From Desulfotomaculaceae bacterium (GTDB lineage Bacteria > Bacillota > Desulfotomaculia > Desulfotomaculales > Pelotomaculaceae): 38,061 nucleotides of DNA. The stretch spans positions 1 through 38,061 of the forward strand of contig JAQVGZ010000015.1 in assembly GCA_028696455.1 (NCBI GenBank). Reading direction: 5' to 3'. A program made the translations under genes and the position numbers. Positions 1 to 38,061 of the stretch are shown one piece after another. Numbering within the stretch: position 1 is the first letter of the stretch; each line of letters starts with the position of its first letter. A model generated the notes under the pieces. That model saw nothing but the letters and a program-made list of their open reading frames with translations, was not told where the DNA came from and ran no database searches.

Positions 1-507
1 AAATTGATGGAGATTGCGGCCGCCAAGCATTTCTGAGATACGCCGCATCACCGTAGCATGAGAGTATTTTTGCTCAAGGTACTCCTCCATGAGGTCGGTG
101 TGGGCGTCAAAAACAATTACCGCCAGGCGCGGGTAGACTTTGGCCATCTCCCGCACCACAGCCAGGCTGATTAAATGTTCGCCGCCCAGCACCAGGGGAA
201 ATTTGCCATCTGCCAATATTTCACTAACCACCAGGCCGATACGCCGCAGGCACTCCCTGGTCGAGCCAAAGGGCAGGGACACATCACCCGCGTCATAAAA
301 TTTATAATCACCAAGCTCCCGGTCCAGATCGACGCTGTACTCCTCCAGCCCGTAAGATACCCGGCGAATTTGCTGGGGGCCAAACCTTGTGCCCGGTCTG
401 AAGCTTACCGTAATATCCATGGGCACCCCCACTAGGACCAGCCCGGACTCTTCATAGCTTTTGGCGCAGCCCATAAATCCAGCCTGTTTTTCTACCAGGT
501 CCAGCAA
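1..507 (-). CDS. speB: Agmatinase (ureohydrolase family), C-terminus beyond left edge
   Basis: Hydrolyses agmatine to putrescine and urea, the second step of the arginine-agmatine polyamine route. The 169 visible residues carry the ureohydrolase signatures GGEH (about 108-111) and DAHTD (134-138), whose His and Asp residues bind the two manganese ions, followed by SHATVMRR (149-156). The C-terminal metal motif lies outside the window. I chose the TTG at 507 as start because GGGAGG lies about seven bases upstream and the next in-frame starts would remove the conserved N-terminal strand. It is the third gene of a minus-strand operon behind pdaD and speE, 46 bases after speE, so it most likely acts on agmatine made by PdaD. 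Arginase or formimidoylglutamase are alternative family members, but the neighbours favour agmatinase. Confidence 0.9.
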   Translation of the reverse strand, partial: MLDLVEKQAGFMGCAKSYEESGLVLVGVPMDITVSFRPGTRFGPQQIRRVSYGLEEYSVDLDRELGDYKFYDAGDVSLPFGSTRECLRRIGLVVSEILADGKFPLVLGGEHLISLAVVREMAKVYPRLAVIVFDAHTDLMEEYLEQKYSHATVMRRISEMLGGRNLHQF

Positions 508-553
508 GCCTTCCCCTCCCTTCCTGCTGCGATTCGCTGAACACCCCTCCAGC

Positions 554-1381
554 CTATTTTAACAGTTCTTGTACAAAGGGAGGCAGGACAAAAGAGCTAA
601 AGTGGATGTCCGGGCTATAATACCTGGTATCCAGCTTGGCTATATTGGCGCGGTCCACCTCAAGCGGATCATACTTTTTAGAACCCATTGTAAAAGACCA
701 CAGCCCGCCAGGGTAGGTAGGCACGTTAGCCAGGAAAAGGCGGGCCAGTGGGAATATCCCGGCAACATCCTGGTGGATTCGCTTTATTAACTCGCCATTA
801 AAAAACGGTGATTCAGTTTGCGCAACGAAAATGCCGTCATCTGTTAGGCAAGCATGAATATCCTGATAGAAGGCGGCGCTAAAAAGTCCTTCCGCCGGTC
901 CGACCGGGTCAGTGGAGTCAACAATAATCAGGTCGTAGTGGCTTTTATGGCTCCGGACGTGCTTAATCCCGTCATCGACAATGATTTCTACTTTCGGGTG
1001 CTCCAGGGCGCAGCTGATTTCCGGCAGGTATTTTTTTGCGGCCTCAATTACTGAGCCGTCAATTTCACAGTGGACCACTTTCTCAATTGACTGGTGCTTG
1101 ACGACCTCCCGCACTGTACCACCGTCCCCACCACCGATTACAAGCACATTTACCGGCTTTTGATGGGTGTTCAGGGCTACATGAGTGATCATTTCGTGGT
1201 AGACAAACTCATCCCTAATAGTGGTTTGAATGACATTGTCCAGCACGAGCATCCGGCCAAATTCAACTGTATCAATAACTGCCAGATTTTGAAAGGGTGT
1301 TTTTTCCTCGTGGAGGGTACGTCTTACCCGGCAGGCAATCACCATGTCCTTTGTTTGATACTCCTCAAACCATAGATCCAA
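554..1381 (-). CDS. speE: Polyamine aminopropyltransferase (spermidine synthase)
   Basis: Transfers aminopropyl from decarboxylated S-adenosylmethionine to putrescine. It is a 275-residue Rossmann methyltransferase-fold protein, the normal family length. It shows the DEFVYHEM segment, the nucleotide-binding [13 protein letters not shown], the [14 protein letters not shown] catalytic loop and the C-terminal [17 protein letters not shown] block. Two upstream in-frame starts exist (GTG 1390, TTG 1387), but AGAGG lies about eight bases before TTG 1381, and the protein then begins [12 protein letters not shown], which aligns with the start of Bacillus SpeE as I recall it. It sits between pdaD and speB in one operon, so the complete arginine-agmatine-putrescine-spermidine chain is encoded here except for SAM decarboxylase, which is not visible. 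Confidence 0.93.
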
Positions 1382-1411
1382 GTCCAACACCTCTAATTTT
1401 ATTATTTGTTA

Positions 1412-1870
1412 TTAATACCAAAGGGGCACAGCGGCCAGAGCGCAGCCGATCTTTTCCACACGATGCTCAGCGGCTGCAATTTTGGTGCCTGCCAATTCCA
1501 TGCCCCTGGTTTTAAAAGCCTCTTTGAGCATATCTTCGATGGCTTTTACCGCTTCTGCTTTGCCACATCTTCCGGAAAACTCCATAATGATTCCAAAGGT
1601 GTCTTTTGAAAAACCTACTCCTACGGCCGCAGCAATCAACTCACCAGGGACCTCACTGATAATATACCCATAAGCGGTCGGAACAAGCGACCCGGGGGGT
1701 ATTTCCATATCTGGACAGTAATGTACACCCGGAGGTAGAATACTACTTACCCGCATTAGGTTGAGATTGCCAATTCTCCCTTTTAGCAAGGCATTGTCAA
1801 AGGCGTTTAGTGGGCTTTTCCCTTCTGAACTGCCCGCAGTAACAAAAAATTTTTTTGGGGTCGGCAGCAT
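1412..1870 (-). CDS. pdaD: Pyruvoyl-dependent arginine decarboxylase
   Basis: Converts arginine to agmatine using a pyruvoyl group made by self-cleavage rather than PLP. The 152-residue product contains RVSSILPPG (about 40-48). Cleavage between the two serines (42/43) to give the pyruvoyl subunit is established for the archaeal family member. Other family blocks are PPGSLVPTAYG and FSGRCGKAEA. An open frame extends 96 bases further upstream, but ATG 1870 has GGAGG about eleven bases before it and begins MLPTPKKFFVTAG, as the family usually does. First gene of the polyamine operon (pdaD-speE-speB, minus strand). The family is common in archaea and scattered in bacteria. Confidence 0.92.
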   Translation of the reverse strand: MLPTPKKFFVTAGSSEGKSPLNAFDNALLKGRIGNLNLMRVSSILPPGVHYCPDMEIPPGSLVPTAYGYIISEVPGELIAAAVGVGFSKDTFGIIMEFSGRCGKAEAVKAIEDMLKEAFKTRGMELAGTKIAAAEHRVEKIGCALAAVPLWY

Positions 1871-2056
1871 TATAATAACCTCCGCAAACGAAATAGTTGT
1901 ATGCCTAACACAAACAAACAATATTATATCAAAGCTGAAAAAAAAGTGAACGGGGTGTTTCGACATTTTGAAAAAATTATCTTTGCAGGAAAAACGGTAT
2001 AAAAAACCATTACAAGTGGCATCATAGAAATTGAATGATACTTATAGGAGGTGTTC

Positions 2057-2545
2057 ATGTTGTTAAAAACTGTTGTCGGTTTATTTAATTCAAGGGAGCA
2101 GGCGGAAAAGGCAGTGTCAGCGCTGCGGAGCCGCGGTTTCTACGAAGAAATTTCCGTAGTCGCCTCTGATCCTGGAAAGGCTGAAGGAAACGCTCAGCAA
2201 ATGGGACAAGCGGGCCAAAGCAATAACATTTCTTCTGGATTAACCACCGGAGGTGTACTGGGTGGCCTAGCCGGTTTGGCAATGGGAGCAGGAGCGCTGG
2301 TCGTCCCGGGCATCGGGCCAATCCTTGCCGCGGGTCCTATTGCCGGGATGTTGTCAGGCGCCGCCACCGGCGGGCTGGCCGGCGGTTTGATCGACTGGGG
2401 CGTCCCCCCCGAGCGCGGCCAATACTATGAGGGAAAAGTTAAGGAAGGTAAAATCCTTGCCTCTGTACGCACTGAGGATACCAGAATTAACGATGCAGCC
2501 ATTGTTATGCGTGAAAATGGTGCTCAGGACGTGGAGACTCACTAG
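2057..2545 (+). CDS. General stress protein-like, glycine-zipper protein
   Basis: Family resemblance is to the low-complexity general stress proteins of Firmicutes; the molecular function is unknown. The 162 residues begin with a small alpha/beta module (LLKTVVGLFNSREQAEKAV..., about 1-45), typical of proteins whose first domain binds or senses via a ferredoxin-like fold. A Gly/Ala-rich central stretch (about 60-115, GGVLGGLAGLAMGAGALVVP) looks like a glycine zipper able to insert in or lie on membranes. The C-terminus (about 120-162) is polar and ends in DVETH. AGGAGGTG overlaps an upstream GTG (2051), so ATG 2057 is preferred; TTG 2060 is also well spaced. It stands alone, with a strong terminator just downstream. 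Confidence 0.75.
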   Translation: MLLKTVVGLFNSREQAEKAVSALRSRGFYEEISVVASDPGKAEGNAQQMGQAGQSNNISSGLTTGGVLGGLAGLAMGAGALVVPGIGPILAAGPIAGMLSGAATGGLAGGLIDWGVPPERGQYYEGKVKEGKILASVRTEDTRINDAAIVMRENGAQDVETH

Positions 2546-2560
2546 AACCGCAAGTGTTAA

Positions 2561-2596
2561 CACCGGGCCCCCAAGATTAGCATCGGCCCGGTGTTT
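2561..2596 (+). terminator. Rho-independent terminator after the stress protein gene
   Basis: A nine-base perfect stem, CACCGGGCC (2561-2569) with GGCCCGGTG (2584-2592), encloses a 14-base loop and is followed by TTTTA. It lies 16 bases after the stop codon of the stress protein gene. Confidence 0.75.
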
Positions 2597-2646
2597 TACG
2601 TCCAGCGAGAATCGGCGGTTCAACCGGCCGGTTCGGTATATATTTT

Positions 2647-3528
2647 CTATGGATCAGCAATCTTTGATCCACTTTGACCTAGCAGTTGAAAGTAAATGTC
2701 GCGGTAGGCACAGGCGTCTTCAGCTTGCCGCCCCGCCGACTCGCAAATAATGGTCGGGGTTAAGCCCCTATCGATTAAAATCTTCGCCAGCAAAGCAAAA
2801 TCCGGACCGTATCCTGTATCCAAACCTGTCCGGTGCTGCTTTTCACCGCCCGCGGTAAACTCAACAGGGCTAAAATGAATATGCAGGTCTTGTAAATAGG
2901 ATGCCCCCAGTTTTTCCTCAATCCGGTCGAGCAATACGGTAAAAGCAGCTTGTTCCGTTAAACCGCCCCTGCTCACCGCATGCAGGTGCCCGAAGTCTAG
3001 GCAAGGCCGCACCTGCCGGCCAAGCTCGCATAGCTCCAGCACCTCTTCCAGTGAGCCCAGTTGATTTTGCTTCCCCATTGTCTCAGGCGCTAGCACAATA
3101 TCTGAAAGCCCCTGCTCTTCGACTTCAGCCAGGATTTCTTTAAAAAACACTTTAGCCCGGGACAGAATTTCCTTACGATTATCACCAGTGCCTGAACCGG
3201 GGTGAAACACCACAGTTTTTGCCCCCATAGCCCGCGCGGCACATAAGGCTTTTAATATGTGCCCCCTGGTTTTAACCTGTATAGCCGGTTCTGTGGTGCT
3301 AAGGTTGATATAATAAGGGGCATGCAGGCTCAGCTGGATGTCATGTTTTGCCGCCAGCAGGCCCAGCCGCCCGGCTGTCTCATCTTTTATATGCACTCCC
3401 CTGCCGCACTGGTATTCAAAGGCGTTTAACCCGCGTTTCTTTAACCATTCCGGCATATCCAAGGACGACTTGTAACCTTCCTCATGAAAAGAATTTGAAG
3501 CCCCTGCCGGGCCAAAGCGAATGCTCAT
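2647..3528 (-). CDS. AP endonuclease family 2 / endonuclease IV-like TIM-barrel protein
   Basis: The fold is that of endonuclease IV and xylose isomerase-like TIM barrels. The 293 residues carry, in order, LHAPYYINL (His ligand), VVFHPGSGTGDN, LAPETMGKQNQLG, CLDFGHLHA, DLHIHFSP and PTIICESAG. Together these supply the His/Glu/Asp pattern that holds the trinuclear zinc site in endonuclease IV, so the enzyme may incise DNA at abasic sites. It differs from classical Nfo: the usual LDTCH is LDFGH here and the AP-site-intercalating residues cannot be checked by eye. A sugar isomerase-like or unknown metalloenzyme role therefore stays possible. The start has GGAGG-like sequence (AAGGAGG) about seven bases upstream. 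Monocistronic, divergent from the binding protein gene. Confidence 0.8.
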   Translation of the reverse strand: MSIRFGPAGASNSFHEEGYKSSLDMPEWLKKRGLNAFEYQCGRGVHIKDETAGRLGLLAAKHDIQLSLHAPYYINLSTTEPAIQVKTRGHILKALCAARAMGAKTVVFHPGSGTGDNRKEILSRAKVFFKEILAEVEEQGLSDIVLAPETMGKQNQLGSLEEVLELCELGRQVRPCLDFGHLHAVSRGGLTEQAAFTVLLDRIEEKLGASYLQDLHIHFSPVEFTAGGEKQHRTGLDTGYGPDFALLAKILIDRGLTPTIICESAGRQAEDACAYRDIYFQLLGQSGSKIADP

Positions 3529-3667
3529 CCGAGAACCTCCTTAAACCATCATATAAATTCCAAAAATTTATATCTAAAACATTATAACACATTTTTTATT
3601 TTCTATATGGAGGAATTTAACAATATATACAGAAATTAATAAATAGTACACGCGCGGGGTGATCAGC

Positions 3668-5266
3668 TTGCCAAAGCGAAATATTATAATTTTTTTATTA
3701 TTCCTGTTCTTAATTTTACTGTTAACCTTTAACCATTATATCCCTTTTGGCCGGTTGCCGTTCCAGGAGGCAGGCGCTACCCTGGTTTACGCCAGGGGCC
3801 ATGATTCGTTAACCCTGGACCCCGCGCTGGCGCAAGACGACGAGTCAAACAAAGTTATTGCCAATATCTTTGAGGGCCTGGTGCGTTTTAAGCCCGGCGC
3901 CACTGAGATAGAACCCTGCCTGGCAGAAGCCTGGCACGTGTCTGCCAATGGCCGGTTGTGGACCTTTTACTTGAGACGAGGAGTGAAATTCCACGACGGG
4001 ACACCATTTAATGCTGAGGCAGTGCGCTTCAACATAGAAAGGCAACTGCCGCCCCAGCGCACAGAAGGCATGGCCTATGCCCCATTTGTGTTTGACCTGA
4101 TTGAAGAGATTAGTACGCCGGATCCTTACACAGTCAAATTATTGCTTAAATACCCTTACGCGCCCTTATTGCACAACCTGGCTATGCCTATGTCCGCGCC
4201 TATAGTGAGCCCTGCCGCCGCAGCGGAACAGGGCGAAAAATTTAGTTTCAGCCCCGTCGGGACCGGACCTTTCAAAATGATCAAATGGATCAAAGGGGAA
4301 AAAATAATCCTGGAGGCAAACCGCGACTACTGGGGCGGGCAGCCTTACTTTAAGCGGCTGGTATTTACCGTAGTGAAAAACAGCAGGCTCAGGTCGCTGG
4401 CGCTTAAAGCAGGCCTGGCTGATATAATCGACGGAATTAATCCCTACGATAGCAGGCTCCTGGAGCAAAGTGGCCTTTCCATTATCAAAAAGTGCGGGTT
4501 GGATATAAATTACCTGGGCTTTTTTACAAACAAAGAACCTTTTGACAACGCGGCCGTAAGGCGGGCGGTGAGTATGTCCATCGACCGGGAGCAACTGCTC
4601 ACCGGACTATACCAGCAGGGCGCCTGTGCTGCAAACGGTCCCCTGCCCCCGGGTGTACTGGGCTATAATCCTGAGCTGCGCCCGCTTTCCTATGACCCTG
4701 AAGGGGCAAAAGAACTTTTGGCCCATAGTGGCCTGTCTGACGGCACAAAAATAACCATAATCACCTATTCAGCCACCCGGGCCTATAATCCTGCCGGGGG
4801 AGAAAAGCTGGCTGCCGCTATCAAAGAAGATTTGGCCAGGGTAGGTATCGAGGCAGAGATTAAGGCTTACCCGTGGGACCAGTATAAAGAAGCCCTGTAT
4901 AAAGAGGAGGGAAATGCCTTTCTCTACGGCTGGAGCAGTGACAACGGAGATCCTGACAACTTCTTGTATACCCTTCTAGCTTCTCTGCAAATTGAAAGTG
5001 GTCTGAACACTGCCCATTATCAGAATAATGATGTCGACCTCTTGCTGGTGCAAGCGCAGCAGGAAACTGTGCCAAAGCTGCGGGCGGAAATGTACCGCGA
5101 AGCAGTGAAAATAATCATGCGGGACGTGCCCTTGGCAATCTTGAACCACAGCCTTATGCTGGCTGCGACAGCGCCTCAAATAGATGGATTTTTTCTACAA
5201 TCAAACGGGAATATCTCTTTAGCAAATGTGAAAAATATTCCACTAATAACTGACAATATTAAGTAA
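3668..5266 (+). CDS. ABC transporter substrate-binding protein, family 5 (peptide/nickel type)
   Basis: Extracytoplasmic solute receptor of the OppA/DppA/NikA family. After one hydrophobic N-terminal segment (about 5-22), the 532-residue protein shows the family order: SLTLDPALAQDD, LVRFKPGATEIEPCLAEAW, the WTFYLRRGVKFHDGTPF signature (about 99-115), PVGTGPFKM, ANRDYWGG and RRAVSMSIDREQLL. GGGGTGA five bases before TTG 3668 decides this start; GTG 3659 is the alternative. There is no cysteine after the hydrophobic segment, so it is not an obvious lipoprotein and is probably held by an uncleaved signal anchor or released. No permease or ATPase genes adjoin, so it is an orphan receptor; peptide, nickel or other ligands cannot be told apart from sequence alone. 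Confidence 0.88.
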   Translation: MPKRNIIIFLLFLFLILLLTFNHYIPFGRLPFQEAGATLVYARGHDSLTLDPALAQDDESNKVIANIFEGLVRFKPGATEIEPCLAEAWHVSANGRLWTFYLRRGVKFHDGTPFNAEAVRFNIERQLPPQRTEGMAYAPFVFDLIEEISTPDPYTVKLLLKYPYAPLLHNLAMPMSAPIVSPAAAAEQGEKFSFSPVGTGPFKMIKWIKGEKIILEANRDYWGGQPYFKRLVFTVVKNSRLRSLALKAGLADIIDGINPYDSRLLEQSGLSIIKKCGLDINYLGFFTNKEPFDNAAVRRAVSMSIDREQLLTGLYQQGACAANGPLPPGVLGYNPELRPLSYDPEGAKELLAHSGLSDGTKITIITYSATRAYNPAGGEKLAAAIKEDLARVGIEAEIKAYPWDQYKEALYKEEGNAFLYGWSSDNGDPDNFLYTLLASLQIESGLNTAHYQNNDVDLLLVQAQQETVPKLRAEMYREAVKIIMRDVPLAILNHSLMLAATAPQIDGFFLQSNGNISLANVKNIPLITDNIK

Positions 5267-5318
5267 ATAATATTCTATGAGGAAGAAATCTAAAAATTCA
5301 GCAAGGAGGAAATAATTA

Positions 5319-6107
5319 ATGGACCAAATGTTTCAGCTGCAGAGACAAATTCAAAGCTTGCAACAAGAGTTAAGCACCATCAGCCAGGTTGCTGGACAGT
5401 TGCAGCGCTCCGAGGCAAATCATGCTGCGCAGCTGCAGCAAATAAGCCAGAACGAAAATGCTGTATCCCAACAGCTGCAGTCGATCCAGCAAATTTGCAA
5501 CAGGATGAGCCAGGATGTCAGTTTAATCAGTAGCATGGCCCAGCAAGTAACTCCTCAGTTATCCGGTATGCCGCTGGGCAGCAGCCAATTTAGCTCCGGC
5601 ATGTATACAGGCCAATTCGGAACCGGGCAATACACCCCAACCCAGTATGGTTCCTTTGGAGCCCAGTTCGGCAGCAACCGCTCCGACGAGTTCTCCCGCA
5701 ACCAGCAAATCAGCTCCATGGCCTCCAACCGCTATGGGGCAGGCATTGGGGGTGGCAACGAGTATGCCACCAACCAGTATATCAGCAATTTGGCCAACCA
5801 GGGTATGCTCGGCTCACAGGGGAATATGGGAACCAGCGGTTTTAGAGGAAGCTCTTTTGGCACTGGCATAGGACAAACCGGTTATTCAGCTAGCAGTGCC
5901 GGCAACTTTCCTGTTGAGCCGGCCCACCCGGTAAGTTTTCTGAATACACCTGGCCAGTACGGCACCAGTGGTTTTATGGGAAGCGTTTACACACCTGGCT
6001 CTAGTTCAAGTCAATTTAGCTCGAGCGGTCAGATGAGCTCGGGTTTTGCCAGCCAACCCATGCTGGGTATGAGCGGACAGAACATTGGCAGGTACAGCAA
6101 TTTCTAA
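5319..6107 (+). CDS. Hypothetical Gln/Ser/Gly-rich protein with N-terminal coiled coil
   Basis: I do not recognise a family. The 262-residue product starts with a Gln-rich heptad-like region (about 1-85: QRQIQSLQQELSTISQVAG), predicted coiled coil. It then turns into a low-complexity tail rich in Gly, Ser, Gln, Tyr and Phe (about 90-262). The tail carries loose repeats such as NQQISSMASNRYGAG / NQYISNLANQG and GTSGFRGSSFG / GTSGFMGSVY. There is no signal peptide or membrane segment and no cysteine apart from one in the coiled coil. AAGGAGG lies ten bases before ATG. Its own terminator follows directly. Composition suggests a self-associating or structural (spore or aggregate) protein; this is inference only. 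Confidence 0.75.
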   Translation: MDQMFQLQRQIQSLQQELSTISQVAGQLQRSEANHAAQLQQISQNENAVSQQLQSIQQICNRMSQDVSLISSMAQQVTPQLSGMPLGSSQFSSGMYTGQFGTGQYTPTQYGSFGAQFGSNRSDEFSRNQQISSMASNRYGAGIGGGNEYATNQYISNLANQGMLGSQGNMGTSGFRGSSFGTGIGQTGYSASSAGNFPVEPAHPVSFLNTPGQYGTSGFMGSVYTPGSSSSQFSSSGQMSSGFASQPMLGMSGQNIGRYSNF

Positions 6108-6117
6108 AAAAGAACGA

Positions 6118-6140
6118 GGGGGCTTTAAGCCCCCTTTTTT
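6118..6140 (+). terminator. Rho-independent terminator
   Basis: GGGGGCTT and AAGCCCCC form a near-perfect palindrome (6118-6134) followed by six T residues. It ends the Q/S/G-rich protein gene, whose stop is 11 bases upstream. Confidence 0.9.
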
Positions 6141-6274
6141 AGTTCTAAAATACGATTTAGTCTTGGCAATATATTCTCCATTAAAGGACAAATTACACCT
6201 CTTAACAAATTATTCCTAATTAGTTATAATTAACCTAAGATGCTTAAGCTTCAAAGGATAGGGGGATTAAAATA

Positions 6275-6517
6275 ATGGCAAAAGTATTGCGTGAAGGAGC
6301 TTCTTATACCCAGCGAGATATAATAGAGTTATTGGGGGAATTTTCTGCTTTTAAGGACAGGGTGGAAAAAAAGTTCAGTACTTTGGCCAGGGAGCTAGAG
6401 GGAAAAACAAACGAACACGACCTATGGGTAAATCTTTACATGATTTCCTCGGATTATGCTGAGGAAACAATTGGGAAAAGGTTTAAACAAGAGGCTGCAA
6501 TGCAAAAAGTATCCTGA
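6275..6517 (+). CDS. Small hypothetical protein (80 aa)
   Basis: I do not recognise a family. The soluble 80-residue product is charged and mostly helical. It starts MAKVLREGASYTQRD and has a mid-region ELLGEFSAFKDRVEKKF that could form an amphipathic helix or short coiled coil. No cysteines, signal or membrane segment. An AGGGGGAT ribosome site lies about eight bases upstream of ATG, and a strong terminator begins eight bases after the stop, so it is a self-contained transcription unit and probably a real gene. Confidence 0.65.
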   Translation: MAKVLREGASYTQRDIIELLGEFSAFKDRVEKKFSTLARELEGKTNEHDLWVNLYMISSDYAEETIGKRFKQEAAMQKVS

Positions 6518-6524
6518 TCAAAGG

Positions 6525-6552
6525 CCCCGCGCCAGGTCGCGGGGTGTTTTTT
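6525..6552 (+). terminator. Rho-independent terminator
   Basis: CCCCGCG (6525-6531) pairs with CGCGGGG (6538-6544) around a six-base loop, followed by TGTTTTTT. It ends the 80-residue gene. Confidence 0.88.
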
Positions 6553-6591
6553 GCGGTTGTTCGAAGGTCATTAGGGCGCTGGTTTAATTCC

Positions 6592-6744
6592 CTATTCGTT
6601 ACCTTCTCGCTCGATCTGCTCGACCGGTTCTGGCACAGGTTGGTTAGTGGCCAGCAGTAATTGCAGGATCCGGAGCAGCTCTTGTTGCTCCTCCAATGGT
6701 AAAAGGTCCACCTGCTTTAGTATTGCCTCCAGATCTTTATTCAT
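6592..6744 (-). CDS. Very small hypothetical protein (50 aa)
   Basis: A 50-residue acidic helical peptide, MNKDLEAILKQVDLLPLEEQ at the start and ending in a PVPEPVEQIEREGNE tail. GGAG sits seven bases before ATG 6744, which is why I prefer it over the start 45 bases upstream. The leucine-rich middle (LLPLEEQQELLRILQLLLA) resembles short regulatory or antitoxin-like helices, but no partner toxin is next to it. Function unknown; coding status is likely but not certain. Confidence 0.45.
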   Translation of the reverse strand: MNKDLEAILKQVDLLPLEEQQELLRILQLLLATNQPVPEPVEQIEREGNE

Positions 6745-6975
6745 TGGCGTCTCCTTACTGTAGAAATACCACAAAGGTAATCCACACATTATAACTGCCT
6801 CCCCGCCGTAAAAATAATAATCATGGTTAAATTATAACACATTATATAAGAGTAATAATGGTTAAAATATGTTGACAAAGATAGAATTCCTGAATCATAA
6901 TTAGCTGTGGAATACTACTGTACCGCATGCTTGGGAGGCTAATATGGGGTTGTCAAGACACTATTTACGGAGCTC

Positions 6976-7731
6976 ATGGTCTTAGAATTTTTTTATAAAG
7001 ATAAGGTTTATTCACCAGGCCGGAACATCGGTGATTATACTGTAATTAAAATAATGGGAGAAGGCAGATTTGGCATTTGTTATCTGGTGCGGGACGGCCA
7101 AACACAATATATAATCAAGCAGTTAAAGCGGGGCATGTTAAGGAGAAACAAAGCCAAGGCCGGTTATGAAGCAGAAATATTGATGAGCGTACAGCATGAG
7201 CGTATTCCCAAATTTATCAAAGAGCTTGAATTCAAGAACTTTTATGGGTATGTTTTGGAGTTTAAGGCAGGCAGGACCTTGGAGGAAGTAATATATGACG
7301 AAGAATATATATTTCCACCGTTGGAAATATATCAGATCGGGCTGCAGGTGATTGATCTCTTAAAGTACTTGCATGGGAGAAATATAGTCCACCGGGATAT
7401 CAGAGTACCCAATATCCTGTACGATGGTGGACAACTTTACCTGTTGGACTTTGGGCTGGCCAGGTGGATTGACAATAAAAAATATACTGTGGATATAGAT
7501 TTTTCTTATCTTGGTGATTTTCTGCTGCACTTGTACTATACGTCGTTTGAGTTCAGGGGTAATAAGAAAAAAGTATGGTACGAAGAGTTGGACTTGAGCC
7601 CGCAACAAAGCATGTTCCTAAAAAGGTTGCTGGGCCTTGAGCAAAGATACAAAAGTATCGCTGAAGTGGAAAGAGACTTTATATTAAGCCATTCTCCGCA
7701 AAACTATAATAACCTTCCCCAGCCACAATGA
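6976..7731 (+). CDS. Serine/threonine protein kinase, minimal single-domain
   Basis: Phosphorylates proteins on Ser/Thr; the target is unknown. The 251 residues are nearly all kinase domain. They include the glycine loop GEGRFG (28-33), ATP-anchoring Lys48 in IIKQLKR, a helix-C Glu (about 65-67), catalytic loop HRDIRVPN (139-146) and DFG (158-160). In the catalytic loop the usual Lys two residues after the catalytic Asp is Arg143, and the activation segment has no clear APE motif, so activity may be low or unusual. No membrane segment or PASTA sensor domains. The last 53 bases overlap the 3' end of radC on the opposite strand. Spacing of the GGAG ribosome site to ATG is short (three bases). 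Confidence 0.85.
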   Translation: MVLEFFYKDKVYSPGRNIGDYTVIKIMGEGRFGICYLVRDGQTQYIIKQLKRGMLRRNKAKAGYEAEILMSVQHERIPKFIKELEFKNFYGYVLEFKAGRTLEEVIYDEEYIFPPLEIYQIGLQVIDLLKYLHGRNIVHRDIRVPNILYDGGQLYLLDFGLARWIDNKKYTVDIDFSYLGDFLLHLYYTSFEFRGNKKKVWYEELDLSPQQSMFLKRLLGLEQRYKSIAEVERDFILSHSPQNYNNLPQPQ

Positions 7732-8356
7732 TATGGTCTGCCACATGTACGGCAATTGTCCCCAGCGCGGCTACGATCTTTTTGGTAACCTGAATGTCTG
7801 CGTCTGAAGGCCGCAGGGTGCCGCCGGGGTGGTTGTGGGCTAAAATTACGCAGTTTGCCTGGTGACGCAGGGCCGCCTCGACGATCAGCCGGGGATAAAC
7901 AGCTGCCTCATTGATGGTCCCCTCCTGCACCAGCGCAGCATAGTTGACCCTGTTTTGGGCATCGAGACAAACAACAAAAAAAGCCTCGTAAGTCCGGCCG
8001 ACAAAAAGCGAAACAGCATACTCGCCTGCCTTGGAGGAGCTGTTTAATTCCGGCTTACCCCCCCACTTGTCCTTAAAGTAGCGGCGCGCCAGCGGCGGAA
8101 TTAGTGAAAGCAGCACCGCCGTATTTTCACTAACCCCACAGCGCCTGCTAAGCTCCCGGGGATCCGCCTCTAAAACACCGGCCAGGCAGCCAAACTCATC
8201 CAGGATCCGATGGGCCAGCTCGTTGGTGTCCCTTATTGGTATGCAATAAAATAAGAGCAGCTCCAGTACCTGATGGTCCGCGAAGGCATCCAGCCCCTCC
8301 TCCAAGTACCTGGCCTTTACCCGCTGCCTGTGCCCCTCATGCAAACGCTTGCCCAT
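7679..8356 (-). CDS. radC: RadC family JAB1/MPN-type protein
   Basis: The 225-residue protein has an N-terminal UPF0758 helical part with HhH-like features (about 1-100). The C-terminal MPN/JAMM domain has the metal motif HNHPGGTLRPSDAD, whose two His and the Asp ligate zinc. RadC was once linked to DNA repair, but the biochemical role is unsettled. ATG 8356 is preferred over ATG 8362 because AAGGA directly abuts the latter and gives normal spacing to the former. The gene converges on the kinase gene with a 53-base tail overlap, so each could affect the other by antisense transcription. Confidence 0.9.
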   Translation of the reverse strand: MGKRLHEGHRQRVKARYLEEGLDAFADHQVLELLLFYCIPIRDTNELAHRILDEFGCLAGVLEADPRELSRRCGVSENTAVLLSLIPPLARRYFKDKWGGKPELNSSSKAGEYAVSLFVGRTYEAFFVVCLDAQNRVNYAALVQEGTINEAAVYPRLIVEAALRHQANCVILAHNHPGGTLRPSDADIQVTKKIVAALGTIAVHVADHIIVAGEGYYSFAENGLI

Positions 8357-8465
8357 AACCATTCCTTACCATTCAAAGGATTCCGCTAGCTGATCGTACC
8401 ATAAATGACAATGCGAAACAATATTAAGAATATTGAGGAGCACTTCGATTATTACATGTAATGGG

Positions 8466-9494
8466 CTAAACCTCAACCTCCTTTTTTAATTTCGCTTTTC
8501 TTAGAGATGATATAATGGCCAGCACAATGACGCCCATCGTCACGATACTTACAAGATAGTCCGGTATGACGACGAACATGCTTGCCAGCATGTAGGCCCC
8601 TAGGAAGCCGATGGCCCAATGAGCGCCGTTCTCAAGAAAACTAAGCTCCATGGTGGATTGCTCGACAAAGAATATGGTGAGAGTCCGGATGGCAAAGGCC
8701 CCCACCCCCAGGCCGACAACGATCAGAACGATGTCCTGGCTGATGGCAAAGGCTGCAATCACGCCGTCGAAGGAAAGACTTGAATCCAATACCTCCAGAT
8801 AGATAAACTTGCCCAAATCGCTAGCGGAGCTATTTCTGTTAGTGCTTTGTACTCCTTGTACATTCCGGGCTATTTTATTGCTTTCCAGCATTCCCTTTAA
8901 GCTGTCAATGGCCTCATAAACAATGAACCCGGCTATGCAGGCCATTACAATAGTCAATTCCCTCTGAAACACCCCGATCAGAAAAATAATCCCCAGGATG
9001 GTCAGACCGGCCAGGTTGGACAGGTTGCCTAATTTGGTAAACGGTTTTTCAATATAGGTAAGCCAGTAATTTTCTTTATGCCCGTAAAGCCACTTCACAA
9101 AAATAATGGTCAGGAACACGCCGCCGAAAGCTTCAATCATGTGTTTTCCCTGCTGTAGATAATGAGCGTAAAGCTCCGGCTGGTTAAAGGCCATCCTGGT
9201 TGTGCTTACCGGGTCGATGCCGCTAATGATACTGACAATGAAGGCAGGAAAAACAAAGCGCATGCCAAAAACGGCTATTGGTATACCCCAGATGATAAAT
9301 CTCCTGCGCCATTTGGGTGACATGGTGTAAAGGATGAGCGCATTAAGCGCAGCATTATCAAAGCTTAGGGAGACTTCCATAATGGAGAGGGTAGTGCCTT
9401 TCAGGACGCCGAAAAGACCCATATAAAGAAATTCAACGACCCACGATACCGCAAAAATAACGAAAATCTCGACGGCACAACGTAATTTTGACAA
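8466..9494 (-). CDS. DUF475 / TerC-like integral membrane protein
   Basis: A 342-residue polytopic membrane protein with about eight to nine hydrophobic segments. It has two TerC-family acidic motifs, one near residue 44 (VSLSFDNAALNA) and one in the second half (LDSSLSFDGVIAAF), arranged as an internal repeat. TerC-type proteins are associated with metal (manganese) export or tellurite resistance; DUF475 itself is uncharacterised, so the substrate is not known. The start is TTG 9494: AGGAGG lies seven bases upstream and no other start fits. Monocistronic. The nearest upstream gene, HPP, ends 397 bases away. Confidence 0.85.
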   Translation of the reverse strand: MSKLRCAVEIFVIFAVSWVVEFLYMGLFGVLKGTTLSIMEVSLSFDNAALNALILYTMSPKWRRRFIIWGIPIAVFGMRFVFPAFIVSIISGIDPVSTTRMAFNQPELYAHYLQQGKHMIEAFGGVFLTIIFVKWLYGHKENYWLTYIEKPFTKLGNLSNLAGLTILGIIFLIGVFQRELTIVMACIAGFIVYEAIDSLKGMLESNKIARNVQGVQSTNRNSSASDLGKFIYLEVLDSSLSFDGVIAAFAISQDIVLIVVGLGVGAFAIRTLTIFFVEQSTMELSFLENGAHWAIGFLGAYMLASMFVVIPDYLVSIVTMGVIVLAIISSLRKAKLKKEVEV

Positions 9495-9891
9495 AAATAC
9501 TCCTCCTGGCTGCTTAATTCGGCCCTGCTGTCCGCCGAACGTTCTATTATATCGTCAAGCCAACCTTTTATCTTTTACTTGTTGAAGCTATCCCATATTA
9601 ACAAAAAAGAGGAAGAGTTACTCATAATGCAAGGTAACTCCCCCTTGTAATGACAGTATTAAAAGAGATGATTTATATTCCATTTTGATGCCAAATTTCC
9701 CACAAAAGAGCACGCAATCCATTCTGGAGACGCAACCCGATAGCGCTTAACTCTAAATTTTCCGTGGTTATAGCCACCTTTTAGCCTCTTTGTACTCAGA
9801 AAATAATATTATTCTTCGTTTAATTATATATATAGTAAAGGAAGATTTCAACTGGATGTGTCAGTGGATTACTGGGCTTCCCCATGGTTAC
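9495..9891. other. Intergenic region with one hairpin
   Basis: About 400 AT-rich bases between the DUF475 gene and the end of the HPP gene. I see no coding sequence. The only clear structure is the hairpin at 9603-9640. The part next to 9494 must hold the DUF475 promoter, but I could not assign boxes with confidence. Confidence 0.5.
9603..9640 (-). terminator. Possible terminator, minus strand
   Basis: GAGTTAC (9615-9621) pairs with GTAACTC (9634-9640). Read on the minus strand the stem is followed by TTCCTCTTTTTT. It lies about 250 bases beyond the HPP stop, so it may end a long HPP transcript. Confidence 0.5.
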
Positions 9892-10470
9892 TTATAGCCA
9901 ATACTGTGGGTATTTTCGTATTGACGAGAGATTATTAATCAATAATGCTATCGAAATTAGTATGATAGAGCCGATGGCTACAGGTGCAAATAAAAAGCTG
10001 AAGTTTTGCCCGCTATAAACGGCAATAAATGCTGTTGCCCCGCCCGGCGGGTGTATTGTTCCGGTCAGCGTCATTAATGACATTGCCAAAGCTACAGCCA
10101 GTGCTATAGCCCACCAGTCATTACTATATAGTTGATAAATTAAAACACCGGCAAAGGCTGAAATAAAATGCCCCCCCAAAACATTACGCGGCTGGGCCAT
10201 AGGGACATGATAGGCAGTATAAATCAAAATAACGGAGGCGCCGAATGATGGAATCATTAGCGGTACCCCGTAATGTGTGCTTAATAACGCCATAAAGCCG
10301 ATGCTAAGCATACAGCCCAGGGATGAAAGGCTATGTTCAAGCCAATTGATCGGATCTGTTTTGGATTGCCACTGAATTCCTGCGCTTTGTAATTTTTTGA
10401 AGTATTTCCGGAAAGTTTTAGCCGGGTGGCTTAAATCGTCACCTTTAGTTTGCGCTACCTTACTGGACAC
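9892..10470 (-). CDS. HPP family membrane protein
   Basis: The 192-residue protein has a soluble N-terminus (about 1-45) followed by four to five membrane segments. The family-naming block TGTIHPPGGATAFIA is at about 140-154, and SFGASVILIY is at about 77-86. HPP proteins in cyanobacteria and plants have been linked to nitrite transport; function in Firmicutes is not established. GTG 10470 is the start because GGAGG lies six bases upstream. Stands alone with 213 bases to the divergent SLH gene, a gap holding both promoters. Confidence 0.87.
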   Translation of the reverse strand: MSSKVAQTKGDDLSHPAKTFRKYFKKLQSAGIQWQSKTDPINWLEHSLSSLGCMLSIGFMALLSTHYGVPLMIPSFGASVILIYTAYHVPMAQPRNVLGGHFISAFAGVLIYQLYSNDWWAIALAVALAMSLMTLTGTIHPPGGATAFIAVYSGQNFSFLFAPVAIGSIILISIALLINNLSSIRKYPQYWL

Positions 10471-10686
10471 AGCGTACCTCCGAAGTATATTTCTGTTAAT
10501 TAATATAATATTACTTTAAGTCATAAAAAGCACTAATCAACTTTGATTTACTGTATTAAACACGTTTTGGGGAAGAAAAATTATATTTTTACCAATAGGC
10601 AGTACTTTCTATGAAGGAATAATCAAGTAATTGTCGAATTACGATTGGTTAGATAAGGAAATAAATAAAAAAGGAGATGAGGCTTG

Positions 10687-11805
10687 ATGGCACAAAGAAA
10701 GATTGCCATTGTAGTGTGCTTGTTAATTGGTTTGGTGCTTTTTTTTACCGGGACAGCTTTGGCGGCCATGCCTTCAGATATTCAGGGGCACTGGGCGGAG
10801 CAGCAAATTAAGGATGGTATTAATCAGGGGTTGATTGAGGGCTATCCGGACGGCTCATTTAAGCCAGATAATTATATCACCAGGGCTGAATTTATAACCC
10901 TGGTTAACAGGTACTATGGGTTTAATGAAATGGAGCAGATAAACTTCAGTGATGTCTCGCAGATAGACTGGTTTTATGAAGAAATTGCCAGGGCTGCGAA
11001 GGCTGGATTTATCTCCGGTTATCCTGACGGTTCGATGAAGCCAAATAATTTTATTACCCGTGAGGAAGCTGCTGCAATATTGTACGTTTTACATAATTTA
11101 AAAGCCCCGGAGAACCTGGACGCGATCGAAAAATTTGATGATGCCCACCTCATCCCAGCCTGGAGCAAGGAGTATTTGGCGGCTTTAGTAGCTAACTGCC
11201 TAATGTATGGCTACCCTGACAATACGATCCGGCCGGCAAGATTTATCTCCAGGGCAGAGACTATTGTCATATTGCTGCGCGATATTTGTGAAACTCCCAT
11301 TATTCCCACGCCTGGCGGTGGTGGCGGTGGCGGCGGTGATAAAACACCTCCCCGTCTTATTGCGGCAACCATTACTTTGAATGAAACTGTGATAAATAAG
11401 GTATATGAGTATGATTTTGAAATAAATAAAAACGTTGGCAAGAACGATTATGTTTGCAGCATTGATTTTAGCGATAAAGACCCCTATTCATGGATTACGG
11501 CAGGAACCATAACAGTTTCTGAAAAGCCTGTGACCTTAGCATTAGAGAATGTCACTGATAATTCTTATTTTAGAGGTTTAACCCTTTCCCAGGAAATAGA
11601 TTCTTTAACAGCATCGATGACCGTCTTTGATTATTTGAATGCGGGTGATCCTGGTGGCTCTGTAGGTGACAATAATGAAGAGGGAGTCTCTCTCTGGTTT
11701 TTAAGACAAATCTTTAATAATGATGAAGCTGTTTTATCGGGTTCGCTTACAGATCCGCGTGGAAACTCATCCAATGTATCTTTAATTGTTAAATTGCCCG
11801 AGTAA
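10687..11805 (+). CDS. SLH-domain cell-surface protein
   Basis: A secreted 372-residue protein anchored to the cell wall through S-layer homology domains. Residues 1-26 form a signal peptide ending GTALA-AM. Three SLH repeats follow (about 30-75, 88-135, 148-195), each with the pattern GYPDGS/GYPDNT plus ITRAEF/ITREEA/ISRAET. An uninterrupted run of eight glycines (about 210-217) links them to a C-terminal domain of about 150 residues with beta-rich, Asp/Asn-rich sequence that I do not recognise. The ribosome site AAGGAG fits either TTG 10684 or ATG 10687; I chose ATG. Terminator follows at 11855. Confidence 0.85.
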   Translation: MAQRKIAIVVCLLIGLVLFFTGTALAAMPSDIQGHWAEQQIKDGINQGLIEGYPDGSFKPDNYITRAEFITLVNRYYGFNEMEQINFSDVSQIDWFYEEIARAAKAGFISGYPDGSMKPNNFITREEAAAILYVLHNLKAPENLDAIEKFDDAHLIPAWSKEYLAALVANCLMYGYPDNTIRPARFISRAETIVILLRDICETPIIPTPGGGGGGGGDKTPPRLIAATITLNETVINKVYEYDFEINKNVGKNDYVCSIDFSDKDPYSWITAGTITVSEKPVTLALENVTDNSYFRGLTLSQEIDSLTASMTVFDYLNAGDPGGSVGDNNEEGVSLWFLRQIFNNDEAVLSGSLTDPRGNSSNVSLIVKLPE

Positions 11806-11810
11806 ATCAA

Positions 11811-11835
11811 AACCAGGGGGACGGTTCTTCTGGTT
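11811..11835 (+). repeat. Dispersed REP-like palindrome, copy 1
   Basis: A 25-base imperfect palindrome with AACCAGG at one end, TGGTT at the other and the core GGGGACGGTTCT. It lies six bases after the SLH gene stop. Four further copies occur in the window. Confidence 0.8.
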
Positions 11836-11854
11836 TGGTTGGGAAGTAAAAAAG

Positions 11855-11884
11855 CTTACGGTTGAAAGGCCGTAAGTTTTTTTT
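11855..11884 (+). terminator. Rho-independent terminator of the SLH gene
   Basis: CTTACGG (11855-11861) pairs with CCGTAAG (11870-11876), followed by eight T residues; an upstream A run could let it work in both directions. Confidence 0.85.
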
Positions 11885-12031
11885 ATGAATAAATATGGCA
11901 GAGACGCCATTAAACTTGTTAGGTTGTGGCCGGGTGCGGTGAGGGGCAGTGGATAAATCAATAATATTAATATTCATAAAGGCCTTCTTGTACTAGGCAC
12001 TTTGGCTGGGTACCACAAAAGTACTTAATAT

Positions 12032-12070
12032 AAAAAACCTCCGTCTCCATCCTAACAATGGACACGGAGG
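12032..12070 (-). terminator. Terminator of the MFS gene (minus strand)
   Basis: A 13-base stem, 12038-12050 with 12058-12070 (CCTCCGTGTCCAT against ATGGAGACGGAGG on the minus strand, one mismatch), is followed on the minus strand by TTTTTT. It lies about 40 bases after the MFS stop. Confidence 0.88.
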
Positions 12071-12077
12071 CCTATCG

Positions 12078-12102
12078 AACCAGGAGAACCGCCCCCCTGG
12101 TT
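12078..12102 (-). repeat. Dispersed REP-like palindrome, copy 2
   Basis: The same 25-base palindrome in reverse orientation, with core GGGGGGCGGTTCTCC read on the minus strand. It lies between the MFS stop codon and its terminator. Confidence 0.8.
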
Positions 12103-12111
12103 TTACTGGTT

Positions 12112-13326
12112 TTAAGCTTTTAATGAATCACTGACTTCCACTGTTTTAGGTGGCTTAAGCAACAGAACCAGAATTGCCGACACGACTAACAACCCGGCGG
12201 CTACCATATAGGCTTGATTGTAGGACTTGGTAGCATCAACAATCCTACCGGCCATGATTGGTCCGATGACACCTGCCGCACCCCAGGCAGTAAATAAGCA
12301 GCCGTAATTAACGCCGCCATTTTTCAACCCGAAGAAATCAAAAGTGATCGGGGGGAAGATGGCCAACAGCGAACCGTAGGCGATTCCGGCAACGGCAATT
12401 CCTAATATTAACAAGGCCGAAGTGTTATATGAGCTGAAACATAACATATTGACTGCTTGAAGGGCAAACATAAGAAGCAGGGTTTGGGTGCGTCCCAGCT
12501 TATCGGAAAGCATACCTCCTATGATCCGCCCGCCGGCATTAAATATTGCCAGAAGTGATACGAAAACAAATGCCCACGCTATACCAGCCTGCACGTTGGC
12601 TATGATTGCCAGGTGTCCGATAATCATTAGGCCGGCTACGGAGCCGCATGCATACATCACCCACATGAGCCAGAACTGGGGCGTAGATAGCATTTCCCCT
12701 GGTGAGTACTCCCGCTTGGTACTGGTGACAGGACCTCCAGCTTTCGCCGGCGCTGCTGCCGGGGTGGAGGGAACCGACATGAATTGTGATAAGACCACGA
12801 TAGCAACCAGGAAAATAATTCCTTCAAGCCAGAAGGCCTTTATGACCCCATAGCTATTGATAAAATACTGGGTCATTGGTGCAACGTATACTGGGGCCAG
12901 GCCGACCCCGGCCACTACCAGACCGCTAATCAGACCTCTTCTCTGAGGAGGAAACCACTTGACCGCCGCGGGAGTGGTCGCAGCATATCCGATGCCGATG
13001 CCCGCTCCGGTAATTACCCCAAAAGCTATGACCAACGCCGTTATTGAATCAGTAAAGCCGGAAATGATTAGTCCACCACCGGCCAGGATTCCACCAATGG
13101 TTGTACAGATTCGGGGACCCAGGCGGTCTTGAACCCTTCCGCCAGGAACTGTTAATAATGCCATGATGGCAAGGGCAACTGTGTATGGAAGAGATGCCTG
13201 AGTTTTTGAAAAGCCTAAGTCATTCACGAGGGCTGCAGCAAACACACTCCAGGCATACAACATACCAAACGCCAGGTTAATCCCCACAGCACACCAGGTT
13301 ACGAGCCAGCCTTTATTTTTTTCCAT
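12112..13326 (-). CDS. MFS transporter, oxalate/formate antiporter (OFA) family
   Basis: A 404-residue, 12-helix major facilitator. It has FGMLYAWSVFAAAL in helix 1, the loop motif GGRVQDRLGPR (about 62-72), a Gly-rich GAGIGIGYAATTPAAVKWFPP segment (helix 4, split here: GAGIGIGYAATT, then PAAVKWFPP), and GGMLSDKLGRT in the second half. These fit the OxlT-like family, which exchanges small carboxylates such as oxalate and formate. The real substrate cannot be read from sequence; formate would suit the rest of the window. GGAGGTGA lies six bases before ATG 13326. Its mRNA appears monocistronic, ending at the terminator at 12032. Confidence 0.87.
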   Translation of the reverse strand: MEKNKGWLVTWCAVGINLAFGMLYAWSVFAAALVNDLGFSKTQASLPYTVALAIMALLTVPGGRVQDRLGPRICTTIGGILAGGGLIISGFTDSITALVIAFGVITGAGIGIGYAATTPAAVKWFPPQRRGLISGLVVAGVGLAPVYVAPMTQYFINSYGVIKAFWLEGIIFLVAIVVLSQFMSVPSTPAAAPAKAGGPVTSTKREYSPGEMLSTPQFWLMWVMYACGSVAGLMIIGHLAIIANVQAGIAWAFVFVSLLAIFNAGGRIIGGMLSDKLGRTQTLLLMFALQAVNMLCFSSYNTSALLILGIAVAGIAYGSLLAIFPPITFDFFGLKNGGVNYGCLFTAWGAAGVIGPIMAGRIVDATKSYNQAYMVAAGLLVVSAILVLLLKPPKTVEVSDSLKA

Positions 13327-13818
13327 TCTTATTCACCTCCGTAAAATGATTACTTGTAAAAGTACTTACAGTCCTTAAGCCGCTTTCTGGATCCTTCAAG
13401 TTGTAGTTGTTGGCGCAGTTGACAGTGATTTTACCACCTCCTTTGTAATTAAAAGCTTTTTGTAACCACCCCCTTATTTGGAAAATATTTTTTGCCGTGG
13501 TTAATGTTTCTGAAAGGTACAATAGTTCCAAATTTTCAGAAAACAGATATTATTCTTGCAACACTTTTGATATTACAACCACGGCATCCTGTTAAACTGT
13601 TTAATAGGATATCTATGCTCAACCTGCCGGGAGCATAACCATTTTACGCTTAACCGTCCCCGCAATTTATAACCAATGTAAAGAAAGTCCCCTGCCTGCT
13701 CGCACCGGCAGGGGTTTAGGGGGGCAACTCCTTCATGGAAAATTATAGGATAAACATAATTTTTAAGATTTCCATAAAGGAGTATTATAAGACCCTTTAC
13801 CATTTTATCCTAGTAAAT
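13327..13818. other. Intergenic region, two hairpins, no convincing gene
   Basis: About 490 bases between the MFS and activator genes. TTTCTGAAA and TTTTCAGAAA (about 13507-13544) form a long imperfect hairpin that could be an operator or leader structure of the MFS gene. A second hairpin at 13689-13714 lies behind the activator gene. An AAAGGAGGTGG sequence near 13440 (minus) has no start codon at proper spacing. I see no recognised protein. Confidence 0.45.
13689..13714 (-). terminator. Possible terminator of the reductase/activator operon
   Basis: CCCCTGCC and GGCAGGGG pair around a ten-base loop. On the minus strand the stem is followed by ACTTTCTTTAC, a broken T tract, about 105 bases after the activator stop. 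Confidence 0.45.
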
Positions 13819-14616
13819 CTAAGTTGCTGATTGATCCTTAGCTTGTTTTTGGAATTGTTCTTTGGCAATAATAGCGGCGCCTAGCGCTGCGGTAAATTGT
13901 GCGTAATCGGGGACTGTGACTTTACCTTTCACTTTTTCCCTAATCAGATCTGCTACTATCGGATTATTCGCTACCACACCGCCGGTTAACGTTATTTTAT
14001 CTCCAAATGTAGCCAACTCCATGACGCGGGCCACGACTGAAAGGAACATACTCCGGGCTAAATCGTGAATGTCGACTCCCCTGCGCAACAGGTCCAGCAC
14101 TTCGCTTGACGCAAACACCGTGCAATAGCTTGATAAAGCGCGGTCTCCCTTGCCATTCTGCGCTAATTGAGCAAGTTCGGAAAGTTCCTTATCGAGTCTA
14201 CGCGCTATCTCCTCAAGAAATGCACCCGTACCAGCCGCGCACTTACGGTTCACAATGAACCTTTCTACCAAACCATTAGAACCCACAAAAACAATTTTGG
14301 TATCCTGGCCGCCAATGTCCACTATGGTCTGAGCCTCTGGAATAGAGTGGAAAACTCCCTTGGCTTGACAGGCGATTTCGGTCATGACCCCGTCTGCAAA
14401 ATCTATGTTGTTTCTACCATATCCAGTCGCTATGATTCTTATGGGCGCACCTTCAGGATAATTCGCATCAGCCTTCGCTGCCTCAAGAACCTGCACCGCG
14501 CGCTCTTTAAAATCTGCGCCGGTGCGTAGCATCCCGCGACCAAGTACCTCGCCGTATTCATCACAAATTACCGACTTGGAAAATGTACTGCCAACGTCTA
14601 TACCGGTGAAATACAT
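13819..14616 (-). CDS. Acyl-CoA dehydratase/reductase activator ATPase (HgdC / DCCP-reductase type)
   Basis: ATP-driven electron donor of the ASKHA fold. Its homodimer holds one [4Fe-4S] cluster and fires single low-potential electrons into a partner enzyme. The 265 residues show GIDVGSTFSKSV (5-16), DIGGQDTKIV (100-109), RKCAAGTGAFLEE (124-136) with cluster Cys126, SYCTVFASSEV (163-173) with Cys165, and LTGGVVANN. ATG 14616 begins MYFTGIDVGS as expected; an upstream extension of 28 codons overlaps the preceding gene and is rejected. The start lies four bases after the partner gene's stop, so the two are translated together. Member of the HgdC/BcrA/D/DCCP-R group; the single-subunit partner suggests DCCP-R. 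Confidence 0.9.
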   Translation of the reverse strand: MYFTGIDVGSTFSKSVICDEYGEVLGRGMLRTGADFKERAVQVLEAAKADANYPEGAPIRIIATGYGRNNIDFADGVMTEIACQAKGVFHSIPEAQTIVDIGGQDTKIVFVGSNGLVERFIVNRKCAAGTGAFLEEIARRLDKELSELAQLAQNGKGDRALSSYCTVFASSEVLDLLRRGVDIHDLARSMFLSVVARVMELATFGDKITLTGGVVANNPIVADLIREKVKGKVTVPDYAQFTAALGAAIIAKEQFQKQAKDQSAT

Positions 14617-14620
14617 ATGA

Positions 14621-15856
14621 TCATTTCCCCTGTCTGATTTGTTCCAGGAAAGCTTCCATAGACAATCGCGACTGTTCTTCGGAATAGCAACGCAGGTCAC
14701 ACAAGTCTCCGTAGATTACTACTGCTGGAATACCGCGATCATTGATCATGCGCTCGGGCATACCATAACGGTTGTTCGAATTGTTCGGACATGTGCGCGC
14801 ATCATGAAAGAGAATTCCGTCGCACTGGAATTCCTTGATCAGATTCGTAATATAGTCTTCCTTATAGTAGTCGCTCCTGCAGATAAACAGTTCGGTGTAC
14901 GCACGGGCCATGCTTCTAAAGGGGTCGGCAGCGTCAAAGGCTTTAAATACCCAGCTGTTGCAGTAAGTGCTGGCGACTACGTTGGTCTTTTGCGAAATGA
15001 AAAACATGGCCAGGTCACGCAGTTTACCCCAAATAGGCATACCGTCCCAATAAAGGCGGATCTGCTCGCCCTCAACCGCAGCTTTATTATGCTCAATATC
15101 ATCATGTAATTCTTCAAGGAGAGTCTCGTAATACTCGTTTGCGACAGATTTGCCGCGTAGTACAACCGCTGGAGCCATATGGACCGTACCATCGAAAAAT
15201 GTAATCGGTGAAGGCACTTTAGCCGCGCAGGAAAGTACCTCCCACCATAGATCGGTGGTGCGGCGGCTAAGACCTACAACCTCGGAAAATCTCTCAGCGG
15301 AGAATTTCGTGCCGGCAATTTTCTCGAGCGGCTCTACAAGGTTCTCGATCTGCCCGGCGATGTTATCTATTAGTGGTTCATCAACCTCAGTCAGCCCGCG
15401 CGGAGTATGCACGCCGACTATGGGTACACCCCAATTGCGCGCATAGTACTGAAACCAGTCTTCCACGTCGCGGCACTGGTTGGTATTGTACACAAGCACG
15501 CTAGGCTTGGGCACCCCTTCCATATTATATGCCGCGCGAAGTGGGGTTTTTCCCGCGAGGCACGCCCCCACATCGCTGGTCAAATATGAACAGATGTCCG
15601 GTGAGTATCCTATCGCGTTGGCCTTAGGAATATACTCCACACTTTCACGCGTCGCGCCGAGAAGCGCGCCGTGATTCTCTGGATAGTGCACAAGGAACCC
15701 CAGGCTGTGCAGAAGCTCGGCCGGCCCCACGCTTGTACACCACGCAATAGGTTTTGAGCCAGTGCGCGAGGCCTCATCCAATTCCCTGAAATAGTCCGCA
15801 AGGATTTCCTTCATTTTAACCGTGCTTTTGATTTTCTTAATCTTGGGTTCAGCCAT
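14621..15856 (-). CDS. 2-hydroxyacyl-CoA dehydratase family reductase, probable double-cubane-cluster protein
   Basis: A 411-residue HgdB/BcrB-C-fold protein that would receive electrons from the activator encoded next to it. Cysteines at 40, 89, 99 and 128, and later FQCDGILFHDARTC and GDLCDLRCY, are enough to hold iron-sulfur clusters. Family blocks include WCTSVGPAELLHSLG and ARTCPNNSNNRYG. True 2-hydroxyacyl-CoA dehydratases and benzoyl-CoA reductases need two different subunits; only one is present, which is the arrangement known for the homodimeric double-cubane [8Fe-9S] protein of Carboxydothermus. I therefore favour that subfamily, with unknown natural substrate. GGGGAGG lies five bases before ATG. 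First gene of a two-gene operon. Confidence 0.8.
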   Translation of the reverse strand: MAEPKIKKIKSTVKMKEILADYFRELDEASRTGSKPIAWCTSVGPAELLHSLGFLVHYPENHGALLGATRESVEYIPKANAIGYSPDICSYLTSDVGACLAGKTPLRAAYNMEGVPKPSVLVYNTNQCRDVEDWFQYYARNWGVPIVGVHTPRGLTEVDEPLIDNIAGQIENLVEPLEKIAGTKFSAERFSEVVGLSRRTTDLWWEVLSCAAKVPSPITFFDGTVHMAPAVVLRGKSVANEYYETLLEELHDDIEHNKAAVEGEQIRLYWDGMPIWGKLRDLAMFFISQKTNVVASTYCNSWVFKAFDAADPFRSMARAYTELFICRSDYYKEDYITNLIKEFQCDGILFHDARTCPNNSNNRYGMPERMINDRGIPAVVIYGDLCDLRCYSEEQSRLSMEAFLEQIRQGK

Positions 15857-16248
15857 GTTCTCCTCCCCTTTTTCCCCATGATATCAGGATCGGTAGTGCA
15901 ATCCTCAAGATCAGTGACCGCCATACCCTTGGAAAGAAAGAAAATTCTTTCAATTCCCTCACTAACATTTTATAACAATATGGGGCCTCCAACAATAGGT
16001 ATTTGCATTTTTTTTGAACTATCAAAATTATCTGACTGTAACAGATAAATATTTTTTGCCTGTTTCAGCCATAAAGCCGAAGCGCTAGCTGTCCAAATGG
16101 TGATCGGCAATGGAAAATGACCGCGACCTGACATGGCATGAGTATTGGAATATAAAACCTTGCTCCATCGATATTAAGGATCTGTCACTCACTGTAAGCA
16201 TATAACGCTAGCCTAATTGAAATAGTTTTCCCATAGATTATATCACCT
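15857..16248. other. Intergenic region between divergent units
   Basis: About 390 AT-rich bases. It must contain the promoter of the reductase operon (minus strand). TATCTG and CAGATA (16029-16047) form a small palindrome that could be an operator. I see no gene or other structure here. Confidence 0.4.
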
Positions 16249-16278
16249 TTGCTCTAAAATTGTGAATTAATGTATACT
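16249..16278 (+). promoter_or_regulatory. Possible housekeeping promoter
   Basis: TTGCTC (16249-16254) and TATACT (16273-16278) are 18 bases apart, just upstream of the riboswitch. The -35 box is weak. Confidence 0.35.
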
Positions 16279-16287
16279 TACGTAGGG

Positions 16288-16427
16288 CTGGCTACATTAT
16301 TGCCGAATCCCAATAAATATTCGACTGGGTACGGGGGAACCATTAATGGGGTGAATCCTTAGTTGGGTCTGATGGCCCAACCTGGGTAGGGTATCTTTTA
16401 CCGAACCCGTCAGCTAACCCCGGAGGC
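16288..16427 (+). promoter_or_regulatory. c-di-AMP riboswitch (ydaO-yuaA type)
   Basis: The conserved ydaO blocks appear in order: TTGCCGAATCC (16300-16310), TACGGGGGAACCAT (16330-16343), TGGGGTGAATCC (16347-16358), GGGTAGGG (16384-16391), then CCGAACCCGTCAGCTAACC (16401-16419) and GGAGGC (16422-16427). The exact P1 ends are approximate. This class normally turns gene expression off when c-di-AMP is bound and controls cell-wall hydrolases and potassium or osmolyte transport. Here it lies immediately before a secreted Cys-rich protein gene, with AGAAAGGGG as ribosome site, so control could act on translation or through an alternative terminator that I did not resolve. Confidence 0.85.
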
Positions 16428-16448
16428 AAAAAAGAAAGGGGAAAAAAT

Positions 16449-16829
16449 ATGGCCAGAAATAGCAAGCGCATCCTTTTAGTAACTTCACTTTGTCTCTTCA
16501 TGCTTTTTGGTGTTCTCGCCAATGCGGGCGCAGCAACGATTTCCAATCCATTTTATGATTGTACGTCTTCACAATGTCCGGGAGCGGATCAGTATGGTAA
16601 TATCCTTACCCAGCAATGTGATACGGCAAACTTATGGGCAAATTGCCCGTCATTGACATCTTTGAGCAACTGTATCCCACAGTGTAATGCGGCTGATGCA
16701 AGCCAGCAAAATTGTGCGCCGTCACTGTGCTTGAGCAATTTTAGCTCACCATGTGGCAATCAGCAAGGCCCATGTGTTAATTCGTTATCAATTAACTCAC
16801 TCTTAAAAGGCCTGCAGCTGACAAGATAA
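16449..16829 (+). CDS. Secreted small cysteine-rich protein
   Basis: I do not recognise a family. The 126 residues comprise a signal peptide (about 1-28, with LLVTSLCLFMLFGVLANAGA and cleavage near AGA-A) and a mature part of about 98 residues with ten cysteines. The cysteines occur mostly as NC, QC or PC pairs (DCTSSQC, NCIPQC, NCAPSLC, PCGNQQGPC), suggesting five disulfides or metal binding. The mature protein is rich in Asn, Gln and Ser and weakly charged. The gene follows a c-di-AMP riboswitch and ends at a strong terminator, so it is a dedicated unit. A role at the cell wall is plausible because of the riboswitch class, but is inferred. Confidence 0.75.
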   Translation: MARNSKRILLVTSLCLFMLFGVLANAGAATISNPFYDCTSSQCPGADQYGNILTQQCDTANLWANCPSLTSLSNCIPQCNAADASQQNCAPSLCLSNFSSPCGNQQGPCVNSLSINSLLKGLQLTR

Positions 16830-16880
16830 TCGTTTCTTTAGTAAGTTATAATTTGTAAGCTAGCCCAAAAGGTTAAATAA

Positions 16881-16924
16881 ACAATAAACCCAAAGGATAT
16901 AACAGCTTTGGGTTTATTGTTTTT
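16881..16924 (+). terminator. Strong rho-independent terminator
   Basis: A perfect 15-base stem, 16881-16895 with 16906-16920, followed by TTTT, about 50 bases after the stop of the Cys-rich protein gene. Confidence 0.92.
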
Positions 16925-17079
16925 ACCTTTAAATTTCTCCGGTCAAAAAAGCTTTTTGGCGAGTTTCATGATATTTTAGAGAAAATATCGGGATATTTTA
17001 AGTTAAAGATGTTAAAATAGTTTTGTTATATAACAAATCAAAATTACAGTCTTTATAGCGGAAACGGAGGTAAATGATC

Positions 17080-17535
17080 ATGGATCTAAATAAAGCTGAA
17101 AAATGTAAAGTGCCTGTTTGCTCTATTGCTCTGTATGTTGCTTTTTCAGTTGTAGCACTTTTTGCGGTGGCGTCATTGATTAATGATATTGTATATTTTA
17201 ACAATACTGTTGCAAATTATGTGGCTCAAGGTTATCCTGACGCTGCAGTCAGGAAAGAATTAATATCGGCCCAATTGCTTCCAGGAATATTTGAATCAAT
17301 CGCTGTTTATGGGGGCATTGCCTTTATTATATTTGGTGCTGGATGCATAAATCATAGATTTTCAAGATTCTTAACGTTATTAGCTAAAGATGGAGCTTGC
17401 CATGATACCGTTGAAGAAAATGTTGTTGAAAATAATATTGAGAAAAGCATGGGAGTTACAGAGCGGGCGGATACTACTGAAGAGGTTAACGAAGCTACTG
17501 ACAATAAAATAGCGCCAGGCCAGACCCAAAACTAA
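17080..17535 (+). CDS. Small two-helix membrane protein, unknown function
   Basis: A 151-residue protein with two predicted membrane helices (about 14-36, CSIALYVAFSVVALFAVASL, and about 76-95, IAVYGGIAFIIFGAGC). An extracytoplasmic loop (about 37-75) and an acidic, low-complexity C-terminal tail (about 115-151, rich in Glu, Asn, Thr) flank them. GGAGG lies nine bases before ATG 17080 and only three before ATG 17074, so the former is preferred. No family recognised. Monocistronic, with a terminator at 17636. Confidence 0.65.
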   Translation: MDLNKAEKCKVPVCSIALYVAFSVVALFAVASLINDIVYFNNTVANYVAQGYPDAAVRKELISAQLLPGIFESIAVYGGIAFIIFGAGCINHRFSRFLTLLAKDGACHDTVEENVVENNIEKSMGVTERADTTEEVNEATDNKIAPGQTQN

Positions 17536-17635
17536 TCCCGGCTTTATACCCATGCACTGAACGCCCTGTTTTCAAGGGAATCCTGAACTCTAAACCTCCT
17601 TACAAAAACCAAAAGGCGTTATTTTTGAACCCAGT

Positions 17636-17673
17636 GCCCTGGTGGTTTAAATTACCAGGGCTTTAAATTTTTT
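17636..17673 (+). terminator. Rho-independent terminator
   Basis: GCCCTGGT (17636-17643) pairs with ACCAGGGC (17654-17661), followed by TTTAAATTTTTTT. About 100 bases after the two-helix membrane protein gene. Confidence 0.8.
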
Positions 17674-17740
17674 TCGTAGCATAAGATGGCTAAATATGTG
17701 AAAGAAATAATTAATAAGTTTATAAACGGAGGAAGCTAAA

Positions 17741-18787
17741 ATGAATAGTCAGCAAGACGTGCAGACTTTGACAGGATACAGTGTTTCCCGGGGTAACAGC
17801 GAGAGGTTGACATCATCAGAACTGGCCAACCTATGGGCTTCTTATTTGGATAACGACATAAAAATAAGAGTGGTTAAATACCTGTTGCAGGTGGTTGAGG
17901 ATAAAGACATAAAACAGGTATTTAAGCAGGCTTTGCGCATGGCTGAAGAACATTTAAAAAAAATAACAACTATCTATAAAAAGGAGAACCACCCCATACC
18001 ACATGGATTATCCGACGAGGATGTTGACTTGAATGCCCCCAAACTGTTCTCTGATGAATTTGCGTTAAGTATCCTGCAGAGCATTGCTGAATCTAGAGTT
18101 GAAGGTTATGGAACAGCGCTGACAATGTCTGCCAGACCGGATGTTTTGGAGTTTTTTTATGAGTCGCTGAATGACCCTGCAAGCGTATTAAAAAGGACTA
18201 TCGAACTGGCCATATCCAAGGGTTTTTATATGAGACCGCCCCAAATACCAATACCAAAAAAGCCTGAAGTTGCTAAAAGTCAAAACTTTATTACCGGCTT
18301 TTTCGGAAAGAAAAGACCTTTGACTGCCATAGAAATATCTCATATATTCAGTGGATTAAACAAAAATTTATATCGAAAGACTTTATTTTCCGGGTTTAGC
18401 CAGATAGCTGAAAACGATGAGGTACGCCGTTACATGGAAAGAGGTAAGGAAATTGCTTCTAAACACATGAAAATTTTTGCCCAAACCCTAACCGAAAATA
18501 ATTTTCCTGTATCAATGGACTGGAATTCTGCTATAGTTGGATCAAATACTACACCATTTTCAGACAAGCTGATCATGCTGTATGTGAGGGTAACAAATGT
18601 TATCCAGAGCAACAACTATGGAAAAGCCCTTACTGTAGCGGGAACAAAAAGAGATCTGGCCATTGACTTTGCAAGGCTAACGTTAGAAGTTTTAAAATAT
18701 GCCGAAGATGGAATAAATATTCAAATAAAGCATGGTTGGTTTGAAGAGCCGCCCCAGGCCTCCGGAGAGTACCGGCAGATACACTGA
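17741..18787 (+). CDS. DUF3231 family protein
   Basis: A 348-residue, all-helical protein built from two similar halves (about 15-165 and 188-335), each beginning with a LTSSELANLWASYL / LTAIEISHIFSGLN helix. Each half carries a ferritin-like pattern (for example EHLKKI and KHMKIF in equivalent helices). A short GFFGKKRP linker joins them. The family is widespread in spore-forming Firmicutes and resembles spore coat CotF-like ferritin folds, but its function is not established. GGAGG lies eight bases before ATG. A terminator begins five bases after the stop. Confidence 0.85.
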   Translation: MNSQQDVQTLTGYSVSRGNSERLTSSELANLWASYLDNDIKIRVVKYLLQVVEDKDIKQVFKQALRMAEEHLKKITTIYKKENHPIPHGLSDEDVDLNAPKLFSDEFALSILQSIAESRVEGYGTALTMSARPDVLEFFYESLNDPASVLKRTIELAISKGFYMRPPQIPIPKKPEVAKSQNFITGFFGKKRPLTAIEISHIFSGLNKNLYRKTLFSGFSQIAENDEVRRYMERGKEIASKHMKIFAQTLTENNFPVSMDWNSAIVGSNTTPFSDKLIMLYVRVTNVIQSNNYGKALTVAGTKRDLAIDFARLTLEVLKYAEDGINIQIKHGWFEEPPQASGEYRQIH

Positions 18788-18792
18788 AAAAA

Positions 18793-18828
18793 GCCTCACT
18801 CCCGTAAAGTGGGGCATATGATTTTTTT
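18793..18828 (+). terminator. Rho-independent terminator of the DUF3231 gene
   Basis: GCCTCACT (18793-18800) pairs with AGTGGGGC (18808-18815, one G-U), with a T7 tract shortly after. Confidence 0.82.
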
Positions 18829-18859
18829 CCAAGGCTGGCGCATAATTTTCTCATATTAT

Positions 18860-18936
18860 GCGCCCGTAGCTCAGGTGGATAGAGCAGCGGTTTCCTAAAC
18901 CGCGTGCCGGGGGTTCGAGTCCCTCCGGGCGCACCA
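18860..18936 (+). tRNA. tRNA-Arg (anticodon CCU)
   Basis: A full cloverleaf: acceptor GCGCCCG/CGGGCGC, D-arm GCTC/GAGC, anticodon arm GCGGT/ACCGC with loop TTCCTAA (anticodon CCT, reading AGG), T-loop TTCGAGT, and encoded CCA at the end. It reads AGG, a minor arginine codon in many bacteria. Confidence 0.97.
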
Positions 18937-18947
18937 GAAAAATCAAG

Positions 18948-18971
18948 GCCTCCGGGGTTTAGACCGGAGGC
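18948..18971. terminator. Hairpin between tRNA-Arg and fdhA, probable terminator
   Basis: A perfect eight-base stem, GCCTCCGG (18948-18955) with CCGGAGGC (18964-18971). It is 11 bases after the tRNA on the plus strand and 48 bases after the fdhA stop on the minus strand. On the minus strand it is followed by CTTGATTTTT, so it best serves fdhA. Confidence 0.6.
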
Positions 18972-19019
18972 TAAATTATATTCCTGGGCTAATTTTTGGG
19001 GATAATGGCTTGAAGGCCT

Positions 19020-21713
19020 TTAACCTACCTTTTCCAATTTAACAGCGCATACCTTGTATTCCGGAATCTTGGAAATTGGATCTCGGGCTGGATTGGTTAA
19101 TTTGTTAATTGGTACATCAGGGTATTGGAATGATGTGAACACCATACCCGGTGTTATGGTATTGGTAACCCTGGCGGCAACCTCTACCTGGCCGCGGCGG
19201 GACGCTACTCTTACCCTGTCCCCGTCAAAGATGCCAAGCTTTTCTGCATCAAACTCATTTATCTCCAGGTATTCCATCGGGTAAAATACCTCCATGGCGC
19301 CAGTCCGGTGGGTCATCGTGCCGGTGTGATAGTGGTATCTTCTGCGTCCGGTACTGAGCACAAACGGATATTCCTGATCTGGCACTTCATTGGGCGGAAT
19401 GTGCTCAATTGCATGGAACTTACCCAGACCGCGCGTAAATTTGCCGGCGTGCAGGAACTTGGTGCCTGGATGTTCGGGCGTTGGACAGGGCCACTGCAGG
19501 CCGCTTTCCTCTAAACGGGCAAACGAGATTCCGCCATAAGAAGGAGTGACTGTGGCAATCTCAGCCATAATGTCTCCAGGCGAGCTGTAGCTCATTGGGT
19601 AGCCCATGGCTTCTGCCACCAGACAGATGATCTCCCAGTCAGGCTTGTTATTTCCTATTGGTTCTATAGCCTTGCGCACCCGCTGGACTCTGCGCTCGGT
19701 GTTACTGAAAGTGCCGTCTTTTTCCGCAAAGCTGGCCCCGGGCAGGACTACATCAGCCAATTGCGCTGTCTCGGTCAGGAAAATATCCTGCACCACCAGG
19801 AATTCCAACACTTTAAGTGCACGAACTACATGGTTTGCGTCCGGGTCGGACAATACCGGGTTTTCACCCATGATATAGATACCCTTAATCCCCTTGCCTG
19901 CTTCATCGAAAATTTCGCCAACAGTCAGGCCGGGTTTGTCTGGGAGTTCACTTACATGCCAGGATGCGCAGAATTTAGCCCGGTTAGCTTCAACATTAAC
20001 CGGCTGGTAACCGGAAAAAACATTGGGAAGCGCACCCATATCGCATGCGCCCTGGACGTTGTTTTGACCACGCAGGGGATTTACCCCGCTGGACAACTTG
20101 CCGATCTGACCGGTAAGCAAGGTCAGGTTGGTAATAGCAAGGACGTTGTGGGAGCCGCAAACATGCTGGGTGACACCCATGGTATAGAGGATGGTAGAAC
20201 TTTTCGCCAGCGCGTAACCTCTGGCCACTTTCCGGATAGTTTCAGCGGGCACACCGGTAATTTCGGCAACATATTCGGGTGTATAACCGGCTATAGTATC
20301 TTTTAAGGCTTCGAAGTTTTCTGTGCGTTCCTCTATAAACTGTTTGTTCAATAGCCCTTCTTCTATGATCACATGGGCAATGCCGTTAAAAAGTGCAATG
20401 TCAGTACCTGGTTGAATCTGCAAGTGATATTTGGATAATCTAGCCACATCTGTCCGCCGCGGGTCAACCACGGCCAGGGTAGCTCCCTTTCGAACGGCTT
20501 TTTTTACCTGGATTCCCACGATTGGGTGGGTATCAAAGGTATTGGTACCGACAGCGAGTATAAAGTCTGCATCAGAGATTTCTTGAATGCTGTTGGTCAT
20601 AGCGCCGCTGCCAAATGCCGCCCCCAGACTGGAGACGGTAGGAGCGTGTCAGAGGCGGGCGCAGTGGTCGATATTGTTGGTGCCGATCACTGCCCTGGTA
20701 AGCTTGCTCAATAAATAGTTTTCTTCATTGGTACAGCGGGCTGAGGAAAGAACGCCAATGGAGTCCGGGCCGTATTTCTGCTTAAGGCCTCCCAATTTTT
20801 CAGCGACCAGGCTGATGGCCTCATCCCAGGTGGCTTCCACAAACTCCCCATTCTTCTTGATCAGTGGTGTTTTCAGCCGGTCCGGGTGATGGATGAACCC
20901 GGCGCCGAAGCGGCCTTTTACACACAGGGTCCGGCCATTTACTTCACCGTCCGTAGAGGTAACCCCGATTACTTTGCCGTTTTTGACATTTAAGTCGAAG
21001 GTGCAGCCGACACCACAATAGGGGCAAGTAGTTCGCACCTTTTTCACTTCCCAGCGGCGGCCCTGGCCAAGCATTTGTTTTTCGGTCAGGGCGCCTGTCG
21101 GACATACCGCAACGCAGTTGCCGCAAAAAACGCAATTGGAGGTGGCTATTGCGCTTAAAGGCGTATCCAGGGCGGGCATTACTTTAGCGTCGAAACCCCT
21201 GTAAGCAACACAAATCGCGCTGTTGCCCTGGATTTCCTCGCACATCCGGACACAATTGCCGCACATAATACATTTGTTCAAATCCCTGACAATGAAGGGG
21301 TTGTCGTCTTCAATTGGATACCGGTGCTTTTCACCCTCGAAAGCGCCAAAATCTGCGCCGTAATCATAAGCATATTGTTGCAGGCGGCACTCGCCACTTT
21401 TGTGGCAGTGCAGACAGTCAGATGGATGGTTTGATAATAAGAGTTCAAGATTAATTTTCCGGGCTTTTAAGACTGCCGGAGAGGCAGTATGGACGACCAT
21501 GCCATCGGCAGCCTCAGTTGCACAGGAGGCCGGTAAATTGCGGATACCCGGGATCTCTACCACACACATGCGGCAGGCGCCTGGTTTACTTAGCTCAGGA
21601 TCGTAGCATAAAGTGGGGATTATAATTCCCACTTTTCTGGCAGCATCCAGTACCGAAGTGCCTTTAGGCACAGTGACTTTGATGCCGTCTATGGTAAGAG
21701 TAACTTCTGCCAT
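19020..21713 (-). CDS. fdhA: Formate dehydrogenase catalytic subunit, selenocysteine-containing
   Basis: Oxidises formate (or reduces CO2) at a Mo- or W-bis-pterin centre. The 897-residue frame is interrupted only by UGA at 20651-20649, in HCARL-U-HAPTV (residue 355). This is the position of selenocysteine in E. coli FdhF (recalled as CARVUHGPSV), so I read through it. N-terminal domains: [2Fe-2S] ferredoxin (Cys36, 47, 50, 64), His-Cys3 cluster HPSDCLHCHKSGEC (96-109), two [4Fe-4S] motifs CIMCGNCVRMC (148-158) and CVFCGNCVAVC (194-204), then the catalytic [4Fe-4S] motif CPYCGVGC (230-237) and the molybdopterin domains. There is no Tat signal, so it is cytoplasmic. The layout matches NAD- or ferredoxin-linked and hydrogenase-linked FDHs, but no partner electron-transfer subunit adjoins. 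It follows a Moco-type riboswitch, with AAGGGGG nine bases before ATG. Confidence 0.95.
20618..20651 (-). promoter_or_regulatory. UGA selenocysteine codon with SECIS-like hairpin
   Basis: The UGA codon is at 20651-20649. Ten bases downstream an eight-pair stem forms: CCGTCTCC (20638-20631) with GGGGGCGG (20625-20618), two of the pairs being G-U, around a loop AGTCT. A bacterial SECIS needs a hairpin just after UGA with a small G/U-containing loop for SelB; E. coli fdhF has AGGTCT. Spacing and loop therefore fit. Confidence 0.8.
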
Positions 21714-21736
21714 CGATAATAACCCCCTTAATCGCT

Positions 21737-21830
21737 ACTCCTTTCCAAATATGGGAGGCGCAGTCGTTTCCCACTGCACCCTGAACGGCCGGCCACCATT
21801 CCTGAAGGCTCAGGCGGCCAGGCTCGGAGT
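21737..21830 (-). promoter_or_regulatory. Moco/Tuco-type riboswitch upstream of fdhA
   Basis: Read on the minus strand: P1 arm ACTCC (21830-21826), then CTCCGAGCCTGG, a small hairpin CCTGA/TCAGG, CAGGG, a hairpin GCAGT-GGGAAACG-ACTGC, then GCCTCCC, TTTGGAAAGG and the closing P1 arm GGAGT (21741-21737). This is the block order of the molybdenum cofactor RNA motif. It starts just after the stop of the OB-fold protein gene and ends 23 bases before fdhA. There is no room for a separate terminator, so translation control is most likely. The presence of the extra CCTGA hairpin favours the Moco over the Tuco subtype. Confidence 0.85.
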
Positions 21831-21844
21831 ATTTATTTCTAAAG

Positions 21845-22303
21845 TCAAATTTTATCCATTCTTACGCCCCATAGCTTTCTTTCCTTTGACAGCCCAAACG
21901 CTCGCAAAGAGCCTGCTGTTTCTACATAGTCCCCCGGCATAATATTCTCACGCGGGGCCGCAAACATGAACACTCCAACTACGCCACTTCCATCATTAAT
22001 CTTAAAATGCGGCCGGTTAAGCCACTTCAATGACGCTGCTTCGACAGTGCCACGCAGGCGAACCGGCGCTCCAGTGTTAAGTTTTTGTAAATCCTTGATC
22101 TGATAAAATTGAAAGTCGCTCATGTTCACATTGGCTGCTTGCCGTCTATTCATTTCGTTCAGGAGTAGAGGGACCACTGCTAAAACCAAAAGCATCGGCA
22201 GTACAGTTAAGAGTAAGCCTGGATCAGGATGCACAGCATAAGTAATCAGAACCAGGATAATAGCCAAACCTAGACTCAAGTAAGCAGGTACGGACATGCG
22301 CAT
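21845..22303 (-). CDS. Two-helix membrane protein with OB-fold-like domain
   Basis: I do not recognise a named family. The 152 residues begin with two membrane helices (about 6-24 and 28-47). A soluble domain (about 62-152) has a beta-rich pattern with VRLRGTVEAASLKWLN, FKINDGSGVVGVFMF and GDYVETAGSLRAFG, typical of OB-folds of the nucleic-acid or NfeD-like kind. It lies between focA and the fdhA riboswitch, 54 bases behind focA, so it is probably co-transcribed with them. It could help place or assemble FDH at the membrane, but this is inference. An AAGGGGG site precedes ATG by nine bases. Confidence 0.7.
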   Translation of the reverse strand: MRMSVPAYLSLGLAIILVLITYAVHPDPGLLLTVLPMLLVLAVVPLLLNEMNRRQAANVNMSDFQFYQIKDLQKLNTGAPVRLRGTVEAASLKWLNRPHFKINDGSGVVGVFMFAAPRENIMPGDYVETAGSLRAFGLSKERKLWGVRMDKI

Positions 22304-22356
22304 CTAGGAATACCCCCTTCTGAAAAGCCGTAATTGAATGCTTAAGTGATGGATGT

Positions 22357-23274
22357 TTATTTCATGAGCTCTTCCGGAAACTCGCTGCGGAAACAGAAAT
22401 AATATACAAAACCGACAAAGACCATACCGCCAATAATATTCCCCAGGGTGACCGGGATAAGGTTCCACACCCACACGTCACTCCAGGTCAACCCGCCATT
22501 GGCATGCAACAGTGGATTCCAGAAGCTTTTCGTACCATCAGCGGCTGTAACCATTTTATCTGCCAGGCCAGGGAAAAGCTGATTGATCCAGAGGCCGGCC
22601 GGCAGAAAATACATATTGGCCACACAGTGCTCAAAGCCTGTGGCAACAAAGGCCATGATGGGAAACCAGATACCGAAAAACTTACCAATAAAATCTTTAG
22701 CTGTAATGCCCAGCATTACGGCAACATTAACCAGGAAGTTACAACCAATGCCAGCGAGGAAAACTGACCACATGCCCATATTACCTGCTGACTTATAGGT
22801 AAGCACCTTGCCTGCTGCAATAGCCAACGCATTCAATCCAAAAGCATTTGGCTCCGCACCTGTAAGATTGCCCTGGGTAAAGGGTCCCCAGACCATCATG
22901 TAGGCATAGGCCAGTGAGCCGATTAAATTGCCGATATAAACCCAAAGCCAGTTATTCAGTACCTTCCCCCAGCCTACTTTTCCCTGTAAGGCGGCCAGCG
23001 GTCCCAACATAGCATCGCCGGTAAATAACTCCATGCCGGTGAGTACAATAGCAATGAGTCCGATCGGGAAGACAGCGCCGGAAATAAGCTTTCCGATTCC
23101 CGGACCCAGGTAGGTCGCGACTGCTGTACTGCAAACTGTTGCCAGAGCAGCTCCTGCTGCAATGTAAGCGCCCGCCATAATACCACGCAATAAAAGCTGA
23201 CCAATCGATAAGTTAGACTTATACCTACCTGCATTACCTGCTAAACATACTGTAACTGCTGGTGGGTTTGCCAT
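22357..23274 (-). CDS. focA: Formate/nitrite transporter (FNT) channel
   Basis: A pentameric membrane channel for small monovalent anions. The 305-residue sequence has six expected helices, TGMELFTGDAMLGP (the FNT signature in the TM2-TM3 region), GIWFPIMAFVATGFEHCVAN (with the central His) and NLIPVTLGNIIGGMVF at the end. FNT proteins carry formate, nitrite or hydrosulfide; the neighbouring FDH argues for formate. GGGGGG lies eight to nine bases before ATG. It is the first intact gene after a perfect sigma-54 promoter (23653-23668), with a leader of about 370 bases. Confidence 0.93.
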   Translation of the reverse strand: MANPPAVTVCLAGNAGRYKSNLSIGQLLLRGIMAGAYIAAGAALATVCSTAVATYLGPGIGKLISGAVFPIGLIAIVLTGMELFTGDAMLGPLAALQGKVGWGKVLNNWLWVYIGNLIGSLAYAYMMVWGPFTQGNLTGAEPNAFGLNALAIAAGKVLTYKSAGNMGMWSVFLAGIGCNFLVNVAVMLGITAKDFIGKFFGIWFPIMAFVATGFEHCVANMYFLPAGLWINQLFPGLADKMVTAADGTKSFWNPLLHANGGLTWSDVWVWNLIPVTLGNIIGGMVFVGFVYYFCFRSEFPEELMK

Positions 23275-23346
23275 AACTTAACCCCCCTTTTTTATTTACA
23301 CATATAATTTTTGCTTTTAGGATCAACATACCTGCCATTTTGTAGG

Positions 23347-23490
23347 TTAGGCGTCTTGGCAGGGTGAATTCGAAAGGGCTGCGCGTACTAAAGCCGGACA
23401 ATGCCTGTCCCTGACCTGTGCTTCAAATTCCGGCCTAAAGTAACAAAACATAGTCAGCACAGAACTAAGAGCAGCTTGCCCAAACCGCAT
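23347..23490 (-). pseudogene. Remnant of a NuoF-like (FDH/hydrogenase flavin subunit) gene, C-terminal part
   Basis: A 47-codon frame reads MRFGQAALSSVLTM then FCYFRPEFEAQVRDRHCPAL, then a divergent tail ending at TAA. It aligns with the conserved NuoF/HydB/FdhB segment C/F-GLGQ(T/A)AP-NPVLST-x-YFRDEYEAHI-x-KRCPA, as I recall it. The Cys of CGLGQ and the Pro residues are lost and there is no ribosome site. Upstream in the same frame a stop (TAA) occurs seven codons before, so nothing earlier is preserved. It lies in the leader between the sigma-54 promoter and focA. A tiny functional peptide cannot be ruled out. Confidence 0.55.
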
Positions 23491-23652
23491 ATTGCTGTAT
23501 ATTTAATAGCATCGTCAGTCTTTCCAAGTCTTCAATGTCTCTCACCTGCCCCTCCCCCTTAGCAATACATGTAAGTATTTATTACATCTTTTCAGCCCTT
23601 CACGAAAATCAAAATAATAAATTAATTGACGTTGCAGTTAATTAAATAATTA

Positions 23653-23668
23653 TGCAAGATTTGTGCCA
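23653..23668 (-). promoter_or_regulatory. Sigma-54 promoter of the focA-fdhA operon
   Basis: On the minus strand TGGCAC aaatc TTGCA (23668-23653), a perfect match to the -24/-12 consensus with correct five-base spacing. The transcript would start near 23641 and run into focA. The gene for a sigma-54 response regulator ends about 150 bases upstream. Confidence 0.88.
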
Positions 23669-23688
23669 TAGGTGCGAAATTATTTCTG

Positions 23689-23710
23689 GTGGAAAAATGT
23701 ATACTTCCAC
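23689..23710. promoter_or_regulatory. Candidate enhancer-binding palindrome
   Basis: GTGGAA (23689-23694) and TTCCAC (23705-23710), ten bases apart and flanked by CTG/AG, form an inverted repeat 20-40 bases upstream of the sigma-54 promoter. A dimeric response regulator could bind it, though such sites are usually further away. Confidence 0.4.
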
Positions 23711-23766
23711 AGTCAAGAGAAGCCAATTAAGCATTTTGTGATCTTTAGTGTGGTAATCTGCGACGT

Positions 23767-23804
23767 AAAAACGGCAGCCGGCCGAAAAGTTGGCCGACTG
23801 TCGT
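23767..23804 (-). terminator. Terminator of the kinase/regulator operon
   Basis: A 13-base stem, 23771-23783 with 23792-23804 (two G-U pairs), followed on the minus strand by TTTT. Begins 12 bases after the response regulator stop. Confidence 0.75.
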
Positions 23805-23816
23805 CAAAGATTACTT

Positions 23817-25274
23817 TCAGCGCTTTTCATTCCGATGATAGCGCAATGCCCTGGGACTGATATTAAGTGCTTTTGCAGCTTCAGTTTGGTTATTGCCGGT
23901 CTTAACCAGGGTTTCTTCTATAATCCGCCGGGACACCCAGGCGACTTCTTGCTGCAGTTTTTTCTCAAGCTCCAACAATTCTATGCTCCCCTTGCTTAAT
24001 ATTACCTTAAGCAGCCTCTGGCTCCAGTCTCGCAGGACGTCGTCATTGTTGGTCTTCGCATCCAAATGCTTTGCCGCAAAATCCTCCTCACTGTGGAGAA
24101 CAATATGCCTGGGCAGACTCTCCGGACCAAGCAGGTAGCCACTCCTAAGCGCCAGAGCACGGGCCACCACATTGGACAGCTCTCTTACGTTACCTGGCCA
24201 GGAATAGTTCTTTAGTACGTTCATAGCCTGGTCATTAAACCGGATATTTAAATGTTTCTCATCTTCCGGCAGGTTTTTTTCGATGAAAAAGTCGATAAGA
24301 GGCAAAATGTCCATATGTCTCTCACGCAAAGGCGGGATATGCAAGTTGACTACGTCAAGGCGATAAAGCAGGTCCTCCCGAAAGAGCTTATCCCTTACAG
24401 CAGCCCGCAAGTCTTTGTTGGTGGCAGCCAGTACCCGTACATCTGTTCTAAGAGATTTTTCACCACCAACCCTGTAAAAATCACCGCTTTCTAAAACACG
24501 CAACAGTTTTACCTGGATGGATGGTGAGGCATCGCCGATTTCATCCAGAAAGAGGGTTCCATGATTAGCCAGTTCAAAAATACCGTGCCGAACCCTCTGG
24601 GCGCCAGTAAATGCCCCCTTTTCATGTCCGAATAGTTCACTTTCCAACAGTGAGTCGGTGAGCGCGCCGCAGTTCACACTGATAAAGGGACTGCCGGAAC
24701 GGGAACTATTGGCATGGATAAATCTTGCCAGAACCTCTTTGCCTGTCCCGGTCTCCCCTTCAATTAACACTGAAATATTGCGGGCGGCTATTTTTTTACA
24801 TAATAGAATAAGGTCTTTTATCGGACTGTCCTCAGACATTATGATGCTAAATTCAACAGCAAGTTTGCGGAGCTCATTATGGGTATACCATTGTTTGTTA
24901 TTAATAGACTCTAATGCCCGCTCCAGCAATATATCCAGCTCATCCAGTTCCTCGAAAGGCTTGTCGATATAATCAAAGGCGCCCAGCTTCATGGCCTCTA
25001 CAGCAGTTTTGACCGTACTGTATCCGGTCATAATGATTACTGCGCAGTCAGGACTGCTATTCTTGATTTCCTTAAGCAGGGTAATCCCGTCGGTATCCGG
25101 CAGCTTTAAATCGACAAAGGCTATATCAAAGGCTTTTTCCCGTAATAAGTCCCTTGCTGCAGAGCCAGAATTGGCCACCGCTATCGGGTAGCCTTTTTCA
25201 TCCTGAAAATAATATTGAAAAAATGTACCCACTTCAATCTCGTCATCGATGACCAGGATCTCCGGTTTCTTCAC
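23817..25274 (-). CDS. Sigma-54-dependent response regulator (NtrC family)
   Basis: An activator that opens sigma-54 promoters when phosphorylated. The 485 residues comprise a receiver (about 1-120) with Asp10/Asp11, phospho-acceptor Asp55, Thr83 and Lys105. The AAA+ domain (about 143-380) has Walker A GETGTGKE (173-180), GAFTGA (220-225, the sigma-54 contact loop) and Walker B LFLDEIGD (241-248). A C-terminal Fis-type helix-turn-helix follows (about 440-485, QTEAAKALNISPRALRYH). GTG 25274 is chosen because GGGGTGA lies five bases upstream; longer versions extend far into the kinase gene. It overlaps the kinase by 32 bases, so the two form a pair. The perfect sigma-54 promoter of focA-fdhA just downstream is the obvious target. 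Confidence 0.93.
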   Translation of the reverse strand: MKKPEILVIDDEIEVGTFFQYYFQDEKGYPIAVANSGSAARDLLREKAFDIAFVDLKLPDTDGITLLKEIKNSSPDCAVIIMTGYSTVKTAVEAMKLGAFDYIDKPFEELDELDILLERALESINNKQWYTHNELRKLAVEFSIIMSEDSPIKDLILLCKKIAARNISVLIEGETGTGKEVLARFIHANSSRSGSPFISVNCGALTDSLLESELFGHEKGAFTGAQRVRHGIFELANHGTLFLDEIGDASPSIQVKLLRVLESGDFYRVGGEKSLRTDVRVLAATNKDLRAAVRDKLFREDLLYRLDVVNLHIPPLRERHMDILPLIDFFIEKNLPEDEKHLNIRFNDQAMNVLKNYSWPGNVRELSNVVARALALRSGYLLGPESLPRHIVLHSEEDFAAKHLDAKTNNDDVLRDWSQRLLKVILSKGSIELLELEKKLQQEVAWVSRRIIEETLVKTGNNQTEAAKALNISPRALRYHRNEKR

Positions 25275-26985
25275 TGCTGTCACCCCAAATTTCGTTTGAA
25301 AAACTTCTAATCGGAATAACCAGGGAGAAGACGCTCCCCTGGCCAACCTCACTGGAGACATCGATCCTGCCGCCGTGTGTTTGGGCTATACCCATGCTGA
25401 CAGAAAGTCCTAGTCCTGTCCCCCTGGTTTTATCCTTGGTTGTAAAAAAAGGGTTAAATATCTGGTCTACCATACTCGCAGGTATCCCTTTGCCGTTATC
25501 TGACACCTTCGTCTCAAGCACAACGGAGCCGGTATCTGGATCCTCCCTCATGGTGGTACTGATTTTAATCTCACCACCGTCCAAATCACCTATAGCATCC
25601 CGGGCATTTAACAAAAAGTTAATGATAACCTGCTCCAGCTGCTGACTGTTGCCCACTAACAGGGGGATGTGGGGATTAAGGTCCTTGCTGATGGTTATCT
25701 TGTTTTTATCAATTTGATAGGCAACTAGATTTAAACAGCTCTCCACCACATCGTTGATGGCCACCTGCTCAAAGGTACAGCCGTCCTGCCTGGAAAAGGT
25801 AAGGAGATTTTGGATTATGCGCTTGCTCCTCTGCCCGCAGGATTTAATATCCTCCAGCAGTTTTATATGCTTGTCACTTAGTGATGCGTTTCTTAAAATC
25901 AAACTAGAGTTTCCGATAATGGCGGTAAGCGGGCTGTTTAACTCGTGTGCCACTCCTGCGGCCATCTCACCGATAGCGGCAAGCTTAGCTGACTGAAACA
26001 GATGCGTCTCAATCCTTCTTCTATTGGTTACATCAAGCACGTATATCACCATGCCATAGATCTCGTTTTTTTCATTAAAGACGGGATAGGCTGATATGTT
26101 ATAAATGCTTTTTGTGACATTATGAGTGAATTCTCCGACGCTGGCTTTGCCTGTCCGAAAAGCTTCCACGCTGGGACAGAACTTGCACTGGTCCCCACAG
26201 CAGGCAAAGACATCATAGCATTTCAGGTCTCCGCCGATCTTTTTAATATGATCATTGTGATTGGCGCGCAATACATTATAGGAGGAATCAATAAGAAAAA
26301 GCCTGTCCGGCACCGCCTTGAAGGTTTCTTCCCACTCTCTTTTGCTTTTCAAAACCTCACTAAAAAGACGCGTGTTATTGATACAGACTGCCAGTTGATC
26401 GGCCAACTGCTGAACAAAGATAACATCATTTTCCATATAGGCATTGGTTTCTTTACTCCAGAAGTTAAGGGCGCCGATGACCTTGTTGTTCACCAAAAGC
26501 GGCGCCATAATGCCGGATTTGATCCCTAATTTGCACAGAACATCGTCTTCCTGGTATTTTTGATTATCGTTCCAGATGTCCTGTCTTAAAAAGCAACGCT
26601 TGTCGAGAATTACCCTCCATGGGGCAGAATTATTGTTGTTCAGCACAAAACCAACATCCAGGATTATTTGCCCCTTGGGCACTCCGGATTTTATTATGAG
26701 CTGGTCATTTTCCAGCAAACAAAAACAAAGCAGGTCGTACGGCAGGACACTGCGCAGGGGGGCTGCCACCTCATCGATAATATCCTCATAAGACATCTCC
26801 ACATTAATCCTTTTAGCAATCTGCTGGATAATGGCCATGCGGTTATTTTGCCTGGTCAGTTCCTCGATAACATCTGCGCATTTATCCATATCCCAGCTGC
26901 AGCTTAAGCTGGTATTTTGCCAGGGCAGTTCCCTGGGAGAGTCCTGTGCTTGAGCAGAAGTTTGAATTTTATCTTGAAAATCCAT
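25243..26985 (-). CDS. Sensor histidine kinase with GAF and Cys-rich PAS domains
   Basis: A cytoplasmic sensor; no membrane segment in 580 residues. GAF-like domain at about 45-205, then PAS (about 218-320) with an unusual cysteine cluster CYDVFACCGDQCKFCP (256-271). HisKA follows with IGEMAAGVAHELNSPLTAII (His347), then HATPase with NARDAIG, SDNGKGIPASM and GTGLGLSVSMG (about 440-560). AAGGGGAC lies about nine bases before ATG. The cysteines could bind an iron-sulfur cluster or form a redox switch, so the signal may be redox state. It partners the response regulator that starts inside its 3' end. Confidence 0.92.
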   Translation of the reverse strand: MDFQDKIQTSAQAQDSPRELPWQNTSLSCSWDMDKCADVIEELTRQNNRMAIIQQIAKRINVEMSYEDIIDEVAAPLRSVLPYDLLCFCLLENDQLIIKSGVPKGQIILDVGFVLNNNNSAPWRVILDKRCFLRQDIWNDNQKYQEDDVLCKLGIKSGIMAPLLVNNKVIGALNFWSKETNAYMENDVIFVQQLADQLAVCINNTRLFSEVLKSKREWEETFKAVPDRLFLIDSSYNVLRANHNDHIKKIGGDLKCYDVFACCGDQCKFCPSVEAFRTGKASVGEFTHNVTKSIYNISAYPVFNEKNEIYGMVIYVLDVTNRRRIETHLFQSAKLAAIGEMAAGVAHELNSPLTAIIGNSSLILRNASLSDKHIKLLEDIKSCGQRSKRIIQNLLTFSRQDGCTFEQVAINDVVESCLNLVAYQIDKNKITISKDLNPHIPLLVGNSQQLEQVIINFLLNARDAIGDLDGGEIKISTTMREDPDTGSVVLETKVSDNGKGIPASMVDQIFNPFFTTKDKTRGTGLGLSVSMGIAQTHGGRIDVSSEVGQGSVFSLVIPIRSFSNEIWGDSSEETGDPGHR

Positions 26986-27290
26986 ATTTGCTTGTCCCCT
27001 TACAGCCAGTAATAAGGTATTTTATGAAATAAACCGTCAATAAAAGGTTATTAAAAAAACTTTTTCCCAAAATAATTTTAACGTTTTTGAGTAAATTGTC
27101 AATCCAAAGAGCCCGGGTACATCCCTGGCAGTACCAAGGCTACCACTTTGTACAGCCTCTGCGATCCTCCTGTCATGACTTTATCATACACTCAGTAACA
27201 TTTCAGTAATAAGATTGTAAAATGTCCATCAACCGGTCTGCTGTTTTTTTGATATAATATATCGTAATGTTGAATGATTGGTGGAATAAG
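26986..27290. other. Divergent intergenic region between kinase and DUF3842-cooT
   Basis: About 305 AT-rich bases holding both promoters. GATATAATAT (about 27251-27260) can be the -10 of the plus-strand DUF3842-cooT unit, but its -35 is poor. No sigma-54 box and no riboswitch seen. Confidence 0.4.
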
Positions 27291-27704
27291 ATGCGAGTTG
27301 CAGTTATAGACGGCCAGGGTGGCGGAATAGGTAAAGCGATTGTTGGAAGATTAAGACGGGCATTTGGCAACAACATTGAAATTATTGCGCTGGGTACTAA
27401 TTCTATGGCTACGTCATTAATGCTCAAGGCCGGAGCCAATGAAGGGGCAACAGGAGAAAACGCGATTGTGTATAATGTTGCCAGGGTAGATCTAATCCTG
27501 GGGTTGATCTCCATATTATCCGCCAATTCCCTATTAGGTGAATTGACCCCGCTTATGTCTAAAGCCATTGCAGAAAGTCCCGCCAAAAAGGTCCTGATTC
27601 CCTTAAATAAATCCAATATAATTGTGGCTGGTTCAGAAAACAAGCCACTACCACATTATATCGATGATATTATTGAGATAGTACAAGCCGGGGGGGTTAA
27701 ATAA
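27291..27704 (+). CDS. DUF3842 family protein
   Basis: A 137-residue soluble protein of unknown function. It begins MRVAVIDGQGGGIGKAIV, which looks like a Rossmann-type nucleotide-binding strand-loop-helix. It continues with GTNSMATSLMLKAGANEG and a small alpha/beta remainder (KVLIPLNKSNIIVAG). GGTGGA five bases before ATG 27291 decides the start against the ATG 24 bases upstream. It ends two bases before cooT, so the two are surely co-transcribed. The pairing with CooT suggests a role in nickel supply to an enzyme; inference from context. Confidence 0.85.
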   Translation: MRVAVIDGQGGGIGKAIVGRLRRAFGNNIEIIALGTNSMATSLMLKAGANEGATGENAIVYNVARVDLILGLISILSANSLLGELTPLMSKAIAESPAKKVLIPLNKSNIIVAGSENKPLPHYIDDIIEIVQAGGVK

Positions 27705-27705
27705 A

Positions 27706-27897
27706 ATGTGTGAGGCTAACGTTTATATCGTTGACAAAGAAGGAAGCGAGAAACTATTGCTGGAGTCCGTGGATAAGGTATTCCCAACAGAAGAAGGTAT
27801 TCTGCTGGAAAACATTTTCAGTCAGAGAAAAATTATTAAAGCCAAAATAAAGGAAATGCACCTGGTCGACCACCGTATTATTCTTGAGGAAAAATAA
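27706..27897 (+). CDS. cooT: CooT family nickel-binding protein
   Basis: A 63-residue protein starting MCEANVYIVDKEG, with the family pattern (Cys2 as metal ligand, then KVFPTEEGILLENIFSQ and KIKEMHLVDHRIIL). CooT from Rhodospirillum is a small dimeric protein that binds nickel through Cys2 and assists CO dehydrogenase maturation; the family is also found away from CODH. Here no CODH is visible. The nickel-dependent hydrogenase gene is directly convergent, so it may serve hydrogenase. GGGGGG lies nine bases before ATG. Confidence 0.9.
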   Translation: MCEANVYIVDKEGSEKLLLESVDKVFPTEEGILLENIFSQRKIIKAKIKEMHLVDHRIILEEK

Positions 27898-27932
27898 ATT
27901 GGTTGGCAAGAGCAACCGCCAGCATGTTAGCC

Positions 27933-27958
27933 CGGCAGCCAGTTGTTTGTGGCTGCCG
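27933..27958 (+). terminator. Hairpin after cooT, possible terminator
   Basis: A perfect nine-base stem, CGGCAGCCA with TGGCTGCCG, eight-base loop, followed by ATTATTATG. The U-run is weak. It lies between convergent cooT and hynL and could serve both. Confidence 0.6.
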
Positions 27959-28037
27959 ATTATTATGTTGAAGCAAACTGTAGGTATATTTGGATTTTTG
28001 ATTTATAAGCCCCTGTTCGCATAGGACAAGAACAAAT

Positions 28038-29486
28038 TTATATTATAAATCTTTTTACATCTTTAGCAACGCCTTTAACATCCAACACATGCACAGCACA
28101 GGCAATGCACGGGTCAAAGGCACGTACAATGCGCACCAATTCAAACGGATTATCCGGATCTTTTACAGGACTGCCGACCAAGGCTTGCTCCATTGGCCCC
28201 AGTTGCCCCTGGTCATCCCTTGGCGCCCCGTTCCAGGTGGTTGGCACCACCGCCTGGTAGTTATCAATCCGGTAATTCTTAACGGTAATCCAGTGCCCCA
28301 GTGCGCCGCGCGGCGCTTCATGCAGTCCTACGCCGGAACCTTCCTTGGGAATGTCGAAGGGAGCAAAGGTCGGTTGGCCGGGGACCAGATGACCGAGCCA
28401 TTCAAACATGGCATGGGCAACCTGGCTGGTTTCGATAGCCCGGGCGAAATGCCGCCCAAGTACTGAGAAAGCCTTATCTCCCAGACCAAGCACATCTTTT
28501 TGTTTATTTACCCACTGGCGTGCCAGAGGACCTACTTCGCACGGTACTCCATCGTAGCGCGGTGCTTTTAGCCAGGAATAAGCGCCGCTTTTGCCCGGAG
28601 CAGGAACAGTGGCGCCTTCACCGGGATATTTGTCGGTGGTGCTGTCTTCAAACCAGGAATACTTAGACTGTTCGGTTATCTTGTTTTTGTCCATTGTCTC
28701 AAAGTTACCGTTTATATAGCAACCCCTTTTAAATAGTTGCTTTTGCCCGTCCGGATCAGCTTCATCAGTCAGCCTGATGCCTCCGTAAGCCAGCATGTTT
28801 TTACAGCCTGTCCCAATGCTGAAGCCGTCGTCACCATAAACTTCTGCTACCGCCAGCACATCAGGTATATATACATGATCAACAAATGCGGTGATTTCCC
28901 GCAGGTATTCCCTGAACTGGTTAATCTTTTCGGCAGTGACGCCTTCTGTTACTCCACCGGCGGTAAATACTGTCACGTGGGGCATTTTAGCGCCAAAGAT
29001 AGACAACATTTCCTGAGCTTTTTTCCGCATGGTCAAAGCATGGATATAGTGTTCAACCGCCTTGTCATTAATTTCTTTAGGCAAGCGGTAGTCACCTTCG
29101 TAACGGGGGATAAACGGGGCTGTATCCGGACCTTTGACGTAATCTAAGGCGGCCAGGTGGTAAAAATGCAAGATGTGCGACTGCAGGTAATTTGCCCCCT
29201 GGATTAAGTTGCGGACAATCCTGCCGTTAGGCGGGGGCGTGACCCCAAAAGCGTCATCCAGGCATAACATCGAGGCAGTGCCGTGGGAAACCGGGCATAC
29301 CCCGCAGATTCGCTGAACAATATGACAGGCGTCGCGCGGGTCACGGCCTTTTAATATTAATTCGAACCCCCTGAATAAGGTCCCGGATGTTTTGGCGTCA
29401 ATTACTTTTCCGTTTTCTATCTCTACTTCAACCTTGAGGTGTCCTTCAATCCGGGTTACCGGATCTATAATAACTTTTTGGGCCAA
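28038..29486 (-). CDS. hynL: [NiFe] hydrogenase large subunit
   Basis: Catalytic subunit with the Ni-Fe(CN)2CO centre. In 482 residues the L1 motif RICGVCPVSHG (59-69) and the L2 motif DPCIACAVH (458-466) supply the four metal cysteines, all ordinary Cys and not selenocysteine. After His466 remain 16 residues (VLDVKGVAK...), the tail expected to be removed by the maturation protease. TTG 29486 is chosen because AGGGGTGA precedes it by five bases; TTG 29504 is an alternative. Lies 47 bases after hynS, forming a two-gene unit. The small-subunit Tat signal implies export of the pair as a complex. No cytochrome b gene adjoins. Confidence 0.95.
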   Translation of the reverse strand: MAQKVIIDPVTRIEGHLKVEVEIENGKVIDAKTSGTLFRGFELILKGRDPRDACHIVQRICGVCPVSHGTASMLCLDDAFGVTPPPNGRIVRNLIQGANYLQSHILHFYHLAALDYVKGPDTAPFIPRYEGDYRLPKEINDKAVEHYIHALTMRKKAQEMLSIFGAKMPHVTVFTAGGVTEGVTAEKINQFREYLREITAFVDHVYIPDVLAVAEVYGDDGFSIGTGCKNMLAYGGIRLTDEADPDGQKQLFKRGCYINGNFETMDKNKITEQSKYSWFEDSTTDKYPGEGATVPAPGKSGAYSWLKAPRYDGVPCEVGPLARQWVNKQKDVLGLGDKAFSVLGRHFARAIETSQVAHAMFEWLGHLVPGQPTFAPFDIPKEGSGVGLHEAPRGALGHWITVKNYRIDNYQAVVPTTWNGAPRDDQGQLGPMEQALVGSPVKDPDNPFELVRIVRAFDPCIACAVHVLDVKGVAKDVKRFII

Positions 29487-29533
29487 TATCTTCACCCCTA
29501 ACAATAGTAACTAATCAATCAACTAAAATTTAT

Positions 29534-30520
29534 TTACTTTACACGCTCGACAATCTCAGTCTTCAAGTTTGGCACAAGAGCCGGATAGTCAATCTTCTTT
29601 TTGTTGGTCAGTGGATAAACCCCATAGAATGGCTCGCATTCATCCGGGAAATTAGGTTCCGAACAGGCCTGACAGGGCGCCCCCGCCTTAATGCACCAGT
29701 TCGTATTATTATTCCAGCCCCGCTTGTCGCAATCCGACATGGCTATAAAACCCTTACAGCCGAGCAACGCCAGGCAGCCCTCACCACTAATATGCCGGGC
29801 AAACTTATTGTCATCAAAGTAACTGCGCCGCGAGCAACGGTCATGAATGGGGCCGGGATAAAACATCTTGGGCCGCCCGAGCCGGTCTAACTCAGGAATT
29901 TGGCCATATTTCAAAACGTAAACTACGGTCCCTAAAAAGTGATCCGGGTGCATTGGACACAGAGAGATATTAATAACCGGCTTCTTTTTGACCACCTGAT
30001 CTACCCCTACCACCCCTGTGGGGTTAGGCACTCCGGCGGGGATACCGCCATAAGCAGCGCAATTACCGGCTGCAATCACCGCCTGAGACGCCTCGCCAAG
30101 GGTAGTGACCGCCTTTAGCATGGTCAGCTCCTTGCCGTTTTTTTCAGCAATGGTGCAGTAGATACCCTTGTCCTTCGTAGGAATGCCGCCTTCAACCACC
30201 AGAATAAACTGGTCCCTGTATTTAGCTGTTGCCTCCTCCAAGACCTCAACAACGTGATGTCCCGCCCCGGCACTGATATTTGGGTGATATTTCAGGCCAA
30301 TCACATCGAGAATTACTTTTTCAATCGCTGGGTCAACACTGTTCAGCAATGAAATAGAACACCCCGTGCAACTGGCTCCCTGCAGCCAAATTACCGGAGG
30401 CTTGCCATCGGCTGCGTAAGCCAGTGTTTTTTCCATTTCCGGGCCAAGGATAGAAATTAGACTTGCCCCGATTGTGGAACTCATACACAGCTTGATAAAT
30501 TCCCGCCGTGTTAAACCCAT
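29534..30520 (-). CDS. hynS: [NiFe] hydrogenase small subunit with Tat signal
   Basis: Electron-transfer subunit holding three iron-sulfur clusters. The 328 residues begin with a Tat leader TRREFIKL and a hydrophobic stretch (about 1-36), so it is exported folded, carrying HynL. The proximal cluster motif CTGC is at 51-54; further cluster residues lie in SLCPMHPDH, DRCSRRS, GCLALLGCKG and CQACSEPNFPDEC. AGGAGG lies seven bases before ATG. Preceded by about 240 bases of leader containing a terminator-like hairpin and a Moco-type riboswitch, an unexpected regulator for a nickel-iron enzyme. Confidence 0.95.
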   Translation of the reverse strand: MGLTRREFIKLCMSSTIGASLISILGPEMEKTLAYAADGKPPVIWLQGASCTGCSISLLNSVDPAIEKVILDVIGLKYHPNISAGAGHHVVEVLEEATAKYRDQFILVVEGGIPTKDKGIYCTIAEKNGKELTMLKAVTTLGEASQAVIAAGNCAAYGGIPAGVPNPTGVVGVDQVVKKKPVINISLCPMHPDHFLGTVVYVLKYGQIPELDRLGRPKMFYPGPIHDRCSRRSYFDDNKFARHISGEGCLALLGCKGFIAMSDCDKRGWNNNTNWCIKAGAPCQACSEPNFPDECEPFYGVYPLTNKKKIDYPALVPNLKTEIVERVK

Positions 30521-30637
30521 CCTAATCCCTCCTTTTAAGTTGTTTCTATAAAACCCTTCCTACTTATGACCGGGAAAAGTTTCCGCCAGCAGCCATTCGG
30601 GCACAAACCACTTTTGTATTTCTCAGGTCAGATATTT

Positions 30638-30677
30638 AAAAGAACCTTGTCCGGCCACAAGGAGGGACAAAGTTCTT
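30638..30677 (-). terminator. Terminator-like hairpin in the hynS leader
   Basis: On the minus strand AAGAACTTTGTCC (30677-30665) pairs with GGACAAGGTTCTT (30652-30640), 13 pairs with one G-U, then TTAAAT; the T tract is short (CTTTT). It lies about 86 bases after the riboswitch and 120 before hynS, a good position for an expression platform. Confidence 0.6.
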
Positions 30678-30762
30678 CAATGGCTATCAAAGTTATTTGC
30701 TTGACAGCATGGCACTGTGCAAGTATCTTGTACACTTGATAGCGCTTCAGTAAAAACAATGT

Positions 30763-30854
30763 TCTCCTTTCCGCACTGGGAGGCATAACCGTTTCCAGGT
30801 ATACCCTACAGACCAGGCAACCGTTTTAAACCACCAGGCAGCCAGGTTCGGAGA
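30763..30854 (-). promoter_or_regulatory. Moco/Tuco-type riboswitch upstream of hydrogenase hynSL
   Basis: On the minus strand: P1 arm TCTCC (30854-30850), then CTCCGAACCTGGCTGCCTGG, GCCTGG, TAGGG, hairpin ATACC-TGGAAAC-GGTTAT, then GCCTCCC, GCGGAAAGG and closing arm GGAGA (30767-30763). Same block order as the fdhA element, but the middle hairpin of the Moco type is not clear, nearer the Tuco subtype. Sits after the hydrogenase protease gene (stop at 31012), about 240 bases before hynS, with a terminator-like hairpin between. Confidence 0.8.
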
Positions 30855-31011
30855 TTGTTTGTTGGGTGACGGCCTGCTTTATTGCTGTGGGCCGGTGTGT
30901 CATGTTGCGCCGATTGTAGGAGGTACGAGTAAACGCTTTCCTTGAATATAGCATTAATAAAGAAATTCATCTATGAGTTATGTCTAAAAACCACAAAATC
31001 ACGAATATCTC
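30855..31011. other. Promoter region of the hynSL leader
   Basis: About 155 bases between the protease stop and the riboswitch. AT-rich near 30950-31000, where TATATT occurs, but no convincing -35 and no sigma-54 box were found. It probably holds the hynSL promoter if transcription does not simply continue from the hyp operon. Confidence 0.35.
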
Positions 31012-31494
31012 CTACAATATCATGGACCTTAACTCTTGTTTAATTAACTCGACCAGCCTGGGCAAAACTGCTTTAACAGCGGGTGAGAGCTGTTCACCAA
31101 AGTCTATCTTCCCGGGTTGTATGCCGTAGACAACAGCTGGCGGCAGCTTGCCAAGTTTTTTTGCTGTATACAACACCTCTTGCAGACTTATCTCATGCAG
31201 GGAGGTAATGTAGCCTGTTGAGGCGGAAAACAATTCTTCCGCCGGCAGGCGAAAGATGGTTCCGGGCGCGCTGCCGGCGTCCATGCAGTCAATGATGATG
31301 GCCGCGCCGGTGTCTTCCAGCCAGAACAACAGATCAAGGCCTGCCGTGCCGCCGTCGATAATTTCTACTGCGGCGCCAAGGGCCGCTTTTTCTTCTTGAA
31401 GTAAATTTATCGCGTGGATGCCCACGCCATCATCACCGAGCAATAAATTGCCGACACCGATAATGACGGTTTTTTTTATCCCCTCTGACACCAT
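31012..31494 (-). CDS. Hydrogenase maturation endopeptidase (HycI/HyaD family)
   Basis: Cuts the C-terminal tail from the hydrogenase large subunit once nickel is in place. The 160 residues show GVGNLLLGDDGVGIH (13-27), IDCMDAG (68-74) and TSLHEISL (97-104). The Asp in GDDG, Asp72 and His100 are the expected nickel-sensing ligands of the HybD fold. The likely substrate is HynL, whose gene lies shortly downstream and has a 16-residue tail. GAGGGTGA is three bases before ATG 31494 and six before the in-frame GTG that follows. It is the last gene of the hyp operon, nine bases after hypE. Confidence 0.9.
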   Translation of the reverse strand: MVSEGIKKTVIIGVGNLLLGDDGVGIHAINLLQEEKAALGAAVEIIDGGTAGLDLLFWLEDTGAAIIIDCMDAGSAPGTIFRLPAEELFSASTGYITSLHEISLQEVLYTAKKLGKLPPAVVYGIQPGKIDFGEQLSPAVKAVLPRLVELIKQELRSMIL

Positions 31495-31503
31495 AGTTCA
31501 CCC

Positions 31504-32523
31504 TCAGCAGATCCTTGGCAAGGGCGTCCCGGCCATCATATCGAGCCTTCTTGTCCCGCCCAGCGCGGTTTTCATGAAAACATTCCCTTCCCCGGACCGG
31601 AGCTCGCCGATGATGGCAGACTCTGCCGCTGACAGTTCCTCCTGTAAATATTTTAATAGCGCATCTGCCTCTGCGGCCGCTACCACCATCAGAAATTTTC
31701 CTTCGTTGGCGAGATAAAGGGGATCCAGCCCCAGCAAATTAGTAATCCCCCTCACCCCTTCCTCTACCGGCAGGGCAGTTTCATTGAGCCAAAAATCGAC
31801 CCTGGCGGACAGCGCTATTTCTTTGGCATTGGTGGCCAGCCCGCCCCTGGTTAAATCCCGCATAAATTTTACGCCGGGAAACCGGCTTAAGATTTTTTTA
31901 ATCATGCCGTTTAAGGGGGCGCAGTCGCTTACCACCTGGCTTTCCAGGCCCAGTGACTCCCGTTGTAGCAATATGCTCAGCCCGTGGTTACCCAGACAGC
32001 CGTTTACCAGCACCTTATCCCCGGGCTCCAGGCGCTGGTACCCCAGGTTAACCCCGGGGAGCAGATAGCCTACCCCGGTAGTGGTGATAAAAACTTTATC
32101 GGTCTGCCCCCGGCCCACCACTTTGGTATCACCGGCGATAATCCGGACATCCGCCTCCCGGCAGGTTTGTGCGATGGAGGCAACGATTTTTTCCATGCTG
32201 CCCAGGGAAAAGCCCTCCTCGATGATAAAGGAAGCGGTCAGGTACAGTGGCTGTGCGCCGCTAACTGCCAGATCGTTAACCGTTCCGCAAACAGCCAGCT
32301 TGCCGATATCGCCGCCCGGGAAAAAAATCGGGTTGACGACAAAAGAGTCGGTGCTGATGGCCATCTGCCCGGCCTCAACCTGAAACACCGCGGCATCGGT
32401 CATCTGAGCCAGCAGTTCATTGTTAAAGTAACGCAAAAAGTATACCTGCAACAGCTGGTGCGTCAGCAGCCCCCCATCACCATGGGCTAGCAGTATTAAA
32501 TCGTCCTTATCCCTATTGGCCAT
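31504..32523 (-). CDS. hypE: Hydrogenase maturation protein HypE
   Basis: Converts a thiocarbamoyl-Cys at its own C-terminus, loaded by HypF, to thiocyanate, giving the cyanide ligand of the active-site iron. The 339-residue PurM-like protein has the ATP motifs DAAVFQVEAGQMAISTDSFV and GDTKVVGRG, and ends TPLPRIC, with the obligatory C-terminal Cys. GAGGAAGTGAC precedes ATG. It is 143 bases behind hypD; that gap carries degenerate repeats of the hypD end. Confidence 0.95.
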   Translation of the reverse strand: MANRDKDDLILLAHGDGGLLTHQLLQVYFLRYFNNELLAQMTDAAVFQVEAGQMAISTDSFVVNPIFFPGGDIGKLAVCGTVNDLAVSGAQPLYLTASFIIEEGFSLGSMEKIVASIAQTCREADVRIIAGDTKVVGRGQTDKVFITTTGVGYLLPGVNLGYQRLEPGDKVLVNGCLGNHGLSILLQRESLGLESQVVSDCAPLNGMIKKILSRFPGVKFMRDLTRGGLATNAKEIALSARVDFWLNETALPVEEGVRGITNLLGLDPLYLANEGKFLMVVAAAEADALLKYLQEELSAAESAIIGELRSGEGNVFMKTALGGTRRLDMMAGTPLPRIC

Positions 32524-32541
32524 ATTGTCACTTCCTCAAAC

Positions 32542-32691
32542 TTTAACTTCACGCTGCTCATACTCGACAGCTTTAGCACCACAAATGACGTCTACAAGCG
32601 AAATGTTTCCAGTTTAGGGCTGCTGCTTGTACTACTCTTGCATCATAAATGACGCTGGCCCCAGGCTTAAACTTCATGCCGCTCATACTGG
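32542..32691 (-). repeat. Degenerate direct repeats between hypD and hypE
   Basis: The last 20 bases of hypD (near 32669-32691) recur with about three changes at 32544-32566, and a CAYCAYAAATGACG segment occurs twice (32577-32591 and 32641-32655). Translated in frame the copy gives EYEQREVKV, matching the HypD end YQYERHEV. This looks like decay of a small duplication. Confidence 0.55.
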
Positions 32692-33773
32692 TAGTAAGCC
32701 GCACACGCACCCTCTAAGGATACCATGCAGGGCCCCACCGGGCTTGAGGGCGTGCACACCCGGCCAAACAATTTGCATTTATCTGCGGTGATCTTGCCCT
32801 TCAATACCTCACCGCAGGCGCAGCCTTTAGGCGGCAGGGCTTCCGGGACCTCCACCGGGAACCGGACGGCGGCGTCATAATCGGCATAACTTTTCCGGAT
32901 AGTCAGGCCGCTTTGCGCAATTTCACCAAAACCCCGCCAGGCGGCGCCGGTTGGCTCAAAGATTTCCGCCATGATTTCTTTTGCCTTCCGGTTGCCTTCC
33001 TCCCGCACCAGGCGCGCGTACCCGTTTAGGGTCCGGGCCTGACCGGCTGTTATTTGCTTTAATAAAGCATAAATCGCTTCCAGGATGTCCACCGGCTCAA
33101 ATCCGGCCACCACCGCCGGCGCCCGGTACTCGGCGGAGACAAAATCAAAGGCCTTCCTGCCCGTGATGGTGCACACATGGCCCGGCAGGAGCAGTCCGTC
33201 AATATTTAAGTCCGGGTCGCTTAAGAGAGCCCGCATTACCGGCGGCACCAGCTTGTGGACGGAAAAAACCGAATAGTTGGTTAAGCCGCGGCTTTTCGCA
33301 GCCGCTATGCTCAACGCCAGCGCCGGCGTAGTGGTTTCAAAGCCGACCCCCAAAAAGACAACTTCCTTTTGGGGATGCCTGGCAGCAAATTCAACGGCCT
33401 CCATAGGGGAATAGAAAATCTCCACCCGGGCGCCGCGTGCCCGCTCCACCTCTAAAGACGTTTTTGTCCCCGGCACCCGCAGCATATCACCAAAGGTGGC
33501 AATAACCACCCCGGGCTGTCCGGCCATGGCAATAATTTTGTCTATATCCCGCTGTTCCGTAACACAAACCGGGCAGCCCGGCCCGCTCCTTAAGTCCAGG
33601 CTGCCGGCCAGTAAGCTTTTTATGCCGCTTCGGGCGATGGCCATGGTATGAGTGCCGCAGACCTCCATCAGCACCGCCCGCCGGCCCAGGCGCCGGGCGG
33701 CCTCTTCAGCCAGGGGGAGCAGCCTGGCCAGCGCCTGACGGGCGGCATCCGTTTCCTGTGCCTTACTCAGCAT
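32667..33773 (-). CDS. hypD: Hydrogenase maturation protein HypD
   Basis: The scaffold on which the Fe(CN)2CO unit is assembled with HypC. The 368-residue sequence has EVCGTHTMAIARSGI, SGPGCPVCVT (the active CxxC thiol pair), HVCTITGRKAF, and C-terminal [4Fe-4S] cysteines in CACGEVLKG, KCKLFGRVC and GPCMVS. ATG 33773 overlaps the hypC end by 11 bases, giving translational coupling; GGAGGAGAT lies upstream. Normal length and all key cysteines present. Confidence 0.96.
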   Translation of the reverse strand: MLSKAQETDAARQALARLLPLAEEAARRLGRRAVLMEVCGTHTMAIARSGIKSLLAGSLDLRSGPGCPVCVTEQRDIDKIIAMAGQPGVVIATFGDMLRVPGTKTSLEVERARGARVEIFYSPMEAVEFAARHPQKEVVFLGVGFETTTPALALSIAAAKSRGLTNYSVFSVHKLVPPVMRALLSDPDLNIDGLLLPGHVCTITGRKAFDFVSAEYRAPAVVAGFEPVDILEAIYALLKQITAGQARTLNGYARLVREEGNRKAKEIMAEIFEPTGAAWRGFGEIAQSGLTIRKSYADYDAAVRFPVEVPEALPPKGCACGEVLKGKITADKCKLFGRVCTPSSPVGPCMVSLEGACAAYYQYERHEV

Positions 33774-33990
33774 CCAGGATCTCCTCCCACATCTCCAGGG
33801 TTACTTGAGCGTCCATTTGGTCTATCTTCCCAATCGCGTACCCGGCGTGCACCATCAGGTAATCCCCGGGGGCGATCTCCTCATCAATGAGATCGATACC
33901 AATTTTTTTCCGCACACCAAAGCTTTCCACGACTGCCCACTGCTCTGCCTGATTCAGGGACACCACCTTGCCCGGTATGCCTAAACACAT
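33763..33990 (-). CDS. hypC: Hydrogenase maturation chaperone HypC
   Basis: A 75-residue chaperone that carries the iron centre to the large subunit. It begins MCLGIPGKVV, where Cys2 is essential, which decides ATG 33990 over the GTG four codons upstream (AGGAGGTG overlaps that GTG). GDYLMVHAGYAIGKID is the other family block. It overlaps hypF by ten bases and hypD by 11, all translationally coupled. Confidence 0.95.
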   Translation of the reverse strand: MCLGIPGKVVSLNQAEQWAVVESFGVRKKIGIDLIDEEIAPGDYLMVHAGYAIGKIDQMDAQVTLEMWEEILDAE

Positions 33991-36317
33991 TTTCCCTGCC
34001 ACCTCCTGTGCGCGATCATTACCTGGCCCAGGGCGATTCCGCCGTCATTGGCCGGGACCTGCCGGTGATACAACACCTTAAAACCGCGGGCGCTAAGGGC
34101 TTCTTTAGCGGCACGAAAGAGAAACCGGTTCTGCCACACGCCGCCGCTTAAGACAACATTTCTCAGGCCGGTAGCGGCGGATACCCGCTCCACCGTTTCC
34201 ACAATCATGCTGATAATGGTCAGGTGAAATCTGGTTGATACTAATTCCACCGGCTCACCTGCCAGCCGGTCCGCCAATATACCCGCGAGCGTGGGACCGG
34301 GCCGGATCTCCTCACCGGCCAGGTCATAGGAATAGGGGTAAACCCCACCGCCTGCGGCGGATTCCCTGACCGCTTCGCCCAGCTCCACCGCTGCCTGTCC
34401 CTCGTAGGTATTTTCCAGGCAAACTCCTAAAATCGCCGACACAGCGTCGAAAAGCCGGCCGCAGCCGGAGGACAGGGGTGAGTTAAAGCCTGTTTCCGCC
34501 ATCTTTATGACCAAATTTAGGTCGGTTGGGGAGACCTTACCTTTAAATACGCTGCCGGCATGCTTTTTACCGTCATCGCCCAAAAAAGTGATTAAATACC
34601 CCACGGCGCTGCGCCAGGTGTACCGGATAGCCATTTCGCCGCCGGGCAGGGGCACATAGGCCAGGTGATAGCGCCGTGAAAAATTCTTATCGCTGCCGGT
34701 CAGGATTTCGAACCCCCAGAGGTGGCCGTCAGAGCCATAGCCGGTGCCGTCAAGGATTACCCCGATGGCCTCCCCCGCCTGCCTGTTTTCGGCAAGGCAG
34801 CTGGCCAGGTGGGCATGGTGGTGCTGCACCGCCACATAGGACCGGGCCGGGATCCGGCGGGCCACCCGGGCCGAGGCGTAACCGGGGTGGGCGTCGTAGG
34901 CGACAATTTCCGGGACCACCCCGATTAATTTTTGAAAGTTTAACAGACTGGTGAAGAGGTTTTCTTCTCCCTCCAGGCTGTCTATCTCCCCGATATGAGC
35001 GCTAAAAAAAGCCTGATTCTGCTTTAACAGGCAGAAGCTGTTTTTCATCTCACCGCCTACACCCAAAATAACGGGCGTGTCTCTGCCGCAGGACACCGCG
35101 ACCGGATGAGGCACATAACCCCGGGAGCGGCGATATATATGCGTTTCCCCGTCTATGACCCGGGCGAGTGAATCGTCGCAGCGGTTGACAATATCCCGGT
35201 CATGCCAGAGAAAACAGTCAGCAATCCCCCCCAGCCCGCTGAGGGCGCGGTGATTATCCTTGACCAGGGGCAGCGTGCTGTAATTGCCGCTGGTCATCAC
35301 CAGCACCTCAAAGGGACCGCTAAACAAAAGGTGGTGCAGCGGCGTGTAGGGCAGCATCACCCCCAGTGTCTTGAGGCCGGGCGCCAGTCCTTCCGGCAGG
35401 CCCCGGCCGGACCCAGCCGCGGGGCACTTTTTGCGCAAGATGACGATGGGCGCCTGGGGGGAGGACAACAGCGTGAGTTCATTTTCCCCAACCTCGCAAT
35501 ATTTTTGCACAGCCGCCGCATCCCGGCACATCACAGCAAAAGGCTTGGCGTCCCGCCCCTTGCGCCGGCGCAGGGTAGCTAAGGCCTCTGGATTGGTGGC
35601 GTCACAGGTCAGGTGAAAGCCGCCCAGGCTTTTCAAAGCAAATATTTTCCCGGCCTGGAGCATGTCCCAGCATTGCTCCAGCCAGTTGTCTTGACCGGCC
35701 AGTTTTTCGCCATTTGAGTCTACCAGCTCCGGCTGCGGGCCGCATGCCGGACAGGCTGCGGGCTGGGCATGAAACCTGCGGTCGCCGGGCTCATGATACT
35801 CCCGGTCACAATCCGCACACATATCAAAGGCGGCCATCGAAGTTTTGGGGCGGTCATAGGGAATCTCGTTAATGATGGTGAAGCGGGGGCCGCAGTTGGT
35901 GCAGTTGGTAAACGGGTAGGCGTGATGCCGGTCCTGCGGGTCAAATATTTCCTTGACACAGGCCGGGCAGGTTGCCGCGTCCGGGGGCACCAGGGCATCT
36001 TTTTCCGCCCCGGGCCTGCTGCTTAAAATTTTAAAGGCAGTGTATCCACGGGGCTGCTCCTGGCTGATTTGAAAGTTGCTGATTACGGAAAGGCTGGGCG
36101 GGTGCTCTTTCAGGCTGTTAATAAAATTGATCATATTCTTTTTCTCGCCCTCAGCTTGAATAATAACCCCCCGGCTGGAATTCAGCACACTGCCCTTAAT
36201 GCCCCAGGACCGGGCCAGGTTATAAACAAAGGGGCGGAAGCCCACCCCCTGGACCACACCCTGTAGCATGATGCGGTAATGCACTATTTTTCCTTCCGGT
36301 TCAACTCGTGTGGCCAT
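33981..36317 (-). CDS. hypF: Carbamoyltransferase HypF
   Basis: Makes the cyanide precursor: turns carbamoyl phosphate into carbamoyl-AMP and loads it on HypE. The 778 residues contain an acylphosphatase domain (GVVQGVGFRPFVYNLA, about 20-35), two zinc fingers (CPACVKEIF..CTNCGPRF and CADCDREY..CPACGP), a YrdC-like domain (about 205-390, KSLGGFHLTCDATN) and a Kae1/TobZ-like carbamoyltransferase domain with HHHAHLASCLAEN. ATG 36317 has GGAGG eight bases upstream; longer forms from TTG are less likely. Separated from the ATPase gene by two palindromic repeats. Confidence 0.96.
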   Translation of the reverse strand: MATRVEPEGKIVHYRIMLQGVVQGVGFRPFVYNLARSWGIKGSVLNSSRGVIIQAEGEKKNMINFINSLKEHPPSLSVISNFQISQEQPRGYTAFKILSSRPGAEKDALVPPDAATCPACVKEIFDPQDRHHAYPFTNCTNCGPRFTIINEIPYDRPKTSMAAFDMCADCDREYHEPGDRRFHAQPAACPACGPQPELVDSNGEKLAGQDNWLEQCWDMLQAGKIFALKSLGGFHLTCDATNPEALATLRRRKGRDAKPFAVMCRDAAAVQKYCEVGENELTLLSSPQAPIVILRKKCPAAGSGRGLPEGLAPGLKTLGVMLPYTPLHHLLFSGPFEVLVMTSGNYSTLPLVKDNHRALSGLGGIADCFLWHDRDIVNRCDDSLARVIDGETHIYRRSRGYVPHPVAVSCGRDTPVILGVGGEMKNSFCLLKQNQAFFSAHIGEIDSLEGEENLFTSLLNFQKLIGVVPEIVAYDAHPGYASARVARRIPARSYVAVQHHHAHLASCLAENRQAGEAIGVILDGTGYGSDGHLWGFEILTGSDKNFSRRYHLAYVPLPGGEMAIRYTWRSAVGYLITFLGDDGKKHAGSVFKGKVSPTDLNLVIKMAETGFNSPLSSGCGRLFDAVSAILGVCLENTYEGQAAVELGEAVRESAAGGGVYPYSYDLAGEEIRPGPTLAGILADRLAGEPVELVSTRFHLTIISMIVETVERVSAATGLRNVVLSGGVWQNRFLFRAAKEALSARGFKVLYHRQVPANDGGIALGQVMIAHRRWQGKCV

Positions 36318-36337
36318 ACCACCATCCTCCAACAACT

Positions 36338-36362
36338 AACCAAGGGGACGGTTCTCCTGGTT
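36338..36362 (+). repeat. Dispersed REP-like palindrome, copy 3
   Basis: 25-base palindrome with AACCAAGGGGACGG and TTCTCCTGGTT, directly upstream of hypF, four bases from copy 4. On the minus strand it lies in the hypB-hypF spacer. Confidence 0.82.
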
Positions 36363-36366
36363 CGGT

Positions 36367-36391
36367 AACCAGGGGGACGGTTCTTTTGGTT
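36367..36391 (+). repeat. Dispersed REP-like palindrome, copy 4
   Basis: Second tandem copy in the same spacer, AACCAGGGGGACGG then TTCTTTTGGTT, one arm degenerate. It is 25 bases before the end of the ATPase gene. Confidence 0.82.
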
Positions 36392-36415
36392 TTCTTTTGG
36401 TTTTGCAAAGCTTAG

Positions 36416-37153
36416 TCAAATTAAAGTGTTTGTGTTTATCGGTGCCATGAGCTGCTTTAACTGCCCGGCAAAATTTGAACTCCAAAGCCTGTCCATATCC
36501 CCCAGAGCGTTTTCCAAATCAAGGTCAAAATCTACTGAACCCAAGAATGGCACGCCCATCATAGCCGCCTCGTCCTTGACGGCAGTATTTTCACCGGTTT
36601 TCATATTTTCCAGCACACCCACCACTGGCTTGCCCAATTCCTGCAACACCTGCAGCTCTTTTTTCATTACCGACAGGGCCACCCGGGACCTAGTCGTCAC
36701 GACCAGGAACTCTACTCTTTTAACCAGCCGGATGGTATCCATCGCCGGATCACCGATTCCCGGCGGCATGTCAATAATCAGAAAATCAAGCTCATGCCAC
36801 TGGGTAATAGCCAGGAGTTCAATGATGGCATTGGACACCTCACTCCCGCGCAGCGGGGCGGGGTTGGCGCCTGTAAAATAAATAATCGACATAAAGCTAA
36901 TCCCGCTTACCACCGGGGGAATTAGGCCTTTTTCCTCGACCGGATAAACATCTTCGATGCCCAGGATTACATGCCCGGAGGGACCACAAAAGTCCAGGTC
37001 CAGTAAACCTACCTTAAAGTTCTGCTTAGCCAGGCTCATGGCCAGGGCGGAGGCCGTTATACTCTTGCCGATGCCCCCTTTGCCACCCGACACGGCAATG
37101 ATTCTTTTTACCTTCTCCAGCCTTTTATCAATAATATTCAGCCTTGGATCCAT
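36416..37153 (-). CDS. hypB: Mrp/MinD-type ATPase in the place of HypB (ATPase-type HypB)
   Basis: Likely the nucleotide-driven partner of HypA for nickel delivery. The 245-residue SIMIBI ATPase has the deviant Walker A GGKGGIGKS (23-31), LLDLDFCGPSGHVIL (Walker A', about 50-64), DFLIIDMPPGIGD and VVTTRSRVAL. It lacks the C-terminal CxxC of ordinary Mrp/Nbp35 scaffolds, and the His-rich and Cys-His nickel motif of GTPase HypB. It overlaps hypA by one base and precedes hypF, the normal position of hypB. The sequence closely resembles the Thermococcus ATPase-type HypB as I remember it (LLDLDFHGASDHVILG). No GTPase HypB is in the window. The symbol is by role, not by homology to E. coli HypB. 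Confidence 0.85.
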   Translation of the reverse strand: MDPRLNIIDKRLEKVKRIIAVSGGKGGIGKSITASALAMSLAKQNFKVGLLDLDFCGPSGHVILGIEDVYPVEEKGLIPPVVSGISFMSIIYFTGANPAPLRGSEVSNAIIELLAITQWHELDFLIIDMPPGIGDPAMDTIRLVKRVEFLVVTTRSRVALSVMKKELQVLQELGKPVVGVLENMKTGENTAVKDEAAMMGVPFLGSVDFDLDLENALGDMDRLWSSNFAGQLKQLMAPINTNTLI

Positions 37154-37566
37154 TATTTCTCACCCTCAATATATTCAATCCATACCCCGCGCCCTTTGGC
37201 GAGCTCAAAATCAGGGCTGCCGCAGGCCGGGCACCGCAGGTAGATATGCGCCATCTCGGGTATGAAATGGATTGCCTCCGCTTCGGGCTCAGGTAATCTT
37301 CCTACTGCCTCGCTGTAGCTCCACTCATTCCCGCAAACCTTGCACTTTAAAAAACTTGGGTCGATTTCTATGGCTATTCGATTAAAATCCATTTGCAGGG
37401 CAGATAATTGTAAGATATTTTCCAGCGCCAACTTAAATATATTCAGGTCTATTTGCTGCAACTCGCCGATCATGATTTTAACAGCGGTGATCTCTTTTAG
37501 TTTTTCTTTTTCAGCCTCTTGCGCGACAGTGTAAATAACTGATTCTGCTAAAGCCCACTCATGCAT
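37153..37566 (-). CDS. hypA: Nickel chaperone HypA (archaeal-type zinc insert)
   Basis: Delivers nickel to the hydrogenase large subunit. The 137 residues begin MHEWALAESV, Met1-His2 being the nickel ligands. The zinc site is Cys75/Cys78 (CKVC) and Cys112/Cys115 (CPAC). The 33 residues between the two CxxC pairs are far more than the 13 usual in E. coli HypA. The insert carries IHFIPEMAH and the end is FELAKGRGV, which I recall also in Thermococcus HypA (IHFIPEVVH, KGRGV). ATG 37566 is chosen over a 43-codon upstream extension, which would run back into the leader terminator at 37662. Preceded by GGGGATGTGAC, a weak ribosome site. Confidence 0.93.
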   Translation of the reverse strand: MHEWALAESVIYTVAQEAEKEKLKEITAVKIMIGELQQIDLNIFKLALENILQLSALQMDFNRIAIEIDPSFLKCKVCGNEWSYSEAVGRLPEPEAEAIHFIPEMAHIYLRCPACGSPDFELAKGRGVWIEYIEGEK

Positions 37567-37661
37567 TTTGTCACATCCCCGCCCTGTTTTTTCTAATACG
37601 GCCTGGCTGGTCTCATTGGTAGAAAGAATTCCCGGTACTCCGGCCCGGGAGATAATGTTAC

Positions 37662-37693
37662 AAAAAAGCTTTGTCCAAATAAAAGGACAAAGC
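37662..37693 (-). terminator. Terminator in the hypA leader (riboswitch expression platform)
   Basis: On the minus strand GCTTTGTCC (37693-37685) pairs perfectly with GGACAAAGC (37676-37668) around an eight-base loop, followed by TTTTTT. It starts 20 bases after the riboswitch and ends about 95 bases before hypA, so it can end transcription before the operon. Confidence 0.92.
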
Positions 37694-37712
37694 ATCTTTG
37701 GTAATCAGGCTT

Positions 37713-37801
37713 TCCCCTTTCCACAATGGGAGGCGCATTAGTTTCCCAATACACCTAAGGCCAGGTATCCGTACTTTAGCTTAGGCTGCCTGGCTCGGAG
37801 A
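37713..37801 (-). promoter_or_regulatory. Moco/Tuco-type riboswitch upstream of hypA
   Basis: On the minus strand: P1 arm TCTCC (37801-37797), CTCCGAGCCAGGCAGCC, CCTAAG later pairing with CTTAGG, CCTGG, hairpin GTATT-GGGAAAC-TAATGC, then GCCTCCC, GTGGAAAGG and the closing arm GGGGA (37717-37713). Blocks and order match the fdhA and hynS elements. A textbook terminator lies 20 bases downstream. Confidence 0.85.
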
Positions 37802-37883
37802 TTATAATAATTTTTTTTATTCTACTAACCCGGGTAAAACTCCTTCAGAAATTTTGAAAAAAGTGCTAAAGATCAGTCAGTAA

Positions 37884-37908
37884 AACCAGGGGGACGGTTC
37901 TCCTGGTT
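37884..37908 (+). repeat. Dispersed REP-like palindrome, copy 5
   Basis: A clean copy, AACCAGGGGGACGG then TTCTCCTGGTT, between the hypA riboswitch and the gene at the right edge. Confidence 0.85.
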
Positions 37909-37969
37909 ACTGCGTTACTGAAACCGGGAGGAATGTCCGAGACCACTGAAAAAGTCTAGTTAAAAGCAC

Positions 37970-38034
37970 AAAAAGCACCCCCATCTATAGTATAATTAAG
38001 TCACCACAACAAAATATACCGGGGGATGCTTTTT
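37970..38034. repeat. Inverted repeat next to the right-edge gene
   Basis: AAAAAGCACCCCC (37970-37982) and GGGGGATGCTTTTT (38021-38034) are inverted, one mismatch. TATAAT at 37991-37996 lies between. It may be a promoter-operator for the following gene or part of a mobile-element end. Confidence 0.5.
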
Positions 38035-38061
38035 ATGCTAGTTGAAAACACCTTTAAACAA
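38035..38061 (+). CDS. Start of a gene cut by the right edge (unidentified)
   Basis: ATG at 38035 followed by MLVENTFKQ, nine codons only. GGGGGAT lies seven bases before the ATG. Sequence upstream (inverted repeat, CACTGAAAAAGT) resembles what I have seen near insertion-sequence transposases, but nine residues are not enough to identify it. Confidence 0.4.

Follow-up and report, generated by a model that had tools for sequence, protein, structure and literature searches.

The window analysed here is a stretch of 38,061 nucleotides from a Desulfotomaculaceae bacterium. Its positions 16249-16924 hold, in this order, a promoter, an RF00379 aptamer, a Shine-Dalgarno (SD)-like AAAGGGG, an ATG, a 126-codon open reading frame (ORF) and a terminator:

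16249..16278, plus strand: promoter, TTGCTC (16249-16254), 18-nt spacer and TATACT (16273-16278), read from the sequence
16291..16443, plus strand: c-di-AMP riboswitch aptamer (ydaO/yuaA), RF00379, found with cmscan
16432..16441, plus strand: SD-like region (AAAGGGG and neighbours) within the 3' tail of the aptamer, read from the sequence
16449..16829, plus strand: ORF of a small secreted Cys-rich protein, 126 aa, from the ORF list
16879..16922, plus strand: intrinsic terminator, 17-bp stem (16879-16895/16906-16922) followed by a U run, from the fold

The sequence-only reading had recognized the conserved blocks of a ydaO-type riboswitch at this site, and the covariance search that it proposed returned a strong match (16291-16443) to the full RF00379 model, positions 1-134, with a score of 85.6 bits (gathering score 38) and an E value of 9.4e-19. 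The aptamer forms the 5' leader between the promoter-like 16249-16278 and the ATG at 16449, and only 5 nt separate the end of the model (16443) from this start codon. The SD-like AAAGGGG falls in the unpaired 3' tail of the model, and AAAGAAAGGGG is common to most Cys-rich and CAP (PF00188) aptamers at this region. A search of 16291-16449 found no terminator-like site between the aptamer and the start codon; the locus therefore lacks the intrinsic terminator that characterizes a terminating ydaO expression platform. The genome to which the window belongs also carries two diadenylate cyclase domains.

The gene ends with its own terminator, as had been claimed: the hairpin at 16879-16922 has a dG of -21.7 kcal/mol and a z of -6.2, and 0 of 200 shuffles equalled it. 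Given this strong terminator and a leader that has none, the transcript should be monocistronic. The next ORF on the plus strand begins at 17074, beyond the terminator, and the predicted transcript end precedes any known target of the class.

The 126-aa protein starts with a signal peptide at approximately residues 1-28, which shows K/R residues, a hydrophobic core and an AxA motif (MARNSKRILLVTSLCLFMLFGVLANAGAA), passes a sequence heuristic for Sec export and is conserved in all seven intact copies described below. The mature part, of about 98 residues, contains 10 Cys, 42% Q/N/S/T and few charges, and one further Cys lies in the signal peptide. No match was found for the window protein in Pfam, NCBIfam or PHROGs at E<1, neither CAP (PF00188) nor LysM/Hydrolase_2 domains being present in the Pfam search, and no relative was found in the PDB. 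AlphaFold2, run on six sequences, predicted no fold for the mature part and only a helix for the signal peptide (mean pLDDT 41). One homologue gave a weak RicinB_lectin_2 match, which at 22.2 bits fell short of the cut-off of 25.6, contained no stretch passing it and was judged to be compositional.

The taxonomic family of the window, comprising 25 genomes, was searched for copies of the Cys-rich gene. Besides the window copy it yielded six intact ones, spread over G006 (two copies), G008, G014, G015 and G016, the last three of these five genomes belonging to g8; G014 and G015 are identical within the gene. The seven intact ORFs thus come from six genomes and three genera. A search with the family alignment recovered five named Pelotomaculum loci (PtaB.Bin104, PtaU1.Bin035, PtaB.Bin013, P. 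terephthalicicum JT), which put the copies in the lineage of these syntrophic bacteria. A single-sequence search of GTDB contigs with the window protein gave no relative, and profile searches covering the order (113 genomes) and the phylum (398 genomes) gave no additional intact member. Weak extra matches in the order and the phylum, with the exception of the decayed locus L148, were rejected as relatives, as they cover mainly the signal peptide and those that were checked have no riboswitch.

In every intact copy (7/7), an RF00379 aptamer lies 4-6 nt 5' of the ATG, and the same -35/-10 motif, TTTGC[TG]..TATACT, precedes the gene at the corresponding position. The orthologue search thus bears out both the placement of the riboswitch directly ahead of a short signal-peptide gene and the proposed link between the two. 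A stem-loop 3' of the gene is present in most copies, and no common neighbour gene was apparent in the flanks read around them, so that the riboswitch and the Cys-rich gene look like one unit. The conserved parts of the protein are its signal peptide, a short tail at the C terminus and repeats resembling NC-x3/4-QC. The mature cysteines, in contrast, number 10, 9, 8, 15, 11, 11 and 8 in the seven copies, and their spacings differ. Since both count and spacing vary, five conserved disulfides can be excluded as a trait of the family, which does not show the conserved, even number and spacing of cysteines expected of a five-pair disulfide-rich protein. Of the five Cys pairs described from the sequence alone, the ten mature cysteines of the window copy stand, while their pairing is putative; the homologues have 8-15 in the mature part, often an odd number.

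The mature part is repetitive and diverges rapidly, so that one might take the ORF for what is left of a riboswitch-CAP gene, decaying or without function and preserved by chance. The resemblance of its signal peptide to those of CAP proteins and the existence of one truncated copy (L148) would fit such an origin. However, intact ORFs persist in six genomes and three genera, and dN/dS in diverged pairs with estimable dS is about 0.19 to 0.65, mostly 0.27-0.5, the lowest value (~0.19) being that of L007 against L009, whose dS is near saturation. These values, all below 1, indicate that the ORF is coding and under relaxed purifying selection. The C-terminal tail, the NC..QC motifs and the promoter are also conserved, as is, in most copies, the stem-loop after the gene. 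The decayed copy itself (L148:1456-1727, G007:C140) joins the promoter to the 3' part of the coding sequence and the terminator region; about 320 bp are missing, and the aptamer, the RBS, the start codon and the first half of the coding sequence, including the signal peptide, were lost together. We consequently regard a chance remnant as very improbable.

The RF00379 search of the same 25 genomes returned 111 matches, and a downstream gene could be assigned for 110 of them. Aptamers ending 0-12 nt before the start codon were defined as RBS-proximal, and target classes were assigned by motif, Pfam having been run on representatives only (L003 for LysM, L004 for CAP). By these definitions, 62 of the 110 aptamers overlap the RBS, and all 62 precede genes encoding secreted proteins: 29 of LysM type (mostly LysM/Hydrolase_2 by appearance), 26 of CAP type and the 7 Cys-rich ones. 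Distal aptamers lie mostly 80-320 nt from the gene, and their targets belong mostly to transport and metabolism (lysine-2,3-aminomutase-like, KimA-like, TrkH/KtrB-like, OpuA-like, dehydrogenase and other genes); only 2 of the 48 that are assignable precede a LysM-, CAP- or Cys-rich-type gene, in both cases CAP. The association of layout with target class gives a Fisher p of 5e-29, a value that counts related genomes as independent. In the wider order, proximal aptamers also precede mostly LysM or CAP genes, with a few aminomutase-like exceptions. The genome of the window reproduces this division with its five aptamers, those of the citrate synthase and aminomutase-like genes being distal and those of the LysM/Hydrolase_2, CAP and Cys-rich genes proximal. 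The 3' strand of P1 differs between the two layouts in the family, being mostly CGGAGGC in proximal and mostly CGTAAGC in distal aptamers; the CGGAGGC type may be class-specific and tied to control at the RBS.

With regard to the mode of control, the overlap with the RBS, the leader devoid of a terminator and the precedent of nlpC in C. glutamicum together point to translational repression by c-di-AMP. In that species, c-di-AMP lowers the amount of this secreted wall peptidase while its mRNA is unchanged, through a translational riboswitch (PMC9960051). The nlpC leader likewise has no terminator, its target is wall-related and control is proposed to occur at the RBS; its target, however, is an NlpC/P60 peptidase, and its anti-SD-type model lacks covariation support here. 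Transcriptional control, in which c-di-AMP would cause termination or pausing in the aptamer region and the RBS overlap would be incidental, has the best-studied ydaO members on its side, as these terminate (e.g. ydaO of B. subtilis). Moreover, rpfA of S. coelicolor has no canonical terminator, yet its transcription in vitro gave terminated products, as discussed in PMC9960051. Against transcriptional control stand the leader, in which nothing resembling a terminator lies between the aptamer and the start codon, the mere 5 nt from the aptamer model to the ATG and the sorting of proximal and distal layouts with target class, and we consider this mode unlikely.

An ON switch appears somewhat less likely still. 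It would require that the AACCCCGG strand pairs with the SD in the ligand-free state and that c-di-AMP draws this strand into the aptamer, which would free the SD. The minimum-energy fold of 16285-16480 does pair an aptamer CCCC with the GGGG of the SD, and the CCUC/GGGG of L007 and L008 could pair through G-U. Yet this fold is not better than those of shuffled sequences (z -0.8) and takes no account of the ligand or of tertiary contacts, one pair is broken in L009 (CCCC against GGAG), and no covariation for an anti-SD pairing was found among proximal aptamers in a search of 173 aptamer tails. Furthermore, the characterized ydaO members in the literature examined are OFF switches.

We therefore favour translational repression and consider it likely that 16249-16924 is a self-contained c-di-AMP-regulated gene whose translational switch, presumably OFF, governs a secreted protein acting most likely at the envelope. 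Its own promoter would give rise to an mRNA whose ydaO-type leader aptamer ends on the RBS. At high c-di-AMP, the ligand-stabilized aptamer, with its P1 helix beside the SD, would presumably block ribosomes. When c-di-AMP falls, the Q/N/S/T- and Cys-rich protein would be made and exported by Sec, alongside the LysM/Hydrolase_2 hydrolase and the CAP protein, and could serve as a flexible, Cys-containing component of the wall or surface needed in wall remodelling. The response to the ligand and its sign, the translational mode, and the location and role of the protein are what we infer from the arrangement described above.

Since the aptamer accompanies every intact relative found, the Cys-rich protein very likely belongs to the envelope genes controlled by c-di-AMP. 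The RBS-overlapping aptamers with which it keeps company are those of LysM/Hydrolase_2 and CAP genes, so that it extends the known cell-wall arm of the regulon. The placement of RBS-overlapping aptamers on secreted wall proteins and of distal ones on K+, osmolyte and metabolic genes further suggests a division of labour, in which c-di-AMP would act on translation in the wall arm and in some other way in the transport arm. Because the mature part evolves rapidly and no fold is predicted for it, regulon membership is the sole basis for assigning an envelope role. A flexible, Cys-bearing exported protein that would be made together with these wall proteins is most simply a component of the envelope, and this is the weakest step of our interpretation.

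The known targets of the RF00379 class are transporters, osmolyte enzymes and wall hydrolases. The window locus resembles members of this ydaO/yuaA class in its full-length aptamer, conserved blocks, leader position and promoter directly upstream, but its target is a small Cys-rich secreted protein. In Clostridium, ydaO lies immediately ahead of SleB3 (LysM-LysM-Hydrolase_2) genes (PMC5083711), and the genome of the window has a gene of this kind under a proximal aptamer (L003); the Cys-rich protein differs in having no enzymatic domain. The riboswitch has also been tied to wall-remodelling enzymes such as COG3773 (PMC3766115). The closest parallel within the same family is offered by the CAP proteins under proximal riboswitches, which share the RBS tail CGGAGGC..AAAGAAAGGGG and, in G011-G013, have a similar signal peptide, whereas the Cys-rich protein has no CAP domain and a mature part made of short Cys/Q/N/S-rich repeats. 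The sequence-only reading had regarded such a protein as an unfamiliar target, and in agreement with this our search of the open literature, which did not extend to the primary ydaO target lists, found no paper tying the class to a Cys-rich secreted protein. The riboswitch class is thus already known, and the Cys-rich target is new as far as the open literature goes. It adds to the envelope outputs of c-di-AMP among syntrophic Firmicutes. Riboswitch targets offer a route to the function of uncharacterized genes, and a family whose members are always under c-di-AMP control can be approached from this side although its secreted protein could not be interpreted otherwise.

As regards its origin, the Cys-rich signal peptides of g8 (G014-G016) have matches of 46-53% among the riboswitch-CAP proteins of a sister genus (G011-G013), in their signal peptides, and no match to LysM signal peptides was found at E<0.01. 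This similarity suggests a 5' module shared by Cys-rich and CAP genes. The aptamer tree gives the Cys-rich branch no clear origin and speaks neither for nor against such a module. We tentatively raise the possibility that this lineage-specific, low-complexity secreted family is a dedicated c-di-AMP output, which arose when the riboswitch-RBS-signal-peptide module of a CAP-type gene became fused to a Cys-rich tail made up of repeats. If true, the c-di-AMP regulon of syntrophic anaerobes would gain a structural or matrix protein that carries thiols outside the cell.

Several minor observations concern other riboswitches. In the genome of the window, at L001:1501-3136 (G000:C9), a c-di-AMP riboswitch precedes a gene for citrate synthase (PF00285) at a distance of 127 nt; to our knowledge, this enzyme has not been described as a ydaO target. 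At L068 (G006:C170), L071 (G006:C250) and L173 (G049:C36), the proximal aptamer, RBS and ATG open a short ORF, possibly a leader peptide under c-di-AMP control, and a CAP gene with its own RBS follows about 100 nt further on. The window itself contains three Mo/W-cofactor riboswitches (RF01055), at 21722-21841, 30748-30865 and 37698-37812, all on the minus strand. They stand before a formate dehydrogenase, the small-subunit gene of a [NiFe] hydrogenase (29534-30520) and hypA (37153-37695), the latter two being nickel-enzyme rather than Mo-enzyme genes. The reading frame of the large subunit of the formate dehydrogenase (19020-21713, minus strand) is interrupted at ...DHCARL*HAPTV... by an in-frame TGA, which we take to be the expected selenocysteine site of this enzyme.
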